A model generated the notes under the pieces. It made no database searches and was not told the origin of the DNA. It saw only the letters and a list, made by a program, of their open reading frames with translations. This document shows, piece by piece, positions 1 to 64,000 of a stretch of 64,000 nucleotides of DNA. The first letter of the stretch is position 1. Every line of letters begins with the position of its first letter. The stretch is from positions 107,839-171,838 of the forward strand of contig CAIYMO010000021.1 of assembly GCA_903927345.1 (NCBI GenBank), read 5' to 3'. A program made the position numbers and the translations under genes. This DNA comes from an uncultured Armatimonadota bacterium. GTDB taxonomy: Bacteria; Armatimonadota; Fimbriimonadia; Fimbriimonadales; Fimbriimonadaceae.

Positions 1-1
1 C

Positions 2-721
2 GGCAGCGATAACATGCTGTACGTTGCGCTTGGAGATGGTGGAAGCTCAAACGATCCACTCAACCGCTCGCAGGACAAAACCACTCTTCTGGGGAAGATG
101 CTCAGAATCAACCCGACCGGCGATGCCTACCCAACGGATCCAGATAACAATTACTCGATCCCAGCCGGAAATCCATTTCTGGGCGACTCAACTGTTCGAC
201 CCGAAATCTGGTCCTTCGGTCTACGCAACCCCTTCCGCTGGTCGTTCGACTCGGTCCTTGGTGGATTTCTGATTTCGGATGTTGGGCAGGATTCTTACGA
301 AGAGGTTAGCTATGTCGCAATCGTTAATGGCGGACGCAATTTTGGCTGGCGAGTTCGAGAAGGGAAGCACGCGATCAGCAACTCAGGACCCACCTTTGGC
401 ACTGCATTCACCGATCCATTCATCGATTACCCGAGATCCGCAGGTCGATCGATCACGGGTGGCTTTGTCTACAGGGGGACTGCGTTGCCCGAGCTAACTG
501 GTCGCTACTTTGTAGCCGACTTTGTTACAAACAAGTTCTGGGCAGTACCGATCACTGTGGTGGGTGGAGAAGCAACATCGATTACGATGCCTTCGGCAAC
601 TTCCATCACTGGGGGCCTCAATGGAACGGTCTCCATCGATCCTGATGCGAACGGAGAAGCAATCGTCACCGAACTCAGCGCAGGAAGAGTCTCGCGCCTC
701 ATTCCGGTCGCAACGCCTTAG
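2..721 (+). CDS. PQQ-type glucose/sorbosone dehydrogenase (C-terminal part, truncated by window edge)
   Basis: The reading frame is open from base 2, so the gene starts upstream of the window. The visible 239 codons match the soluble aldose sugar dehydrogenase beta-propeller family (GSDH, PF07995). Family-typical segments are GDGGSSNDPLNRSQ followed by LLGKMLRI, then IWSFGLRNPFRWSFD, DVGQDSYEEV and NFGWRVREG. These enzymes oxidise aldose sugars outside the cytoplasm using PQQ. The C-terminus ends in a short Ala/Ser/Thr-rich strand region without a membrane anchor. The signal peptide and N-terminal blades are outside the window, so PQQ dependence cannot be checked. A small unknown gene follows almost at once on the same strand. 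Confidence 0.85.
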   Translation, partial: GSDNMLYVALGDGGSSNDPLNRSQDKTTLLGKMLRINPTGDAYPTDPDNNYSIPAGNPFLGDSTVRPEIWSFGLRNPFRWSFDSVLGGFLISDVGQDSYEEVSYVAIVNGGRNFGWRVREGKHAISNSGPTFGTAFTDPFIDYPRSAGRSITGGFVYRGTALPELTGRYFVADFVTNKFWAVPITVVGGEATSITMPSATSITGGLNGTVSIDPDANGEAIVTELSAGRVSRLIPVATP

Positions 722-731
722 TTCAGGAAGC

Positions 732-1343
732 ATAAGTACCCACGACAACTTTTGGACCATCGATATCGATCCTCATATTTACTGCGGGATTGTCCTCGAC
801 GCCGATGAGGAGACAATTCCTTTTGCGTTGGCGCAACGCCTGCGAATAGATGGAGAGCTAACTCTCTGGGAGTTCCAAGCGGGTTGGAACCATAACCATC
901 CAGCGCTCAGGGGGCTTGCGGAAATTCGGAATGAAATCGAGACATTCAAGCTGTGGGAGCGCATCCTGAATGAGCGGTTTCCAGATGAATCATTTGTCAT
1001 TGAGCAGTGTCCACTCGAATCAATGACTTGGTATCAGCCGGGACCCGGTGCACCGCAGACTGACGCGGACGATTGGGAACCAGCTCCGATCTTCCGCGAA
1101 GTTCCCGCAAAAGATTTCTTAGCGGCTCTAAAGTCGAAGACATCACCTGTAGAAGGGCTTGCCGAGTTTCACGAATCAAGTCAAGAGTTGGCTAACGTCA
1201 AAGCCAAGCTCCAGACAGTTGTCGATGTTCGGCTCCATCCGGAACATCGTGGTGTGCTAATCGCGACTGACTCCACAACCGGAGAGACTGTCGCTTATGC
1301 AACTCGAACGATTCGGACTTTGATTGGCCCTACCCCCGAATAA
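732..1343 (+). CDS. Hypothetical protein with unresolved start
   Basis: This frame reads like real protein from about base 738 (THDNFWTIDIDPHIYCG) to the stop at 1343, roughly 200 residues. It is acidic and Trp/Pro-rich, with no signal peptide or membrane segment. I do not recognise the family. No ATG, GTG or TTG lies near the apparent beginning: the closest in-frame ATGs are about 90-110 bases upstream, inside the preceding gene, where the translation (many Ser/Arg) looks like a shadow frame. An AGGAAG lies at 724-729, three bases past the upstream stop, directly before an ATA at 732, so reinitiation at a rare codon is possible. The 3' end overlaps the convergent phosphomannomutase gene by 14 bases. 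The start coordinate given is only nominal. Confidence 0.55.
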   Translation: MSTHDNFWTIDIDPHIYCGIVLDADEETIPFALAQRLRIDGELTLWEFQAGWNHNHPALRGLAEIRNEIETFKLWERILNERFPDESFVIEQCPLESMTWYQPGPGAPQTDADDWEPAPIFREVPAKDFLAALKSKTSPVEGLAEFHESSQELANVKAKLQTVVDVRLHPEHRGVLIATDSTTGETVAYATRTIRTLIGPTPE

Positions 1344-2676
1344 TCGCGAGCAACTCTTCGGTCTTCGCAACCATCATCGCGTGATCGCCTCGAGTCTCGA
1401 CGTTGAGCCGGATAACCGGTTCGGTGTTCGAACCCCGAAGGTTGAATCGCCAGTTGGGGTACTCGATGGACAGACCGTCGATTCGAGTAATCGTTCCGCC
1501 GGGAGCGTACTTCTCTTCAACCGCCGCGAGGATGGTTTGGACATCAGAAACCTTGGAGTTGACTTCGCCGGAGCATGGATAGTTGGCAACCATCTCGGAA
1601 ACAAGGTCACCGAGCGAACGACCAGTGGATGAGACAAGCCGAGCGATCAGCAAGAACGGGATCATGCCGCTGTCGCAGTACCAGTGGTCCTTGAAGTAGT
1701 GGTGAGCCGACATCTCTCCGCCATAAGTGGCATCTTCGGCGCGCATCTTCTCTTTGATAAACGCGTGGCCCGACTTGCACATTACTGCCCGTCCGCCAAG
1801 CTTTTCGACGATATCGAGCGTGTTCCAAGTGAGTCTGGGGTCGTAAACGATGGTTGCCGTCGGATCGGCCTGAAGAACGGCTTGGGCGAGTAGACCGACG
1901 ATGTAGTAGCCCTCAATGAAGTTGGCGTGCTCGTCGAAGAAGAAGCAACGGTCGTAGTCGCCGTCCCAGGCAACGCCGAAGTCGTACCAGCCAGCCTTCA
2001 TATCGGCAATCGCGCCGGCTCGGGCTTCTTCAAGAATGGGGTTAGGGACGCCGTTGGGGAAGTTTCCGTCGGGCGTAAAGAGACGATTCGTTGACTCCAG
2101 CGGAAGATGGGGTAACAGCTTTTCGAGGGCAACTCCAGCCGCACCGTTTCCAACATCGCAAAGAACCTTAAGGGGCTTGAGCGAGGATGGCGAGACGATT
2201 TTGAGAAGGTGGTCGACGAAGTCGGCGTAAACATCCTTATCAATGCGCGATCCGTTTCCGGTTCGCTCCCAGTTCTGCTCGTGAGCCCGTCGCTCAATCT
2301 CATTGAGTCCGGTGTCAGAGGATACGGGTCGGCTCTCTTGGCGAACCATCTTGAGACCGTTGTACTCTGGCGGGTTGTGGCTGGCGGTGATCATACAGCC
2401 GCCGTCGTAGCCGTAGAACGCGGTGGCAAAGTAAACCATCTCGGTTCCGACGAGTCCTAGGTGGATAACATCGACTCCAGCGTCGTTGAGTCCACGGGCA
2501 AAAGCATCGTAAAGTTCGGGGCCAGAAAGACGGATATCGTAGCCGACGCAGACCGTTTTGGGTTGAAGCTCATCGGCATAGGCGCGACCTACTCGGTAAG
2601 CGACATCGGGATTCAGTTCCGTAGGAACGATGCCGCGAATGTCGTACGCCTTGAATGCTGGAAAGTATTTGCCCAT
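1330..2676 (-). CDS. Phosphomannomutase/phosphoglucomutase
   Basis: The 448-residue protein belongs to the alpha-D-phosphohexomutase superfamily, which interconverts hexose 6-phosphate and 1-phosphate for nucleotide-sugar and exopolysaccharide synthesis. The N-terminus has the classic AYDIRGIVP. The phosphoserine loop TASHNP places the catalytic Ser near residue 99. The metal-binding loop DGDYDRC is near 240 and the sugar-recognition loop GGEMSAHH near 318. The C-terminal phosphate-binding domain includes RGSNTEPVIRLNVE. Length and motif order fit the ManB/AlgC bacterial type rather than GlmM or PgcA. The start ATG has a plausible TAAGGG upstream. It is divergent from nfo. Substrate preference cannot be read from sequence. 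Confidence 0.92.
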   Translation of the reverse strand: MGKYFPAFKAYDIRGIVPTELNPDVAYRVGRAYADELQPKTVCVGYDIRLSGPELYDAFARGLNDAGVDVIHLGLVGTEMVYFATAFYGYDGGCMITASHNPPEYNGLKMVRQESRPVSSDTGLNEIERRAHEQNWERTGNGSRIDKDVYADFVDHLLKIVSPSSLKPLKVLCDVGNGAAGVALEKLLPHLPLESTNRLFTPDGNFPNGVPNPILEEARAGAIADMKAGWYDFGVAWDGDYDRCFFFDEHANFIEGYYIVGLLAQAVLQADPTATIVYDPRLTWNTLDIVEKLGGRAVMCKSGHAFIKEKMRAEDATYGGEMSAHHYFKDHWYCDSGMIPFLLIARLVSSTGRSLGDLVSEMVANYPCSGEVNSKVSDVQTILAAVEEKYAPGGTITRIDGLSIEYPNWRFNLRGSNTEPVIRLNVETRGDHAMMVAKTEELLAIIRG

Positions 2677-2738
2677 GAGACCCTTAGTTCTTACCTTATG
2701 GTTGGCAAATTGTGCTGTCTCTTAACCATCATAGATGA

Positions 2739-3584
2739 ATGCCCGCAGAACTTCTAGGTGCCCATACCCCCATCAAAAACGGCCTCGGAGGGGCAATTCG
2801 TGAGGGGAAACGGATCGGCTGTACGGCGGTCCAGGTCTTCACCAAGAGTCCACAGCTATGGAAGGCAAAGGAGATCTCGGCTGAAATGGTCGCCGATTTC
2901 AAGGCCGCACAGGCAGAGACGGGGATCACCGAAGTCGTCGTCCACGACTCGTACCTGATCAACATGGCATCTGCGGTAGAAGAAGGGCGCGAAAAGTCGA
3001 TCCTCGGTTTGACGGATGAACTCAACCGTTGCGCTCAGTATGGGATTCGATATTGCAACTCACACATGGGTGCGCATGTTGGCCAGGGGGTAGAGGAGGG
3101 CATTCGGCTCTTGGTCGAAGGGGCTAAGCGGGTACTCGCGAACTCCGACCCTTCTGTGATTCTCCTGATGGAAACCACGGCTGGTTCCGGGTCCTCGCTC
3201 GGTGCTACTTTTGAGGAGCTCAAAGCGGTTCTGGATGGACTTCATGGTGACGCGCGAGTTGGGGTGTGCGTCGATACGTGCCATATCTTCGCGGCCGGGT
3301 ACGACTTGCGTACGCCGGAGACCTATGCGGAAACATGGGCGAAGTTTGAATCTGTGATCGGTTTCGACCGGCTGAAGGCGGTCCACTGCAACGACTCATT
3401 GAAGCCATTTGGATCGCGTAAGGATCGCCATGCGCAGCTTTCCGAAGGCGAAATTGGCGAAACTCCATTCCGACTGATGGTCAACGATGAGCGTTTCCGC
3501 CACATCCCGATTCTTCTCGAAACTCCGATCGAGAATGACGGGCATGAACGAGACTTGGCGAAGCTGAAGAGCTACATCGCCTAA
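2739..3584 (+). CDS. nfo: Endonuclease IV (AP endonuclease)
   Basis: The 281-residue protein is a TIM-barrel AP endonuclease of the Nfo/EndoIV family, which cuts the DNA backbone 5' to abasic sites in base-excision repair. Seen in sequence: the opening LLGAHTPIKNGLGGAI, then TAVQVFTKSPQLW, HDSYLINMAS, NSHMGAHVG, ETTAGSGSSLG, VDTCHIFAAGYD, the long metal-site segment VHCNDSLKPFGSRKDRH, and LLETP near the end. These hold the His/Glu/Asp ligands of the three-zinc centre. Length equals the usual family size. The gene stands alone between the divergent mutase and the J-domain gene. Confidence 0.95.
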   Translation: MPAELLGAHTPIKNGLGGAIREGKRIGCTAVQVFTKSPQLWKAKEISAEMVADFKAAQAETGITEVVVHDSYLINMASAVEEGREKSILGLTDELNRCAQYGIRYCNSHMGAHVGQGVEEGIRLLVEGAKRVLANSDPSVILLMETTAGSGSSLGATFEELKAVLDGLHGDARVGVCVDTCHIFAAGYDLRTPETYAETWAKFESVIGFDRLKAVHCNDSLKPFGSRKDRHAQLSEGEIGETPFRLMVNDERFRHIPILLETPIENDGHERDLAKLKSYIA

Positions 3585-3696
3585 CCTGAAAAATGGGTCT
3601 AGTGACTGATAACCTCGGTCACCATCATTCAGGGAAACTGGTACACGAAGCGAGACTTCCAGAGTCGAAATCTGCCAAAATTGAACCTAGATTCCC

Positions 3697-4848
3697 TTGA
3701 CCACCTCCACGCCAACCTTTTATGACATCCTAGGTGTGGGGCCAGTTGCCGATTCCGAGACGATTCGTCGTGCGTATCGACGACTCGCCCAGAAGCACCA
3801 CCCGGACGTGAGCGACTCTCCAGACGCTCATGAAAACATGGCGCGGATCAACGAGGCGTTCGAGACTCTGACCGACAAAAGTCGGCGCGAAGAGTACGAT
3901 GCACTCCTCGCTGGGGGACCCCAAGATCAGGCGGAAGCCACCCCCCAAACGCCCGTTATGGTCCGCTTGGTTAAGCGGCTTCATGGACACAAAACTCCGG
4001 TCTACGCAGTGGCGTTTGCACCCGACAGCGGCCAACTCATGTCGGTTGGCTTCGACAACGAGCTGATCTGGTGGGCAGAAGAAGGCGAGTCCACTCGCCA
4101 AACTAAACTCGAAAGTGGAGCAGTTTCGACGCTGCGAGCGTTCGCCGATGGACGAGTGATGGCTGCAGGATCAACCGAGAGCCATGTAAACGTCTGGCGG
4201 CTTGATGGAGAAGAGGTCAAGAACTGGAAGGGCGTCCAAGAAGAGTGGGTGAGCTGCGTTGCGATCTCCGGAGACGGATCATCGATCGCCGCAGGTTCGG
4301 TACACGCTCAGCTGAGGGTCTGCGACGCTCAAACTGGGACGGCAATGTACACGCTGAGAAGTGCCGACGCAAGCGTCACTGCGGTTGCGTTTAGCTCCGA
4401 CGGACAGCTTTTGGCCGGTGGGACGGCAGATGCTCGGGTGACGATTCGTGAGGCGAAAACGGGACGTTGGATCCGAACGATCGAGCGACTCCGTTCGATG
4501 GTTACCGCAATTGCCTTCAGTGTTGATAACCAGTTCCTCGCAGTTGCCGGAGTTGATCTCAGCATCCGGGTCTTTGATCTTTCAACAGGCAATCTCCTCA
4601 AAATGGTGTATGGCCACTCAAAGCCGATCGAGGCTCTGGCCTTCCATCCCAACGGCTGGCTGTTTGCCTCAGGGTCGCGAGACGGCACAATCGGCCTATG
4701 GAACGCGGCAAAAGGCATTGGAAGCGTCCGCATTGAGGCGTCATCGCGTCCTATCTCATGCGTCGCGTTTAACGCGGATGGATCGCGGCTGGCTGCGAGC
4801 GGGCAAGATAAGCTCGTCCGCTTGTTTGAGATCACTGCCAAGGTCTAA
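3697..4848 (+). CDS. J-domain protein fused to a WD40 beta-propeller
   Basis: The 383-residue protein has an N-terminal DnaJ domain (about residues 6-70) with the HPD triad at 35-37, needed to stimulate DnaK ATPase. After a short Gln/Pro-rich linker (about 72-88) there are about seven WD40-like repeats to the C-terminus, visible as recurring AVAFAPDSGQL, AVAFSSDGQLLAGG, ALAFHPNGWLFASGS and CVAFNADGSRLAASG units. The start must be TTG at 3697, because an in-frame TAG lies three codons upstream (3688-3690) and the next start codons fall inside the J domain. No signal peptide is seen, so it is cytoplasmic. It probably recruits Hsp70 to propeller-bound partners; this is inference. It ends overlapping the convergent thioredoxin-like gene by four bases. 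Confidence 0.88.
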   Translation: MTTSTPTFYDILGVGPVADSETIRRAYRRLAQKHHPDVSDSPDAHENMARINEAFETLTDKSRREEYDALLAGGPQDQAEATPQTPVMVRLVKRLHGHKTPVYAVAFAPDSGQLMSVGFDNELIWWAEEGESTRQTKLESGAVSTLRAFADGRVMAAGSTESHVNVWRLDGEEVKNWKGVQEEWVSCVAISGDGSSIAAGSVHAQLRVCDAQTGTAMYTLRSADASVTAVAFSSDGQLLAGGTADARVTIREAKTGRWIRTIERLRSMVTAIAFSVDNQFLAVAGVDLSIRVFDLSTGNLLKMVYGHSKPIEALAFHPNGWLFASGSRDGTIGLWNAAKGIGSVRIEASSRPISCVAFNADGSRLAASGQDKLVRLFEITAKV

Positions 4849-5294
4849 AGGCTGATCGTACAGCCGATTGGCTTCGTTTCCTTCACTTTAGGCGCTTGCC
4901 CAGCGAGAGCCGATTGGATCGCGTTTCGAAGGTCCGGGCTAGTGGGCTTCCGCCACTTGTAATCGGAGCCGTAGGCATCGTCGATCCGCCCCCTGTAGAC
5001 CAGGCTTTGCCCCATGTAGACCACTGCCGTTGGTACAACCGTGGCTCCGGCTCGCTTCGCCTCAACTGCCTTGGGATCAAGGAGGAAGGGAGCCATGATC
5101 TTGAATTCCTTCTGATGCTGCTTTGCCGTCTTCGTTGTGATTCCGGGTTCTGAGTAGACCATTCGGAAGTTAGCTTTTGGGAAATCGCGCACGATCCGAT
5201 TGACTTCCGGTGAATATCGTCGGCAAATAGGACAGTCAGAAGTGATAAAGAAATCGACTCGAACTTGTGGCGTGAACAGGGGCAACATATACAA
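4845..5294 (-). CDS. Thioredoxin-fold protein with CPIC motif
   Basis: The 149-residue protein opens with a beta strand VRVDFFITSDCPICRRYSPE, carrying a CxxC pair at Cys21 and Cys24 in thioredoxin-fold context. The cis-proline loop follows in GATVVPTAVVYMG, and a late strand reads SLVYRGRIDD. It resembles redoxin/AhpC-TSA-type domain proteins. No signal peptide is evident, although the Met-rich beginning could hide an upstream or alternative start (Met1 or Met3). The tail ends in GCTISL, adding a third Cys near the C-terminus. Probable role: thiol-disulfide exchange. The partner is unknown. Confidence 0.7.
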   Translation of the reverse strand: MYMLPLFTPQVRVDFFITSDCPICRRYSPEVNRIVRDFPKANFRMVYSEPGITTKTAKQHQKEFKIMAPFLLDPKAVEAKRAGATVVPTAVVYMGQSLVYRGRIDDAYGSDYKWRKPTSPDLRNAIQSALAGQAPKVKETKPIGCTISL

Positions 5295-5298
5295 GTTG

Positions 5299-5321
5299 AA
5301 CGCCGGAGGTCATCCGGCGTT
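5299..5321 (-). terminator. Hairpin downstream of P5C dehydrogenase
   Basis: A perfect 9-bp inverted repeat (AACGCCGGA at 5299-5307, TCCGGCGTT at 5313-5321) with a 5-base loop lies just after the stop of the minus-strand dehydrogenase gene and before the start of the thioredoxin-like gene. The following bases lack a clean T-run, so termination may be weak or the hairpin may act in mRNA processing. Confidence 0.55.
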
Positions 5322-5329
5322 CTGCGAAT

Positions 5330-6964
5330 TCACTCGCTAGCGAGGAACGGGTAGCGATAGTCGGTCGGAGGAACGAAGGTCTCTTTGATCGTCCGCGCCG
5401 AGAGCCAGCGATAGAGATTTAGAGCAGAGCCAGCTTTATCGTTGGTTCCGCTTGCCCGGGCTCCGCCGAAGGGCTGCTGCCCGACAACCGCACCAGTTGG
5501 TTTGTCGTTGATGTAGAAGTTTCCTGCTGCATTGCGGAGGAGCTTGGTGGCAGTCTCGACAGCGTATCGATCTTGGGAGATGACGGCTCCCGTTAGGGCA
5601 TAAGGCGAGGTTTCATCAACCAGCTTGAGGGTCTCTTCCCATTTCTCTGCGTCATAGACGAAGAGGGTTAGGACTGGGCCAAAGATCTCTTCGCACATCG
5701 TTCGGTACATCGGATCGGTGACTTCAATGACCGTGGGTTCGATGAAGTAGCCCTTTGACTTATCGTAGCCACCGCCGACCAGGATGTTCTGGCCGTCTAC
5801 CTTTGCCTTATCGATGTAGGCGGCAATATTATCGAAGCTCTTCTCATCAATGACAGCATTGACGAAGTTGCCGAAGTCCTCGACCGACCCTTGCTTGAAG
5901 GATTTAGTCCCTTCGATCAAGAGTTCTTTGACGCGAGGAGCGATGTTCGAGGGGATGTAGCAGCGAGATGCCGCTGAGCACTTTTGCCCCTGATACTCAA
6001 AGGCACCGCGGAGAAGGGCGGTCGCGACCACGGCGGGGTCAGCGGACTTGTGAGCGACCACGAAGTCTTTTCCACCGGTCTCTCCGACGATTCGAGGGTA
6101 CGAGCGATAAATGTTGTTGGCAAGACCCTCGCCGATTTGCTTCCACATGGTGTTGAAGACTCCCGTAGAACCTGTGAAGTGAACTCCAGCGAAGTCGCGG
6201 TGGTTAAAACAAACCTTACCGATCGTTGGACCATCGACGTAGATCAGGTTGATAACGCCGTCGGGGAGTCCGGCTTCCTTCAGGACTCTCATGAACATTT
6301 GGGCGCTGTAAACCTGCGTGTTGGCTGGCTTCCAGACGACAACGTTGCCGCACATTGCCGCTGATGTCGGCAGGTTGCCGCCGATGGCGGTGAAGTTGAA
6401 CGGAGTGACTGCAAGAACGAAGCCCTCAAGCGGTCGGTACTCAAGGCGGTTGTGCATTCCTGGTCCGCTGATCGGCTGCTGGGCGTAGATTTCGCTGAGG
6501 AAGTGGACGTTGAATCGCAGGAAGTCAATGATTTCGCAAGCAGCGTCGATCTCTGCTTGGAAGGCGTTCTTGCTTTGCCCCAGCATCGTCGTGCCGTTCA
6601 TGTACGGACGGTACTTGGTCGCAATCAGGTCGGCTGCGCGGAGGAAGATATTTGCGCGACTTTCCCAGCTCATATTGCTCCAAGCCTCGCGTGCCGAGAG
6701 AGCGCATTCGATGGCCTTTTCGACATGGCTCGCGTCGCCAGCGTGGAAGACTCCGAGGGTGTGTGCCCGCTCGTGGGGAGGGTGCATGGTGACAGTCTTC
6801 CCGGTCCGAACCTCTTCGCCGCCGATGTACATCGGCACATCGACTTGCGTCGCTTTGAGCTCAGCCAGAACTTCCTTCAACCGCGCTCGCTCAGGTGTTC
6901 CCGGAGCGTAGCTCAGGACGGGTTCGTTGACGGGCAGAGCGTAGTGAAAGTCACCAAAGTTCAT
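5330..6964 (-). CDS. pruA: 1-pyrroline-5-carboxylate dehydrogenase
   Basis: The 544-residue aldehyde dehydrogenase superfamily protein oxidises glutamate semialdehyde (from P5C) to glutamate with NAD+, the second step of proline degradation. The N-terminal block YAPGTPERARLKEVL is characteristic of the long, eukaryote-like P5CDH branch. Active-site features are VTPFNFTAIGGNLP for cofactor binding, FTGSTGVF, the general-base Glu in GETGGKDFVV, and the nucleophile Cys in YQGQKCSAASR. A typical C-terminal segment is PFGGARASGTNDKAG. No proline dehydrogenase gene is next to it. Its product, glutamate, is also the end product of the hut pathway further along. Confidence 0.93.
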   Translation of the reverse strand: MNFGDFHYALPVNEPVLSYAPGTPERARLKEVLAELKATQVDVPMYIGGEEVRTGKTVTMHPPHERAHTLGVFHAGDASHVEKAIECALSAREAWSNMSWESRANIFLRAADLIATKYRPYMNGTTMLGQSKNAFQAEIDAACEIIDFLRFNVHFLSEIYAQQPISGPGMHNRLEYRPLEGFVLAVTPFNFTAIGGNLPTSAAMCGNVVVWKPANTQVYSAQMFMRVLKEAGLPDGVINLIYVDGPTIGKVCFNHRDFAGVHFTGSTGVFNTMWKQIGEGLANNIYRSYPRIVGETGGKDFVVAHKSADPAVVATALLRGAFEYQGQKCSAASRCYIPSNIAPRVKELLIEGTKSFKQGSVEDFGNFVNAVIDEKSFDNIAAYIDKAKVDGQNILVGGGYDKSKGYFIEPTVIEVTDPMYRTMCEEIFGPVLTLFVYDAEKWEETLKLVDETSPYALTGAVISQDRYAVETATKLLRNAAGNFYINDKPTGAVVGQQPFGGARASGTNDKAGSALNLYRWLSARTIKETFVPPTDYRYPFLASE

Positions 6965-6984
6965 ACCCAGAGTTTACCGGGCGA

Positions 6985-7338
6985 TCAGCTTTGGCGAAGA
7001 ATCTTCTCCATCGGGCGGCCCTTCGCCAGCTCATCGACAATCTTGTCGAGATAGCGCACTTCGCGCATCAGTGGATCCTCAATCTCTTCGATGCGAACTC
7101 CGCAGATCACTCCAGTGATTAGGGTGCGGTTCGGGTTCAGAGCGGGTGCTTGGGCGAAGAACTCTTCAAAGTTGGTTCTAGCGTCGATTTGAGACTCAAG
7201 TTGTGGCTGGGAGTAACCGGTGAGCCATCGTATCACATGGTCAAGCTCCGCCTGTGTGCGCCCCTTCTTCTCCACTTTCTGGAGATACATCGGATAAACT
7301 CCGGCGAAGATCATTGTGTAGATTCGGTGCTGTGCCAT
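6985..7338 (-). CDS. DUF2200 family protein
   Basis: The 117-residue protein matches the conserved DUF2200 family almost along its full length: [35 protein letters not shown], then [18 protein letters not shown] and [18 protein letters not shown] chose the ATG at 7338 because family members begin with M-x-x-HRIY; the in-frame Leu/Arg-rich extension upstream looks untranslated. The function is unknown; the proteins are small, soluble and probably helical. The gene lies 20 bases upstream of P5C dehydrogenase on the same strand, so the two may be cotranscribed. Confidence 0.85.
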
Positions 7339-7365
7339 ACGAGTTCTCAAGCTGGATCTATGCAA

Positions 7366-7400
7366 ATGCCCTCCCCGTCGAAATCGAACGGGGAGGGCAT
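7366..7400 (-). terminator. Strong intrinsic terminator hairpin
   Basis: A perfect 13-bp inverted repeat (ATGCCCTCCCCGT at 7366-7378 and its complement at 7388-7400) with a 9-base loop sits nine bases beyond the stop of the Gfo/Idh gene. It separates that two-gene operon from DUF2200. The T-run is short. Confidence 0.75.
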
Positions 7401-7409
7401 TGAGGGATA

Positions 7410-8732
7410 TCAGACCTTGACGGAGAAGCCAGGGCGGAACTCGGGCTTGATAAGGCTATCAAACTCGTTGGTTCCTTTCACCTTCATGTTCTTGGAATCC
7501 CACTCAAGGCGAGGGCCGTCGGCCCAGATTGCCAGGTTGCCGAGCAGAACTGCTTCGGTAAGTGGTCCCGAGTAACCTGGGAAGTTGGAGACGGCTTGGG
7601 TTCCGCTCAAGCAGGCGTTGACCCACTCCTTCATGTGACCCGGAGATTGGACAACTTCGGTGTCTGGAATCGGGTTTCCGCTAACCAGGCTAAATCGAGT
7701 GTTGCTCTCATCAGCGCCAAAGATCGTGTCCTTTTCGCAGACGACAATAACGCCGTTTCCGCCGAACGTGAACAGCTCAGCGAGCTCCTGCGGTGGCTTT
7801 TGGCCGCCGTCGTACCAGTGGAGTTTGAATGGGTCCATCTTGCCCTTTGCGCCGTACTCGTACGTAACGTGCGCCCAGGTTGGGAAGGACTCCTTGTTGT
7901 GGCCGCTGGTCTTTGCCTGAACAGCGAGAGGAGCATCAAGTCCGAGAGCCATGTGTGGCATGTTGAAGATATGGCAGCCCATGTCTCCGAGAGCACCGGT
8001 GCCGAAGTCCCAGAAACCGCGCCATGAGAAATGGTGGTAGCCGTCTGCGTAGTCTCGCATTGGGCGAGGACCAACCCACATGTCCCAATCGAGTCCCTTT
8101 GGAACTGGCTTCGAGGCTGGACGAGGGATTCCTTGCTCCCAATAGACTTTGGCTCGGTCGGTCCAAAGATGAATTTCTTTGACCTTGCCCCAGGTTCCTT
8201 CTCGAAGGAGCTTGGCAACCTTTCGCATTTGGGTGCTCTGGGTTGAGTTGTTGCCCATCTGGGTGATCGCCTTCTTCTTCTTTGCCAGAATAGCGAGCTG
8301 ACGAGCTTCCCAAATTGTTCGGCAGAGTGGCTTTTCGGTGTAGGTGTGCATTCCAGCGTGAAGTGCCAGAACAGTTGCCGGAGCGTGGTGGTGATCCGGG
8401 GTGCTGATGATGACAGCATCCATCTTGCCGCGCATCGATGCGATCATCTCTCGATAGTCATCAAACGCTGCCGCCTTCATGTGCTCGCGCTGAGCTTTAA
8501 TTCGGTCTTCAAGGTCGACGTCGCATACGGCGACGACTTCTGCACCGGCAGCGACTGCTTGCTCGCGACCGCTCCAACCCTTACCGCCGCAACCAATAAT
8601 TCCGACGCGAAGCTTCTGCCCCGGCTCCATCGGCTTTTGAGCCTGTGCGGCTTCTGTTAGACCTAAACCAAGTCCTACGGTAGCGGCCACGCCACCCCGC
8701 AAAACATCTCTTCTTGAATAGTTGTTGCTCAT
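7410..8732 (-). CDS. Tat-exported Gfo/Idh/MocA family oxidoreductase
   Basis: The 440-residue protein begins with a twin-arginine signal ([11 protein letters not shown], then an Ala/Gly/Leu-rich stretch and AQAQ cleavage region), so it is probably exported folded with its cofactor. The Rossmann nucleotide site is [11 protein letters not shown] near residues 42-52, followed by [10 protein letters not shown]. The catalytic-region motif of the family is [13 protein letters not shown]. The C-terminal alpha/beta domain includes [15 protein letters not shown]. Members use NAD(P) on sugars or cyclitols; exported ones in Planctomycetes-like bacteria are tied to 3-keto-sugar chemistry. It lies 20 bases downstream of a DUF1080 gene on the same strand, which supports carbohydrate processing. 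The substrate is unknown. Confidence 0.9.
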
Positions 8733-8752
8733 ACCTTGAACCTCCGCCGATG

Positions 8753-9439
8753 TTACTCCGAACCCTTGGTTGCCTTCACCTTTAATGGGCGAATTTTGAT
8801 GTTTTTGAACGACACCAAACCGTGGTCTCCTTGAATTGCGATGTGCCCAATTCCCGCCTTGCCGAATTCGGGATATTGCTTGAACTTGCTCTTAGCAACG
8901 CGCTCCAGGAAGTCTGGGCTGTTCAATACGAAGTCAAAGTAGCGAACACCGTTGACTTCGACGAAGCTCTTCTTGGGATCAATCATGATGCGGAAGTGAT
9001 TCCACTCGCCAATCGGTTTCACCGCATCTTTGTCGGATCGATAGAGCTCGTAGAGGAATCCAGCGAGTTGACCCTTTGGATCGACTGCCTTGTCCATGAT
9101 CTGAATCTCAGGACCGCTGAACCAAGGCGCTCCGCCGGAGTCGAGGACATGGAACATGATTCCGCTGTTCTGCATAGCTGGCATCTTCCAATCAAGTTGG
9201 AGTTCAAACCATTCGTACTTCTCGTCGGTGAGGATATCGCCAGCATTGTGCGGATCTTTGCACTGGAGTTCGCCGTTCTCAATGACCCAACCTGGCTTGA
9301 CCCCGGTTCCTCGGAAATTGTGCCAACCCTTGGTGGTTTGGCCGTCGAAAAGGAGTTTCCATCCTTGTCGGACCTCACGGGTCGAAAGGGTGTTGTCGGG
9401 ACCAGCGAGGGCAATTGCAAAAGCTAGCGAGGTGAGCAT
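8753..9439 (-). CDS. Secreted DUF1080 (3-keto-disaccharide hydrolase-like) protein
   Basis: The 228-residue protein has a short signal peptide (MLTSLAFAIALAG) and one DUF1080/PF06439 concanavalin-like beta-sandwich. Family signatures are WKLLFDGQTTKGWHNFRG, WVIENGELQCKD, FELQLDWKMP, NSGIMFHVLD, WNHFRIMIDP and the terminal HIAIQGDHGLVSFKNIKIRPL. Some DUF1080 enzymes hydrolyse 3-keto-glycosides made by Gfo/Idh-type oxidoreductases, which fits its place as first gene of an operon with the exported Gfo/Idh protein. Catalysis by this copy is inferred. Confidence 0.88.
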   Translation of the reverse strand: MLTSLAFAIALAGPDNTLSTREVRQGWKLLFDGQTTKGWHNFRGTGVKPGWVIENGELQCKDPHNAGDILTDEKYEWFELQLDWKMPAMQNSGIMFHVLDSGGAPWFSGPEIQIMDKAVDPKGQLAGFLYELYRSDKDAVKPIGEWNHFRIMIDPKKSFVEVNGVRYFDFVLNSPDFLERVAKSKFKQYPEFGKAGIGHIAIQGDHGLVSFKNIKIRPLKVKATKGSE

Positions 9440-9535
9440 CTGCTGATTCTAGCACGTTGTTAAGTTCAAATTATGAATATACGACGCGCTGATATATCAG
9501 TGAGCTTTTGGTACCTAGCTGTCAATAATGTCACT

Positions 9536-11323
9536 ATGAGGAAGCGGATGTGGTCGGTCATAGCATCCGCGGTTATCGTGGCGGGAATCGCGATAACGTT
9601 TATTGAGAACAAGTACGCCGCTGATGTCGAGCGGGCACGTGATAACTATGTTCTGGAACAAGCCAAGTCGGATGCAGAAACATCAGTTCGCGTTGAGTCG
9701 AGTCTGTCGCATATGTTTCAGGGGTTGAGGACTATCGCCCGTTTACCCGGTGTCCGAAAGATTGACCGATACGCGACGAATTTTTCGGCCGACTCACGCT
9801 CAACCGTTCAGGAGATCTACAACAATCTTGCTGCCTCCGTCGAAATATCTGAGGTCTACATTGTTCCGGCAGATTTAGAGCCTGATCGACTTGACCCTAG
9901 GACTGGAAAGAACCAAGAACCCATCACGACGTTTGATCACCTCATCGTTGGTCGTTATGCAGGTGGCGACTCGGAGACGTATGAGACCGAGCCTCTTGAA
10001 GAAATTGAGATTTATGAATATCGGCTCATGAAGGAGCAGATTTCCCGGCTTAAAGCGGAGTACCCAACCGCGAGCGCGATCAATGGTCTGAACTCTCCCG
10101 GGATCATTGGACCTGAAGTTGTGACTTGTGACAACCGCTACGTGAATCCAAAGAATGTCGTTGATAAAGACCGATCTGGAATGATTTTCTCAGTGCCCTT
10201 CTATGGACCTGATGGGAGCTTTAAGGGAGTCATTGCTGGAGTTTTGCTATCACGGGTGGTTGAAAAAATCATCAGGTCGCCAGACGTCGCGGTCGTAAAT
10301 CCGATTTACAACTATGTAATCGCCTCACCAGGTGGAGAAGTGGACAAACGCCGTCGTCTCGTTGATGCCGCACGGCCAGCAACCGATTTGGTTTATTCGC
10401 GATGTGTGCCGCTCAACATTCCGGAATTGAGTCAAACGTGGCGCCTTTGGTCTGCCCGTCCGGATGCGGCCTTTACGAAGTTGCCCGTTCTCCGTCAAGC
10501 TGCAAATTTCCGACTCTTGGCTCGTGCTGCGACGTTGATTTTGGTCGCGCTACTGGTCGTGGTCACCGTTCAGTACGAGCGAAGACAAGTGCTACTTGCA
10601 GAATCGAATCAGAACCTTGAAGTGCTGGTCGGCGAGAGAACGACCCAATTGGAAGCCGCGCAGTTTGAAATCGTTTACCGCTTGGCAAAGACGACTGAGC
10701 TTCGTGACGCCGAGACTGGTAACCACAACCTTCGGGTCGCCTACTCCAGCAAGATTATCTCCGAGACACTCGGATTTGATGCGGAATACCAGCGGCATCT
10801 CTTCCTCGCGGCAATGCTTCACGACATTGGGAAGATCGGAATTCGGGACGCGATTCTCTTGAAACCCAGCAAGCTGACGAATGAGGAGTTTGCCGAAATG
10901 CGTAACCACACGATCATTGGCGAAGCCTTGCTCGCGAGCGATATCTCAATTCCAGACGCCGTTAAAGCGGAGCTTGAGCTCGTTGATTTGACTTCGTCTC
11001 CGTTCATTCAACTTGCCGGCGTGATTGCATCGCAGCATCACGAGAAGTTCGACGGCGAAGGATATCCCATGGGGTTGGTAGGCGAAGAGATAGATATCTC
11101 AGCGCGAATCGCAGCCGTCGCCGATGTGTTTGACGCCCTTCGCAGTTCTCGTCCTTATAAGCGCGCGATGACCGAGGCTGAGGCGGTAGCTGTTCTTAAA
11201 GAGGGTTCAGGGAAACACTTTGACCCAGCGATCGTGACCGCATTTTGTGAGTCACTGCCAAGTATTCGAGAGGTCTACTTGCACCTTCACGACGGTCCTG
11301 ATTCGATTTCCCTTGCCGCGTAA
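9536..11323 (+). CDS. Membrane sensor with HD-GYP cyclic-di-GMP phosphodiesterase domain
   Basis: An N-terminal membrane helix (VIASAVIVAGIAITFI) is followed by an extracytoplasmic sensor region of about 300 residues, a second helix (ATLILVALLVVVTV), a short coiled linker, and a C-terminal HD-GYP domain. That domain has HDIGKIGI, the preceding TELRDAETGNHN metal site, HHEKFDGEGYP (the GYP motif) and ADVFDALRSSRPYK. HD-GYP proteins hydrolyse c-di-GMP to pGpG or GMP and tune motility and biofilm formation. I placed the start at ATG 9536 because MRKRMW immediately precedes the membrane helix; an upstream ATG at 9473 is also possible. The sensor region has no family I can name. No response-regulator receiver is present. 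Confidence 0.88.
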   Translation: MRKRMWSVIASAVIVAGIAITFIENKYAADVERARDNYVLEQAKSDAETSVRVESSLSHMFQGLRTIARLPGVRKIDRYATNFSADSRSTVQEIYNNLAASVEISEVYIVPADLEPDRLDPRTGKNQEPITTFDHLIVGRYAGGDSETYETEPLEEIEIYEYRLMKEQISRLKAEYPTASAINGLNSPGIIGPEVVTCDNRYVNPKNVVDKDRSGMIFSVPFYGPDGSFKGVIAGVLLSRVVEKIIRSPDVAVVNPIYNYVIASPGGEVDKRRRLVDAARPATDLVYSRCVPLNIPELSQTWRLWSARPDAAFTKLPVLRQAANFRLLARAATLILVALLVVVTVQYERRQVLLAESNQNLEVLVGERTTQLEAAQFEIVYRLAKTTELRDAETGNHNLRVAYSSKIISETLGFDAEYQRHLFLAAMLHDIGKIGIRDAILLKPSKLTNEEFAEMRNHTIIGEALLASDISIPDAVKAELELVDLTSSPFIQLAGVIASQHHEKFDGEGYPMGLVGEEIDISARIAAVADVFDALRSSRPYKRAMTEAEAVAVLKEGSGKHFDPAIVTAFCESLPSIREVYLHLHDGPDSISLAA

Positions 11324-11340
11324 AGGAAGATTGCACTGGC

Positions 11341-11371
11341 AAAAAAATGGCGCATAGTCCAACTATGCGCC
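11341..11371 (-). terminator. Intrinsic terminator of the prepilin/lipoprotein operon
   Basis: A 9-bp inverted repeat (GGCGCATAG at 11349-11357, CTATGCGCC at 11363-11371) is followed on the minus strand by a run of seven T (A-run 11341-11347 on the plus strand). It ends minus-strand transcription from the lipoprotein gene and may also serve the convergent HD-GYP gene. Confidence 0.85.
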
Positions 11372-11417
11372 GATTGAACTCAAAGTCCTGAAGAATCAGG
11401 CTCTGACAATGTTTCTC

Positions 11418-11627
11418 TTATCGTTTTCCGCCGAGCCCAGGTTCAGCCATGCCTCGTGCAACCTCAGGTGAGATTCCACGGTCTTGCTGAGCCTTTGCTT
11501 CAGAAACAGGAGGCTTTGAAGGAGCATCCAAGAAGGCGTCTTTAGCATCCTCAGAGCCTGCACCGCTGCAGCCAGCCAAGAGCAGCGCCGCAGTAACAAG
11601 GCTCGACCAGATCAGTTTCCGGCCCAA
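11418..11627 (-). CDS. Small predicted lipoprotein
   Basis: The 69-residue protein has a lipoprotein signal: a charged start, a hydrophobic core and lipobox LLAGC with Cys near residue 20. The rest is Ala/Glu/Pro-rich and probably disordered. The TTG start at 11627 is supported by GGGGAG four bases upstream. It overlaps the end of the extended prepilin frame by 16 bases, which suggests translational coupling to that gene. No family recognised. It is the last gene before a strong terminator. Confidence 0.65.
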   Translation of the reverse strand: MGRKLIWSSLVTAALLLAGCSGAGSEDAKDAFLDAPSKPPVSEAKAQQDRGISPEVARGMAEPGLGGKR

Positions 11628-12472
11628 GATGCTCCCCAGAACTTGACGATATCCTTGTCAACCAGCTTCTGGCAGTACTGAGCTGTTGTAGAAGCTTCGG
11701 TCAGACCTGGGTTGATCGCGGAGTAGCCGACGAATTTTTCGCGACCGTACTTTCCAGCGTGACCATCAGCGTAGGCACCGCTGAACTTTGCATCCCATCG
11801 CTTTCGTGCGTCTCAGCTAAGGGCGTACCAGCTGAAGCCGTTGGTGTATTGGTCAATGTAAGGCCAAGCGCTCTCGTAGCCGCGGAAGTACATCCACGAG
11901 AACGGCAACGTTCCGTATGCAGTTGGCTGAACCATGATGCGATCCGCCACGCTTTCGATTGCCGTGAGCGACTTCATGCTGTTGTATCGGCTAGGAGCGG
12001 TGCACGTTCCCGAACCGTTGTATGCAAAGCCGTCTGAGTTGAGGCTCAGATTCGTGACCCACTGCCAGGTGTAGTAGTACGAGCCACCACCAGTTGGACA
12101 GGTGTCGTAATACTTGTCACAGTAGTAAGGAGTGCCGCTGATATTCGCGTCCTCGCGTGGTTCGGTGGTTGTCGGATCGAAGAAGATACTTCGGTTCTTC
12201 ACATAGGGAAAGATGCGGCCGACCCAGGTATCCGTGTTGTGATACTGGTTTGCATCAGTTGGGGTTCCGGTGCCATAGTGCGGAACCGCCATGTCGTCGA
12301 AGTCAATCGAGTAAGTCAGGACGCCAAGAGCAGTCTGCTTCATGTTTGAAAGTGAAGAAGACTTCTTCGCCGATGCCTTTGCCTGAGCAAAAACGGGGAA
12401 GAGAATGGCGGCCAGAATTGCTATGATTGCAATCACGACGAGGAGTTCAATAAGGGTGAATGCTCTTCGCAT
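11612..12472 (-). pseudogene. Type II secretion/type IV pilus prepilin-like protein with in-frame TGA
   Basis: The first 219 codons (12472 to 11813) encode a prepilin: the N-methylation/cleavage start RRAFTLIELLVVIAIIAIL, then LFPVFAQAKASAKKSSSLSN, as in DUF1559-like pseudopilins. The frame stops at TGA (11813-11815), but the same frame continues open for exactly 66 more codons to TGA at 11612-11614. That extension carries the usual prepilin C-terminal signature (KRWDAKFSGAYADGHAGKYGR, in which ADGH is the family hallmark). The extension therefore belongs to this gene. The TGA is a nonsense mutation, a sequencing error or a recoded codon. Other genes here use TGA as stop, so global reassignment is excluded. 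If translated to the first stop, the product lacks the ADGH region. Confidence 0.85.
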
Positions 12473-12518
12473 TTCTCAGTTTCGCCCTCGCAATGTTAGT
12501 GGGTTGTTAACTGGATGT

Positions 12519-13496
12519 TCAGAGTTTTTTATTAACGACTTCTTTATCCAATTGCGAAAGCACTTCGGCAAGCGATTCAGCTCGTTTGACCCGTTGGAAC
12601 AAGTCGAAATCGCCGTGGCGGTACGCGATGTTAAGCCACTGCTTGAGGCGGGCGAGAGTCCGCCGCTCTGTTCCGGGATGGAACTGTTCGCACCAGTGGA
12701 TCAGCCGGTTCAGCCGCTCTTCCCAAGTTGCTTCGGGCTGATTCACGACGGGCAAACCTAAATCGCGCGCCACCTGCCACGCCAGTCCCGGAGTTGCCAA
12801 TGCACCACGACCCAGCATGAAGTGCCCGCAACCGGTGACATCTCGGCACCGATGGAAGTCGTCCAATGAGAAGATGTCGCCGTTGGCGATGATTGGGACA
12901 CCAACGAGTTCACGGACCCGCGCCAACTGAGGCCAGAACACCGGAGGGTCATAGCGTTGTGTCCTTGTTCGAGCGTGAAGGGTGAGCCATGAGGCACCGC
13001 CTTCTACGGCCATGGGTGCGTTCTCAAAGATATCGTCGATTGACTCCCAGCCAAGTCGCAACTTTGCCGAAACTGACACCTCTGTTGGCAAGGCCCCGCG
13101 AACCGCACGCACAACGTCCCTGATTCTGCAGGGCGACTTCAGCAACGAGGCACCACCGTCATTACCGTTCACTGTCGGCGAAGGACACCCAAAATTGATG
13201 TCAATCGAGGTTGCCCCTGCGCGGACCGCGGCGAGCGCCGAGATCGCCATCCGCTCCGGATCCCCGCCCAAGATTTGAACTTGAACCGGCAGGCCCGTTG
13301 CGGTCTGTCCTCCCGTAGCCAACTCGGGCACTTCGCGGCGAAACACCTTGGCAGGGAGCGCCTCGGAGCTCACTCGAACAAACTCAGTTACGCAGTAACT
13401 AAAACAACCCCACTCTCCGACAAGCGCCCGCATGGGCGCGTCGGTTATGCCGTCCATCGGTGCAAAGACCAAAGCTGGGTTGCCTGCGCGAATCAA
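12519..13496 (-). CDS. dus: tRNA-dihydrouridine synthase
   Basis: The 325-residue FMN-dependent TIM-barrel protein reduces uridines to dihydrouridine in tRNA. Dus signatures present: LVFAPMDGITDAPMR at the N-terminus, VQILGGDPERM, the conserved DINFGCPSPTVNGNDGGASLLKSP with the active-site Cys in the GCP segment, SAKLRLGW, LTLHARTRTQRYD, IIANGDIFS and FMLGRGALATPGL. The C-terminal helical tRNA-binding domain is present. It starts 18 bases downstream of the CoA-transferase stop on the same strand. Which position (DusA, B or C type) is modified cannot be assigned by eye. Confidence 0.93.
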   Translation of the reverse strand: MIRAGNPALVFAPMDGITDAPMRALVGEWGCFSYCVTEFVRVSSEALPAKVFRREVPELATGGQTATGLPVQVQILGGDPERMAISALAAVRAGATSIDINFGCPSPTVNGNDGGASLLKSPCRIRDVVRAVRGALPTEVSVSAKLRLGWESIDDIFENAPMAVEGGASWLTLHARTRTQRYDPPVFWPQLARVRELVGVPIIANGDIFSLDDFHRCRDVTGCGHFMLGRGALATPGLAWQVARDLGLPVVNQPEATWEERLNRLIHWCEQFHPGTERRTLARLKQWLNIAYRHGDFDLFQRVKRAESLAEVLSQLDKEVVNKKL

Positions 13497-13514
13497 GATA
13501 CGAGTAAACCCGTT

Positions 13515-14771
13515 TTAGATGATGCCGGCGGAGAGGGACTCGCGATGCTCTGGATGGGCGATCTCGATAAGTGCTTCGGCACGTTGCCGGAGGTTCTTGC
13601 CCTTTAAGTACGCGACCCCGTACTCTGTGACCACATAGTGCACATGGGCGCGGGTGGTCACCACTCCGGCACCGCTTTTGAGCTGAGTAACGATCCGGCT
13701 TGCGCCCGTCTTCGTTGTCGAGGGTAGCGCGATGATCGGCTTACCACCGTCGGAGTAGCTTGCCCCGCGGATGAAGTCCATTTGACCCCCGACGCCCGAA
13801 TATAAGCGTGGCCCAATAGAGTCTGCGCACACCTGCCCCGTTAGGTCCACTTCGATCGCCGAGTTAATCGCCGTGACCTTCGGATTCTTACGGATGACGG
13901 CAGTGTCATTAACGTAGGCCGCGTCCAGCATCTGGATGTAGGGATTGTCGTCGACGAAGTCATAAAGCCGCCGAGTTCCGATCACGAAAGTCGCGACGAT
14001 CTTTCCGGGGTGAATCGTCTTCTTCTCATTCGTGATAACTCCCTTCTCAACGAGGTCAATGACTCCGTCCGAGAACATTTCTGTATGGATTCCGAGCCGC
14101 TTGTGGTCGGTGAGTGAAGCAAGGACTGCATCTGGAATTGCTCCGATTCCCATCTGCAAAGTTGCTCCATCTTCCACCAGGGCTGCGACATTCCTTCCGA
14201 TGGAAAGTTGGGTGGCGCTCGGAGCACAGTGCGGGTGTTCGGGCAGCGGTTCATCTGCCTCCACAAGGTAGTGGATTTGGCTCTCATGGATCAGCGCATC
14301 GCCGTGGGTTCGGGGCATGTACTTATTAACTTGGGCAATGACAAAGTTAGCGGTTTGGACCGCCGCACGGGTCGCCTCGATCGAGGTTCCGAGCGAGTAG
14401 TATCCGTGCTTATCTGGGGGCGAAACAGTTATGAGCGCCGCATTCAGAGGCAAAATTCCCTTGCGAAACAGCGCGGGAGCCTCGCTCAGAAACACTGGAA
14501 TGTAGTCGGCCCTGCCTTCGTCAACTGCTTTTCGAACGTTAGCCCCAACGAAAAGCGCATTGACCCGAAAAATGCCTTGGTATTCGGGGTCCGCGTAGGG
14601 GGCGGGTCCTTCAGTGTGGAGTTGAACGATCTCAACATCGCGAAGGGAATCTGCGCGCTGGACAAGGGCATTGATCAGGGCTCGTGGTGCGGCGGCCATG
14701 CCATGAATCCAGATTCGATCTCCACTTTGGATGGCTTGGACAGCATCGTGGGCAGAGACGGGGTGGGGCAT
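13515..14771 (-). CDS. Acetyl-CoA hydrolase/CoA-transferase (4-hydroxybutyrate CoA-transferase type)
   Basis: The 418-residue protein matches the acetyl-CoA hydrolase/transferase family (N- and C-terminal AcH domains). Key pieces are GDRIWIHGMAAAP near the N-terminus, LGTSIEATRAAV, and GIGAIPDAVLASL followed by GIHTEMFSDGVIDL, where the Glu is the CoA-thioester nucleophile in characterised members. GVGGQMDFIRGASYSDGGK and VVTEYGVAYLKGK lie in the C-terminal half. It would move CoA between acetyl-CoA and short-chain carboxylates; the acceptor is not determinable. It precedes dus and is divergent from the epimerase gene. Confidence 0.88.
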   Translation of the reverse strand: MPHPVSAHDAVQAIQSGDRIWIHGMAAAPRALINALVQRADSLRDVEIVQLHTEGPAPYADPEYQGIFRVNALFVGANVRKAVDEGRADYIPVFLSEAPALFRKGILPLNAALITVSPPDKHGYYSLGTSIEATRAAVQTANFVIAQVNKYMPRTHGDALIHESQIHYLVEADEPLPEHPHCAPSATQLSIGRNVAALVEDGATLQMGIGAIPDAVLASLTDHKRLGIHTEMFSDGVIDLVEKGVITNEKKTIHPGKIVATFVIGTRRLYDFVDDNPYIQMLDAAYVNDTAVIRKNPKVTAINSAIEVDLTGQVCADSIGPRLYSGVGGQMDFIRGASYSDGGKPIIALPSTTKTGASRIVTQLKSGAGVVTTRAHVHYVVTEYGVAYLKGKNLRQRAEALIEIAHPEHRESLSAGII

Positions 14772-14846
14772 GGAACTGTTTTACCGTCTGGTCCCCGGGT
14801 TCTCACCTCAATGACCTGATACTTCACTACAGCGTAAACTGACCCA

Positions 14847-15728
14847 ATGCGAATTTTGGTCACCGGCGCGACAGGCAATATTGGGAAGGGAATCATCCCA
14901 AAGCTTCATGGGGCGGGCCACAAACTCGTTCTCTCTGACCTTGGATCACTGCCTGAATCACTGCAACCGTTCGCGGAAAGCTATCATCAATTGGACATTC
15001 AGACCGGGTTCGGACTTGACCGCGCGGCGGAGGGCTGTGACCTGATTCTTCACCTCCCGGCGTGGCACGGAATCCATTGGAACGCGAAGACCGAAGTTGA
15101 CTTCTGGCGGCTCAATGTCGACGGCACGTTCTACGCCTTCCAAGCCGCGAGAGCAAATGGAATCAAAAAATTCGTCTTCTTGAGTAGCCAAGCGTGGCAC
15201 GGTCACTACGACAAGTACGGCTTCACCAAGAGAGTCGGCGAGGAGCTGTGTGAGTACAACAAGAATCAAAATGGCATTAGCTACATCGCTATTCGTCCAG
15301 CAGACTTGACGCCGTGGCGAGACTGGGTCAGCCACTACGGACCCCGGCTTCTTTATGGCGGCGTTGACCGACAGGATGTCTTGGAATCCATATTCTGTGC
15401 GGTTCAGCACCTGCTTGGAACTGACGAGCTGCAGGGCTTCCCAGTCGATGCAATGCGTCCGAACGCATTTACTGCCGAACAGATTGAGGGTTGGGAATCA
15501 GACCCGCTTGGCAAATGCGAATCGATCTTCCCAGGATATCGCGACTTGATTGAGAGATATGCGCTGGATATCACGCGAAAGCCCAACTTGACGCCGACCT
15601 TCCTTGGAGGAGAGCAGGTTGGGTTCACTCCAAAGGTCCATTTTGGGACATTCCTGGCAGAGTTGCGCCGCCTCGACGCGGAACTCGGCGAGGACGCCGT
15701 TAAGGCAATTCGTTGCGACTATCTTTAG
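14847..15728 (+). CDS. NAD-dependent epimerase/dehydratase family protein
   Basis: The 293-residue extended short-chain dehydrogenase has the Rossmann start MRILVTGATGNIGKGI, and VDGTFYAFQAARANGIKKFVFLSS leads to the catalytic-region SSQAWHGHYDKYGFTK, containing the YxxxK pair. ADLTPWRDW and the C-terminal substrate region follow. The family covers sugar-nucleotide epimerases, dehydratases and uronate dehydrogenases; the short length and lack of a GxxGxxG-decarboxylase context do not settle which. It sits alone between the CoA-transferase and recQ. Confidence 0.82.
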   Translation: MRILVTGATGNIGKGIIPKLHGAGHKLVLSDLGSLPESLQPFAESYHQLDIQTGFGLDRAAEGCDLILHLPAWHGIHWNAKTEVDFWRLNVDGTFYAFQAARANGIKKFVFLSSQAWHGHYDKYGFTKRVGEELCEYNKNQNGISYIAIRPADLTPWRDWVSHYGPRLLYGGVDRQDVLESIFCAVQHLLGTDELQGFPVDAMRPNAFTAEQIEGWESDPLGKCESIFPGYRDLIERYALDITRKPNLTPTFLGGEQVGFTPKVHFGTFLAELRRLDAELGEDAVKAIRCDYL

Positions 15729-15735
15729 ATAGTGC

Positions 15736-15764
15736 TTGCAAAATAGTAGATTCTTGTCTATACT
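15736..15764 (+). promoter_or_regulatory. Predicted sigma70-type promoter for recQ
   Basis: TTGCAA (15736-15741) and TATACT (15759-15764) are separated by exactly 17 bases and lie 18 bases upstream of the recQ ATG. The leader would therefore be short. No operator is evident. Confidence 0.6.
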
Positions 15765-15781
15765 TTTGACCGGGATCGACA

Positions 15782-17953
15782 ATGGTTGCAGAGCAAAATT
15801 TGATGGAAGGGCTAAGCGAAACCCTCAGGAAAATCTGGGGATTTGATTCGCTTCGCCCGTTGCAACATGAAGTTGTCGAATCCTCGCTCGCAAACCGCGA
15901 CGCGGTTGTCGTCATGCCGACTGGTGGAGGCAAAAGCCTTTGCTTCCAACTTCCTGCGTTGCTTTCGGAGTCGCTGACGGTTGTCATCTCTCCCCTGATC
16001 GCCTTGATGAAAGATCAGGTTGATGCTTTGAATGTGGTTGGTGTGGAAGCCGCAGCCCTCAATTCCTCAATGGATGAAGAAGAGGAAGCTGACACTCGTC
16101 GCAAAGTGCTGAGCGGCCAGATGCGTTTGCTCTACGTTAGCCCTGAGCGGTTGTTGCTCTCGTCAACGCTCGACCTCCTTCGTCAGGCAAAGGTCGCCCG
16201 TTTTGCCGTCGACGAAGCCCACTGTATCAGCGCCTGGGGGCACGATTTCCGACCCGAGTTTCGACAATTGGGGCGACTCAAGGAGCTGTTCCCGTCCATT
16301 CCTGTTCAGGCTTTCACGGCGACTGCGACGCCGCAGGTGCAACGCGATATTGCAATCCAGCTGCGGATGGAACGCCCTCGACGTTTTGTAGGGACGTTCG
16401 ACCGACCTAATCTCACCTACCGAATTGTCGCCAAAGACGATGCCGTAAGGCGCACGATTGAGGCGGTGAAGCGTTATCCAAACGAAGGCGTCATCGTCTA
16501 CTGCCTTTCTAGGAAAGACACGGAATCGATCGCGAATGCATTGGTCGCAAACGGAATCGAGGCGGTTGCGTATCATGCGGGATTACCGAACGAAACGCGT
16601 CGAAAAATCAGCGAAGACTTTGCCCAAGAGCGGGCGAACATCATTGTTGCGACAGTAGCGTTTGGAATGGGAATTGACCGAGCAAACGTGCGTTGCGTCA
16701 TCCACGAATGCCTCCCCAAAAGCATGGAGGGCTATCAGCAGGAGACCGGACGCGCGGGTCGAGATGGTTTGCCAAGCGAGTGCGTTTTGCTCTACAACCA
16801 CGGCGATGTCATCCGACTCAAACGCCTTCTTGCCGGTGCCGATCAAGAGTTGGTTGCTCACCAGAATCGACTTCTTGAAGAAGTTCGAAGATTTGCCACC
16901 AGTCACCAGTGCAGGCACAAGTCCTTGAGCGAATACTTCGGCCAAGAGTATGTTGGCGAGGAAGATGGCTGTGGAGCTTGTGATGTGTGCCTGGGTGGAA
17001 TGAAGCCGCTCGATGGTTCAACTGAGATCGCGCATACCGTCCTCGGGGCCATTTCGAGTCTACGGATTCAGAACGGAGTAGCGTTTTGGGCAGCGGTCCT
17101 TACGGGTTCTCGAGCAAAGCGCATCACGGATCGAGGCGGTCATGATGCCGTCGGATTTGGTGCCTTCTCAGCAGAGTCCCCGGATCGCGTTACTGCGTGG
17201 ATTCACCAGCTCCTCGATCTTGGGCTCCTACAGGTCGAAGATGGTCAATACGCAACCATCTCAATCACCGACGAGGGGCAGCAGGTACTGACCGCCGGGT
17301 CGAGTGTTGAGCTCATCGAAAATGCTGCATTGATCCAACCTGCCAAACCGCGGAAATCTAAGGCAGGCGGAACGATGGAAGTTCCTGGAATGGATCACGC
17401 GCTCTTTGAGCGGATGAGGGCATGGCGCAAGCAGACCGCTCAAGAACTTGCCGTCCCCGCCTACGTCATCATGCACGACGTGACGTTGATGAAACTCTCT
17501 GCGATACGTCCATCGAGTACGGCTCTGCTCAGACAGATCTCTGGCATCGGTGAGAAACAAGCCGCGAGCTATGGCGACGCCCTCGTTGAGTTGATTCATG
17601 AAAGTGGGCTGCCAACCGATCAAGACGCTCCTTCAACTGCGAAGAAGGTCATCCCGACGAGCCTTCCGAACAAGACGGCTACTTACGCGAACAGCTTCCG
17701 AGCGGGGATTGCGATTTCGGAGATCGCCAGCAAACATGGCGCGAGTGAGCGTACAGTTTGGGATCACCTTGCCACTTGGGTTGAAATCGAAAAGCCCGAT
17801 TCGATTTCTAACTGGGTGCCAGTTGATGTTCAGTCCGAGGTCAAAAAAGCGATCTCGAAGACAGGCTCAGAGCTTCTGAAGCCTATCTTCGAGCACCTCG
17901 ATGGCGCGATCTCTTACGAGCACATCAAGGTTGTGCGGGCCACCTTAGGGTAG
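15782..17953 (+). CDS. recQ: RecQ-family ATP-dependent DNA helicase
   Basis: The 723-residue SF2 helicase unwinds DNA 3' to 5' in recombination and fork repair. Motifs in order: motif I MPTGGGKSLCF near 46, motif II DEAHCISAWGHDFRPEF near 145, motif III FTATATP, motif V ATVAFGMGIDRANVR and motif VI GYQQETGRAGRDG. The RecQ zinc site is CRHKSLSEYF plus CGACDVC near 390-410. An RQC winged helix, an HRDC domain (about 540-610) and a C-terminal helix-turn-helix tail (about 640-723, including RTVWDHLATWVE) follow. Length and architecture are normal for longer bacterial RecQ. Confidence 0.96.
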   Translation: MVAEQNLMEGLSETLRKIWGFDSLRPLQHEVVESSLANRDAVVVMPTGGGKSLCFQLPALLSESLTVVISPLIALMKDQVDALNVVGVEAAALNSSMDEEEEADTRRKVLSGQMRLLYVSPERLLLSSTLDLLRQAKVARFAVDEAHCISAWGHDFRPEFRQLGRLKELFPSIPVQAFTATATPQVQRDIAIQLRMERPRRFVGTFDRPNLTYRIVAKDDAVRRTIEAVKRYPNEGVIVYCLSRKDTESIANALVANGIEAVAYHAGLPNETRRKISEDFAQERANIIVATVAFGMGIDRANVRCVIHECLPKSMEGYQQETGRAGRDGLPSECVLLYNHGDVIRLKRLLAGADQELVAHQNRLLEEVRRFATSHQCRHKSLSEYFGQEYVGEEDGCGACDVCLGGMKPLDGSTEIAHTVLGAISSLRIQNGVAFWAAVLTGSRAKRITDRGGHDAVGFGAFSAESPDRVTAWIHQLLDLGLLQVEDGQYATISITDEGQQVLTAGSSVELIENAALIQPAKPRKSKAGGTMEVPGMDHALFERMRAWRKQTAQELAVPAYVIMHDVTLMKLSAIRPSSTALLRQISGIGEKQAASYGDALVELIHESGLPTDQDAPSTAKKVIPTSLPNKTATYANSFRAGIAISEIASKHGASERTVWDHLATWVEIEKPDSISNWVPVDVQSEVKKAISKTGSELLKPIFEHLDGAISYEHIKVVRATLG

Positions 17954-18862
17954 GACGTTTCCAGCTGCGCGGTAGATCTCGTACCAGTGCGGGCGGGACA
18001 AGTTGATCTTGCAAGCCTCGGCAACTTGGCGAACTCGATCGGCATTCGTTGTGCCGAGTACCGTTTGCATCTTCGCTGGGTGTCTCTGGAGCCAGGCGAT
18101 TGCCAGTCCAGTTGTTGTAACACCATATTCAGCTGCCAACGCGGTCATCACCTTGGTGAGCTCAGGGAACTTTGGATTGTCAACGAAGACGCCTTCAAAG
18201 AATCCAAATTGGAACGGCGACCAAGGCTGAATCGTGATCTTTTTGAGTCGACAGTAGTCGAGAATTCCGCCATCTCGATCGACCGATGCTTCCCACTTCA
18301 TATTCGCCGCAATTCCGGAGTCGATAATTCCCGTGTGCATGATGCTCATCTGGAGCTGGTTCGCATGGAGATGCATTGGGAGAGCTGACTGAAGAAGCTC
18401 GATTTGGTTCGGGGTTTGGTTGCTGACTCCAAAGTGCCGAACCTTTCCGGATGTCACAAGCGTGTCAAACGCTGACGCGACTTCCTCTGGCTCAACCAAA
18501 GTATCCGGTCGGTGGAGCAACAAGAAGTCGAGATAGTCGGTATCGAGCCGCGAAAGAATCGCATCAACCGAGGTCAGAATGTGCTCCTTGGAAAAGTCAA
18601 AGAAGCCCTTTCGGATTCCGCACTTGCTCTGAATCAGCATCTGCTCTCTAGGAATTCCCAGTCGCTTGACAGAAGCTGCAAACACTTCCTCGCACTTTCC
18701 TCCGCCGTAGATGTCGGCGTGGTCAAAGAAGTTGATCCCCAAATCGATACAGGTAGAAACCAGTTTATCGAGGTCGGCATTTGCCATCCCTCCAATGCGC
18801 ATACAACCGAGCGAAACTTCAGAGGCAATAACGCCGGATGTTCCCACCATCAAAGTGTTCAT
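17945..18862 (-). CDS. Aldo/keto reductase (YdhF-like)
   Basis: The 305-residue NADPH-dependent reductase resembles the E. coli YdhF branch. It has LGCMRIGGM, the catalytic FFDHADIYGGGKCEE (Asp and Tyr of the tetrad), LIQSKCGIR (Lys), and LLLHRPDTL (His). VRHFGVSNQTPNQIELLQS and the cofactor segment TVLGTTNADRVRQ follow. I start at ATG 18862 because family members begin M-x-x-L-x-x-G-x-S; the in-frame 35-residue upstream extension is not supported. The 3' end overlaps the convergent recQ stop by nine bases. The substrate is unknown. Confidence 0.9.
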   Translation of the reverse strand: MNTLMVGTSGVIASEVSLGCMRIGGMANADLDKLVSTCIDLGINFFDHADIYGGGKCEEVFAASVKRLGIPREQMLIQSKCGIRKGFFDFSKEHILTSVDAILSRLDTDYLDFLLLHRPDTLVEPEEVASAFDTLVTSGKVRHFGVSNQTPNQIELLQSALPMHLHANQLQMSIMHTGIIDSGIAANMKWEASVDRDGGILDYCRLKKITIQPWSPFQFGFFEGVFVDNPKFPELTKVMTALAAEYGVTTTGLAIAWLQRHPAKMQTVLGTTNADRVRQVAEACKINLSRPHWYEIYRAAGNVLP

Positions 18863-18928
18863 TGCAGGGAGTCTACATTCACACCTGGACAAAACGGACC
18901 GACCCGCTGCAAAAGTTGAAAAACCAAG

Positions 18929-21900
18929 ATGAATCTCAATGCCTGCCAGATGGTGCTCCAGACGCATAATGAACAGGTGCCGATGTTGTCATGTTTAGGA
19001 ATTGTAACCGCTGGGCTTTACGGTGGTTTGAGTCGCCAAGAGACACGGATTCTTGGTCATGAGTTCCAGCATGCCGTCGGAGTCAAAGTCATGAGTCCCG
19101 TCCATCTCAGGTGCGAGTACAACGAGAACCCGCTCGGAATTGACCAGCCCAATCCCCGGCTCAGTTGGTGGCTCAGCAGCAAAAACAGAAATGCCCGACA
19201 GTCGGCCTATCAGGTGGTCGCGTCGACTTCGATCGCCAAGCTACAAGCGGGAACCTACGACCTTTGGAACTCGGGGAAGGTGCTCAGCGATCAATCAACG
19301 TTAAGCACATACTCGGGCAAGGTGCTACGTTCCGGCTCCCAAGTTTTTTGGAAAGTTCGAGTTTGGGATGGAGCCGACAAAGTTTCAGCATGGAGCGAGG
19401 CAAACACTTGGTCGATGGGGCTCCTCTCTCCAAGCGACTGGCAAGGGCAATGGATCGCAGCGACGGAAAAGATTTCCAACTCCAAATCCATAGATATCAC
19501 TGGTTATCACGCTCTGGAGTCGCCGACCGAATCCACCGAAAAGTGGGTCCAGATTGACCTAGGCAAACCCCAGGTAATTGACTCTGTGACCTGGCATGTA
19601 CCTTCACCAAATGGCTACCAGGGCAAGGCTGGATTTGGAGTTCCCTCTCGATTTCGAGTTGAAGCCTCGGATCAAACGGACTTTTCTTCAGCGCAGAGCC
19701 TTTACGATCACTCGCACGCCGAATTTAGCCATGAGTCAAACGATCCGATCATCTTCCCGGTGTCTTCGGGTCGAAGAAAGCAACATATCACCGCTCGCTA
19801 TGTACGCATCACTGCGACAAAGCTGTGGAATCGGAAGACTGGCGCCAATCCTTACTGTTTTGCGATTGCAGAACTCCAGGTCTTCAGCAACGGCAAAAAC
19901 ATCGCTCTGGGTGCCAAAGTCACGGCGAAGGACAGCGTTGAGTTCAGCGGCTGGTCGCTTCAGAAACTGACCGACGGAACGTACCTGGGCCCTTCTCCGG
20001 CATCAGCGAGTACTTCAGACTCCTCGCAAGCAAATGCAATTCCGGACCCTCAGAACGCCGCCGTGATGCTTCGAAAAGAGTTTCACGCCACCGGGCGAGT
20101 TAAACGGGCAACCGCCTACTTGTGCGGTCTGGGCTATTCGGAGCTGTATTTCAACGGTCAAAAAGTGAGCGACCACGTTCTTGATCCAGGGTTTACCGCC
20201 TTTGATCGTCGAAGCTTGTACGTCACTTATGACGTCACTTCTCATCTTCGCCGGGGCGAAAACGCGGTAGGAATTCTTCTCGGTGGCGGTTGGTTTAATC
20301 TTGCGACAGCGGATCTCTTTGCGTTCGAAAGCGCCCCTTGGGCCGCGTCCCCCAGGGCTAATCTGAGGCTAGAGATCGAGTACGACAACGGAAAGAAGAC
20401 CACCGTTTTGACCGACAAATCTTGGAAGTGGTCGACGGGTGAGATCACGTTCAACTGCATCCGAGGTGGCGAAACCATTGACCACCGCGCCGACCAACCA
20501 GGTTGGAGTTCAAAGGACTTTGATGACTCAAGATGGCATCATGCTGTCGTAGTATCTGCGCCGAAAGGGCGATTAGTTGCCCAGCAACACTCACCGATTC
20601 GAGCGCACGCCGCGATCAAGCCAGTCAAGGTTTCCAACCCGAAACCAGGGGTCTATGTCTTTGACCTAGGGGTGAACATTGCAGGCTGGGCAAGCCTCAT
20701 GACCAAAGGCGCCAAGGGCACCAAGATCACCCTACAGTACAACGAAAAGCTCAACGCTGACGGCACGGTCAATATGCAACACGCATCCAGCCACACCTAC
20801 GGCAGATTTCAGCGTGAAGAATTCATCCTCGGCGGTAAGGGACAAGAGACATTTGAACCGAGGTTCACCTACCACGGTTTTCGGTACGTGCAAGTGACCG
20901 GCTTGACCCAAAAGCCAACTGTCAATACCCTTATTGGCAAGTGGGTGACGACCGATCTCAGCGAATCTGGTTCATTCAGCTCTTCTGATGAGCGGATCAA
21001 TCTGCTTCAGACCACATTCAACCGAACCACCCTCAACAACATGCACGGTATTCCGACCGACTGCCCACAGCGAGAAAAGATGGGTTGGATGGACGACGGG
21101 TGCGTGATGATAGAGGCCTCGATTTACAACTTTGACGCCATCAACTTCTACCGCAAGTGGATCGGTGACATGGTCGACAGCCAAGACCCGAACGGGCACG
21201 TCCCAGACATTGTTCCCACCTCCGGATGGGGGCGTTCAACGGGGCTTCCTGGGAACATGGCAGATCCTTGGTGGGGAGGAGCCATCGTCTTCTCACCTTG
21301 GAAGCTTTACCAGTACTACGGTGACACCCGCATCCTGCAAGAGAACTACTCGGCGATGAAGCGCTATGTCGATTACCTAACGTCAACCGCAAAAGGGAAC
21401 ATCGTTGAATGGGGTCTGGGGGACTGGCTGGACGAGAGCGCCGGTGGCGGCGGACGAAGAGTTCCCGTGGCCCAAACCTCAACCGCCGCATACTTTTACG
21501 CTGCCAAAGTGATCGCCGATTCGGCAACGCTCCTCGGAAACAAGAAGGACGCCGAAAGCTACTCCGCCCTCGCCCAATCGATTCAGACTTCGTTCAACGC
21601 GGCGTTCTTGCACCCATCAGGCGCATACGCACCAGACAGCCAGGCAGCCCAATCAATTCCCATCTTCCTGGGTCTAGTGCCTGACGAAAAGCAACCAGCG
21701 GTGCTTCATAAGTTGGTTGAAAATGTAGCCTCTGTTCGGAAGAATCAAATCAGTTCGGGCATTGTTGGAACACTCTACGTCTTCCATGCACTTTCGGAGT
21801 CCGGCAGGGACGATCTGGCTTGGAAGATGTTGAAAAGCGAGGAGTATCCGGGTTGGCTCTATATGCTGAATCAGGATGCAACTTCACTTTGGGAGGACTG

Positions 21901-22327
21901 GAAAGGCGAGAACTCCCTGAACCACCCCACGCTCGGATGTGTCGGATTCTGGCTTTACCAAGGACTCGGAGGAATTCGGCCCGATCCGATCAAGCCGGGA
22001 TTCAAGCACTTCACGATCAAACCCTACATTCCGGCTGATCTCGAGTGGGTGAACTGTAAATTCCCGTCTGTACACGGAGAGATTCAGTGCAATTGGAAGC
22101 AGTCAAAGGGAGTCCTCAACTTGACCGTCACCGTCCCCCCGAACACAACGGCGACAGTCCATGTCCCGACCAGGTCTCCGGGCTCCGTGACAGAATCAGG
22201 GAAGCCGGCGACCGAAGCTGTTGGGGTTAAGTCATCAAACGTGACCCCAGGGTTCGTGGTGCTCGAAGTGGGATCAGGAATGTACCATTTCGAAGCGAAA
22301 CTGCCCCCGATTATCGAGATTCGATGA
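18929..22327 (+). CDS. Alpha-L-rhamnosidase, GH78, with inserted F5/8C-like module
   Basis: The 1132-residue enzyme removes terminal alpha-L-rhamnose from plant polysaccharides or glycosides. The N-terminal Ig-like domain begins VHLRCEYNENPLG, typical of GH78. A discoidin/F5/8C-like carbohydrate-binding module is inserted at about residues 190-330 (KWVQIDLGKPQVID, RYVRITATKL, AELQVFSNGK). The catalytic (alpha/alpha)6 domain has PTDCPQREKMGWMDDG with the acid residues, and WEDWKGENSLNHP late in the barrel, followed by a C-terminal beta-sandwich. The first 55 residues look odd and only partly like a signal peptide (MLSCLGIVTAGLYGG), so the true start may be ATG 18983 or later. It ends five bases from the convergent fucosidase. 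Confidence 0.93.
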   Translation: MNLNACQMVLQTHNEQVPMLSCLGIVTAGLYGGLSRQETRILGHEFQHAVGVKVMSPVHLRCEYNENPLGIDQPNPRLSWWLSSKNRNARQSAYQVVASTSIAKLQAGTYDLWNSGKVLSDQSTLSTYSGKVLRSGSQVFWKVRVWDGADKVSAWSEANTWSMGLLSPSDWQGQWIAATEKISNSKSIDITGYHALESPTESTEKWVQIDLGKPQVIDSVTWHVPSPNGYQGKAGFGVPSRFRVEASDQTDFSSAQSLYDHSHAEFSHESNDPIIFPVSSGRRKQHITARYVRITATKLWNRKTGANPYCFAIAELQVFSNGKNIALGAKVTAKDSVEFSGWSLQKLTDGTYLGPSPASASTSDSSQANAIPDPQNAAVMLRKEFHATGRVKRATAYLCGLGYSELYFNGQKVSDHVLDPGFTAFDRRSLYVTYDVTSHLRRGENAVGILLGGGWFNLATADLFAFESAPWAASPRANLRLEIEYDNGKKTTVLTDKSWKWSTGEITFNCIRGGETIDHRADQPGWSSKDFDDSRWHHAVVVSAPKGRLVAQQHSPIRAHAAIKPVKVSNPKPGVYVFDLGVNIAGWASLMTKGAKGTKITLQYNEKLNADGTVNMQHASSHTYGRFQREEFILGGKGQETFEPRFTYHGFRYVQVTGLTQKPTVNTLIGKWVTTDLSESGSFSSSDERINLLQTTFNRTTLNNMHGIPTDCPQREKMGWMDDGCVMIEASIYNFDAINFYRKWIGDMVDSQDPNGHVPDIVPTSGWGRSTGLPGNMADPWWGGAIVFSPWKLYQYYGDTRILQENYSAMKRYVDYLTSTAKGNIVEWGLGDWLDESAGGGGRRVPVAQTSTAAYFYAAKVIADSATLLGNKKDAESYSALAQSIQTSFNAAFLHPSGAYAPDSQAAQSIPIFLGLVPDEKQPAVLHKLVENVASVRKNQISSGIVGTLYVFHALSESGRDDLAWKMLKSEEYPGWLYMLNQDATSLWEDWKGENSLNHPTLGCVGFWLYQGLGGIRPDPIKPGFKHFTIKPYIPADLEWVNCKFPSVHGEIQCNWKQSKGVLNLTVTVPPNTTATVHVPTRSPGSVTESGKPATEAVGVKSSNVTPGFVVLEVGSGMYHFEAKLPPIIEIR

Positions 22328-22331
22328 ACGA

Positions 22332-23363
22332 CTAGGCCGAGCGTAGCCGACCAATCTCCCTCAATACTTCAAGCTGGTCGGGGGGGAGTTTGCCGTCCGC
22401 CATCGGGCCGATGCCTAGCAGGAAGTTTCCTCCTCGATCGTTGGCATATTGGATCTCGTCCACGACAGTCTGGGCTGACTTAGGAGTTTGGCCCTCCACA
22501 TACTTCCAATCGGGGCAGAGAGGTAGGCAGGCTTCCCAGGTGGAAGGCAGCGCCTCGTCCGGAATCTCACGTTCTGGCGTCACGAAATCTTCAAACTCAT
22601 CGCCGACTGCGCGATTGGCGACAATCAAACCAGGCTGGAGCGAACGAGCCATCGTCACTAGCTCAGCCATACGAATATCCTCCGCCCCCCGGACCCATCC
22701 TCCGTCGAGCCACAGAATGTCGACCGGGCCGTAGTTCGTCATCAGCTCTCGAATCTGTTCGTGAGTGAACGCAACAAACTTTTCCCATTTCTCTGGATTG
22801 TCCACCGTATTTGCCCCTTGCGAAATCGGATTCAAGGTTGGGTCCCAGTAGTATTCGCTATGCCAGTCCGGCTTTGAGAAGTAGACCGAAATCGCTAATC
22901 CCGCCCGTCGGCAAGCATCAAATACCTCGCGCGTCACATCGCGCCCGAACGGACAAACGGATCCCGTAATCTTGTAGTCCGTTGTCGCGGTATCCCACAT
23001 ACAGAAGCCGTCATGGTGCTTTGTCGTGAAGCAGACGTACTTCGCCCCCGACTCCGCAAACGCTGCGGCCCACTCATCCGCATCAAAATTAGTCGGATTA
23101 AATGTCGACGGCAATGCCCAGTAGTCAGCCTGATACCGCGCCAAATCGCGATCTCGCTCTACCCAGCACTTGATCTCATCCCGCCGCGACCACTCGCAAT
23201 CCGGCACAAGCGTCCAACTCTCGCAGCAATCCCACTGCGCATACGGCCCCCAGTGCACGATGATGCCAAACTTCAGCGACCGAAACCACTCCAGCCGCCC
23301 CGCCAGCCACTCCGGCTTCTCGTACTTCTGACCCTTCGTGTAGCTGACAACGTCTTCGCGCAT
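22332..23363 (-). CDS. Alpha-L-fucosidase, GH29
   Basis: The 343-residue protein holds just the GH29 catalytic barrel. Signatures are EWFRSLKFGIIVHWGPYAQ, YVCFTTKHHDGFCMWDT, GLAISVYFSKPDWH and DILWLDGGW, which carries the conserved nucleophile Asp. The closing GGNFLLGIGPMADGKLP is also typical. It would release alpha-L-fucose by a retaining mechanism. No signal peptide is visible, suggesting cytoplasmic action on imported oligosaccharides, and it lacks the C-terminal beta-sandwich of longer fucosidases. It is convergent with the rhamnosidase, consistent with shared use on plant cell-wall or mucilage glycans. Confidence 0.92.
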   Translation of the reverse strand: MREDVVSYTKGQKYEKPEWLAGRLEWFRSLKFGIIVHWGPYAQWDCCESWTLVPDCEWSRRDEIKCWVERDRDLARYQADYWALPSTFNPTNFDADEWAAAFAESGAKYVCFTTKHHDGFCMWDTATTDYKITGSVCPFGRDVTREVFDACRRAGLAISVYFSKPDWHSEYYWDPTLNPISQGANTVDNPEKWEKFVAFTHEQIRELMTNYGPVDILWLDGGWVRGAEDIRMAELVTMARSLQPGLIVANRAVGDEFEDFVTPEREIPDEALPSTWEACLPLCPDWKYVEGQTPKSAQTVVDEIQYANDRGGNFLLGIGPMADGKLPPDQLEVLREIGRLRSA

Positions 23364-23552
23364 AACTGGCAGAGTGTGTACCTCAGCCTTGATAAAGTGA
23401 ACTCACTTGGGGTTTGCCGCGACAGTCAATCGCACATAATTTTTGGACTTGAGGTGTGCCCAAAATCAGGGGCCAACGAGCTACGGCATGAAAAGCTCGG
23501 CTCTTTATCGTGATTTCGGCGGTTGAAAACGAATGGCGGAGATTTCTAAGGC

Positions 23553-24317
23553 ATGGCGTCCAATACCCGTGAATCAACAACCCTGCAGGGCGTGTTGTCG
23601 TTGCTAGCGGCTCTTATGTGCGGCTGGCTAGGGATGGTTTTCACCGCTTGTCTGCTTGTGCTCGTTCGTGTGGACGTTCTTTTGCTATGCTGCCAAGGCA
23701 TTTTCCTCCTGCCTACGGTCGGCTTTCTCTGCTGTCGATACGGCTGGAGGCACACCGCTGCCGGACGTGGACCCGGGGCTACACAGCCGGCTCCTTTTCG
23801 CGCCCGACTATGGGCCGTAGCTTTGGTCGCCATGACTGCCGTGTCGCCGAAACTTCCAGCATGGCTCAGTGAGTCAGTCAGCAGCAAACCCTCCAAAACT
23901 CAACTGTCACAGATTCTTTCGACCAAAGGATCTCAGATGGAGCGAATTGCACGCATCGTTCTGCAACATCCGGGGTTCGAATTTGCTTACCGGGAACCAT
24001 CCGGCAAAATCGAAGTATTCCCGCACATGCCAGAAGCTCCCGCGCACGAGAACGCGATCTACACATTTTTGAAGGAGGCTTCTGCCGTCGACTATGTCTC
24101 AGTTGAGCCTCAGTCTCGAGTTGTTCGTTTCGAGACCTGGGAGAGCGATGGCGAATGGTTCTCTCACCGGGTTCGAGGCGTTGCGTTCGCATATAGTCCA
24201 CCTGAGGGAACAGTAACGTCGATAGAGAACCCGAGTGAGCGGCAGGCTCGAACAGACACCCACTTTGAAAACATCCAAGGACCGTGGTATGTCTACGAAA
24301 CGTGTTACGATCCTTAA
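23553..24317 (+). CDS. Hypothetical membrane protein
   Basis: The 254-residue protein has two or three hydrophobic helices in the first 60 residues (LLAALMCGWLGMVFTACLLVLV and VGFLCCRY regions), another near residue 88 (LWAVALVAMTAV), then a soluble C-terminal half of about 150 residues containing FEFAYREPSGKIEVFPHMPE and FETWESDGEWFSHRVRGVAF. I do not recognise the family. It lies between two outward-facing glycosidase genes, with a 190-base gap upstream, and ends five bases from the convergent alpha-glucuronidase. A Cys-rich cluster (LLCC, FLCC) is unusual. Confidence 0.6.
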   Translation: MASNTRESTTLQGVLSLLAALMCGWLGMVFTACLLVLVRVDVLLLCCQGIFLLPTVGFLCCRYGWRHTAAGRGPGATQPAPFRARLWAVALVAMTAVSPKLPAWLSESVSSKPSKTQLSQILSTKGSQMERIARIVLQHPGFEFAYREPSGKIEVFPHMPEAPAHENAIYTFLKEASAVDYVSVEPQSRVVRFETWESDGEWFSHRVRGVAFAYSPPEGTVTSIENPSERQARTDTHFENIQGPWYVYETCYDP

Positions 24318-24322
24318 TTCCG

Positions 24323-26434
24323 CTAACCCGTATGCGTATTCCCCGGTGCGTAAGGGTGTGAGATTGACTTGTAGTACTCCAGAGAGTGCTCCGGCGGCTC
24401 GAAGCCTTTCGGCAGCGGCAAGCCGTTCAGACTCTGCCAATACGCAATCGAAGCATCCCGCCACCACTTCGCCTCTTTCTCCTGAATTTTCAGGAACTCA
24501 GTGACTTGGGCGAACCGCCCCGCGTCGACTTTCCCGCCCAACTTCGCCCACTCGGCCCGCATCGAAATGACCTCAGAAACGCCGTGCGTGTACCGAGCGA
24601 CCATCTCCTCCCAAACTGTTTTGCCCGAACTTAATCGGTACGACCAGGGAACGTGGTGGAACCACAATAGCAAGTTCTCCGGAGTCGTCTCCGGCTTGCC
24701 CCAGACTGCTTGCCAGCCAGGGGCGTACTGCTTGAGAGTCCCAGCGGCGACCCGGTCAAAGCCGATTCCATCACGATCACCACGGTGGAAGTAAACGGGA
24801 TTCCAGTCTGCCCGACCGAGATTATCCACCCATGGTCCCGGACCATAGTGGTGCCCCGTCGCCATCAGATGCGTCAGCCCAAGAGGTCCGGTGTAGTCAA
24901 CAACTGCCTCCCGCGAGCGCATCATCATCGAAACGACCGGCTTTGCCACTGTGGTGCCAAATGTCAGTCGAGCCCACTCGTCGGCCACCTTTTCAGCCCC
25001 CAAAGTAGGGTCCCAAGCCAAGCGTCCGAGCGCATACCAATTGGCTTGGTCGAAGTGCGACCCGCACCAATTCCGATCTGAGCCAATGTTGGAGACGCCA
25101 GCGATGCCGGTAAGGGTGTCGAGAACCTTCTCTTGGCCGCGGCGGCGAGTCGGTGATGCTAGTGCTTCCTGCCACATCGTGCCCAGATAGGCCAGATGTG
25201 TCGCAAAGCCAAGATACTCCTTGGTTACCTGAACCTCCATCAGGGCGGGGGTTTTCTGTAATGCTCCAAAGAGAGGGCTGAACGGTTCGCGGGGTTGGAA
25301 GTCAATCGGACCGTTCTTGACCTGAACAATCACGTTGGAGCGGAATTGCCCGTCCAACGGCTGAAATTCCTTATAAGCCTGCGCCGCCCGATCAACTGGT
25401 GTTTTGTCGTCATAAACAAATGCCCGCCACATCAGAATTCCGCCATGCGGAGCCAAGGCATCGGCGATCATATTCGCCCCTTCGGCATGCGACCGGCCAT
25501 AGTTTTGCGGTCCCGGTTGGCCTTCGGAGTTTGCTTTGACGACGAAACCACCAAAGTCGGGAATCTCGCGATAGACCTCCGAAATCTTATCCTTCCACCA
25601 TTGCTGAACTTCGGGGTCCAAGGGGTCAGCGGTCTTCAACTTGCCTAGTTCAATGGGCGCTGAGAATCGCCCGGTCAGATAAACCTTGATGCCGTAAGGG
25701 CGCAACGTGTCGGCAATCGCTTTGGTCTTCTGGATGTAATCCGCCCGCAGCACCATCGCATTTGAATTGACGTTAGTGAGTACCGCGCCATTGATCCCAA
25801 TCGAAGCATTTGCGCGAGCGTAGTCGATGATTCTGGGGTCGACGTAGTCCGGAAGCTTGTGCCAATCCCAGATCGACTGGCCGGCGTACCCACGCTCCAC
25901 GGATCGGTTCAGATTGTCCCAGTGATTCAGCAGTCGCAGCTTGTAGCGTGGGGCAGAGTAGTACCGAGATTTGGGCAATGGCTTTCCGGATTGCAACTGG
26001 CGGAGGAACCAGAATGCACCGTACAAAACCCCCTGCTGTTCGGTTCCGGTGATCACGTGAACGCGCTTGCCGTTGACCGTTGCCGGTGCATAAACAAAAG
26101 CTTCGTCATCAAACGGACGAAGATCCAGGTTAAGCCCGGCGATGTACTCGTTCGTCAATGGGGTGCCGATCAGGACGGCATCTTGCTTCGTAAGCTTTGA
26201 GACAACCGGCACAGTTCGGTCGTTCATGGCTTCTAACCCTAACTTGAGCTCGGAATGAGCCGCCTTCAGAGTGGCAGCGTCTGCAAACGGACAGACAATC
26301 TGGCTGACCGGGACCTGTTTTGCAACCGGAACTGTCCGGTATCGCATCCAAAGCTCGTAGCCGTCTTCGGCAAGAAGTGACGACGAAGCACTGGCGGTGA
26401 GCATGAGCATTAAAAGGCGGCGGAGAAACACCAC
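24323..26434 (-). CDS. aguA: Alpha-glucuronidase, GH67
   Basis: The protein (about 700 residues) matches GH67, which removes 4-O-methyl-glucuronic acid from xylan-derived oligosaccharides. Diagnostic regions are YGAFWFLRQLQSG, NHWDNLNRSVERGYAG, SIGINGAVLTNVN, GIKVYLTGRFSAP, VKANSEGQPGPQNYGRSHAEGANM and the barrel end WCGSHFDQANWYALGRLAWDP. An N-terminal hydrophobic segment (FLRRLLMLMLTASASSSLLA) looks like a signal peptide. The start is ambiguous: GTG at 26434 keeps the whole signal, ATG at 26410 is shorter, and TTG at 26488 would overlap the divergent transporter. The divergent ExuT-like gene makes a glucuronate-use pair. Confidence 0.92.
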   Translation of the reverse strand: MVFLRRLLMLMLTASASSSLLAEDGYELWMRYRTVPVAKQVPVSQIVCPFADAATLKAAHSELKLGLEAMNDRTVPVVSKLTKQDAVLIGTPLTNEYIAGLNLDLRPFDDEAFVYAPATVNGKRVHVITGTEQQGVLYGAFWFLRQLQSGKPLPKSRYYSAPRYKLRLLNHWDNLNRSVERGYAGQSIWDWHKLPDYVDPRIIDYARANASIGINGAVLTNVNSNAMVLRADYIQKTKAIADTLRPYGIKVYLTGRFSAPIELGKLKTADPLDPEVQQWWKDKISEVYREIPDFGGFVVKANSEGQPGPQNYGRSHAEGANMIADALAPHGGILMWRAFVYDDKTPVDRAAQAYKEFQPLDGQFRSNVIVQVKNGPIDFQPREPFSPLFGALQKTPALMEVQVTKEYLGFATHLAYLGTMWQEALASPTRRRGQEKVLDTLTGIAGVSNIGSDRNWCGSHFDQANWYALGRLAWDPTLGAEKVADEWARLTFGTTVAKPVVSMMMRSREAVVDYTGPLGLTHLMATGHHYGPGPWVDNLGRADWNPVYFHRGDRDGIGFDRVAAGTLKQYAPGWQAVWGKPETTPENLLLWFHHVPWSYRLSSGKTVWEEMVARYTHGVSEVISMRAEWAKLGGKVDAGRFAQVTEFLKIQEKEAKWWRDASIAYWQSLNGLPLPKGFEPPEHSLEYYKSISHPYAPGNTHTG

Positions 26435-26478
26435 GGACCGGGTGATTTTACGGGAAATCTGATAAGATTTGGCGAGTC

Positions 26479-28107
26479 GTGGCAACAAAGTCGTCTTCCA
26501 CCCCTACTCGAGTCCGTTGGACAGTCTGCACGTTGCTCTTTTTCGCGACGACGATCAACTATCTCGACCGACAACTGTTCTCAAACCTGGTGCCGTACCT
26601 GGAAGATGATCTGCGGCTGGGACCGGTTGATTTGTCACTGATCAACGTCAGCTTCCTTCTCTCGTATGGGCTCGGAATGCTTTTTGTGGGTCGGCTCATC
26701 GATACGATCGGCACGAAAAAAGGGCTCGGAGTTTCCTTCCTTCTTTGGAACGTTTCGGCGATGCTCCATGGCTTAGTCGGTGGATTCGGCGGACTTGCTG
26801 TCGTGCGTGCGTCCCTCGGAATCACCGAAGCTGCCAACTATCCGGCTTGCGTCAAAACGGTCGGCGAATGGTTCCCAAAGCGGGAGCGGGCCACCGCGAA
26901 TGGCTGGTTTAATGCAGGCTCCAATATCGGCGCGGTCCTTGCGCCGCTCCTCGCCATCTCCCTCGCCGAGGCGGTCGGTTGGAAAGCATGCTTCTTTATC
27001 CTTGGAGGCGCTGGACTTACGTGGATTTTCTTCTGGAGGAAGCTGTACCACGCTCCGAACGATCACCCAAGCGTATCGCAGGAGGAACTCGATTACATCC
27101 GGCAAGACGGTGAAGTTGAAACCGAAAAGATGTCCTACTCAACGCTGCTGGGGCTCCGTCCGGTTTACGCGATCGCGTTGGCAAAGTGCCTCAGCGAATC
27201 CCCATGGTGGTTCTATCTCACATGGCTCCCGAAGTTCCTCGCCGACGAGTTTCACCTGAACGCCACGTTCATGCGTATCGCGATTCCCGTTGTCTATCTC
27301 ATCGCCGACTTCGGCGCAGTGGGAGGCGGCTGGTTCTCTTCGCGACTCATCCAAAAGGGTACGGATCCCGGTAAGGCGCGAAAGACCGCCATGCTGGCAT
27401 GCGCTCTGTGCGCCGTTCCCGTGATGTCCGTCGGCTCGCTCATCCAAGCGAAAGAGGTTGCGGGAATTCCTGCTGTTGCAATTGTCGTCTTCCTTGTCGC
27501 GATTGCCGCCTCTGCCCACCAAGGATGGAGTTCAAATCTCTACACGTTGATCTCGGATACCGTTCCGAAGTCGGGCGTGGCAATGACGGTGGGAATCGCC
27601 ACGGCTGCAGGTGTCACTGGGGCGTCGGTGTTCCAGGTGTTTGTCGGCAAGTCGGTTGAACTCACCGGGTCCTATTCGATCTGCTTCATCATTGCAGGCG
27701 GACTCTATCTGCTTGCCCTACTTGCCCTCCAACTGCTTCTTCCCAAAGTCGAGATGAATCAGCCGAACAAGCGAGTTTCTCCGGCCTTGATTGGGGCGAT
27801 CGCGGCTAGTTTGGTCGCGGTACTTCTCTTGTTGCAAACCCAACTGACCAAGCCTCCGTTCCAAACCCAACAAGACTACGAAGCAAAAATTGCCAGCAAG
27901 GGCGGAACCTCAAAGCAGGTCACCGAGGCCCAAGTCGGATGGATGCGAGCTTCTTGGTTTAAGGTGAGCGAAGCGGGAAAACCAGACCGATTTGAACTGG
28001 TTAAGTTTGATGACGCCGGGCGACCGGTTATCGAAAAGAAGCCGATCAAGGACCTGAAGAAGTACAAGGGGCCGACGATGGAGCAACTGGCGGCGGGTAC
28101 CTTCTAG
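26479..28107 (+). CDS. ExuT-like MFS hexuronate transporter with C-terminal extension
   Basis: The 542-residue major facilitator belongs to the anion:cation symporter (ExuT/GudP) family, with about twelve membrane helices in residues 12-440. Family marks are [11 protein letters not shown] in helix 1, [12 protein letters not shown] in the first loop, and [39 protein letters not shown]. It probably imports glucuronate released by the divergent GH67 enzyme. About 80 residues beyond the final helix (from [14 protein letters not shown] to the C-terminus) form a hydrophilic tail not usual in the family. The GTG start at 26479 follows a weak purine stretch. The hutU start is only 30 bases downstream, so read-through into hut is possible. 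Confidence 0.9.
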
Positions 28108-28136
28108 AAGGCTATTTCATAGCCGAAGAGGTTCGA

Positions 28137-29825
28137 TTGTCCACAACAACGCCGTTGAGTTCCGCCCGTACCGTCCGTGCCCCCCGGGGCACCGAGCTAT
28201 CCTGCAAAAGCTGGCTCACCGAAGCTGCTTACCGCATGATCCAGAACAATCTGGACCCGGATGTTGCCGAGAGACCCGAAGACCTTGTCGTTTATGGGGG
28301 AATCGGAAAGGCGGCGCGAAACTGGGAGTGCTTCGATGCGATCCTGAGTGTCCTCCGGAAACTCAACGATGACGAAACACTCCTCGTTCAGTCTGGCAAG
28401 CCAGTCGGGGTGGTGCGAACACACGCTGACGCCCCGCGAGTCTTGATCGCCAACTCCAATCTCGTTCCAAAATGGGCAACCTGGGAACACTTCAACGAGC
28501 TTGATCGCAAGGGGCTGATGATGTACGGTCAGATGACGGCCGGCTCTTGGATCTACATCGGAACTCAAGGCATCGTCCAGGGTACGCACGAGACGTTTGT
28601 CGAACTTGGTCGCCAGCACTATGGCGGGGACTGGTCTGGAAAGTGGATTCTGACCGCTGGCCTCGGCGGGATGGGTGGTGCTCAACCATTGGCGGCAGTC
28701 ATGGCGGGTGCCCATTGCATCGTCATTGAATGTCAGGAGTCCCGCATTGATTTCCGCCTCCGGACGCGCTATGTTGACCACAAAGCCCTCTCAATTGAAG
28801 AGGCGCTTCGGATTCTCGACAATGCCACCGAGCCGACCTCGGTCGGCCTGTTGGGAAATGCTGCAGAGTTAATGCCGGAGTTTGTTCGGATGGCTCAACA
28901 AGGCGGTCCCAAGCCCCACGCGGTGACGGACCAAACCTCCGCCCATGACCTCTTCAACGGGTACCTGCCTGCAGGTTGGACCATCGAGCAATGGGAAGCT
29001 CACCGGAAAGGAACCGAGGATGAGCGCACGCACCTTGCTCAGAAGGCGGCGCAAGGCTGCGCGGTTCATGTACGGGCGATGCTACATTTTCACGAAATGG
29101 GAGTACCGACCATTGATTACGGAAACAACATCCGTCAGGTCGCCTTGGATCAAGGAGTGGCAAATGCCTTCGATTTCCCTGGCTTTGTTCCTGCATGCAT
29201 CCGGCCCTTGTTCTGCGAAGGGAAAGGGCCGTTCCGCTGGGTTGCGCTCAGTGGCGATCCTGAAGATATCTACAAGACTGACGCAAAGATCAGGGATCTG
29301 TTCCCCCAAAACGTACAATTGCATCGGTGGTTGGACCAAGCACGCGAACGAATCGCCTTCCAGGGGCTCCCTGCAAGAATCTGCTGGCTTGGTCTAGGCG
29401 AGCGGCACCTCGCCGGTTTGGCGATCAATGAGATGGTTCGTTCCGGCGAGCTCAAAGCGCCGATTGTAATCGGGCGAGATCACCTCGACTGCGGCTCCGT
29501 TGCGAGTCCTAATCGGGAGACTGAGGCGATGATGGACGGGTCGGACGCGGTGTCGGACTGGCCGCTTCTCAATGCCATGACCGCAGTAAGTGGTGGGGCT
29601 ACGTGGGTGAGTCTTCACCACGGCGGCGGCGTTGGCATGGGGTACTCCCAGCACAGCGGGGTCGTTATCGTCGCCGACGGAACGGATGAAGCCGCACGAC
29701 GACTCGAGCGAGTGCTCTGGAACGATCCCGCGATGGGTGTCTTCCGTCACTCGGATGCCGGCTATCCGCTCGCGCAGGAGACTGCGGAACGATGCGATCT
29801 CAACATTCCGGGGGTGACGAAGTGA
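28137..29825 (+). CDS. hutU: Urocanate hydratase
   Basis: The 562-residue enzyme converts urocanate to imidazolonepropionate using tightly bound NAD+, the second step of histidine degradation. Evident family segments: the start region [62 protein letters not shown] (nucleotide site), [32 protein letters not shown], and [17 protein letters not shown] near the end. The TTG start is supported by GAAGAGG seven bases upstream. It heads a run of four hut genes with overlapping ends, indicating one transcript. Confidence 0.96.
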
Positions 29826-31351
29826 TTCGGCCAGGTCACCTCTCCCTCGCCGATCTTCGCTCAATCTCAAAGTCGTTCACCGCAGTAGAGCTGGATCCTT
29901 CCTGTTGGACTGCTGTAGAAGCGTCTTCCCATACGGTACAAGAAATCGTCGAAAAGGGCGATCCAGCTTACGGAATCAATACAGGATTCGGAAAGCTCGC
30001 AAAAGTTCAAATTCCAAGCGACCAGTTATCTCAGCTCCAACTCAATCTTGTTCGATCCCACGCTGTTGGCGTCGGAGAACTGCTGGACGATGATCTCGTT
30101 CGGTTGATATTGGTGCTAAAAATTGCTTCACTTGCCCGAGGGTTCAGCGGCATTCGAAGGGAAGTCATTGAAGCCTTGGTCCAAATGCATAACGCCGAGG
30201 TCTGGCCCTGCATCCCCTGCCAAGGCTCGGTCGGAGCTTCAGGCGATCTTGCCCCGCTCGCCCACCTGGTGCTCCCGCTCCTTGGCGAGGGCGAAGCCCG
30301 CTATAAAGGCGAGCGTCTCCCCGCATTCGAGGCACTCCAACGAGCCGGCTTGCAGCCCATCACGCTCGGCCCAAAGGAGGGCTTGGCGCTGCTCAATGGA
30401 ACTCAAGTCTCTACGGCAATTGCTTTGCACGGTCTGTTTCTCAGTGAACAGGCTTTTGCCGCGGCCATCGTATCGGGAGCGCTCAGCGTCGATGCTGCAA
30501 AAGGGTCCGACGAGCCTTTCGATCCGCGAATCCACGAGGTCAGAGGGCACCAAACCCAGGTAGATGTTGCCCGCCTCTACCGCGAACTTCTTGCCGGAAG
30601 TGAAATCCGAGAATCCCACCGCGAAGGCGACGATCGGGTGCAAGACCCGTATTCACTGAGGTGTCAGCCTCAAGTGATGGGTGCTTGCCTTGAACTCATT
30701 CAAAATGCGGCGCGAACGCTGACCATCGAAGCCAATGCCGTCAGCGACAATCCCCTTGTTTTCAGCGATACGACGGAGGTTTTGAGTGGCGGAAACTTCC
30801 ACGCAGAGCCCGTCGCCTTTGCGGCCGATACGCTCGCATTGGCGTGTGCAGAAATCGGGTCACTTGCTGAGCGGCGCATTGCTCTTCTAATCGATGCCAG
30901 TCTATCGGGGCTCCCGGCGTTTCTTGTCGCGAAACCCGGACTGAACAGCGGATTCATGATCGCCCACGTCACGGCCGCGGCTCTTGTCAGCGAAAACAAA
31001 ACGCTCTGCCACCCGGCTAGTGTCGACTCGATTCCGACTTCCGCGAATCAAGAAGACCATGTTTCTATGGCAACCTTTGCTGCCCGAAAGCTCGCCACGA
31101 TCGCGCAGAACGTCCGCCACATCATCGCAATCGAACTGCTCGCGGCGGCGCAAGGAATTGAGTTCCACCGACCGCTTCGGACGTCCGGTCAGCTCGAAAC
31201 TGTCCACAAACTGATCCGTGATCGAGTTGAGCCTTACGATGAAGATCGCTACTTTGGCGGAGACTTTGCGGCGATTGAGAAACTGATCTACGACGACCTC
31301 CTGATTCCTTTTAGCAAGGGGCTACTCCCCTCGTTTGAGGGGGTGCTTTGA
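29822..31351 (+). CDS. hutH: Histidine ammonia-lyase
   Basis: The 509-residue enzyme deaminates L-histidine to urocanate. The MIO cofactor-forming Ala-Ser-Gly is in [14 protein letters not shown], preceded by [11 protein letters not shown] and followed by [30 protein letters not shown] and [12 protein letters not shown] chose GTG at 29822, which overlaps the hutU TGA by four bases (GTGA) and has a GGGGGTGA stretch upstream. An ATG at 29792 would add ten residues lying within hutU. The next gene hutG overlaps the stop by one base. Confidence 0.96.
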
Positions 31352-32247
31352 TGGTCCCAGGATGGCACGGGAGAGTCGACGAACCCGGAGAACGGTGGCA
31401 CCAGATCGTTCGTGCGTGGACGCCAGCAACAAGGGGTGGCGTGGTATTCACTGGATTCTGTTCCGATGAAGGCGTGCGGCGCAACCAGGGGCGAATCGGA
31501 GCGTCAGAAGGTCCTTGCGCGTTGCGTACCATGATGTCCAACCTTGCGATCACAGGATCCGAACTGTTCGATGCTGGAGACGTCTTTGTGGAAGGGTCTG
31601 AACTTGAGGCTGCCCAGCTCGTCTATGCTGACCGGATTGCTCGCTGCCTCAACGCCGAAAGTCTTGCAATCGGTCTTGGGGGCGGGCATGAAATCGCGTT
31701 CGGCTCGTACCTGGGACTAACCAAGTCGGAGCGAGTAGGAGCGGGTGACCGCATAGGAATCATCAACCTTGATTCCCACTTGGATCTTCGCATTGGTCAG
31801 CCTTCGTCTGGCACCCCGTTTGCCCAAGCCCTTGAACTCGGCGGCGCGTCAACCAGCTACCTTGCATTGGGTGTCAGTGCGGCTGCAAACGGTAGATCAC
31901 TTTTTGACCGTGCGGATGCTCTGGGAGCACAATACGTTCTTGACCAAGACCTCCATGTAGCGCCGCTCGCCCAGTTGGAAAGTGCTTTTGAAAGGGTGGA
32001 CCATCTTTATGTCTCGCTTGATCTGGATGTGCTCCCGGCAAGTGTTGCCCCCGGCGTTTCGGCCCCCGCAGCCCGCGGAGTGTCGTTGGAAGTCATCACG
32101 CAAATTCTTCAACACAGTGCGGCCAGCGGCAAGCTCAGACTCTTTGATGTTGCGGAGTTGAATACCAAGTTCGACATCGACAACCGTACAGCTCGGACCG
32201 CCGCCCGCCTCATCTGGGACGTTGTCCAAGCTTGGAAGCCAGCATGA
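31351..32247 (+). CDS. hutG: Formimidoylglutamase (arginase family)
   Basis: The 298-residue ureohydrolase-superfamily enzyme hydrolyses N-formimidoyl-L-glutamate to glutamate and formamide. Metal-site motifs are LGGGHEIAFG, NLDSHLDLR and VSLDLDVLPASVAPG, holding the His/Asp ligands of the binuclear manganese centre. The opening GVVFTGFCSDEGVRRNQGRIGA is typical of HutG. The ATG at 31351 shares its A with the hutH stop (TGATG). Finding HutG rather than HutF plus a deformylase means the pathway here yields glutamate and formamide directly. Confidence 0.94.
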   Translation: MVPGWHGRVDEPGERWHQIVRAWTPATRGGVVFTGFCSDEGVRRNQGRIGASEGPCALRTMMSNLAITGSELFDAGDVFVEGSELEAAQLVYADRIARCLNAESLAIGLGGGHEIAFGSYLGLTKSERVGAGDRIGIINLDSHLDLRIGQPSSGTPFAQALELGGASTSYLALGVSAAANGRSLFDRADALGAQYVLDQDLHVAPLAQLESAFERVDHLYVSLDLDVLPASVAPGVSAPAARGVSLEVITQILQHSAASGKLRLFDVAELNTKFDIDNRTARTAARLIWDVVQAWKPA

Positions 32248-33413
32248 ATCATGACTTGCTGATCGAGAATGTGAACGTCGCCACGATGAGTGGAGGCGAT
32301 TACGGCATTCTGATGAGCCACGATGTCGGCGTAAAAGACGGACGAATCGTCGACCTTTCGCCTTCAAATGATCCGAGAGCGAGCAACCTCTGGCTGACTC
32401 CGGGATTGATCGATTGCCACACCCATCTGGTTTACGCAGGCAACCGTGCGAATGAGTTTGAAGCTCGACTTGCGGGCGATACCTACCAACAGATCTCTCA
32501 ACGAGGAGGAGGAATTCTTAGTTCCGTGGCGGCAACTCGAGCGGCGACGATCACCGAGCTGGTCAGCTCAGCCCAGGTTAGGCTGAATCAGCTCTGTCGG
32601 GAAGGCGTCACCACCGTTGAGATCAAATCTGGGTACGGACTCGACCTGGAGAGCGAAGGGAAGATGCTTGGAGCGGCTCGTCTGCTGACGGGGGCGAACA
32701 TTAAGCGGACGCTACTCGCTGCCCACTCGATCCCGTCCGAGTTCAAAGGCGAGTCAGACAGCTACGTGGATCAGATTTGCAACATCATCCTTCCGGAACT
32801 CGCCGGGGAGTGTGACGCCGTCGACGCCTTCTGCGAAGGCATTGCCTTTTCACCAGTACAGACCCAACGAGTTTTCGATGCCGCGAAGCAGTTCGGCTTG
32901 GCAGTCAAGCTCCACGCTGATCAGCTCTCAGATTTGGGTGGGGCGGGGCTAGCGGCCGAAAATCAGGCGCTATCAGCCGACCATCTTGAGTACACCTCGG
33001 AAGAATCTGTTCGAAAAATGGGGGATAACGGTACGGTTGCGGTGCTCCTGCCGGGTGCCTTCTATTTCCTTCGCGAGACGAAGCTGCCGCCGGTCGAGCA
33101 GCTACGAAAGCATGGGGTGCTGATGGCGGTTGCTACCGACCACAACCCGGGCACAAGTCCTTGCCTTTCCCTGTTGCTCTGCATGAACATGGCATCGGTT
33201 TTGTTCGGATTGAGCCCATTGGAAGCCCTTTTAGGTGTGACGAGCCACGCGGCGAGGGCACTGGGAATGCAGGATGAGATCGGGACGATTGAACTTGGGA
33301 AACGTGCCGACTTTGCTCTCTACAACATCGATCACCCGCGTGATCTTGCGTCCAGATTTGGCGTAAATCCGTGCGTTGGTCGCTACCTTGGTGGTGTCAG
33401 GCAGCCCGATTAA
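32244..33413 (+). CDS. hutI: Imidazolonepropionase
   Basis: The 389-residue amidohydrolase opens the imidazolone ring to give formimidoylglutamate. Motifs: LTPGLIDCHTHLVYAGNRANEF (metal-binding HxH and substrate Arg), VEIKSGYGLDLE, AAHSIPSEF, KLHADQLSDLGG, SADHLEYTS and ATDHNPGTSP. The ATG at 32244 overlaps the hutG stop in an ATGA. This gene completes hutU-H-G-I, a full four-step route from histidine to glutamate. No hut regulator (HutC or HutP) or dedicated histidine transporter is visible in the operon. The 3' end overlaps the convergent idi gene by 17 bases. Confidence 0.96.
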   Translation: MNHDLLIENVNVATMSGGDYGILMSHDVGVKDGRIVDLSPSNDPRASNLWLTPGLIDCHTHLVYAGNRANEFEARLAGDTYQQISQRGGGILSSVAATRAATITELVSSAQVRLNQLCREGVTTVEIKSGYGLDLESEGKMLGAARLLTGANIKRTLLAAHSIPSEFKGESDSYVDQICNIILPELAGECDAVDAFCEGIAFSPVQTQRVFDAAKQFGLAVKLHADQLSDLGGAGLAAENQALSADHLEYTSEESVRKMGDNGTVAVLLPGAFYFLRETKLPPVEQLRKHGVLMAVATDHNPGTSPCLSLLLCMNMASVLFGLSPLEALLGVTSHAARALGMQDEIGTIELGKRADFALYNIDHPRDLASRFGVNPCVGRYLGGVRQPD

Positions 33414-33924
33414 GGGCTTCAAATCCGTCAAGAATAAGCCCCAACCATGGTGCGAATTCCGAGGGATTTGAGGCAATCTCGGCTCGTAACTGAGGCAACG
33501 ATATCCAGCGGACTGCGGCGACTTCGGCTTCGCTAAACGGGATTTCAGCGTTCCAGTGACCCACAAAAACGTGGTCCAATTCCTTCTCCGTCAGCCCGCT
33601 CACTGAGTCTGAAGCTGAGTAGCGAAACGCACCGAGCTCCGTCAGTGAAACCTCAATTCCAAGCTCCCGTTCGGCCGTCCGCATTGCCGCAGAGAGCGGC
33701 TTCTCCCCGGGCCATGGGTGCGAGCAACAGCTGTTTGCCCATTTCCCAGCAAAGTGATACTTGGAGTCAGATCGCTGTTGGATCAGAACTTCACCGGCTG
33801 AGTTGGATAAGAATACGGAGATCGCACGATGCCACGTCCCCCCATTTTGATGGGCTGCCAGCTTTTCAATCGAGCCGATCGTCTCGCCGCGTTCGTTGAC
33901 GACTTGCAACAGTTCTTCAACCAT
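33397..33924 (-). CDS. idi: Isopentenyl-diphosphate delta-isomerase (Nudix type)
   Basis: The 175-residue type-1 IPP isomerase supplies dimethylallyl diphosphate for carotenoids. It has VVNERGETIGSIEKLAAHQ, TWHRAISVFLSN, LIQQRSDSKYHFAGKWANSCCSHPWPG and the Nudix-type segment AAMRTAERELGIE; the CSHP Cys and later Glu residues are catalytic in the family. I start at ATG 33924, which overlaps the crtB stop by eight bases; the long in-frame upstream stretch lies inside crtB and is Ser/Arg-rich shadow sequence. It is the last gene of the carotenoid operon. Confidence 0.93.
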   Translation of the reverse strand: MVEELLQVVNERGETIGSIEKLAAHQNGGTWHRAISVFLSNSAGEVLIQQRSDSKYHFAGKWANSCCSHPWPGEKPLSAAMRTAERELGIEVSLTELGAFRYSASDSVSGLTEKELDHVFVGHWNAEIPFSEAEVAAVRWISLPQLRAEIASNPSEFAPWLGLILDGFEALNRAA

Positions 33925-34813
33925 GGGCAACCAACTGGGTAAGTACTCGCTCATCATCGGCGACAACCTTTGCCGCGCAGAAGAGTTTTTGACGTTTCGA
34001 AGTCCGCGCGCGCTTTGTGAACACGTCGTACTGGTTCGCTTCAATTCTGCCAAGGATTTCGGAATAGAGAATTCGAGCAACGAGAACCGCTTTGCGCATT
34101 CGGCGCGGCAGTCGATAGGTTCCGGCGTCGGAGAACTGATAAAGCGATCGGGCTCTCTCAATTTCAAACTTGAGCAGGGCAACAAATTCCGGGCTGATGA
34201 CTCCTTGTTCAAGGCTTTCTCGAGTCACCCCAAATCTAACCATGTCCTCACGTGGAAGATAGACTCGCTTTCGGTCCCGGAGGTCTTCGCCAACATCCCG
34301 AAGGAAGTTGGTCAGCTGCATGGCTTCGCCAAGAGCTTTGGCTCGCAACATGGTGTCCTCATCGGTCGGGGCGTCCATCGCGTAACACATCATGACGCCG
34401 ATCGCACAAGCCGATCCGCGCATGTAGCCCCTTAGGTCTTCATAGGTTTCGTACTCCGCCTGATCGATATCCTGAATCATGGCGTCAATGAAGCAGTGGA
34501 CTTCTTCGAGAGGGATACCGCACTCGTCAACGGCATCGCAAAATGCACGCATCGCCCAGTGTTCCGGACACTCGCCGGCCATGCCGCGTACGAGCTGACT
34601 TCGCCAATCTTCAAGATTTGCACGCTGTTGCTCAAGAGTCAGCCCCTGTGGATTGTCCACCCACTCATCCGCTATCCGAACAAAACCATAGATCGCGTGC
34701 ACACGTCTACGAATCCTGGCGGGGAATCGAAGCGTGGCATAGTAGTAAGTCGTGCCAAACTTCTTGTGCACCCTTCGGCACTTTTCAATATCGGCTCGGC
34801 TGGCGTAGCTCAT
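33917..34813 (-). CDS. crtB: Phytoene (or squalene-type) synthase
   Basis: The 298-residue all-helical prenyl condensing enzyme joins two prenyl diphosphates head to head. The two Asp-rich diphosphate sites are visible: DEWVDN near residue 48 and NFLRDVGEDLRDRKRVYLP near 170-188. FGTTYYYATLRFP at the start and YMRGSACAIGVMMCY are also typical. Its place beside crtI, idi and cruF supports phytoene (C40) synthesis; dehydrosqualene (C30) chemistry is less likely because CruF acts on C40 carotenoids. It overlaps both neighbours by 4-8 bases. Confidence 0.92.
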   Translation of the reverse strand: MSYASRADIEKCRRVHKKFGTTYYYATLRFPARIRRRVHAIYGFVRIADEWVDNPQGLTLEQQRANLEDWRSQLVRGMAGECPEHWAMRAFCDAVDECGIPLEEVHCFIDAMIQDIDQAEYETYEDLRGYMRGSACAIGVMMCYAMDAPTDEDTMLRAKALGEAMQLTNFLRDVGEDLRDRKRVYLPREDMVRFGVTRESLEQGVISPEFVALLKFEIERARSLYQFSDAGTYRLPRRMRKAVLVARILYSEILGRIEANQYDVFTKRARTSKRQKLFCAAKVVADDERVLTQLVAHG

Positions 34814-35481
34814 TTCTTCGCAAACCTCTTCAAGCTCATTCGCTCGTTAACATCACCCGTCCCGCGGGCGAGGATTGGAAATTCTTCGTCGTTGGAAATA
34901 CGGTCGCGGAGACTGGTAAGTTCACTTTCGAGTCGAACCTGGCAGTCATCAACCGACTCGAAGGAATGCGCGGCACCGCAACTCACCCATGCTTCGGGGC
35001 GCTCGTGCAGGGAATGTTCGTAGTAGATCGCGGTGGGCACCATCGTAATTCCGTCGACCTTCTGCGCAACGATTTGCAGAGCCTTTCCGAGGGGCCAGAT
35101 TGACGGAGGTCTGTGCAACACTCCCTCCGCGAAAATCATGAGCGACCACTTATTCTGATTCATTAGGCGGATCGTGCGCCGGATGGTTTGCGCTCTCCCT
35201 GTCGGGTCGTCCGCTGGGTAACGCATTCCGCCAACTTTTGAGAACAGTGGAAATGTGTCGAACTCTTGAATCCAGTCTAGGGCCTTGAGCTTGAGCTTCT
35301 CAACCACGTGGAACATCACGTACCCATCCTGCCATCCGTGATGGTTGCAGTAGAAAATCACGGGAGCCGACAGATCCTCTTTGGGAGGGGACCAGTAAAG
35401 GTTTCTCAATCGGGTGCGGATCGACCTTCGGATCATGCCTCCAACAAACCAGCCGGTAAGACCGACGGTCTGAGTACTCAT
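34810..35481 (-). CDS. PlsC-like acyltransferase in carotenoid cluster
   Basis: The 223-residue protein has the lysophosphatidate-acyltransferase fold motifs: FYCNHHGWQDGYVMF (the HxxxxD catalytic pair) and SLMIFAEGVLHRPPS (the phosphate-binding EG motif region). There is a moderately hydrophobic start but no clear multi-helix membrane domain. It lies between crtI and crtB with 4-base overlaps on both sides, so it is almost certainly part of the carotenoid pathway. Together with the adjacent glycosyltransferase this suggests an acylated carotenoid glycoside as end product. That product is inference. Confidence 0.82.
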   Translation of the reverse strand: MSTQTVGLTGWFVGGMIRRSIRTRLRNLYWSPPKEDLSAPVIFYCNHHGWQDGYVMFHVVEKLKLKALDWIQEFDTFPLFSKVGGMRYPADDPTGRAQTIRRTIRLMNQNKWSLMIFAEGVLHRPPSIWPLGKALQIVAQKVDGITMVPTAIYYEHSLHERPEAWVSCGAAHSFESVDDCQVRLESELTSLRDRISNDEEFPILARGTGDVNERMSLKRFAKK

Positions 35482-36929
35482 GCGGGAATCACCCCTTCAT
35501 GAATCAAGCGCTCCTCAATGAGCTCTGCCGAGATCAGGACCATCGGAAGTCCGTTCCCTGGCACGGTGCTAGCACCGACAAAGTAAAGGTCAGGATTCGA
35601 CTTGCTTCGGTTCTGAGGCCGCATGAACGCGCTCTGGAACAAGTCGTGACTGATTCCAAAAGCGGCGCCTCGCTCCAGGTTGAGTTCGTTTCGCCACTCG
35701 TTCGGACCGCGTCGCTTGATCTCTCGAACCTTGGTTCGATCGAAGCCTCCTTCCTTTGCCAACCGATCAAACACTTGACCTTCGAGTTGGTTGACCATTG
35801 ACTCATCCATCGGGCAGTCCAGGTTTGGACAAGGGACGAGGACAAAGAGATTAATGCGCCCATCGGGAGCAGCCTCCGGATCACTTCGCTTGGAAATGCA
35901 GACGTAAAACGCGGGGTCTTCTGGCAGGCGAAGATTGTGGAAAATAGCATCCAGATTGCCGTCGAAATCTGCGCCAAAGACGACATTGTGATGCTCGAAC
36001 CCTTCTAGGTCCCCTTCGTAATCAATGTACATCAGGTGCGCGGAGCAGGAGTAGCGAAGGTTGCGCTTCGGGGCCGCGGCCGCGAGTTCTCGCTGAGCGT
36101 AAGGCATGTCGGCGTTGGCGACAACGACATCGCCTTCGATGATCTCTCCTCCGACCAAGTGAACGCGTCGTCCTTCAATTTTTTCGACGGGAGAGTTGAG
36201 CCGAATCTGGACTCCCTTCTCCTGAGCAATCTGCGCCATGGTGTCCGAAATCGAGCCGAGTCCGCCCTCGGGATAAAAAATTCCCTCGCCGTACTCCATG
36301 TAGGCCAACGTCGCGTAAACCCACGGAGCGTCATTTGGCGATAGCCCCAGATACATCGTCTGGAAGCTGAAAATCATCTGCAGCCGCTTATCCTGGAAAC
36401 GTTGCTTGATGCGCTTGGCAAGGTTGCCAAGCATATGATGCTGCAGGACTCGCTTGAGCTGAGCTGGGCTGGCAAAATCCCAAAGAGAGCGGTAGTTTTT
36501 GCGAACGAAGTGGGGGATCGATTCTTCGTAAAGTGCTTTCAGCTCGCTCAGGAAACCAGGATATTTCGCCGCCTCCGCATCTCCACTCATCGCGCGAATG
36601 CGTTCGGTCATGACTGGCACGTTGGTCGTCCCGTCAAACCGAGTTCCGTCGGCAAAGAACACGCGGTAGCTCGGATCGCAAAGGCGGTTAGGAACGCGTG
36701 TGTCAAAGTCCTCACCTACATCAGCGAAGAGCTTTTTGAACGGATCGAGCATCATGAGAAGCGTTGGGCCACCATCAAAGCGGCTCTGCCCGACTTGCTC
36801 ACGCCGGTTTCGACCTCCGACGGCATCAGTCTTCTCCACCACGGTGACGCGATGACCTCGATGCGCAAGTCGCATAGCGACTCCCAGCCCACCGACCCCG
36901 GCGCCGACCACGATGAAGTGTTTTGACAT
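35478..36929 (-). CDS. crtI: Phytoene desaturase
   Basis: The 483-residue FAD-dependent amine-oxidase-fold enzyme introduces conjugated double bonds into phytoene. The N-terminal dinucleotide site is IVVGAGVGGLGVAMRLAHRGHRV followed by VEKTDAVGGRNR and FDGGPTLLMM. The middle region includes YMEYGEGIFYPEGGLGSISD and VVANADMPYAQREL. The C-terminal FAD motif LYFVGASTVPGNGLPMVLISA is the CrtI signature. It begins ten bases after cruF and overlaps the acyltransferase start by four bases. The number of desaturations cannot be predicted by eye. Confidence 0.94.
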   Translation of the reverse strand: MSKHFIVVGAGVGGLGVAMRLAHRGHRVTVVEKTDAVGGRNRREQVGQSRFDGGPTLLMMLDPFKKLFADVGEDFDTRVPNRLCDPSYRVFFADGTRFDGTTNVPVMTERIRAMSGDAEAAKYPGFLSELKALYEESIPHFVRKNYRSLWDFASPAQLKRVLQHHMLGNLAKRIKQRFQDKRLQMIFSFQTMYLGLSPNDAPWVYATLAYMEYGEGIFYPEGGLGSISDTMAQIAQEKGVQIRLNSPVEKIEGRRVHLVGGEIIEGDVVVANADMPYAQRELAAAAPKRNLRYSCSAHLMYIDYEGDLEGFEHHNVVFGADFDGNLDAIFHNLRLPEDPAFYVCISKRSDPEAAPDGRINLFVLVPCPNLDCPMDESMVNQLEGQVFDRLAKEGGFDRTKVREIKRRGPNEWRNELNLERGAAFGISHDLFQSAFMRPQNRSKSNPDLYFVGASTVPGNGLPMVLISAELIEERLIHEGVIPA

Positions 36930-36938
36930 ATCAGCGTT

Positions 36939-37724
36939 CTACGGAAGAACCTCTGAATCATTTGCGATAGCGATTTCTTTTTTCCCCCAAGTCGTCAGCC
37001 AGATCGAGAATGCAAGGAGGACGATCCAAGCTACATCGAAGGCTGTGGTTAATCCGTTCCAAGCTACGAATGCGCTAAATAGAGGAAGAACAGTCTTTGC
37101 ACTACTAGTTTGACGAGTTGCGGTGGGCAGAATTGATGCGGCGATGAATCCCACCCCGAACCAGCCGATTGTGTTCAGAACAGGAGCACCGTAAAGGGGA
37201 CCAGGTGGCATCCAACGCCAGTAGCCCAGCACATCAGTCATCGCACGCTCCATAGAGATGTCAATGGCGGCGGCAAGGGCTCCTGTACCGACGACAAGGC
37301 GCCATCCGGTCAGGTACTGCCGAACGAATAGCGAACTGCCACCGACCATCATGAGCCAGGCGAGAGGAAGCAGAAGTGGGAATCGGTGTTCGGCTCCCAG
37401 AGGAACGGTTGGAACCCATCGGTCTGTATACTCATACCGCCCGAACGGGATTCCGGAAAACAGACCGATGATCTCGGAAACGGTTCCAATTGTGACAACG
37501 CCGATAACCGCGCGCCAATTTCGTATGGATACTGCAACTGCACCGGCGCCGCTTAGCATGATCACGGCGCTCATGATGGGGGCAATGGGACCAGGATTGA
37601 CTTTGAGAAACTTTTGGGCGGCTACGCCGAGGCACGAAAACACTATGGAAATCACATATAGCCTTGTCAGGCGGTTTTGCCAAAGATCCTCGTTCAACAA
37701 CAAATACTCTACCAAGGGTGGCAA
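36939..37724 (-). CDS. cruF: CruF-like carotenoid 1,2-hydratase (DUF422)
   Basis: The 261-residue integral membrane protein with about seven helices matches the CruF/DUF422 family. Conserved pieces are IIGLFSGIPFGRYEYTDRWVP, PLAWLMMVGGS, AAIDISMERAM, LGYWRWMPPGPLYGAPVLNTIGWF. CruF hydrates the end of a psi-end carotenoid, preparing it for glycosylation by CruG. It is the first gene of the minus-strand carotenoid operon, facing the divergent CruG-like gene. Only TTG codons are available at its N-terminus (37724 or two to nine codons later), and the longest forms of the two divergent genes overlap. Confidence 0.85.
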   Translation of the reverse strand: MPPLVEYLLLNEDLWQNRLTRLYVISIVFSCLGVAAQKFLKVNPGPIAPIMSAVIMLSGAGAVAVSIRNWRAVIGVVTIGTVSEIIGLFSGIPFGRYEYTDRWVPTVPLGAEHRFPLLLPLAWLMMVGGSSLFVRQYLTGWRLVVGTGALAAAIDISMERAMTDVLGYWRWMPPGPLYGAPVLNTIGWFGVGFIAASILPTATRQTSSAKTVLPLFSAFVAWNGLTTAFDVAWIVLLAFSIWLTTWGKKEIAIANDSEVLP

Positions 37725-38759
37725 CCAGTGCTAATCGCGCTCTACTTGTTTTACGGAGTTCTGGTGCTGATATCGGCAGGGAACCTGCTGCTTATGCGGC
37801 GCCCCCGGCAAGCTGGCGATCCTTGTTTTGAGGTGATGATCCCGGCTCGGAATGAGGCCGAGAACATTTCGACAGTTCTTACACCGCTCATAGAGCAAGG
37901 GGCCAAAGTGACGGTTTTTGACGATGACAGCTCTGACGGAACGGGCGAGATCGCACAAGAACTAGGAGCAACTGTTGTAGCACCATGCGCGCCGTTGCCA
38001 GAAGGCTGGACCGGGAAGAACAACGCCTGTCATCAGCTTTCCCAGAATGCCGAATCGGATTGGGTTGTTTTTTTGGATGCCGACACCCACCCAAGGGATG
38101 GCTTCGTGCAAGCACTTTCCGGGCACCTTTGTAGGACGGATGCTGAGGTCGTGACCGGATTCGCAAGAATGTTGCCGGGGGCGGGTCTTGAACCGGCCTA
38201 TCTGGGCTGGGTGCCTTGGATCCTTTTGGCGACGAATCCTTTCGGTCTTGTTGCAGCAACCGGCAAAGGCCACAACCGATTCACTAATGGCCAGTTTGTG
38301 GCTTGGCGTCGCTCCGTGCTGTCAGAGGTCAGGCCCTTTGAGACAATGCGAAGTGAGATTCTTGAGGACGTGAAGATTGGACGGTTGCTAGCTCAACAAG
38401 GACGGAAGGTTGATGTGCTCAACGTCTCAGAGATCCTGGAAGTCCAGATGTACCGAACGCTATCAGAGGCGTTTCGAGGCATGTGCAAGAACTCTGCAGA
38501 TATCGTCGGAAGCGCGGTCGGTTCGTATTTGTTCGCCGCCTTTTTAATAGTGATCGCTTGGGGTTGGCTCATCGGCGGAATCGGATGTTACGCCTTGCTT
38601 GTGTTGAGCAAAGCACTCACTGATCGCATCACGAAATTTGCTCCGTGGACTGCTCTGCTGATCCCGTTAACGATCTCTGCAGCTGCGGTCACGATTGTCG
38701 TTTCCGAATTGCAAAAGGGGAAGGGTAGTCGAACCTGGAAGGGTCGAACTTACCCCTGA
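37677..38759 (+). CDS. cruG: CruG-like family 2 glycosyltransferase
   Basis: The protein (up to 360 residues) has one N-terminal membrane helix (VLIALYLFYGVLVLISAGNLL), a GT-A domain with VMIPARNEAENIS, VFDDDSSDGTGEIA, FLDADTHPRDGF and the acceptor region NGQFVAWRRS, then EDVKIGRLLAQQGRKV. Two C-terminal membrane helices follow (FAAFLIVIAWGWLIGG and WTALLIPLTISAAAVTI). CruG adds a sugar to the carotenoid hydroxyl made by CruF, and the pairing here supports that job. The start is uncertain: TTG 37677 overlaps cruF by 48 bases, while GTG 37728 avoids overlap. Its 3' end overlaps the RND permease by ten bases. Confidence 0.82.
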   Translation: MPKILVQQQILYQGWQPVLIALYLFYGVLVLISAGNLLLMRRPRQAGDPCFEVMIPARNEAENISTVLTPLIEQGAKVTVFDDDSSDGTGEIAQELGATVVAPCAPLPEGWTGKNNACHQLSQNAESDWVVFLDADTHPRDGFVQALSGHLCRTDAEVVTGFARMLPGAGLEPAYLGWVPWILLATNPFGLVAATGKGHNRFTNGQFVAWRRSVLSEVRPFETMRSEILEDVKIGRLLAQQGRKVDVLNVSEILEVQMYRTLSEAFRGMCKNSADIVGSAVGSYLFAAFLIVIAWGWLIGGIGCYALLVLSKALTDRITKFAPWTALLIPLTISAAAVTIVVSELQKGKGSRTWKGRTYP

Positions 38760-41700
38760 GATTTCTTTGCGGCAAACTTCGCCTGAAGGTCGTCGAACAG
38801 CGAGTAGACGACCGGCACGATCAACAGCGTCAGCGCAGTTGATGTGATGAGTCCTCCGATGACGACCGTCGCAAGCGGAACATACATTTCTGATCCCGAC
38901 CCGATTCCGGTGGCGAGTGGAATCATCCCAAAGACCGCGCAGAGAGTCGTCATCAGAATCGGTCGCAAACGCGTTTGTCCCGCAGTGAGGAGTGCCTCGG
39001 TTCGCGCGAGACCGCTGGCTCGAAGCTGGTTAGTGTAGTCCACCAACAAGATTCCGTTTTTGACCACAATCCCGACGAGCATCAGCAGTCCGATAAACCC
39101 GGTGAGACCGAACGACCGATCGGTGAAGAACAGTCCAAGGACGAGCCCAATTCCGCAGAGCGGCACAGAGACAAGTACGACCAGCGGATAGACGAAAGAC
39201 TCAAACTGCGAGGCGAGCAGCATGTAAATGAGGGCGACGGCAAGAAAGATAGATATCCCGAGTCCTGCGTATTCGGCTTGCTGGGTTTGTTGCTGGAATC
39301 CAAGTTCCCAGTTGACCGTCGGAGGCAGCTCCAGTTTGACGAGAGCCGTCTTGACATCCTCCTGAACCTCGCCGACCGGGCGATCCAGGACCGTACCGGA
39401 AACCGTAATGATCCGCTGTCCTCGTTGGCGAGCAATTTGGTTGGGTGCCATGCCGAAAACCGGTGTGGCAACTTGTCCAAGAGTGACTCCAGCTCGATCA
39501 CCAGATCTGGGGAGCACGACGAGTTGCTTAATTTCTTCAGTAGTGTTTCGAAGGACCTGGGGAACCTGGACGAAAATCGGATATTGGAAGCCGTTCTCCT
39601 GGTAAAAGGTTGCTTGCCGACCATTTGTCGCCGCGGCGATGACATCCGCGACCGTGCTGAAGGAAATTCCCAGGCTCTGGGCCTTGTCGCGATCGATCTG
39701 CCACTGAACCTCGGGCAACGAATCCTGGACGTTCATGTCGACGTTCTGTAGCCCAGGAACCTCTGACATAGCTTGAACGAGAAGCTTAGCGCTGTCGGTT
39801 AGCTCGTTCAAATTTTGGCCATAGACGTCGATCAAGACGCCACTGTTGTTACCCAAAATTCGTTGAACGATGTCCAGCACGTTCATTTGCACTCGTGCCG
39901 CGGGGATGCTTCCGAACTGCTTCTGGAGTCGCTTGATAACATCAGCTGTCTTTTCTTTGCGATTGTCTTTGAGCTTGATGGTCGCGGAGCCTTCTTGCGG
40001 AGCCCCACCACCTGCACCACGTAAACCAACGTTCGCTCCCGCACCTGCGATGACAGACTCTACGACCTTGTCTTCGCGCAGAATCTTCTCGATTTTGAGC
40101 ATGACTTCATTGGTCTTCTCGACTTGGGTACCGATGGGCAACTTGAGTCGAAGATCGATGTTCCCAGAGTCGGAGGGAGGCAGTAGCTCGCGAGGAACGA
40201 GCGGCCAAAGGACCACGGCGAGAAGGGTGGCGACCACCCCGATTCCGACAATCCGCAACCGACGGCTCAGTGCCCATTCAAGAGCGTTCCGATAACTGTG
40301 ATCAAGCTTCTCAAGTCGTGCGCCAGCCCAGTCAAATAGCCGCACCAAAGGTGACAGTTTGCGAGAAGGGTCGCGCATTTCAGGGTGCGCTTCTTCCAAA
40401 ACCTCCTGAGCGGAGATCATTCGCGACGCGAGCATCGGAACGACTGTGGTGGCATCGAGCAACGAAATCGCGATGGAGAAGATGACTACAAGTGCGAACT
40501 GAGTGAACACCTGTCCGGTCTGACCGCTGAGGAGGATCAACGGCAAGAAGACGATCATTACGGTGAATGTCGATGCAAGCACTGCCGTCAAAATCTCGTT
40601 CGTTCCTGTCTCGGCAGCTTCACGAGCAGAACTTCGGTTACGTTCGATGTGTCGGTAGATGTTCTCTAAAACAACAATCGCATCATCAACGATCAGACCC
40701 GATGCAAGGGCAAGTCCGCTGAGCGAGATCGTATTGAGAGTAAATCCACAGAAGTACAGCAGTGAGAACGTAGAGATCATGCTGATCGGAATCGAAAGCG
40801 CGACAACGAAAGTGCTCTTCAGGTTCCGAAGGAAAAACGTGATGATCAGGATAGCCAGGACCGCGCCGATGATTGCTGTCTCTTGCAGGTCCAAAATTGA
40901 TTTCTCGATGAACGCCGATTGGTCGTAGGTCATCGAGAATTTGAGGTCAGGGAATCGAGTTTCGATCTTCGCAATTGCGGCTTTGACCTTCTCTGCTACT
41001 TCAACTGTATTCGCGCTGTTTTGGCGTGTAATTCCGATGCTGACAGCCGGATCGCCGTTTGCACGGATGAAATTTGTGATGTCCTGGCTGGAGTCTCTGA
41101 CGTTGGCGACCTCGTTGAGGCGAACAAGCTGTCCATTCGAATTGGTGAGTGGAAGATTCCTGAGTTCTTCAAGGGACTTGAAGTAGCCAACGCTTCGGAG
41201 GTTGTACTGCGACTTACCTTCCTTGACGATGCCCGCAGGTTGGGAAACGTTTTCTTGCTCAAGCCGCTGAGCAACTTGGCTAATCGTTAGTCCCCGAGCG
41301 TCCAACTTAGCGGGGTTAACATCAATCATGATCGCCCGGTCCTGACCACCGCCAATAGAGACAGAAGCGACACCGCCGGCCGATTCGATCAGCGGCGAGA
41401 TGTCATTGATCAGGCGTTTCCGGAGGGTCACCAAGTCCGACTTTTCGGAGGACACGCCGAATAGCAGGATGGGCAATGTCGAAGGGTCAAACTTGAAGAT
41501 GTTCGGAGAGGAGATGTTTGGGTCGCGAGGGAATCGACCTTGGGCCCGTTGAACCTGCTGGAACACGTCAACGGCCGCCTTATCAACATCTACTCCGTAG
41601 TTGAACTGGCATCGGATGCTGGTAAAGCCCAGGCCCGAGTTGGAGCTGACCATGCTCAGGCCCTTGATCGTGTTGACCGCTTGTTCGACCGGGCGAGCGA

Positions 41701-41887
41701 TCTGGACCTCCATCACCTCGGGGCTCGTGTTTGGCCAACTGATGTTGACGTTTACGATCGGAATATCGACCTTAGGCAAAAGGTCGATTGGAATCCGAAG
41801 GAAGAGAATGAAGCCAAGCAGCACGAGCGCAGCGATGCGCATAGTGACCGCGACGGGGCGCGTGACCGCGAGACGCCCGATGTTCAT
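38750..41887 (-). CDS. RND efflux transporter permease (HAE1 type)
   Basis: The 1045-residue inner-membrane pump follows the AcrB/MdtB plan: a helix at the start (VTMRIAALVLLGFILFL), a large porter domain, helices 2-7 containing GLALASGLIVDDAIVVLENIYRH (helix 4 Asp pair for proton transfer), the second porter domain, and a final helix group with TGFIGLLMLVGIVVKNGILLVDY and RLRPILMTTLCAVFGMIPLATG. It exports hydrophobic compounds using proton motive force. Its start overlaps the adaptor stop by four bases (ATGA). No TolC-type outer-membrane gene is in the window. Substrates are unknown. Confidence 0.95.
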   Translation of the reverse strand: MNIGRLAVTRPVAVTMRIAALVLLGFILFLRIPIDLLPKVDIPIVNVNISWPNTSPEVMEVQIARPVEQAVNTIKGLSMVSSNSGLGFTSIRCQFNYGVDVDKAAVDVFQQVQRAQGRFPRDPNISSPNIFKFDPSTLPILLFGVSSEKSDLVTLRKRLINDISPLIESAGGVASVSIGGGQDRAIMIDVNPAKLDARGLTISQVAQRLEQENVSQPAGIVKEGKSQYNLRSVGYFKSLEELRNLPLTNSNGQLVRLNEVANVRDSSQDITNFIRANGDPAVSIGITRQNSANTVEVAEKVKAAIAKIETRFPDLKFSMTYDQSAFIEKSILDLQETAIIGAVLAILIITFFLRNLKSTFVVALSIPISMISTFSLLYFCGFTLNTISLSGLALASGLIVDDAIVVLENIYRHIERNRSSAREAAETGTNEILTAVLASTFTVMIVFLPLILLSGQTGQVFTQFALVVIFSIAISLLDATTVVPMLASRMISAQEVLEEAHPEMRDPSRKLSPLVRLFDWAGARLEKLDHSYRNALEWALSRRLRIVGIGVVATLLAVVLWPLVPRELLPPSDSGNIDLRLKLPIGTQVEKTNEVMLKIEKILREDKVVESVIAGAGANVGLRGAGGGAPQEGSATIKLKDNRKEKTADVIKRLQKQFGSIPAARVQMNVLDIVQRILGNNSGVLIDVYGQNLNELTDSAKLLVQAMSEVPGLQNVDMNVQDSLPEVQWQIDRDKAQSLGISFSTVADVIAAATNGRQATFYQENGFQYPIFVQVPQVLRNTTEEIKQLVVLPRSGDRAGVTLGQVATPVFGMAPNQIARQRGQRIITVSGTVLDRPVGEVQEDVKTALVKLELPPTVNWELGFQQQTQQAEYAGLGISIFLAVALIYMLLASQFESFVYPLVVLVSVPLCGIGLVLGLFFTDRSFGLTGFIGLLMLVGIVVKNGILLVDYTNQLRASGLARTEALLTAGQTRLRPILMTTLCAVFGMIPLATGIGSGSEMYVPLATVVIGGLITSTALTLLIVPVVYSLFDDLQAKFAAKKSQG

Positions 41888-43515
41888 TTCTTCTCGCCCT
41901 TTTCGCTCTTCTTATCGGTAGGTTTCTTCGCGCCGGGCACTTTGACTTCTTGACCGTCTTTAAGCCGACTGTAGGTCATGGTCACGACCTTCTCTCCGGC
42001 GGTTACTCCCTCAATAATTTCCACTTTTCGCCCGTCCGTAGCACCTGTTTTGACGGTGCGAACCGCCACCTTGTTGTCACCACCGAGCACGGCAACGGTC
42101 CCCTCAACAACAGCTTCTTTGGGGACAACGCAGCCCGCCTGAACTCGCTTCAGGACGAACGAGGCTTCACCGAATGCCCCTGGTTTGAGGTTCTTGGATG
42201 CATTCACAACCTTCACCAGCACCGTCACACGGCGATTGGCAGAATCAGCGACTCCCGCAACGGATGCAACGGATCCGGCAATCTTCTCTCCGCTGGCGAG
42301 AGCGATTTCTACAGGAAATCCGGTGGAGACTTGCCCTGAATTTTCGACCGGAAGCGATGCTCGGAAAAAAAGCCATCCATCGGACTGCACGATCAGAACC
42401 GGGGTGCCAGGTGAAGCCAATGCACCCGGGTCTGCACTGCGAGCTGATACCACTCCATCGACAGGAGATCGAAGGGCGGTTTCACGAACGGCAACTTCCG
42501 CCGTGGTGACCTGCGCTTCGGCGGCGGAGACCGCGGCGGCCAGCGCGCGAATATTCTCGGCAAAGGCGGGCGACTGGGCGGAGTTTCCGGTCGCAACTCG
42601 TAAAGAGCCCTTTGCTTGACTCAAGCGCGCCTGTGCATTTGCAATCGCGGTCTGTCCAACCCGGCGAGTCTGTCCCTGAGAGGCTTTAGCTGCACCAAGG
42701 TCTGCTTCGGAGAGTTTGACTTGCTGGCGGGCAGATTCTGCCGCTGAGTTTGCGACTTCAACTTGGCGCTTCTGCACCTCCAGAGCCGTCGTTGCGTTGT
42801 TCAGGATCTGTTCAGAGACGAAGCCCTTCTCGAAAAGGTTCTGTTGCCGCTCGACGATGCTCTTTTGGTTTGCAAGCGACGCCTGCTCTCTGGCAACGGC
42901 AGACTCTGCAGATTTTAGGGATGCCCGTGATACGCCAACTCGAGACTCGGCGACCTTCACCGCAGCTTCGGCAACCTCCACTTGGCTACGAAGATTTTGT
43001 GTTGCCAAATTTAGATCGTTTTGAGCCGACGTGACTCCTGCATTCTGTTGATCGAGGTTTCCTGCCACCCCTGAATCAGTCGCAGTTTTCTGGATTTTGG
43101 CTTGCGCTAGCCTCGATTTGGCCTCTGCTAGGCCGGCCTTTGCGTTCGCTAGACTTGCCAATGAAGCTGACTGATCTAGCTGAACCAAGAGCTGACCTGC
43201 ACGGACCCGATCCCCTTCCCGCACTGCGATGAGAGCAATCTGCCCCGAGGAACGTGGAGCCAGTTCTACACGGTTGGGTGACTCTAATGCACCGGATGCG
43301 GAAAGCTTAAGGACGATCTCGCCAGCCTTTGCTTCCGTCACTTCTGCGGTTGGAGTTCGGGCTCCCTTTGGAGGTCCGCCCTTGGTTTCGGCCTCCGCTG
43401 CTACTTTAGCTTTGTACTTCCAGCCGACACCGCCTGCTAACGCAACTACCAAAACCCAAGCCCACACAGTACCGCGTTTCAAACTCACTCCCTCCAGCAT
43501 ATTCAAACGAGCCAA
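41884..43515 (-). CDS. RND periplasmic adaptor (HlyD/MFP family) with long coiled hairpin
   Basis: The 543-residue protein has a membrane anchor near residue 20 (VWAWVLVVALAGGVGW), a lipoyl/barrel-sandwich half-motif (LKLSASGALESPNRVELAPRSSGQI, then VREGDRVRAGQLLVQLD), an Ala/Gln/Lys-rich alpha hairpin of roughly 200 residues (ASLANAKAGLAEAKSRLAQAKIQ onward), the second lipoyl half (LRSPVDGVVSARSADPGAL) and beta-barrel/MP domains. It links the permease to an outer-membrane channel. It is longer than the common 370-400 residues, mainly because of the hairpin. It is the first gene of the operon. Confidence 0.92.
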   Translation of the reverse strand: MARLNMLEGVSLKRGTVWAWVLVVALAGGVGWKYKAKVAAEAETKGGPPKGARTPTAEVTEAKAGEIVLKLSASGALESPNRVELAPRSSGQIALIAVREGDRVRAGQLLVQLDQSASLASLANAKAGLAEAKSRLAQAKIQKTATDSGVAGNLDQQNAGVTSAQNDLNLATQNLRSQVEVAEAAVKVAESRVGVSRASLKSAESAVAREQASLANQKSIVERQQNLFEKGFVSEQILNNATTALEVQKRQVEVANSAAESARQQVKLSEADLGAAKASQGQTRRVGQTAIANAQARLSQAKGSLRVATGNSAQSPAFAENIRALAAAVSAAEAQVTTAEVAVRETALRSPVDGVVSARSADPGALASPGTPVLIVQSDGWLFFRASLPVENSGQVSTGFPVEIALASGEKIAGSVASVAGVADSANRRVTVLVKVVNASKNLKPGAFGEASFVLKRVQAGCVVPKEAVVEGTVAVLGGDNKVAVRTVKTGATDGRKVEIIEGVTAGEKVVTMTYSRLKDGQEVKVPGAKKPTDKKSEKGEKK

Positions 43516-43596
43516 ACCAGGACACGTTCAGCAAGAATTTTCATCAAACTTAACTTGCTGAATGAGTATGATGAATGCTTATAGCGAAGTGGCTAT

Positions 43597-45315
43597 ATGG
43601 CGGAATTTAGCTTTGATGTTGTCGTCGTTGGTGGTGGTCCCGGTGGGAGCACATTTGCCAGCATTCTCCGCAAGTACGCCCCGCATTTAAGCGTCGGGAT
43701 CTTTGAACGCGAAGAGTTTCCGCGAGATCACGTGGGTGAGAGCCAGCTCCCGCCGATCTCACGCATCTTGGATGAGATCGGAGTTTGGGATAAGGTCGAA
43801 GCCGCCAATTTTCCGATCAAGCTTGGCGCAACCTACAAGTGGGGAAAGACCAAAGACCTTTGGGATTTCGAGTTTTATCCGTCCGATAAGTTTCAAGACG
43901 AAGCGCGTCCGGCGAAGTACGACGGTCAGCGCCGCTGGACCGCGTTTCAAGTCGACCGGGCCCACTACGACAAGATTCTTTTGGATCACGCCGAGGAACT
44001 CGGTGCGACGGTCCATCAGCCCAAAAGAGTGGTCAAGGTCAACCGTGACGGAGACCGAATCACTGGATTGGATCTTGCCGACGGCGAGTCGGTCACCGCG
44101 AAGTGGTACATCGACGCCAGCGGTCATGCGGGCATATTGCGACGATCGCTTGGTGTTGAAGCAAAACCGTCCACGCTCCTTCAAAATGTTGCCTTTTGGG
44201 ATTATTGGCAGAACACCGAGTGGGCGGTAAGCATCGGGGTTGGCGGCACTCGGGTCCAGGTTCTGAGCCTGGGCTATGGCTGGATCTGGTTTATCCCGCT
44301 CGGTCCGACGCGAACGTCTGTAGGTCTCGTCATTCCAGCTGAATACTACAAAAAGAGTGGCAAGACTCCCGAGGAGCTCTACAACCAGGCGCTGCTCTAC
44401 GAGCCAACTGTGCAAAAACTGATCACCAAGGCCGAGTCCGAAGGGAAGTTTGCAACGACGAAAGACTGGTCATTCTGTGCAGACCGGGTAGTCGGTGAAA
44501 ACTGGTTCCTGGTTGGTGAAGCGTGTGGCTTTGCAGACCCCATCCTTGCCGCTGGCCTTACGCTGACCCAAGTTTCGGCTCGAGAGGCGGCGATTTCGAT
44601 CATTGAAATCGAGAAACAATCGCACTCCGAAGAGTGGGTCAAGGGTGAATACGAGGCGCGGCAACTGAGCCGCATCAAGAGCCACATCCGCTTCGCCGAG
44701 TATTGGTACACGGCGAATTCTCAGTTTAAGGACCTCCAAGACTTCACATCGGAAATTGCCAAGGACAGCAACCTCGATCTCAGTCCTCAGAAGGCATGGC
44801 AGTGGCTCGCCCAAGGTGGATTTGTCGATCCCGACGGTCAGCTTGGTATCGCGGGATTTGGAACGGAACAGATCATGAAGCTTGGTGACTTCCTTCAAGA
44901 AGTGGGGAGTGCGCCGGTAGTCAAGACCTGCAATGTGTTCCGTCTCGATCTGGAAGGTGCCGACTGGCGACCTGCGGCTCGATACGGGGCAGGAACGATC
45001 TCTCAGGGTGGCGCGTATTATCGTGGCGACCGTGTGCTCCCTCTGACCGGGGTGCTTGCGGAGTTGGTTAAGTTCCTGAGCGCGACGGACAACTTGCCGG
45101 GGCTGATCGATCAGATTCGAGCTGGAATCGCTCAAAACAACAACGACCGAGGTTATATCAATGAAGTCATCGGCAGAATTCCGCACGCCATCGAAGCGCT
45201 TGTTGCCGACGGCTGGATCAAGGCGTCGTTTGATGACCAATACGAAATGCGCGACTTGCCCGAACGAGTCGCAAACATTCTGCATTGGAACAAAGATAAT
45301 GCCGTAACGGCGTAG
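43597..45315 (+). CDS. Flavin-dependent halogenase-like monooxygenase
   Basis: The 572-residue FAD protein has the dinucleotide site VVVVGGGPGGSTFASIL, FEREEFPRDHVGESQLPP, the Lys-containing FPIKLGATYKWG, and WIWFIPLG, which fits the WxWxIP motif used to separate flavin halogenases from related monooxygenases. GENWFLVGEACGFADPILAAG is the second FAD motif. The C-terminal 200 residues carry a winged-helix-like region. Members chlorinate or brominate electron-rich substrates with FADH2; related family members reduce or hydroxylate. The catalytic Lys assignment is by motif only. It starts 81 bases from the divergent efflux operon. Confidence 0.78.
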   Translation: MAEFSFDVVVVGGGPGGSTFASILRKYAPHLSVGIFEREEFPRDHVGESQLPPISRILDEIGVWDKVEAANFPIKLGATYKWGKTKDLWDFEFYPSDKFQDEARPAKYDGQRRWTAFQVDRAHYDKILLDHAEELGATVHQPKRVVKVNRDGDRITGLDLADGESVTAKWYIDASGHAGILRRSLGVEAKPSTLLQNVAFWDYWQNTEWAVSIGVGGTRVQVLSLGYGWIWFIPLGPTRTSVGLVIPAEYYKKSGKTPEELYNQALLYEPTVQKLITKAESEGKFATTKDWSFCADRVVGENWFLVGEACGFADPILAAGLTLTQVSAREAAISIIEIEKQSHSEEWVKGEYEARQLSRIKSHIRFAEYWYTANSQFKDLQDFTSEIAKDSNLDLSPQKAWQWLAQGGFVDPDGQLGIAGFGTEQIMKLGDFLQEVGSAPVVKTCNVFRLDLEGADWRPAARYGAGTISQGGAYYRGDRVLPLTGVLAELVKFLSATDNLPGLIDQIRAGIAQNNNDRGYINEVIGRIPHAIEALVADGWIKASFDDQYEMRDLPERVANILHWNKDNAVTA

Positions 45316-45326
45316 ACTCCCTGAAA

Positions 45327-46937
45327 GTGAGCAAAATCGATCCGATCACGGAGCGGATGCTGGAGCGCCTTGACGACCCGTCCTCGACGCCTGCAGAGTT
45401 CCAGAGTCTGATAGGCCAAGGCGCCCAAGTATATAGGCGATATAAAGTCGATTACGAAGATCGGACGCCCGTGATCACTGCTGCAATACATCCGGACTCA
45501 GAGGTGCTCCGAGTGTTCTTGGAGGTCGGAGCGCACTCAAAACTAAACGATGATGGTCGGTTTACACTGTTCTTGCGAGCAGCAACAAATGCCCACATTC
45601 AGCTGTTGTTTCAGTACAACGTCGAATATCCAAAGCCGACGAAGTACGGCGAAACGCCGCTGAGTAGCATTTTCTACAACCCCGATCTGGAGCGGATTCG
45701 TTGCTACATGGAGCAGGGCGTCCCGATCAATGAGCTGAGGTGCACCCCAATCCACCTCGCAATTCTCTTTGATCCTCTGAGCGTCAAAGAAGCAATTCTG
45801 CAGCATCCGACCCAACTTGAGCATAAGGATCGTTGGAGCCGTACTCCTTTGCTCCTCGCCTGTCTCATGGGAGAGTTAGATGCTGTTCAAGCACTGGTGG
45901 CAGCCGGGTCTAACTTGCGGGCAGTGGACCATGTTGCTTCAGGGGCGACGCATTTCGCTGCGAAAAGTGAGACTCCCGCCGTGATCAAGTTTCTTATTGC
46001 ACAGGGTCTCAATGGGCTGGAGTTGGATGAGTTTGGTCACACTCCTCTCAAAGATGCCGTGGAGTTCGATCGAGACGCAGTGGTTGACTACCTTGTTGAA
46101 CGGATTGACTCGATGGAGCAACGGCTAATTGCATTAGATGATGCTTTGTACTATGCGGCAAGTCCCGAGATGGCGTTCAAGCTTATGAATCTAGGCGCCA
46201 ATCCTATGCGGTTGGAGCCTGACATGCGCGGGCAGCTGAATCCCTCGACTGCGTATCCGTTTACTCTAGACCAGGTGACCCTGGAGCAGTTCCAAGCGGC
46301 TCGAAAGCCCCGCTTCGGTGTATCGAATCCTCAGGAGTGGAACGAACCGTTTTGGCAGGCAATGATCGTGAGCCGGGACACGGCGTATGGTGCCATTGTT
46401 CACTTTGATGTCGAGCGAAACTACGGCGCTCCGCGAGAAAATCCAGTCTGGTGTGCCAGCCGTTTCGGGCAGTCGATGACGTTTCTTCCGGATGGTCGCG
46501 TGATCGAAATCGCCGGAGAACACGAAGATGGCTACGATCCCGACTTCTGCATCTACAACGATGTCTTTGTTCATGAGCCCGCACAAGCGCCGAGGGTGTT
46601 TCTGTATCCTTCGCACGTGTTCCCACCGACTGACTTCCACACCGCTACCTTGGTCGGAGATTGGATCTACATCATCGGTTCCCTGGGATATCAGGAGGAT
46701 CGAAACTTGAACAAATGTCCGGTTTATCGACTCAATGTTCAAACGATGTCAATCGAATACGTTGAGACGAGCGGAACCGATCCTGGGCGAGTATGCCGGC
46801 ACCGTGCGCGCCTCGTCAACGATGGACAGATTCTGATTCGGGACGGACAACTTTGCGCAAATAGCATCAAGTACGGAACCCCGCACGAGGTGATGATCTT
46901 AGACACTCGCACGCATGCTTGGTTTCGCCCGACCTGA
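45327..46937 (+). CDS. Ankyrin-repeat protein with kelch-like C-terminal half
   Basis: The 536-residue protein begins at GTG 45327, eleven bases after the halogenase stop, so it is probably cotranscribed. About residues 45-300 form six to eight ankyrin-like repeats (RTPLLLACLMGELDAVQALVAAGSNL, then FGHTPLKDAVEFDRDAVVDYLVE). The C-terminal half from about 350 has beta-propeller/kelch-like units: GQSMTFLPDGRVIEIAGEHEDG, HTATLVGDWIYIIGSLGYQ and PVYRLNVQTMSIEYVE. It is cytoplasmic with no signal. Both halves are protein-interaction folds; I do not recognise a named family for the combination. Confidence 0.8.
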   Translation: MSKIDPITERMLERLDDPSSTPAEFQSLIGQGAQVYRRYKVDYEDRTPVITAAIHPDSEVLRVFLEVGAHSKLNDDGRFTLFLRAATNAHIQLLFQYNVEYPKPTKYGETPLSSIFYNPDLERIRCYMEQGVPINELRCTPIHLAILFDPLSVKEAILQHPTQLEHKDRWSRTPLLLACLMGELDAVQALVAAGSNLRAVDHVASGATHFAAKSETPAVIKFLIAQGLNGLELDEFGHTPLKDAVEFDRDAVVDYLVERIDSMEQRLIALDDALYYAASPEMAFKLMNLGANPMRLEPDMRGQLNPSTAYPFTLDQVTLEQFQAARKPRFGVSNPQEWNEPFWQAMIVSRDTAYGAIVHFDVERNYGAPRENPVWCASRFGQSMTFLPDGRVIEIAGEHEDGYDPDFCIYNDVFVHEPAQAPRVFLYPSHVFPPTDFHTATLVGDWIYIIGSLGYQEDRNLNKCPVYRLNVQTMSIEYVETSGTDPGRVCRHRARLVNDGQILIRDGQLCANSIKYGTPHEVMILDTRTHAWFRPT

Positions 46938-46939
46938 GG

Positions 46940-47755
46940 TTACTTTCCGTCGATCTGCTTTTCTCGAGCCTTGATAAAGCTGGTAAGGAGTGGCAACCCT
47001 GGGTCGACCATGCCGCCGTGATCGTAGCCTTGCAGTTCCATGATCCGCACATCGGGATGGCCAACCTCTTTGAACATCCGCCAGAAATAGGCTGACTCTT
47101 CGTACCGCCCGTAGAGCTCCTTCTCGCGATCACCGCTGAGTAGGAGAATCGGAGGAGCATCCTTGCGGACGTGGAACTGAGGTGCGAATTCGTCGACAAC
47201 CGGGGTTCGTTCCCCGATCCCGCGTTCTTTGCGCATCGTGTAGTGAGTGATGGATTGACCGCTAAACGGAACCAACCCTGCAAATCCGTCAGGATCCACT
47301 CCGTACGGAAGGAGCCACTTTTTGTCGAGAACTACCATGTTCGCCAAAAATCCGCCCGCCGAGTGCCCAGAAAGGAAGAGCTTCTTCGTCGATCCACCGT
47401 AAGATTCGATGTTCTTTGCCATCCAGGCAACTGCCGCAGCTGCATCTTCGATGCACGTCTGAACCTTGACTGTTGGCGCAAGGCGATATCCGGCTCCAAT
47501 CACCGCAAATCCCTGCTTCTTGAGCCTCTCCGGAATTTCGCGATTACCCCCAGTCAGCCCCCCGCCGTGAAACCAAATCACCGTCGGAAAGTTCTTCTGG
47601 CCACGCGGATAGTAGAAGTCGAGTCGACATCTCTCGTCAATCGCACGATCGCCGTCGGCGATTCGGTAAGCGATGTCTTTCTTTAACTCGTAGGTCAACT
47701 CAGGAGTCTTTGACTGTTGGCAGGCAAGGAGTGTCAACGCAAACTGGGCAACCAC
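46940..47755 (-). CDS. Lipoprotein alpha/beta-hydrolase (esterase/lipase type)
   Basis: The 271-residue protein starts with FALTLLACQQS, a lipobox with Cys near residue 12, so it is likely a membrane-anchored lipoprotein. The hydrolase fold shows the oxyanion motif IWFHGGGLTGGN, GYRLAPTVKVQTCIEDAAAAVAWM, and the nucleophile elbow LSGHSAGGFLANM (Ser). The late acid is in PPILLLSGDREK and the His in GYDHGGMVDPG. It resembles the HSL/carbohydrate-esterase (BD-FAE-like) group that removes acyl groups from plant glycans or small esters. It is convergent with the ankyrin gene by two bases. Confidence 0.87.
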   Translation of the reverse strand: MVAQFALTLLACQQSKTPELTYELKKDIAYRIADGDRAIDERCRLDFYYPRGQKNFPTVIWFHGGGLTGGNREIPERLKKQGFAVIGAGYRLAPTVKVQTCIEDAAAAVAWMAKNIESYGGSTKKLFLSGHSAGGFLANMVVLDKKWLLPYGVDPDGFAGLVPFSGQSITHYTMRKERGIGERTPVVDEFAPQFHVRKDAPPILLLSGDREKELYGRYEESAYFWRMFKEVGHPDVRIMELQGYDHGGMVDPGLPLLTSFIKAREKQIDGK

Positions 47756-47807
47756 AATTCGCCCAGTTTAACCGAGGACGTGTCGAATTGGGATTGCCCA
47801 GCAAGAA

Positions 47808-49898
47808 TTACTTCTGATTGACGGAGTCGAGTTTAAAGATCGCTTTGGGGCCTGTTCGTTGTCCCGCAATCCGTGTTGAAACAACGTTGCCGCTCCGGCT
47901 GGTTAGCTCATAGAGCCCGAATTCGCCCTTCTCGTAACCGAAGCTCGTGCCATCGTCTTCGAACAACAGTCCTCGATGCTCGCCGTCGCCGTAACAGCGA
48001 AGGGTGACCTTTCCTAGGGCGGCACTCTTTGTTGCGTTGGTGGCACCAACGTAGGTTGGTATCGCAGAGCCTCCTCGCACATAGAGCGGAATCGTGTTAA
48101 GCGCAGGCTTCACCGTGATGCTCTGGTTCTCACCAACATATGCGCCAGTTGCGTAGTCGTACCATTTCCCCTTTGGCAGTCGCACCGTGCGGCTCGTTTC
48201 GCCAGTAAACATCGGCGCGACTAGCAGATCATCTCCAAGCAAATACTGGTCCGTTTCAGTGCCACCATCAATCAGACTCATCGGCCGCACCGGAGGAACG
48301 CCGTCATGCCAGTACTGGGCGAACGCGGTGTAAATGTAGGGCACCAACGACTCTCTGAGGAGCATCGCGTCGCGGACAGTATCCGTAACGCTGGCAAAGC
48401 TCCAAGGTTTGGTTCCGTCCGCCCATGCGTTGAGCTGAGCGATGGGCGATAGGCACGCCGACTGCATGCGTCGAGCCCACTCTTCGGGGCTGTTAGCGCT
48501 TCGGATTTCTGCGCACCAGAGTGTTCCCGCCAGGGAGCAGTTGGTGAGTGCCGTGACGTACTGTCGGTGGTTGTAGGTATCGCTATAGATCGCGAATGGG
48601 AACCGGCTGGCGGCACCGTTTGAAGCGCGAACTAAACCAAACGTTCTGCGGTTCTGCTTGCGGTACATCTCGAACAGCAACTCCTGCCACAGAACGCCGT
48701 AGATCTGCCGCATCTGAAGACCATCAGGTCCTGATCCAAACTCGGCATGGTCGGGCCAGAGCCAAACGTCAAAACCATCGACTTCGTCAATCTTGTAACC
48801 GCTGACACCGAGCGCAAGATGGTGTTTAGTGTGGAAGTCTTGGACCACACGTCGCGCAACTTTATCGAACACATCAGGCGCTGCCCCAAGCCAAACGGTG
48901 TGGGAGCCAAAACGTCCTTTCAGGATGTTGTACAACTCGCTTTCTGGCGCAACGTACGGGTTCTCCCAGAGATTGACCGAAATCCCTCGCACCGACATGT
49001 CTTTAACAAACTTGGAAGCGTCGGGGAAGCGGTCCTTGCTCCACTCCATCGAACCGGGATAGGATCGGGATTGCCAGCCGGGTTCGAGTCCGATTACATC
49101 GAGAGGGAACCCTCGCTTCTCAAACTCATTCACTTCCGCGGTAACGGCGTCTGCGGAGGCGAGCGAAGGCGTGCGATGCCAAAAGCCAAGCGCCCAGAGC
49201 GGCGGTAACGTACCCCCACCGCAGAACAGGTTATATCGGCGAAGAGCATCCATCGCCGTGGGGCCGGTCAGGACCACAACCTCAAGCCCTTGGGCTTCGA
49301 CACTTGCCTCTACCCAGTCGCTCGGTGGCTGAGCATCCCAACGGGGGTCGGTGTTGCGGTCTCGGAACTTGGGCCGTGATTTGTCATCCACGCGATTTCC
49401 GACTCCCACATAGAAGTTCGGTGTTCGGCTTGTATTCAGAAAAACGGCGTAGCCTGCACTACTAATATAGAGAGGTGTGGGAACATGCAGCCGATCGTTG
49501 CCTTCGCTGTAGTGATCTGTACGTAGGTGATAGATGCCGTTCCTGCGGTCAGTTCCCTGCATCTGTAATCCCAGTCCAAAGATCTTTTCGTTCTTTCCCA
49601 GCGGGATGTGGACAGTCGAAAAGCTCTTGGATTTAACCAATCGAACTTGATCGAGCGAAAAGGGAAGCGTTGCGTTAGGCATCGCCGACAGCCGATCATG
49701 CCGTGGCTCAGAGCGCGAAGCGCGTGTCAGCGTTGGCTGATCTGCTTTGCCGATCTGGGCAACCCAAACACCTGGTTGCACTTCACGCCAAGCGTTGAGT
49801 TTCTGCTGATTATGAGTAGCCATGACGACTCCGAGAAGAATTTGCAATTGCACCGCTCCTAAGTGCCATTTCAGGAAAGTGACTCCCCGGGCTGGCAT
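47808..49898 (-). CDS. Glycoside hydrolase family 31 (alpha-glucosidase/alpha-xylosidase type)
   Basis: The protein (about 696 residues) carries the GH31 barrel: FGLGLQMQGTDRRNGIYHLRT in the N-terminal beta-domain, GGGTLPPLWALGFWHRTPSL at the barrel start, FPLDVIGLEPGWQ, and GYKIDEVDGFD, where the catalytic nucleophile Asp is expected. AWADGTKPWSF and LVPYIYTAFAQYWHDGVPPVRPMSL follow, with a C-terminal beta-domain containing WYDYATGAYVG. It may act on alpha-xylosyl or alpha-glucosyl ends of plant polymers. Starts possible: ATG 49898, or GTG 49853 which follows a GGAG and leads into a signal-like QLQILLGVVMA. It sits 45 bases downstream of the GH78-like gene. Confidence 0.9.
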   Translation of the reverse strand: MPARGVTFLKWHLGAVQLQILLGVVMATHNQQKLNAWREVQPGVWVAQIGKADQPTLTRASRSEPRHDRLSAMPNATLPFSLDQVRLVKSKSFSTVHIPLGKNEKIFGLGLQMQGTDRRNGIYHLRTDHYSEGNDRLHVPTPLYISSAGYAVFLNTSRTPNFYVGVGNRVDDKSRPKFRDRNTDPRWDAQPPSDWVEASVEAQGLEVVVLTGPTAMDALRRYNLFCGGGTLPPLWALGFWHRTPSLASADAVTAEVNEFEKRGFPLDVIGLEPGWQSRSYPGSMEWSKDRFPDASKFVKDMSVRGISVNLWENPYVAPESELYNILKGRFGSHTVWLGAAPDVFDKVARRVVQDFHTKHHLALGVSGYKIDEVDGFDVWLWPDHAEFGSGPDGLQMRQIYGVLWQELLFEMYRKQNRRTFGLVRASNGAASRFPFAIYSDTYNHRQYVTALTNCSLAGTLWCAEIRSANSPEEWARRMQSACLSPIAQLNAWADGTKPWSFASVTDTVRDAMLLRESLVPYIYTAFAQYWHDGVPPVRPMSLIDGGTETDQYLLGDDLLVAPMFTGETSRTVRLPKGKWYDYATGAYVGENQSITVKPALNTIPLYVRGGSAIPTYVGATNATKSAALGKVTLRCYGDGEHRGLLFEDDGTSFGYEKGEFGLYELTSRSGNVVSTRIAGQRTGPKAIFKLDSVNQK

Positions 49899-49966
49899 GC
49901 GCAGTCTACCGAGTCGATTCAAATATGACTTGAATATTGTTTAGGGCCGTTGAGTCGTATGGCAAC

Positions 49967-51775
49967 TCACTTCTGGAGCTCGATCTTCACAAGACCCGAA
50001 ACTTCACGATCGAGCTTTATACGAGTACTTGACCGAGTGATGGTTACTTGCTTGCCGTTCACGAACACTCGAGACAAGTCCGCAAGCGCTGGCAGATCGA
50101 CAACTGCCATTGTCCCTTTCGGTAGCCTGAGCGTAAGGGTGAACGTGTTAGTGCGTTTCCAGTCAATCCGGATAGGACCCTCTGGTGTAGGCACTGTGCC
50201 TTTCGCAAACGAGAGGGTGCCCAGATTCGGCTTTACAGAAACCTTCTTAAACCCCGGCGCCAGAGGTTGGACTCCCAGGACATACTTGGGTAACAGGTTG
50301 GCGGGAGCGGCGCCCCACGCGTGGTTCCAGTCTTGGTTCGGCTTGTATTTCTGGTCCCACGCTTCCCATGTGATGGTGGTTCCGCTCTCAACCATGTGTT
50401 TCCAACTGCGGTCGCCGGGAGCGAGAATGAGGTCTAACGCAGCTGAGTCAAAGCCAGCTTCGAATAGACCTTCAAGAAGATATTGGGCGGCATAAACCGA
50501 GCACTTCATGCCACGATCGACCAACCAAGACGCAACGCGTTCCCGACGAGAGGCGGGCACCAAATTGAAGGCAAGAGGGAAGAGATTTGCGTGGAGGGAT
50601 TGATGCTGACTATCTGCACCGTCCTTGTAAAGCCCTGTACTGGCATCGAAAAACGTTGACTGGAATGCCGCACGTGCGTTTCGTTCCAGAGTGGCGTAGT
50701 GAGAGGCGTCGGTCTCGCGACCAAGCTCCTTCCCCATGATTGCCATGAGCCCTAGTGAACGAACATAGGAGGCGTTCACTACCGTATTTCTGGGTCCAAA
50801 TTCATATCCGTCACGTTCGCCGGTTGGCCAATCAACAATATCGGTGCGTTTGATGTTCTCCGAGGAGCTATGGACAAGCCCATCGACGCCGACACGGGCT
50901 GATTGAAGTTTGGACTTCAGCGAGTCGTAACGTGTGGCCAGCCATGCGCGATCCTGCGTTTGCATCCAGTCCGCGTACGCCATGAACACCATGTGGAAGG
51001 ACCACTCGGTGGGCCAAGTACCGTTGCTCATGAGGTGGTCAAATGTGGCTCGAGGCATCTGAACATCCGATGTCGTCGCATAGTATGAGAGCTGGTTCAG
51101 ATAAGCATCGGCTTCGTAGGGGATGCGTTCACGGTCACCATCAACGAAAAGACCTGCAAACGTCGTCGCTTTGATCGAGTATTTGCAGAGATCCCAAACT
51201 TGGTTCAGCATCGGATCGGAGCATTGGAAATCTGAGTCACGTTCGTTCCACGATTTGGCAAATGCCGAGCGTCGCTTGATCTGCGCAGTGCGGAGTTCTC
51301 CCTGCCAGCCTTCAATTTCTACCCAGCGAAAGGGAACAAGTACTCCCCACTCCTTGGGGGTGAGAATCGCAGGCGGATGTGAGCTGCTGTTGACTTCCGT
51401 ATTTCGCGCATCCGGAGGTGGGGCGATGACCTGCACCTGACCGGATCTCAATTCAGCCTTGGTAGAGGCGTATCGAACAGTTCCGGGTGGCCTTCGGTTG
51501 ATCCGGCCATCAGTCAACGACTCTCCGAAGTGAACGGTGATGTTCTGTCCGGAGCCAGAATTGGGTTTGATTGCTACATTTCCAAAGGCGACTTTGCCAA
51601 AGTCCACCAGGAACACACCCGGGCTGACCTCTTTGATGCTCACGGGTCGTTCGTCAACTAAGTGCACCTGATCACTAGGCTTCGCAAGCCGACTCTCGGC
51701 GCCGGGCTGCGACCCCTTATTCAAAGTTCCCGTTCCCAGCCCAAGCAACGTTAGAGATATTGCGATTGCCTTCAT
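49967..51775 (-). CDS. Alpha-L-rhamnosidase-like GH78 protein
   Basis: The 602-residue secreted protein starts with MKAIAISLTLLGLGTG, a signal peptide, at ATG 51775; an upstream in-frame GTG/ATG adds 32 unlikely residues. The N-terminal beta-domain (VFLVDFGKVAFGNVAI, ITVHFGESL, PFRWVEIEGWQGE) and the (alpha/alpha)6 domain (FVDGDRERIPYEADAYLNQ, EWSFHMVFMAYADWM, TITWEAWDQKYKPNQDWNHAWGAAPANLLP) match GH78. The usual DCPQRE acid motif appears as FVDGDRERIPYEAD, so activity on rhamnose is plausible but not certain. It is probably in one operon with the GH31 gene. Confidence 0.85.
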   Translation of the reverse strand: MKAIAISLTLLGLGTGTLNKGSQPGAESRLAKPSDQVHLVDERPVSIKEVSPGVFLVDFGKVAFGNVAIKPNSGSGQNITVHFGESLTDGRINRRPPGTVRYASTKAELRSGQVQVIAPPPDARNTEVNSSSHPPAILTPKEWGVLVPFRWVEIEGWQGELRTAQIKRRSAFAKSWNERDSDFQCSDPMLNQVWDLCKYSIKATTFAGLFVDGDRERIPYEADAYLNQLSYYATTSDVQMPRATFDHLMSNGTWPTEWSFHMVFMAYADWMQTQDRAWLATRYDSLKSKLQSARVGVDGLVHSSSENIKRTDIVDWPTGERDGYEFGPRNTVVNASYVRSLGLMAIMGKELGRETDASHYATLERNARAAFQSTFFDASTGLYKDGADSQHQSLHANLFPLAFNLVPASRRERVASWLVDRGMKCSVYAAQYLLEGLFEAGFDSAALDLILAPGDRSWKHMVESGTTITWEAWDQKYKPNQDWNHAWGAAPANLLPKYVLGVQPLAPGFKKVSVKPNLGTLSFAKGTVPTPEGPIRIDWKRTNTFTLTLRLPKGTMAVVDLPALADLSRVFVNGKQVTITRSSTRIKLDREVSGLVKIELQK

Positions 51776-51924
51776 TGAAACGGTCACAAGAGGATTTTGC
51801 CCAATTACTGGCTCTGACAGTCGTTCGACTTTAGTGTACAAAGTCTTTGATCCGCAAAAAACGTCGGACACTAATTACACAGGACACCTGCCCCTAAGTG
51901 AAAGAGCAGGTCAAGTTGCCTCTG

Positions 51925-53373
51925 TCAAGCGTTATTGATAATTTCGAGGATTTCTTCCGTCGAGATCCCGGCGAAGATTGGGCTCACCCGGTGGCCTGTG
52001 GCTCGCTCGATATCAGCGATGACGAATCCCCGCCTCGGGTCTTCGAGCGCAACGATAACGGTTGGCCCCACCACTTCGATTGGCAAAGCTTCCCATCTGA
52101 GCCAATCCGCTTTAGGGGCCAGGGCGAGTGCCTCTGGCGCAAACTGCATCGGAACTGGGGTGGCCGAAGTGGAGATGGACAACCTTGCTTGCCGTAGAAC
52201 CCCGATCTTTTCATCTTCGAACGAAGAGTAGCTCTTGGCTCGTTCACGAAGGTTGTGGCTTTGTTGCATGCTCCGCTTGCGGTGCATCATTGCATCCTCT
52301 TCATCGTAGTTCCGCTCTAGGTTCTCCAGCCGCTCAATCGATGCCTTGAGCCGTTCGATCACGGCGGCAACTGACGGCTCATCGCTCGATGGGTGGGAAA
52401 GTATCGAGAGCACGATGCCGCGCAGCTTCTCCTTCATCAAAAGAGCAGATTTCGGATCACGGACGCTCAACATCTCGGCCTCTGCCTCACTGGCTCGCTG
52501 AAGCAGATGCTCCAACTTAGCCTCTTCTGAGTAACCAAACTCGGTTGGAACCGCAACCACATGCGTCAACCGCTGTCCCGACGCCTTGTCCGTATACCGA
52601 ACGGTGAATTCAAGCCCCCGGACTTCGTTCAGCTGAAAGACGCGCTTCTTTGACTCTCCACCCCAGAAGTGTCCCAGCTGTTCGATTGCGCCGTTACACC
52701 TAACCGTGAGTCTCTCCAGGACGACCGAACCGGCCGAGTAGCGCTCCTGACTAAAGGCATCGGTAATCGAAGCAGTCGTGTGGGCAAAGTAGTGGGCGCC
52801 GCCTCCGGTGCGCGCCATTCCCGCCATCAGTCCCTCGTCATAGTCCCGTCCGACTCCAATCGTCGTTGTGGTCACGCCGTACTTTTCATACGACGTCTTC
52901 GCATGACGGGAAAGTTCATTCGCTTCGGTGTATCGCCCAACATTCGCCTGTCCGTCAGAGAGCAAAATCACACGCCCGCCTCGGCCAACAACCTTTGCTC
53001 CGGTTACCCAGCCACCATAGAGATCAGTGGACCCTCCAGGCTCCAAGCCTTCGACTCTCCGCGCAACGGCTTCGCTGGGAGCCTCTAGACCGCACACGAT
53101 GTTGACTGAATCGTCGTAAGTGACGACGGCTATACGATCGTCGGGACTCAGTGAGCGGATAAATTGAGCAACCGCCGCCTTCGTAATATCGAGCTTGTCG
53201 CCACCCATGGAGCCGCTTCGATCAATAACGAGGGCAACCTGCAACGGTGATCGAGGAGCGGCTCCCGCTTGCTCGGTGGCGGTAAGAGTGGCGAGCAACA
53301 AACCGAGGTTTGCATCCTGATGGGCGACGAGAGAAACTTCCAGACCAGGAAGTTTGGTGTTCGTTTGATTCAA
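51925..53373 (-). CDS. VWA-domain protein
   Basis: The 482-residue protein has a short N-terminal strand region, then a von Willebrand factor A domain with an intact MIDAS start ALVIDRSGSMGGDK (near residue 50) and ILLSDGQANVG further on. The C-terminal half has a helical segment rich in Glu/Arg (about 340-400, RLENLERNYDEEDAMMHRKR) and a short GIST-like tail. There is no signal peptide or membrane helix, unlike BatA/B proteins, so it is likely cytoplasmic. A MerR-type regulator is directly upstream with an operator-like promoter between them. The ligand is unknown. Confidence 0.85.
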   Translation of the reverse strand: MNQTNTKLPGLEVSLVAHQDANLGLLLATLTATEQAGAAPRSPLQVALVIDRSGSMGGDKLDITKAAVAQFIRSLSPDDRIAVVTYDDSVNIVCGLEAPSEAVARRVEGLEPGGSTDLYGGWVTGAKVVGRGGRVILLSDGQANVGRYTEANELSRHAKTSYEKYGVTTTTIGVGRDYDEGLMAGMARTGGGAHYFAHTTASITDAFSQERYSAGSVVLERLTVRCNGAIEQLGHFWGGESKKRVFQLNEVRGLEFTVRYTDKASGQRLTHVVAVPTEFGYSEEAKLEHLLQRASEAEAEMLSVRDPKSALLMKEKLRGIVLSILSHPSSDEPSVAAVIERLKASIERLENLERNYDEEDAMMHRKRSMQQSHNLRERAKSYSSFEDEKIGVLRQARLSISTSATPVPMQFAPEALALAPKADWLRWEALPIEVVGPTVIVALEDPRRGFVIADIERATGHRVSPIFAGISTEEILEIINNA

Positions 53374-53403
53374 TTTCTGTGTTGTCCTATGTGTCGGTCA
53401 ATG

Positions 53404-53466
53404 GGTCGACGAGTCGACCGATAACAACACTATACCGCACTACTTAACACTTGATGTCAAGTAGTG
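53404..53466 (-). promoter_or_regulatory. MerR-type promoter and operator for the VWA gene
   Basis: On the minus strand, TTGACA (53455-53460) and TATAGT (53429-53434) are separated by 20 bases, the stretched spacing that MerR-family regulators act on. Inverted repeats surround the -35: CACTACTT (53438-53445) with AAGTAGTG (53459-53466), and a perfect ACTTGA-TG-TCAAGT (53449-53462). A second palindrome, GGTCGAC-GA-GTCGACC (53404-53419), lies just downstream of the expected start site. The adjacent MerR-like gene is the obvious regulator; this is inference. Confidence 0.7.
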
Positions 53467-53468
53467 TT

Positions 53469-53975
53469 TTAAAGATTTTTCAAAATTGACTGAATCGCCG
53501 TTTGCGCCCGTGATAGTTCGTTGACAAGGTCAGCATGCTCGACCACCTCAATGACACTGTCTTCAGTGAGCTGGATGCGTCGAACCGTGCGCTGTAAGGG
53601 GACTCGGGAGGGGACTGGGATAGAGGGAAGAAGAGGGGATACCTCTTGCCTAAGTCTCCCGACCTGTTTGCGCTGATGAGTCTCGGTTTCACCCCCGTGT
53701 TCGCCCATTTGTATCCTTTCGGTGGCCTGCTCAAGCGTAAGACCGCTATCAAGCCACTGCCGAATTGCAACGATTCTGCGTAAATGTTCGACACCGTAGC
53801 GTGCAAACTTCGGTCCTCCGCTAGGCGGCGGGAGGAGGCCATTCGAGATGTAGTACCGAACAGTGCGCTCGGCAATCGCGAGCCTAGGACGATCTCTCAG
53901 AATCGCATTCGCCGCACCAACCAACTCCTCTAGAGTAAATGGCGCAAGGGGAGCGTAATCTTCGAGATTTGGCAC
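53469..53975 (-). CDS. MerR-family transcriptional regulator
   Basis: The 168-residue protein has an N-terminal winged helix-turn-helix of MerR type: FTLEELVGAANAIL, then ERTVRYYISNGLLPPPSG and ARYGVEHLRRIVAIRQWLDSGLTLEQATERI. The C-terminal half carries RTVRRIQLTEDSVIEVVEHAD and a short helix (DLVNELSRAQTAIQSILKNL), with no Cys metal site. It therefore is not a metal sensor; the effector is unknown. It lies just upstream of the VWA gene, separated by a 95-base regulatory region. Confidence 0.85.
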   Translation of the reverse strand: MPNLEDYAPLAPFTLEELVGAANAILRDRPRLAIAERTVRYYISNGLLPPPSGGPKFARYGVEHLRRIVAIRQWLDSGLTLEQATERIQMGEHGGETETHQRKQVGRLRQEVSPLLPSIPVPSRVPLQRTVRRIQLTEDSVIEVVEHADLVNELSRAQTAIQSILKNL

Positions 53976-54250
53976 GAACCGAGTTTACTCGACAGCTACG
54001 CGACAGCAGGGCGTTAGCGCTTAAAGGTTTTGTGTCGGTAGTGAGATACTCGGAATCCCACCGCGGATCTGAAACGTCGGTGGAGTGTCCTTGGCGAGTT
54101 TCGCAAATACTAATAACTTCGTTAGTTGTGATGCAATCGGGAAACCCTTCTATGAAACCACTCTAGTCGTTGTTTTTGTGTGCCACCAGATTACGCTGAA
54201 AATTCCTGACCTAGCATCCGCAGATTGTAGTCATGATCTAGAATCCAGTC

Positions 54251-57200
54251 ATGATCGCCATTTTGGAGTTGCGTCCTCTGCTTGCAGCAGGTCTGCTAGG
54301 TCTAAGCGCCTTGGCTTTTGGGGCCGACAAACAGACACAAAGAGTCAAGGTTTTCGTGCTCGCTGGACAATCCAATATGGAAGGACAGGCGGTTGTTGAC
54401 CTCACTGGCAAAGACTACAACGATGGGAAAGGAACTTTAGCCACTCTGATGTCGATCCCTGAAAAGCGACCCTTGTTCAAGCATCTCAAAAATTCCGACG
54501 GAACATGGAACGTGCGCAACGATGTCTTCGTGCGATATCAGAGGGAGAAACAGCCTCTGCTGACAGGACCGCTTGGCTTTGGATTTTCCGTTTACGGCGA
54601 CCAGCATCATTTTGGACCGGAGTATCAGCTGGGTCACGTGCTGGGTGATTATTTCAAGGAACCCGTTTTGCTGATAAAGACCGCATGGGGTGGCAAAAGC
54701 CTCTATGAAGACTTCCGTCCGCCATCTTCGGGTGGGAAAACCGGCAAATACTACAAATTGATGCTCAGCGATGTAAAAACCGCTTTGTCGAATATGGAAG
54801 CCGATTTTCCAGCATGCAAAGGACGCGGCTACGAACTTGCTGGGCTCGTTTGGTATCAAGGGTGGAACGACGGAGTTGATCCCAAGAGGGCTGTACCTGA
54901 GTATGAACAGAATCTGGTGAATTTGATTCGGGACGTCCGGAAAGAGTTCAACTCCCCAAAGCTTCCGGTGGTGGTTGGAGAGCTGACCGGCCCATGGGTA
55001 AAGGCTGAAGGGGCCTGGGATATGTTGCGTAAGGCTCAAGAGAACGCGGTTGAGCGTTATGAAGTTGACGGAAACGCGCTGTTCGTGCCAACACACGACT
55101 TTGTTCGAGAGGCCGAGGATTCCCCAAACCCAACCCATGGTCATCATGAATTTGGCAATGCCGAAACCATTTTCCTTGTTGGAGATGCGTTGGGCAAAGG
55201 AATGGTAAGCCTTTTAGAAAACCTCAAAGCACCCATGATCAAAGACTATGGTCTCAAACCATATGTTCGCCTGTCAAAGGACCTTCCACATTCGGAGAAT
55301 AAACCTTGGAAGCTTGTCTGTACGATGCCAACTAATTGCCACTTTCAGATGTGGATGGAATTGGAATCTGAGGCAGGTAAGCAAGTTCTTCTGAACTCCT
55401 CAAACCCGTTGGTGCAATATCTTACAAAGACGGAATCCTACACGACAATTGCGGGATCTCAAACTACGGAAGCAAAGAATTGGCTCAGCGGAGAAGGTGC
55501 GATCTACACTATTCCAGCTGGCGTTACTGTCAAAGCCGTGAAGTATCGAGAGACCGGATTTGACACTACGTTTGCAGGTTCATTTGAATGCAACGATAGG
55601 GATTTCAACGTGCTTTGGACAAAAGCCGCCCGAACCGCATATGTATGCATGCGGGACCACTTCTATGACTGCCCAGATCGGGAACGGGTCGGATTTTGGG
55701 GGGATGGAACCCCAGAACTGGATCAATGCTTTTACGTGTTTGATACAAAGGCTCACCGACTGGCGAAAGACCTTGTGCTCAGAAAGCTTCAGCCCAAGTT
55801 CTATCCGGGACAGCATCTAGAGTTTTTGGGTGAATACGGACTGTGGTTTTACTACATGCATACCGGGGACTTGGATTCGATTCGGGCGGTCTACGACCAA
55901 ACAAAAGTCTTTCTCTTCGAAACCTATAAATTTGGCAACAAGGGTACGTGGTTCGATTGGGGCAAGGAAAACAAAGACACGGCGGTGATCGAGACCTGTT
56001 TCTACTACAACTGTATGGAAACCCTGCTCAAAATGGCGAAGGTAACTGGACACAATGCGGATGTACCCCTAATCGAAAAGAAGCTGCAGGATATCAAGGC
56101 GACCTTTGATCAGAAGTTTTGGAAGGGAGGCTACTACATGTCTAGCCAGGTGAGTGAACCGGATGACCGCGCCAATGCGATGGCGGTCAATGCGGGATTA
56201 GCCGACAAAAAGAAGTGGGAAGCGATTTACACGAATGTCCTCGCCAAGAAAACCTATTCAAGTTGCTTCTTTGACAGATGGGTGTTCGAGGCCCTTTGCA
56301 AGATAGGAAGGCCAGAGGCCGCCTTGATGCGAATGGCGACTCGGTATAAAACCATGATTCCAGCCAGCATCACAACGCTTTGGGAGCATTATGATCGCTG
56401 GTGGGCTTCCCACATTGATGCCTTTGACGAAGGCTCTTCGTTGAACCACGGTTGGAATCCGCCCGCTTTGATTCTGTCAAAAACGATCACTGGAGTCGAG
56501 CCGACTCTTCCGGGTTGGACTGAGTTTCAAGTCTTACCTAAAGTAGCGTTTTTGAATTCAATCAAGATGACGGTTCCGACAGTCAAGGGCAAAGTTCGCG
56601 TTGAAATCAACAAGTCTGCTTCCCAGTTTTCTTTGCGGGTAACGGTTCCAATCGGAAGCTCAGCCGTGTTGGGTGTCCCAATTGGTTCTTTTACGAACTT
56701 GCAGTCCGTTGCTCTCCAGGGACGCGAAGTCTGGAGGTCTGGTCTCACGGGGGAAATTAGCGGAGCAACATATGTTGACGACAAGAACGGCTATGTGAAG
56801 TTCAAAGTTGAACCTGGTGTGTGGACATTGGTTGGTCGGGGTTTAGTGGAGATGGATTCGCCGAAGCCGTTGCCGGTCGCCAAGCGAAAGGAAATTGAAC
56901 TCGAAAAGCGAGGATGGAGCACGTCGGCTTCAGTCCCTGATTCGACATTCTTGTTCAGTGGTGACAATATTCCAATTGATGTTTCCGCGGAAAACGCGAC
57001 CGATGGGGATGTCTGGAATGGTTGGCGAGATATGACCAAAACACAGTATCCAGGGCAGTGGTTTCAAGTGGATATGAAGTCAAACCAGTCGTTCGATAAG
57101 ATTGTGCTGGATAACACGTGGGCCCTGTGGGATTCGCCGCAAATGTATGAGGTGAGAGTGTCCAGTGATGGGATCAAGTGGAGCGAAGTAATTGCCTCTG

Positions 57201-57337
57201 GACGCGGCGAACTGGGCATCACAAATATTACGTTTCCCATGCAATATGCCCGATTTATCCGCATCACCCAAACTGGTTCCAGTTCGCTGTACCATTGGTC
57301 AATCTATGAACTAAACGTCTGTCGGGGCAGGAAATAG
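54251..57337 (+). CDS. Fusion of SASA-type acetylesterase, GH78 rhamnosidase and F5/8C module
   Basis: The 1028-residue secreted protein (signal LLAAGLLGLSALAFGA) joins three domains. Residues about 30-325 form a sialate-O-acetylesterase-like SGNH domain (VFVLAGQSNMEGQ with the nucleophile Ser, TAWGGKSL, GLVWYQGWND, NPTHGHHEFGN). About 360-830 is a GH78-type beta-domain and (alpha/alpha)6 barrel with FYDCPDRERVGFWGDG near 473 and FDEGSSLNHGWN near 730. About 880-1028 is a discoidin/F5-8C domain (WFQVDMKSNQSFDKIVLDN, YARFIRITQTG). It would deacetylate and de-rhamnosylate the same plant glycan, such as acetylated pectin. No gene follows for 680 bases. Confidence 0.9.
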   Translation: MIAILELRPLLAAGLLGLSALAFGADKQTQRVKVFVLAGQSNMEGQAVVDLTGKDYNDGKGTLATLMSIPEKRPLFKHLKNSDGTWNVRNDVFVRYQREKQPLLTGPLGFGFSVYGDQHHFGPEYQLGHVLGDYFKEPVLLIKTAWGGKSLYEDFRPPSSGGKTGKYYKLMLSDVKTALSNMEADFPACKGRGYELAGLVWYQGWNDGVDPKRAVPEYEQNLVNLIRDVRKEFNSPKLPVVVGELTGPWVKAEGAWDMLRKAQENAVERYEVDGNALFVPTHDFVREAEDSPNPTHGHHEFGNAETIFLVGDALGKGMVSLLENLKAPMIKDYGLKPYVRLSKDLPHSENKPWKLVCTMPTNCHFQMWMELESEAGKQVLLNSSNPLVQYLTKTESYTTIAGSQTTEAKNWLSGEGAIYTIPAGVTVKAVKYRETGFDTTFAGSFECNDRDFNVLWTKAARTAYVCMRDHFYDCPDRERVGFWGDGTPELDQCFYVFDTKAHRLAKDLVLRKLQPKFYPGQHLEFLGEYGLWFYYMHTGDLDSIRAVYDQTKVFLFETYKFGNKGTWFDWGKENKDTAVIETCFYYNCMETLLKMAKVTGHNADVPLIEKKLQDIKATFDQKFWKGGYYMSSQVSEPDDRANAMAVNAGLADKKKWEAIYTNVLAKKTYSSCFFDRWVFEALCKIGRPEAALMRMATRYKTMIPASITTLWEHYDRWWASHIDAFDEGSSLNHGWNPPALILSKTITGVEPTLPGWTEFQVLPKVAFLNSIKMTVPTVKGKVRVEINKSASQFSLRVTVPIGSSAVLGVPIGSFTNLQSVALQGREVWRSGLTGEISGATYVDDKNGYVKFKVEPGVWTLVGRGLVEMDSPKPLPVAKRKEIELEKRGWSTSASVPDSTFLFSGDNIPIDVSAENATDGDVWNGWRDMTKTQYPGQWFQVDMKSNQSFDKIVLDNTWALWDSPQMYEVRVSSDGIKWSEVIASGRGELGITNITFPMQYARFIRITQTGSSSLYHWSIYELNVCRGRK

Positions 57338-57627
57338 CTTTTCTCAATCTCATCTCTGTGCGAGAGAGGACCTGACCCACCTCGGAAAAGTTGGGAGGAT
57401 TTACGGCTGGAGTCGGGGTTCGCCGTCTTTTTCGCTTTTGATCAAGCCCAGTCCTTCGTAGAAAGCCGAAAATCAATCTCGGCAGAATAATCCCTATGAA
57501 CCCTTTTCCCAAATTCGCTTCCAAATGACGCAAACAAAAAAAGGAACTTTGGTGACTCTTGGAAACTCGAGAGTTCGAAGATTGAATAGTCGGAGGAGGT
57601 TACTGGACGCGATTCGAAAAACAAGAG

Positions 57628-57657
57628 TTGCGAATCCCCTCCCCTGATCACAAAATT
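57628..57657 (+). repeat. Left copy of 30-base flank repeat A/B
   Basis: The 30 bases here and those at 63831-63860 agree at 24 positions by my count, sharing TGCGAATC, TCCCCTGAT and AAA cores. The right copy touches the 3' end of tRNA-Ala. The pair brackets the SAM-riboswitch operon in the same orientation, as attachment-site remnants would. Confidence 0.5.
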
Positions 57658-57756
57658 TTCGAGATTGGTTGACGCATTTAGAACTGCGGAGCACCATCCC
57701 ACTGTGTAACGTATGCAGCGGATATCCCGGCACCCTCTTTAAGCAAGTCGTTTTAA

Positions 57757-57781
57757 TTTGGCACTGCGAAAAACGCGTCTA
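57757..57781 (+). repeat. Left copy of short flank repeat C/D
   Basis: TTTGGCACT, GCGAAAAA, ACG and TCTA occur here in order and again at 63658-63690, where a TTTGGCATCC-like stretch is inserted after TTTGGCACT. This copy ends in the -35 region of the operon promoter. The two copies lie on either side of the operon. Confidence 0.4.
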
Positions 57782-57799
57782 GGATTCTGGGAAGTTGTG

Positions 57800-57805
57800 T
57801 ATAAT
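57800..57805 (+). promoter_or_regulatory. Predicted -10 box for the SAM-riboswitch transcript
   Basis: A perfect TATAAT lies eight bases upstream of the 5' strand of the riboswitch P1 helix, so transcription would start at about 57811-57812, exactly where the aptamer begins. No good -35 is seen at 17 bases. Confidence 0.65.
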
Positions 57806-57810
57806 CGAAA

Positions 57811-57906
57811 TTGCATCAAGAGCGGCCCCGATGGGCCCGGCAACCGAGTGTGAAGAACGCCACGGTGCCAGGAGCAACCAAGCTCGATGCGCAGGACAGA
57901 CCTGAA
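57811..57906 (+). ncRNA. SAM-I/SAM-IV-clan riboswitch aptamer
   Basis: The conserved SAM core is present in order: ATCAAGAG (57815-57822), a GC-rich P2 hairpin (GGCCC CGAT GGGCC, 57824-57837), CCGGCAACC (57837-57845), a P3 arm closed by GTG/CAC, GGTGCCA (57864-57870) and a P4 hairpin GAGC/GCTC (57872-57884). P1 pairs GCATC (57813-57817) with GATGC (57886-57890). A further small hairpin CAGG/CCTG (57892-57904) follows P1, as in SAM-IV. P2 is too short for the kink-turn of classical SAM-I. High SAM is expected to favour the terminator just downstream. Class choice between SAM-IV and SAM-I/IV is uncertain. Confidence 0.8.
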
Positions 57907-57932
57907 AAAGGAGTTCTTCGCTGGAAGTGACG

Positions 57933-57971
57933 GGGCCGTTGACGAGAGATCGTCAACGGCCCTTTCCCTTT
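57933..57971 (+). terminator. Riboswitch-linked intrinsic terminator
   Basis: A perfect 12-bp stem (GGGCCGTTGACG at 57933-57944, CGTCAACGGCCC at 57951-57962) with a 6-base loop is followed by TTTCCCTTT. It sits between the aptamer and the first gene, the right place for an expression platform. The T-run is interrupted by CCC. Confidence 0.8.
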
Positions 57972-58017
57972 CAAACGGGGCCGATTGACGCGCGAAATTC
58001 GCATCAAAAGGCTAAAC

Positions 58018-58380
58018 ATGGAAACAACAGAGCGCGCTGCTAGGGCGCAAGTTAACTCGATCATCTGCAATCTGGACTTCGAAAAGCTCCAAGCTTGCAC
58101 AACCGCAACTGGATTGGCTACTGCACCGATTCTCGCTGAGGCCGCCATAGATGGCATGTGGCTCTTTCTCGGGGTGCAAGTAGACGCCCTGAGTTTGAAG
58201 CCGCAACCCGTTCGGCTACTCGAAGTCCCTGGCGATGGTGCACCGATCCACGTGCTCCTTGCCGACCAAGGGCGACGGGTGCTCGTCACCTCAAACAATG
58301 GCCGTGAAGAAGTCCTCAACAGGCTCGCCCAGCAGCAAATTGTAGTTGAGTGGAACACGGAGGTGGGACATGGCTGCTAA
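58018..58380 (+). CDS. Small protein of unknown function, first gene of the SAM-riboswitch operon
   Basis: The 120-residue protein starts at ATG 58018 (AAAGG seven bases upstream) rather than the TTG at 57985. It is a soluble alpha/beta protein: an N-terminal helix (TERAARAQVNSIICNLDFEKLQAC), a segment TGLATAPILAEAAIDGMWLFLGVQVDAL, strand-rich PVRLLEVPGDGAPIHVLLADQGRRVLVTSNNG and a short helix EEVLNRLAQQQIVVEW. I recognise no family. The stop overlaps the AAA ATPase start by eleven bases, so translation is coupled. It could be an adaptor or regulator of the ATPase; this is a guess. Confidence 0.8.
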   Translation: METTERAARAQVNSIICNLDFEKLQACTTATGLATAPILAEAAIDGMWLFLGVQVDALSLKPQPVRLLEVPGDGAPIHVLLADQGRRVLVTSNNGREEVLNRLAQQQIVVEWNTEVGHGC

Positions 58381-59764
58381 GCGTGGTTACCTCACTCGCC
58401 TTGGTGCGTTTGGCTTCGACGCCGTCGAGCCCGTCGTTCTCGCCGCCTTGGTAACCGAGGACCCGTTACTAGTGATCGGCAACAGCGGCACTGGCAAGAC
58501 CTTTCTGCTCAACTCCATCTCGGAGGCTCTTGGGCTGGAACACCGTCACTATAACGCATCAATGGTGAGTTTCGATGACCTCGTTGGTTTCCCTTATCCG
58601 GACGACGAGAAGTCGTGCGTCAAGTTCTTGGAGACTCCCGCGACGGTTTGGGGAGCCGAGAGCTTGCTCGTGGACGAGATTTCGCGGTGCCGCCCCGAAC
58701 ATCAGAACCGCCTCTTCAGCCTCATCCACGAAAGACGGGTGCAAGGCATTGCTCTCGAGCGGCTTCGCTTCCGCTGGGCTGCCATGAATCCTTGTTCGAT
58801 GGATCAAGGAGGTGATTACTCAGGTTCTGAGCCCTTGGACCGTGCCCTGGCCGATCGCTTCGGGCTCATCGTCAAAGTGGGCGACTGGCGGGAACTCTCC
58901 AAGGCGAACAAGAGAAAAGTGGCAGATCCATCGGGAGAGGGCGCTTTGTCCGACGATAAAGGCAAACTAGCCTTGGCACTTGGGGAGTGGCGGGCGAAGT
59001 ACAACGAACTGCTACCTAGCTGTCCGGCGGTGATCATCGACTATGCCTGCGCGGCGGCCACGTCACTCGGAGAAGCGCGCATCCGACTTTCGCCACGTCG
59101 CGTCAGGATGCTGTCGCGCTCCCTGCTCGCAGTCACCGTGGTGTCAGGTGCGGGGCCCGACCCCGCGCTGTTTCGCATGATACTCGAGTGCTCCATACCC
59201 CATTCGGCGTGGGGCGAGGAACCGCGAAAGGAATCGATCGCCGCCGCCCACCGCGCAGCATGGGACTCCGCGGTTGCGACTGGGGACCGCAAGTGGATAC
59301 ACGAGTTTCATTTGGAACTTTCCCTCGCGGAGAAGGCGCGTATGCTCTTTCGCGGATGTCCAGGCCCAGATGCGGGCAGTTCCGCGGTCGCCCAGTTGCT
59401 GGCGAGCGACCGTCCAGAACGAGTAGCTGCGTTCGCGATGTCGCTCTATCCGGCTGCTGCGGCTGGCCTGGTCTCCAGCCTCGGCGCGGAAGGCGCGGCA
59501 GACCTCGGGCGAGTCGCCCAAGAGGTCTTGTCCGTGGACGGGGAAATCGCCTGGCAGGAACGCGTCAGCGAGCAAGGTACGACCCACCCGGAGATAGAAC
59601 GTAGCTCGTCCACTTTGAAAGCCCTGTCGGGGGCAAGGAAGGAGCGGGCTACTCAGCTCTTCAACCATCTAATCGTGGCCAAAATCGCTCCGGAGAAGTT
59701 CGACGAGATCGAGGGCGAACTCGAGGCCTGTGTGCGTGCCGTCGCCGAGGAGGTGCGGCGATGA
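58370..59764 (+). CDS. MoxR-type AAA+ ATPase
   Basis: The 464-residue protein is a dynein-related/MoxR AAA+ ATPase. Walker A is GNSGTGKT (residues 37-44), Walker B LLVDE (99-103), the sensor-1 region FRWAAMNP (about 134-141), and an arginine-finger-type segment DRALADRFG about 20 residues later. After the AAA core, about residues 190-464 form a mostly helical Ala/Glu/Arg-rich C-terminal region (AARLGEARIRLSPRRVRMLSR-like lid, then a long tail) with no family I can name. MoxR proteins act with VWA-domain partners to remodel or activate targets; such a partner is two genes downstream. The start ATG 58370 is inside the previous gene's end. Confidence 0.9.
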   Translation: MAAKRGYLTRLGAFGFDAVEPVVLAALVTEDPLLVIGNSGTGKTFLLNSISEALGLEHRHYNASMVSFDDLVGFPYPDDEKSCVKFLETPATVWGAESLLVDEISRCRPEHQNRLFSLIHERRVQGIALERLRFRWAAMNPCSMDQGGDYSGSEPLDRALADRFGLIVKVGDWRELSKANKRKVADPSGEGALSDDKGKLALALGEWRAKYNELLPSCPAVIIDYACAAATSLGEARIRLSPRRVRMLSRSLLAVTVVSGAGPDPALFRMILECSIPHSAWGEEPRKESIAAAHRAAWDSAVATGDRKWIHEFHLELSLAEKARMLFRGCPGPDAGSSAVAQLLASDRPERVAAFAMSLYPAAAAGLVSSLGAEGAADLGRVAQEVLSVDGEIAWQERVSEQGTTHPEIERSSSTLKALSGARKERATQLFNHLIVAKIAPEKFDEIEGELEACVRAVAEEVRR

Positions 59765-60237
59765 TGACCCAGGCCATGTCGATCCGCCACAGATGGGAGA
59801 GGCGGACTCCGCTTGCGAACATGGGCGGTCCGAGGAGCCGGGCGAGGAAGGAGCAGGTGAAGGCCAGCCTTCTTGGCAAAGTCGTAGGAAAGGTCAAACT
59901 CCCACACCTGCGCACCGTCGGATTCGCAATCAGCGAAGGGCGCGACCCCGTGACGGCCGCATACGACGCTCTTGCGAGACTCGGCTACCGATCGCCGGAA
60001 GACTTGCGCAACGTCTTCGATCTGCCCGCTGGTCCCCGTCTGGTCGCACCGAGCCTCAGGATTCCGGAGTTATCGTTGGAGTCGCTTACCGACGAGGCTC
60101 TGTTGGCCGAAGCCCTTGTCCTCGGACTCTGCACGAAAACCATGTACGATCCGACGCGCCCGGTGGTGTGGACGAGGGCAAGCCTTTCGCGGAGGCTGGA
60201 GATGTTCCAGACGGGAGGGTTCTATGCGCTGGACTGA
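59761..60237 (+). CDS. Unknown protein between the AAA ATPase and the VWA metallopeptidase
   Basis: The 158-residue protein starts at ATG 59761, overlapping the ATPase stop by four bases. The first 50 residues are very basic (SIRHRWERR, RSRARKEQVK, KVVGKVKLPHLR), then a helical part DPVTAAYDALARLGYRSPEDLRNVFDL and a Leu/Glu-rich helix LSLESLTDEALLAEALVLGL follow. There is no signal or membrane segment. The basic head could bind nucleic acid or an acidic partner. Family not recognised. Its end overlaps the next gene by 14 bases. Confidence 0.75.
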   Translation: MMTQAMSIRHRWERRTPLANMGGPRSRARKEQVKASLLGKVVGKVKLPHLRTVGFAISEGRDPVTAAYDALARLGYRSPEDLRNVFDLPAGPRLVAPSLRIPELSLESLTDEALLAEALVLGLCTKTMYDPTRPVVWTRASLSRRLEMFQTGGFYALD

Positions 60238-61615
60238 CGAACGCTTCGACAACGTTCTCCTCGAGTTGATTGAGGAGAATCCGCTTGCAGTGAGGCCCGT
60301 GCTAAAGATTCTCCGAAGAAGGTTCACGGAGGAAGTGTCCACGCTGGCGGTGACTCTCGCCGATCCGCCGGAACTGCTCATCAATCCGAACTTTGTGCAG
60401 GAGCATTGCAAGACCGAGGAACACCTGAAGGCGGTGCTCTTCCACGAGTTCCTTCACGTGATCCTCGGCCACACGATGCGATTCAAAGAGATGAGCGCGG
60501 TGCAGAACGTCGCCCTCGACGCCGCGATCAACGCGATCATCTTCCGGCAATGTGGTCCGGAATACGCGTCCCTGTTCGCGGAATACTACGCGGATCAAAC
60601 CGGTGTCGCGAAGCTTTTGCGCCCGAAGAGCAATGCTGAGAGAGTCGATATAAAGAAGCGACGCGACGACTACGCCAAAGAATGCGAGGAGTCCGGCGAT
60701 TTGGAGTCTCTGGCCTTCGGTTTCGATATTCGTAAACAACTTGAGCGTTCTTGGGACGCGCTCTACGAGGGGAAGCTCGTCTCCGACGACGTGCTCGAAC
60801 TCGCCGAGACTCTGGCCGCTCAAGGCGAAGCGGTCCTGACTAAGGGAAAGGTTCTGATCGGCAACCACGACGGCGTGGGTGTTCCCGTGAGCGGAGAACT
60901 CGCAGACGCAGTGGAAGAGGCACTGAGGCAGATGAACGGAAGCGGCATCTGGCGGGCCCCGAACGCGCAAGGCGTCGGTGCATACGAGTACCGACCCGTT
61001 TTCACCGCCGCCGAGGAGAAGTTGGAACGATGGAAGGCTCAGACCCTAAAAGCCCTCCGCAAAGCGCTCATCCCCGATCGTAGAAGTACCCTCCTCGAGC
61101 ACCGTGAGAGCTTTCATCGTCTTCCCGTTTTGAGTCCCAAGGATAGGCGGGCCTTCCTTAGGGCCAGCTGGAGTCCCTTCATTCCGGAAGCCGACAACGC
61201 GTCTTCAGCGGAGTTTCCTCTGGGGTATGCCAACGTCTACCTCGACGTCAGCGGATCGATGAACGCGGAGATGCCGCTCGTCGTCTCCCTACTCAATCAG
61301 GTTCGCAAGGTCATCCGAATGCCGTTCTGGGCCTTCTCGACGACGGTCTCTCCCGCTCGCATCGAATCGGGCAGGCTGGAGACAGCCTCGACCGGAGGTA
61401 CAAGCATGTCATGCGTTCTCGCCCACCTGGCGAAGACGAAACCCAGCTGCGCAGTCGTTTTCACGGACGGTTACATTGAGGCGGTCGACAGGCGGATGCT
61501 GAACGATTGTTCCGGAACTCGCCTCACCGCTATCGTCACTCGCGATGGTGATCCCTCCGCCCTTCAGAAGGCTGGGATTTCCTACATTCAACTGGAGAAA
61601 TTGCCAAATGGTTAG
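60224..61615 (+). CDS. DUF2201-type predicted metallopeptidase with VWA domain
   Basis: The 463-residue protein starts at ATG 60224, preceded by GGGAGG at a good distance; open sequence upstream is shadow of the previous gene. The N-terminal domain has a zincin motif HEFLH (74-78) in LFHEFLHVILGH, and AALDAAINAIIF-like helices follow, matching the DUF2201 N-terminal putative metallopeptidase. The C-terminal VWA-like domain has a MIDAS DVSGSM near 341, TGGTSMSCVLAHL and VVFTDGYIEAV. Proteins of this kind pair with MoxR ATPases, as here. The expected role is ATPase-gated proteolysis or remodelling; the target is unknown. Confidence 0.88.
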   Translation: MRWTDERFDNVLLELIEENPLAVRPVLKILRRRFTEEVSTLAVTLADPPELLINPNFVQEHCKTEEHLKAVLFHEFLHVILGHTMRFKEMSAVQNVALDAAINAIIFRQCGPEYASLFAEYYADQTGVAKLLRPKSNAERVDIKKRRDDYAKECEESGDLESLAFGFDIRKQLERSWDALYEGKLVSDDVLELAETLAAQGEAVLTKGKVLIGNHDGVGVPVSGELADAVEEALRQMNGSGIWRAPNAQGVGAYEYRPVFTAAEEKLERWKAQTLKALRKALIPDRRSTLLEHRESFHRLPVLSPKDRRAFLRASWSPFIPEADNASSAEFPLGYANVYLDVSGSMNAEMPLVVSLLNQVRKVIRMPFWAFSTTVSPARIESGRLETASTGGTSMSCVLAHLAKTKPSCAVVFTDGYIEAVDRRMLNDCSGTRLTAIVTRDGDPSALQKAGISYIQLEKLPNG

Positions 61616-62618
61616 ATACTCAGAAGTCGTTCTTCCCGGTCATCCGGACAAAGTCTGTGACGCGGTCGCCGAGGCCATCGTCAAAGCCGCGCTCGCCGTC
61701 GATCCCGATGCGTATGCCCAGGTGGAAGTCTCCGTTTGGGACTATGAGATGTGGCTCACGGGCGGCGTGGTCACGTCCAAACGCGTGCCGAACCTCTTCA
61801 AGGACATCGCAAAGGACACCGTCATCGATCTCGGATACAAATCGCCCAACGCCTACGATGCGAGAAAACTCGAGGTGCGCTGCTCTTTGTGCGTCGAGAT
61901 CGACGACCCGCGGCAGTACACCCACCACGTGAACGACCAGTGCATCGCGATTGGTTGGGCGGGCTACGACGAGAAAGTGGACTACCTCCCACCGGAACAC
62001 TTCCTCGCCCGGAGTTTCGGCGCAGCCTTGTTCCGCTCGTTCTCAAAGGGCCCTCTCAAGGGGCAGGGTCCCGATGGAAAGCTTGTAGTCCGTCTGCGGG
62101 AGGAATGTGGTGGGTGGGTCTTAGAGCACGTACTTGCAACCGTTCAACAATTGGACACGACGTCGTTCCTAGATTTCGTGCCGCTTGTTACGATGGTTCT
62201 TGAGGCCCAATACCACTCGATTCAAGCTCGGGACTCGAGATGGGTCAGACCGTGGAAGGATGTTGAGGTTCTCATCAATCCAAACGGCCCGCTGATCAAC
62301 GGAGGTCCACTTTCAGACAACGGGCAAACCGGACGGAAACTTGTGATGGACTACTATGGACCGAGAGTCCCGATCGGCGGTGGCGCACTGTACGGCAAGG
62401 ACCCAAGGCATATCGACCGTTTCGCCAGCGCCACATGCAGGGAGGCTGCGATCCACGCAGTAAAGACCGGTGCCAAGGAGTGTCAGGTGACCGTCTGCTA
62501 CGCTCCAAACCAGTCTCAGCCTGTAGACGTGAGGTACGAAATGGTAGGACGCGGAAGAAAGCTCCCAGACCAAAGATGGAACCAATCAACACCAATAGAT
62601 CGTGTGACTATGGCGTGA
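61608..62618 (+). CDS. Divergent S-adenosylmethionine synthetase-like protein
   Basis: The 336-residue protein follows the MetK fold: PGHPDK with the catalytic His at residue 12, NDQ with Asp110, GPDGK with Lys158, INPNGPLINGGPLSDNGQTGRK with Asp237, Arg243 and Lys244, and GGGALYGKDPRHID with Lys264 and Asp270. Two usual residues differ: the Glu of the GGEIT motif is Val (GGVVT, about 52-56), and the Lys of KDPxKxD is His268. It is about 45-50 residues shorter than E. coli MetK at the C-terminus. ATG 61608 overlaps the upstream stop by eight bases. It may make SAM or an altered product, or bind SAM as a sensor. It is the last gene of the riboswitch operon. Confidence 0.88.
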   Translation: MVRYSEVVLPGHPDKVCDAVAEAIVKAALAVDPDAYAQVEVSVWDYEMWLTGGVVTSKRVPNLFKDIAKDTVIDLGYKSPNAYDARKLEVRCSLCVEIDDPRQYTHHVNDQCIAIGWAGYDEKVDYLPPEHFLARSFGAALFRSFSKGPLKGQGPDGKLVVRLREECGGWVLEHVLATVQQLDTTSFLDFVPLVTMVLEAQYHSIQARDSRWVRPWKDVEVLINPNGPLINGGPLSDNGQTGRKLVMDYYGPRVPIGGGALYGKDPRHIDRFASATCREAAIHAVKTGAKECQVTVCYAPNQSQPVDVRYEMVGRGRKLPDQRWNQSTPIDRVTMA

Positions 62619-62743
62619 GGTTGCAAAGAAGGGACAAGATGACCCCGCAAAACTTGGCGCTTCGTTGCTAAATGCGAGCGTCGATTTGGACCCGCATCAA
62701 GTCAATGCTCCGCGTAACTCCTGAACAAGGATGTCGAACAGCG

Positions 62744-63526
62744 TCACGACAAACCTCGGTATTGGCGCTCCGCTAGATGCAAATCGATGCGTCGCCCCAG
62801 CTTCTTCCACTCTCCTCTGGTCACCGAAGCAACCTCAACCCTTAATGCAATCAACTCAGTTATGGTGAATTCCAAGAGGATATTTGAGTTGGTCAGCGCG
62901 GCCCACTCTTCTGGATATGCAGAAACCGCAACATCCCTTTCCTTACAAACTATTATTCGCAAGCGTAGAGGAAGGGGATACTGATCAAGTTCGGCCAGTG
63001 TCTCCTGCCAGGCATTTCGAAGTTGGTTTCCGCGTTCAATATGTGCTCGACTCTTTTGATGGCGCGCTGCTTCAGCAGCGACTTTTCTGTCTTGATCTGC
63101 TCGTAAATTTTGCTCCTTCGCCAACTCCCTTGCGGCTCTCCTATCGTGCATCTCGGAGATGCTGGCGGCACGCCCCCGGTTAGTCCCGAAGGGAATGTAA
63201 GGATTGTCAGAGTTCTCCATCAGCCAATTCGCGAGACCTGCCGTATCCGATACTCTGCCTTCGAGGGCTCTAAACAGCCAGATAACCGCGGAAACTGAAC
63301 CACCACTCCAACGAAATTGCATCTCACACTTGGCCATTCCCTTTGTGAGAGCAACGAGGTCTTCGTCGGACAGCCCGAGCGTAACCTCATCCCAATCACT
63401 CCAGTGGAGGGTATTGATTGACCTAAATGGTGCCAGGTCTGAATATCGCTCGCGCCATTCGCTTTCACCCAAGTCAGAGTGACTTGCCTCGATGATCCGA
63501 TTCAAAACTTGACTCGTGGGCCTCAC
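62744..63526 (-). CDS. Hypothetical protein with central coiled coil
   Basis: The 260-residue protein is soluble. The N-terminal part (about 1-105) has a compact acidic/Trp-rich region (LHWSDWDEVTLGLSDEDLVAL, FRWSGGSVSAVIWLFRALEG). The middle (about 120-170) is a charged Arg/Ala/Glu helix, probably a coiled coil (RRAARELAKEQNLRADQDRK). The C-terminal 90 residues hold strands LRLRIIVCKERDVAVSAYP and a helical end. I do not recognise the family. It is transcribed against the riboswitch operon, 126 bases from metK, and is the last gene before the tRNA, inside the bracketed block. Confidence 0.65.
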   Translation of the reverse strand: MRPTSQVLNRIIEASHSDLGESEWRERYSDLAPFRSINTLHWSDWDEVTLGLSDEDLVALTKGMAKCEMQFRWSGGSVSAVIWLFRALEGRVSDTAGLANWLMENSDNPYIPFGTNRGRAASISEMHDRRAARELAKEQNLRADQDRKVAAEAARHQKSRAHIERGNQLRNAWQETLAELDQYPLPLRLRIIVCKERDVAVSAYPEEWAALTNSNILLEFTITELIALRVEVASVTRGEWKKLGRRIDLHLAERQYRGLS

Positions 63527-63859
63527 TACTTTTCCCCCACTGTCTTCAATCCGATTCTGATAAGTCCATCCTTGGAAGTCGGCTGTTCAGTTGCGCTCTT
63601 CAAAGGTTCATGCAGGCTTCCATTCTATCAAAGCCCAAGAATCACCGCTGCCTTCAGTTTGGCACTTTGGCATCCGCGAAAAAACGTCTATGCATGAAGA
63701 TTGTGTGCCCTCGCGAATGCCCAAAAAGCTTATCCACGGTGTGCACATTAACAAGTCTTGTGGATTTTCGTTGAGTGTGTTTCCAGCATTTGTTGCCAGA
63801 GATTCCTAGACACAATTCTGAAAGAAGGAGCTGCGAATCGCATCCCCTGATTATAAAGT
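63527..63859. other. Non-coding stretch between hypothetical gene and tRNA-Ala
   Basis: No credible gene is visible here. It contains the right-hand copies of the two short flank sequences (63658-63690 and 63831-63860), the second ending at the tRNA 3' end. No integrase or transposase remnant is readable. Confidence 0.45.
63658..63690 (+). repeat. Right copy of short flank repeat C/D
   Basis: It shares TTTGGCACT, GCGAAAAA, ACG and TCTA in order with 57757-57781, with a second TTTGGCAT unit inserted. The order of the two repeat pairs along the plus strand is reversed between the left and right sides. Confidence 0.4.
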
Positions 63860-63860
63860 T
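63831..63860 (+). repeat. Right copy of 30-base flank repeat A/B
   Basis: It matches 57628-57657 at 24 of 30 positions and directly abuts the CCA end of the minus-strand tRNA-Ala, the usual side for integrative elements to insert. Confidence 0.5.
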
Positions 63861-63935
63861 GGTGGAGAATAGGGGGCTCGAACCCCTGACCTCTTCCATG
63901 CCATGGAAGCGCTCTCCCAGCTGAGCTAATTCCCC
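63860..63935 (-). tRNA. tRNA-Ala (anticodon GGC)
   Basis: On the minus strand a 76-base cloverleaf can be read: the acceptor GGGGAAT pairs with ATTCTCC, followed by discriminator A and an encoded CCA. The D-arm contains AGCTCAGCTGGGAGAGC. The anticodon stem CTTCC/GGAAG encloses ATGGCAT with anticodon GGC. The T-arm contains GGGTTCGAGCCCC. It decodes GCC and GCU. Confidence 0.96.
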
Positions 63936-64000
63936 ACGTGTCGGTCAAAAGAATGTCTCTTTCGACGTTCAGCGGATGTGGTCCACTAGTCAAGATATTA

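Follow-up and report, generated by a model that had tools for sequence, protein, structure and literature searches.

A four-gene MoxR, VWA and MetK-like cassette behind predicted SAM riboswitches in many bacterial phyla

The analyzed window, a stretch of 64,000 nucleotides from an uncultured Armatimonadota bacterium, contains a run of five open reading frames on the forward strand, the end of each overlapping the start of the next, as had been described preliminarily. These are gene A (58018..58380, 120 aa), gene B (58370..59764, 464 aa), encoding a MoxR-type AAA+ ATPase, gene C (59761..60237, 158 aa), encoding a small basic protein, gene D (60224..61615, 463 aa), whose product combines a metallopeptidase-like HExxH part with a VWA domain, and gene E (61608..62618, 336 aa), encoding a MetK-like protein. 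The assignment of the second gene agrees with the earlier one, as its product scores above the cut-offs of Pfam AAA_5 (33.7 bits) and AAA_3 (28.9 bits). The products of genes A and C match no accepted family in profile searches. Gene A has no relative among the other loci fetched, and thus the conserved unit consists of genes B to E (moxR, the basic protein gene, the HExxH/VWA gene and the MetK-like gene); of the set proposed preliminarily these four stand as a cassette, while gene A falls outside it. The cassette is flanked by an imperfect direct repeat of 62 nt on the forward strand, with the left copy (57596..57657) being 74% identical to the right one (63799..63860), which ends at the 3' end of a tRNA-Ala gene.

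The leader of the operon carries a SAM-I/IV riboswitch aptamer (57808..57920, forward strand; Rfam RF01725, 55.6 bits against the gathering score of 41.1), in line with the SAM-I/IV-clan aptamer reported before. In the covariance-model search of the whole genome it is the sole RF01725 match at E <= 0.01, and neither RF00521 nor RF00162 has a match in the same genome; the score and the single match rule out a chance aptamer. The aptamer is followed by an intrinsic-terminator-like hairpin (57932..57963, forward strand) of 14 pairs and then TTTCCCTTTC, so that the terminator of the preliminary description is recovered as well. The hairpin with short flanks has a folding energy of -30.5 kcal/mol (z -6.5); for the leader as a whole, z is -5.8. 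Lying downstream of the aptamer, the hairpin is a candidate expression platform. A promoter upstream of the aptamer is plausible, with a TATAAT hexamer visible directly before it as a candidate -10 element (57800..57805, forward strand), but its exact place is not pinned, since the promoter scan prefers TTGGCA-16-TAGGAT at 57758-57785 (9/12). Leaders of the SAM-I and SAM-II classes repress when SAM is bound. Given this direction, which fits the terminator, the operon is predicted to be expressed when SAM falls. RF01725 matches also occur in two related genomes without the cassette (G015 and G092), where other ORFs lie downstream.

The cassette is conserved across many phyla, and its distribution is wide and patchy. 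Of the 291 genomes of the window's phylum, Armatimonadota, five were found to have gene D, and the same five have gene E, adjacent to D in each. All five carriers have an RF01725 match 5' of moxR, in one case (G064) just under the cut-off (40.4 vs 41.1). Among the 80 collected loci, E follows D in 60, while in six further loci (L064, L066, L070, L075, L080, L086) a canonical-type MetK is found upstream of moxR instead. No MetK-type gene was seen in the remaining 14 of the 80, several of which are accounted for by a contig end and which include the distant relatives L089, L090, L092 and L094, where none is present in the available sequence. The sequence cluster of moxR covers 68 loci. One cultured carrier of the cassette is Cnuella takakiae (L054). 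Genes were called by a script taking the longest ORFs greedily, and over-extended moxR starts were re-set by tblastn. The search for co-occurrence of the genes and the leader thus recovers a linked MoxR, HExxH-VWA and MetK-like set behind a SAM-class riboswitch in many phyla, with neither the leader nor MetK consistently absent from homologous operons. The initial observation is confirmed and proves broader than reported; a cassette private to this lineage is ruled out by the relatives in many phyla. When plasmids were searched with E by tblastn, the 15 of 166 records listed contained only matches of 30-32%, being metK where annotated.

Searches with Rfam models of SAM riboswitches gave 61 matches in 36 cassette genomes, 29 of which (in 23 genomes) are located 5' of moxR on its strand. 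With the purpose-built models R2 and R3 added, a SAM aptamer is found at 55 of the 65 moxR starts whose upstream DNA is long enough, and ten leaders have no recognised SAM aptamer. All 73 matches of R2 and R3 at E <= 0.01 are on the operon strand, and 72 of them lie 5' of moxR or extend no more than 19 nt past its estimated start. The training sets of R2 and R3 comprised 21 and 11 aptamers, respectively, nearly all from the same loci, and training sequences make up 18 of the 38 matches for R2 and 11 of the 35 for R3 (29 of 73 together).

SAM-I and SAM-I/IV riboswitches belong to one clan, and SAM-II is structurally unrelated to them; all three classes are observed before moxR, frequently in tandem. 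Well-supported branches of the tree of protein D force at least ten label changes for SAM-I/IV, at least nine for SAM-II and at least three for SAM-I, and SAM riboswitch classes have been recruited to the cassette repeatedly. Since three classes are placed again and again before one cassette in many phyla, selection appears to link this machine to the SAM level. The usual targets of SAM riboswitches are methionine and SAM genes, and such leaders are normally read as controls of these genes; here they precede a MoxR-VWA-MetK-like cassette. Tandem SAM riboswitches have been counted before, and the accessible text of PMC9481103 gives 7 and 2 cases of SAM-II with SAM-I/IV, as well as SAM-I and SAM-II doublets; MoxR is absent from that text, while the tandems found here precede moxR. 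Our literature searches yielded no description of the cassette and no paper pairing 'SAM riboswitch' with 'MoxR'.

By profile, motif and gene order, proteins B and D form a pair of a MoxR-type AAA+ ATPase and a nearby VWA protein with a MIDAS motif. Protein D contains the motifs HEFLH (residues 74-78) and DVSGSM (residues 341-346), and both the HExxH and the DxSGSM MIDAS motif are invariant in the 33-row alignment. As to its preliminary placement as a DUF2201-type protein, the profile scores remain under gathering (narrowly so, 22.8 vs 23.2 bits for PF13203, DUF2201_N, and 19 vs 26.4 bits for PF09967); several relatives of D carry DUF2201 Pfam labels. The first Foldseek row for the structure model of the VWA part is 9qhe_G from the NorQD complex (E 1.5e-3, above 0.001), a chain which we take to be NorD, and the VIA rows listed for this part are other VWA domains, in keeping with a VWA fold. 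In searches of the PDB by sequence, D has no relative and B matches only midasin chains. Protein C (53-row alignment) has an AlphaFold model with pLDDT 86, which has no match in the PDB at E <= 0.001, and none was found there by sequence.

The genes of NorQD and CbbQO adjoin their client genes. In these systems, according to the accessible text of PMC13036017, a MoxR hexamer acts together with its VWA partner on a client enzyme, which is remodelled or metallated. As in the cassette, the two proteins are encoded together near an enzyme; the cassette differs from both in the HExxH domain of D, the extra protein C, the MetK-type neighbour enzyme and the SAM-riboswitch leaders. A further similar pair, MoxR beside a protein in which an N-terminal metallopeptidase is combined with a vWA domain, is described for jumbo phages in the accessible part of PMC7824862, where virion assembly is proposed and no MetK is named. 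D matches phrog_1314 (81.5 bits) and B matches phrog_1297 (39.7 bits).

Protein E is a divergent MetK, as had been proposed. It passes the Pfam cut-offs for the N- and C-terminal S-AdoMet synthetase domains, while the central domain (17.1 vs 29) and TIGR01034 metK (134.3 vs 309.4 bits) remain below theirs. The residues were compared with the 12 published catalytic residues of methionine adenosyltransferase, in E. coli MetK numbering, which we take to correspond by motif to the published human numbers. Nine of these (His14, Asp16, Glu42, Lys165, Asp238, Arg244, Lys245, Lys265, Asp271) are kept in all 53 analyzed E sequences. Glu55 is kept in a single one (L016, a close member), Gln98 in eight and Lys269 in none, with His in this position in 52; in E of the window all three are replaced and the other nine kept. 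Glu55 and Gln98 are contacts of the methionine main chain, while Asp238, the third such contact, belongs to the conserved set. Moreover, the family has further invariants of its own close to the altered residues, with all 53 sequences having Pro in place of Ile302, and its gating loop is shortened. Three distant members have Glu55 changed and Lys269 kept. By its sequence, the family is a MetK subfamily with a rebuilt methionine pocket. The phage MetK family phrog_1569 matches E at 141.9 bits over residues 1-317; unlike E, the member compared, the MetK of phage phiNJ3, encoded near an adenine methyltransferase, still has Glu, Gln and Lys as in canonical MetK.

The preliminary suggestion that this MetK restores SAM is not supported, because Glu55, Gln98 and Lys269, three of the 12 catalytic residues, are replaced in nearly all cassette MetK-like proteins; with Glu55, Lys269 and mostly Gln98 lost, E may not make SAM, and therefore the net effect of the operon may not be SAM supply. 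The explanation we favor, tentatively and at somewhat less than even confidence, is that the cassette is switched on at low SAM and that its MoxR-VWA part serves as an ATP-driven activase for its own MetK-type enzyme. Low SAM would free the leader and turn the operon on. B, C and D would then form an assembly on the MetK-type enzyme encoded by their own transcript, opening, clearing or loading its active site, and adenosyl or methyl supply would be supported during the shortage. The one argument for the MetK-type enzyme as the client of B and D is adjacency. The co-occurrence of D and E, the repeatedly recruited aptamers before moxR and the NorQD row for D count in favor of the explanation, and the 14 loci with no MetK-type gene and the ten leaders with no recognised aptamer count against it. 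The cassette offers direct access to a new MoxR-VWA client and a MetK subfamily with a rebuilt methionine pocket.

It is also possible, if rather doubtful, that E retains the ATP cleavage chemistry but adenosylates an acceptor other than free methionine, which B, C and D supply or present. The pattern of nine conserved and three lost catalytic residues, the nearby family-specific invariants and the shorter gating loop all fit such a change, as does the presence of at least one MetK match beyond the best in 31 of the 33 cassette genomes searched. Still, the retained Asp238 speaks for a main-chain contact preserved, the canonical-type MetK that takes the place of E in six loci suggests that the cassette can work with ordinary SAM chemistry, and neither the distant members with Lys269 nor the close member with Glu55 follows the pattern. 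A more specific form, in which the cassette is switched on through its riboswitches at low SAM and makes a new adenosyl product on a thioether other than free methionine, possibly the methionine side chain of a protein or peptide unfolded and presented by the MoxR-VWA-HExxH proteins, seems to us unlikely.

We likewise give little credence to ordinary SAM homeostasis, with E being a low-SAM backup synthetase and B, C and D generic chaperones for E or for methionine-cycle enzymes. The usual targets of the riboswitches agree with it, and a canonical metK is present in the same leader-led cluster at L019, L022, L038, L041 and the Opitutae loci, but a plain backup enzyme would be expected to keep the methionine pocket, which is altered family-wide.

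The activase explanation is also to be weighed against an anti-phage or conflict module, suggested preliminarily, in which phage SAM hydrolases or a methylation drain would derepress the operon and the metallopeptidase-VWA-MoxR proteins would be the effector. The patchy spread agrees with this, and MoxR-vWA ternary conflict systems, as presented in the accessible text of PMC7159879, share the MoxR and vWA core and in some cases peptidase domains. Of the third components named there (VMAP, iSTAND, FtsH, beta-propeller), none was recognised among the five genes by Pfam profiles (bpMoxR 13.4 vs 27 bits), and the words 'riboswitch' and 'MetK' are absent from the accessible text of that paper. Also in favor of a conflict role, the distant relatives L089 and L090 are followed by genes for a large protein and a helicase-like one, and a member of the same gene cluster precedes the cassette in L044. 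In comparison with PADLOC (2023), the operon proteins show only weak, partial AAA matches, the best being mad8 (22.2 bits, residues 28-70 of B). Viral contigs contain only five weak relatives, and no PADLOC family recurs in the flanks in more than two of 129 proteins (best 25 of 196 families). The conflict role is thus not supported, and we consider it improbable. A phage origin of the cassette is rejected, as phage records searched with D by tblastn contained no match, the viral loci are those five weak ones, and the one phage MetK compared, that of phiNJ3, is canonical at the tested residues.

The flanking proteins were sampled from 368 ORFs of at least 180 aa within 6 kb. A random-order draw, limited by length, yielded 130 of these, and all but the upstream MetK of L022 were scanned; some of the 129 lie inside the leader-led clusters. 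Within the best 25 of 196 PADLOC families, WYL, a Cas3 model and a NERD+UvrD model match two proteins each, and GajB, PD-T4-6, mad6 and a type II MTase one each. The most common Pfam family in the flanks is DUF3293, with three proteins (best 25 of 91 families). A phosphorylase-superfamily gene (PNP_UDP_1) is located near the cassette in two loci, L038 and L074.

The operon in the window opens with a SAM-I/IV aptamer (57808-57920, + strand; 55.6 bits against a gathering threshold of 41.1), the sole aptamer reported there by Rfam, followed by a terminator-like hairpin of 14 pairs (57932-57963) and five ORFs on the same strand with overlapping ends, up to position 62618. These are A (58018-58380, 120 aa), B (moxR, 58370-59764), C (encoding a small basic protein, 59761-60237), D (HExxH and VWA, 60224-61615) and E (MetK-like, 61608-62618). 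The architecture given in the preliminary description, a SAM-I/IV-clan aptamer, then a terminator, then five genes, is thus borne out. According to the Pfam scan, B is a MoxR-type AAA+ ATPase, AAA_5 and AAA_3 both exceeding the cut-off, D matches DUF2201_N near the cut-off, E contains the S-AdoMet synthetase N and C domains, and no accepted family was found for A and C. E scores 134.3 bits against TIGR01034 metK (cut-off 309.4), and a separate canonical metK (528 bits) is located on a different contig of the window genome.

A profile of D (33 rows), searched in genome contigs, yielded 189 relatives, and 80 loci were retained. The proposed five-gene set stands only for four of its members: BLAST of the window proteins against ORFs of the loci shows that B-C-D-E (the cassette) are repeatedly found together in this order, gene A being present in the window alone. 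Clustering of these ORFs recovers D in 71 loci, B in 68, MetK-type proteins in 54 (canonical ones included) and C in 42, the next largest cluster covering 7 loci. By tblastn, a MetK-like gene lies downstream of D in 60 of the 80 loci, a canonical-type MetK is found solely upstream of moxR in six (L064, L066, L070, L075, L080, L086), and no MetK-type gene is seen in 14, several of these at a contig edge. The loci come from at least 15 phyla by MAG labels, with the usual binning caution. The spread of the cassette is patchy: in the window phylum, D and E occur, adjacent, in the same five of 291 genomes, and B at E <= 1e-60 is found in the same five carriers, among 121 relatives.

The Rfam families RF01725 and RF00162 form one clan, and RF00521 (SAM-II) is outside it. 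In 36 whole cassette genomes, 25 matches to RF01725 (E <= 0.01), 21 to RF00521 (E <= 0.1) and 15 to RF00162 (E <= 0.01) were identified, some of them under gathering. A script placed 17, 7 and 5 of them, respectively, on the same strand within 6.5 kb 5' of moxR, in 23 of the 36 genomes; the tested stretches constitute about 0.16% of the approximately 149 Mb searched (the sum of rounded genome sizes). Most of these 29 matches (23) sit at most 500 nt away, and the remaining 32 matches lie elsewhere, in part ahead of canonical metK (genome G169).

Our covariance models R2 (SAM-I/IV, trained on 21 aptamers) and R3 (SAM-II, trained on 11), run over 75 loci (1.05 Mb), gave 38 and 35 matches at E <= 0.01, 29 being training sequences and 44 independent of training. 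All 73 share the strand of the operon; 72 are positioned 5' of moxR, counting those that reach no more than 19 nt past its estimated start. Among the 65 loci in which 250 nt or more precede moxR, an R2 or R3 match (bit cut-offs 25 and 20) lies at most 500 nt before moxR in 42, and farther upstream, ahead of metK or other genes, in nine. Together with SAM-I aptamers reported by Rfam in four more loci (L037, 78.3 bits; L022, L024 and L030, 31-37 bits, under gathering), this gives a SAM aptamer in 55 of 65 leaders. Neither R2/R3 nor Rfam found one in the other ten (L020, L025, L042, L044, L048, L051, L052, L072, L081, L090), L052 having a weak match at most. A SAM-II-like sequence seen by eye before moxR in L044 (about 8000-8160), reported by neither Rfam nor R3, could be a variant aptamer. 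In L016, whose contig has no sequence upstream of moxR, a SAM-II match lies downstream of E (3336-3417), and in two relatives without the cassette RF01725 matches precede ORFs (L142, 1734-1830; L143, 3007-3121).

Two or three aptamers per leader are present in L067, L074, L035, L027, L061, L057, L034 and L093, and SAM-I/IV and SAM-II are mixed in L045, L046, L031 and L040. Mixed tandems of this kind have already been counted (PMC9481103); the text of that work on tandem SAM riboswitches, as far as available, makes no mention of MoxR. The combination of genes and leader was not found described in the literature searched. On well-supported branches of a tree of 75 D proteins, the leader label changes at least 10 times for SAM-I/IV, at least 9 for SAM-II and at least 3 for SAM-I, counts that are possibly inflated, since loci lacking upstream sequence were labelled as none, mixed leaders had their own label, and L016 was labelled from the match downstream of E.

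Twelve catalytic residues of MetK are given in human numbering in PMC7271947; matched by motif, nine are present and three missing in E. These nine, as well as Asp118 and Asp163 (E. coli numbering), are invariant in all 53 E sequences, the window protein included, and Lys17 is retained in 52. Glu55 (human Glu70) is retained in one sequence (L016), Gln98 (Gln113) in eight, and Lys269 (Lys289) in none, being His in 52 and Asn in one. Among 15 other MetK-type sequences, Glu55 is kept in 12, Gln98 in 11 and Lys269 in all 15; the 15 include L084, L085 and L093, distantly related cassette members that have changes of their own. The phage MetK compared has the equivalents of all three residues. Human Glu70 and Gln113 are reported to contact the methionine main chain, Asp258 being the third such contact (PMC7271947); the latter's equivalent is retained in E. 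A patient variant of Lys289 is described as having lowered SAM formation and unchanged phosphatase activity (PMC6850014). Since SAM formation is still 75% in the Gln113 to Ala mutant (PMC6850014), loss of this equivalent alone would not abolish activity.

MoxR-like ATPases with VWA partners are described as acting in target remodelling and metal insertion (PMC13036017). Invariant columns of D include HEFLH and the MIDAS motif (33-row alignment). The first Foldseek row for its AlphaFold model (pLDDT 79) is a NorQD chain (E 1.5e-3); in VIA-align coverage is mainly of the VWA part, other VWA domains being among the rows listed. The AlphaFold model of C (pLDDT 86) has a confident predicted fold, for which the PDB gave no match at E <= 0.001.

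Both the direction of SAM switches and the action of MoxR-VWA pairs are settled for these families, the clients being Rubisco for CbbQO and NO reductase for NorQD. The genes, linkage, leaders and residues are observed, and we infer the client, the outcome and the substrate. In the likeliest reading, a fall in SAM would release the leader, the cassette would then be expressed, and B-C-D would work on the co-encoded MetK-type enzyme as CbbQO and NorQD do on theirs. The outcome may be SAM-related, as suggested by canonical MetK standing in for E in six loci, or the MetK-like enzyme may use a new acceptor, as suggested by the rebuilt methionine pocket of E, and we favour neither. We rate the individual parts as known kinds, the MetK-like subfamily as new, and the whole as a variant of MoxR-VWA client modules.

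The conflict role initially suggested is possible but unsupported: in an uncontrolled sample of 129 of 368 flanking ORFs of cassette loci, defence genes are present, yet each PADLOC family accounts for at most 2 of 129 proteins (best 25 of 196 families listed), and the PADLOC scan of the operon gave weak partial matches to B and nothing else.

The commonest Pfam family among the flanking proteins is DUF3293 (3/129; best 25 of 91 families listed). In L089 (2155-10446) and L090 (9656-17189), distant D relatives are followed by approximately 1,200-aa proteins of shared clusters and then by a protein that, by eye, is helicase-like and has a PLD-like start, and whose cluster is represented upstream of the cassette in L044 as well. 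In seven Verrucomicrobiota loci (L050, L056, L058, L060, L066, L075, L086) a 75-152-aa protein, integrase arm-binding-like by eye (DUF6538 under cut-off), is encoded just 5' of moxR or metK. Between the SAM riboswitch and moxR, CPxC...CxH proteins (by eye) are encoded in L038 (3958-7577) and L074 (7026-7901), both with a phosphorylase-superfamily gene nearby, and a histone-deacetylase-family protein lies between the SAM-II match and moxR in a Rhodoferax MAG (L029, 4883-5830).

In the window, the cassette looks, judging by sequence, like a small island next to a tRNA gene, since the imperfect 62-nt direct repeat bracketing it (74%; copies 57596-57657 and 63799-63860) terminates, in its right copy, at the tRNA-Ala 3' end, and G+C is higher inside (0.58-0.64 in most of the cassette, 0.48-0.51 in the near flanks, 0.52-0.57 further left). 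The left copy, searched against the whole genome at E <= 0.01, gave the self-match alone. A 260-aa ORF (62744-63526, - strand) with no accepted Pfam family lies between the cassette and tRNA-Ala, and a 1028-aa protein with sialate-acetylesterase-like, alpha-L-rhamnosidase and F5/8 type C domains (Pfam) is encoded at 54251-57337 (+ strand).
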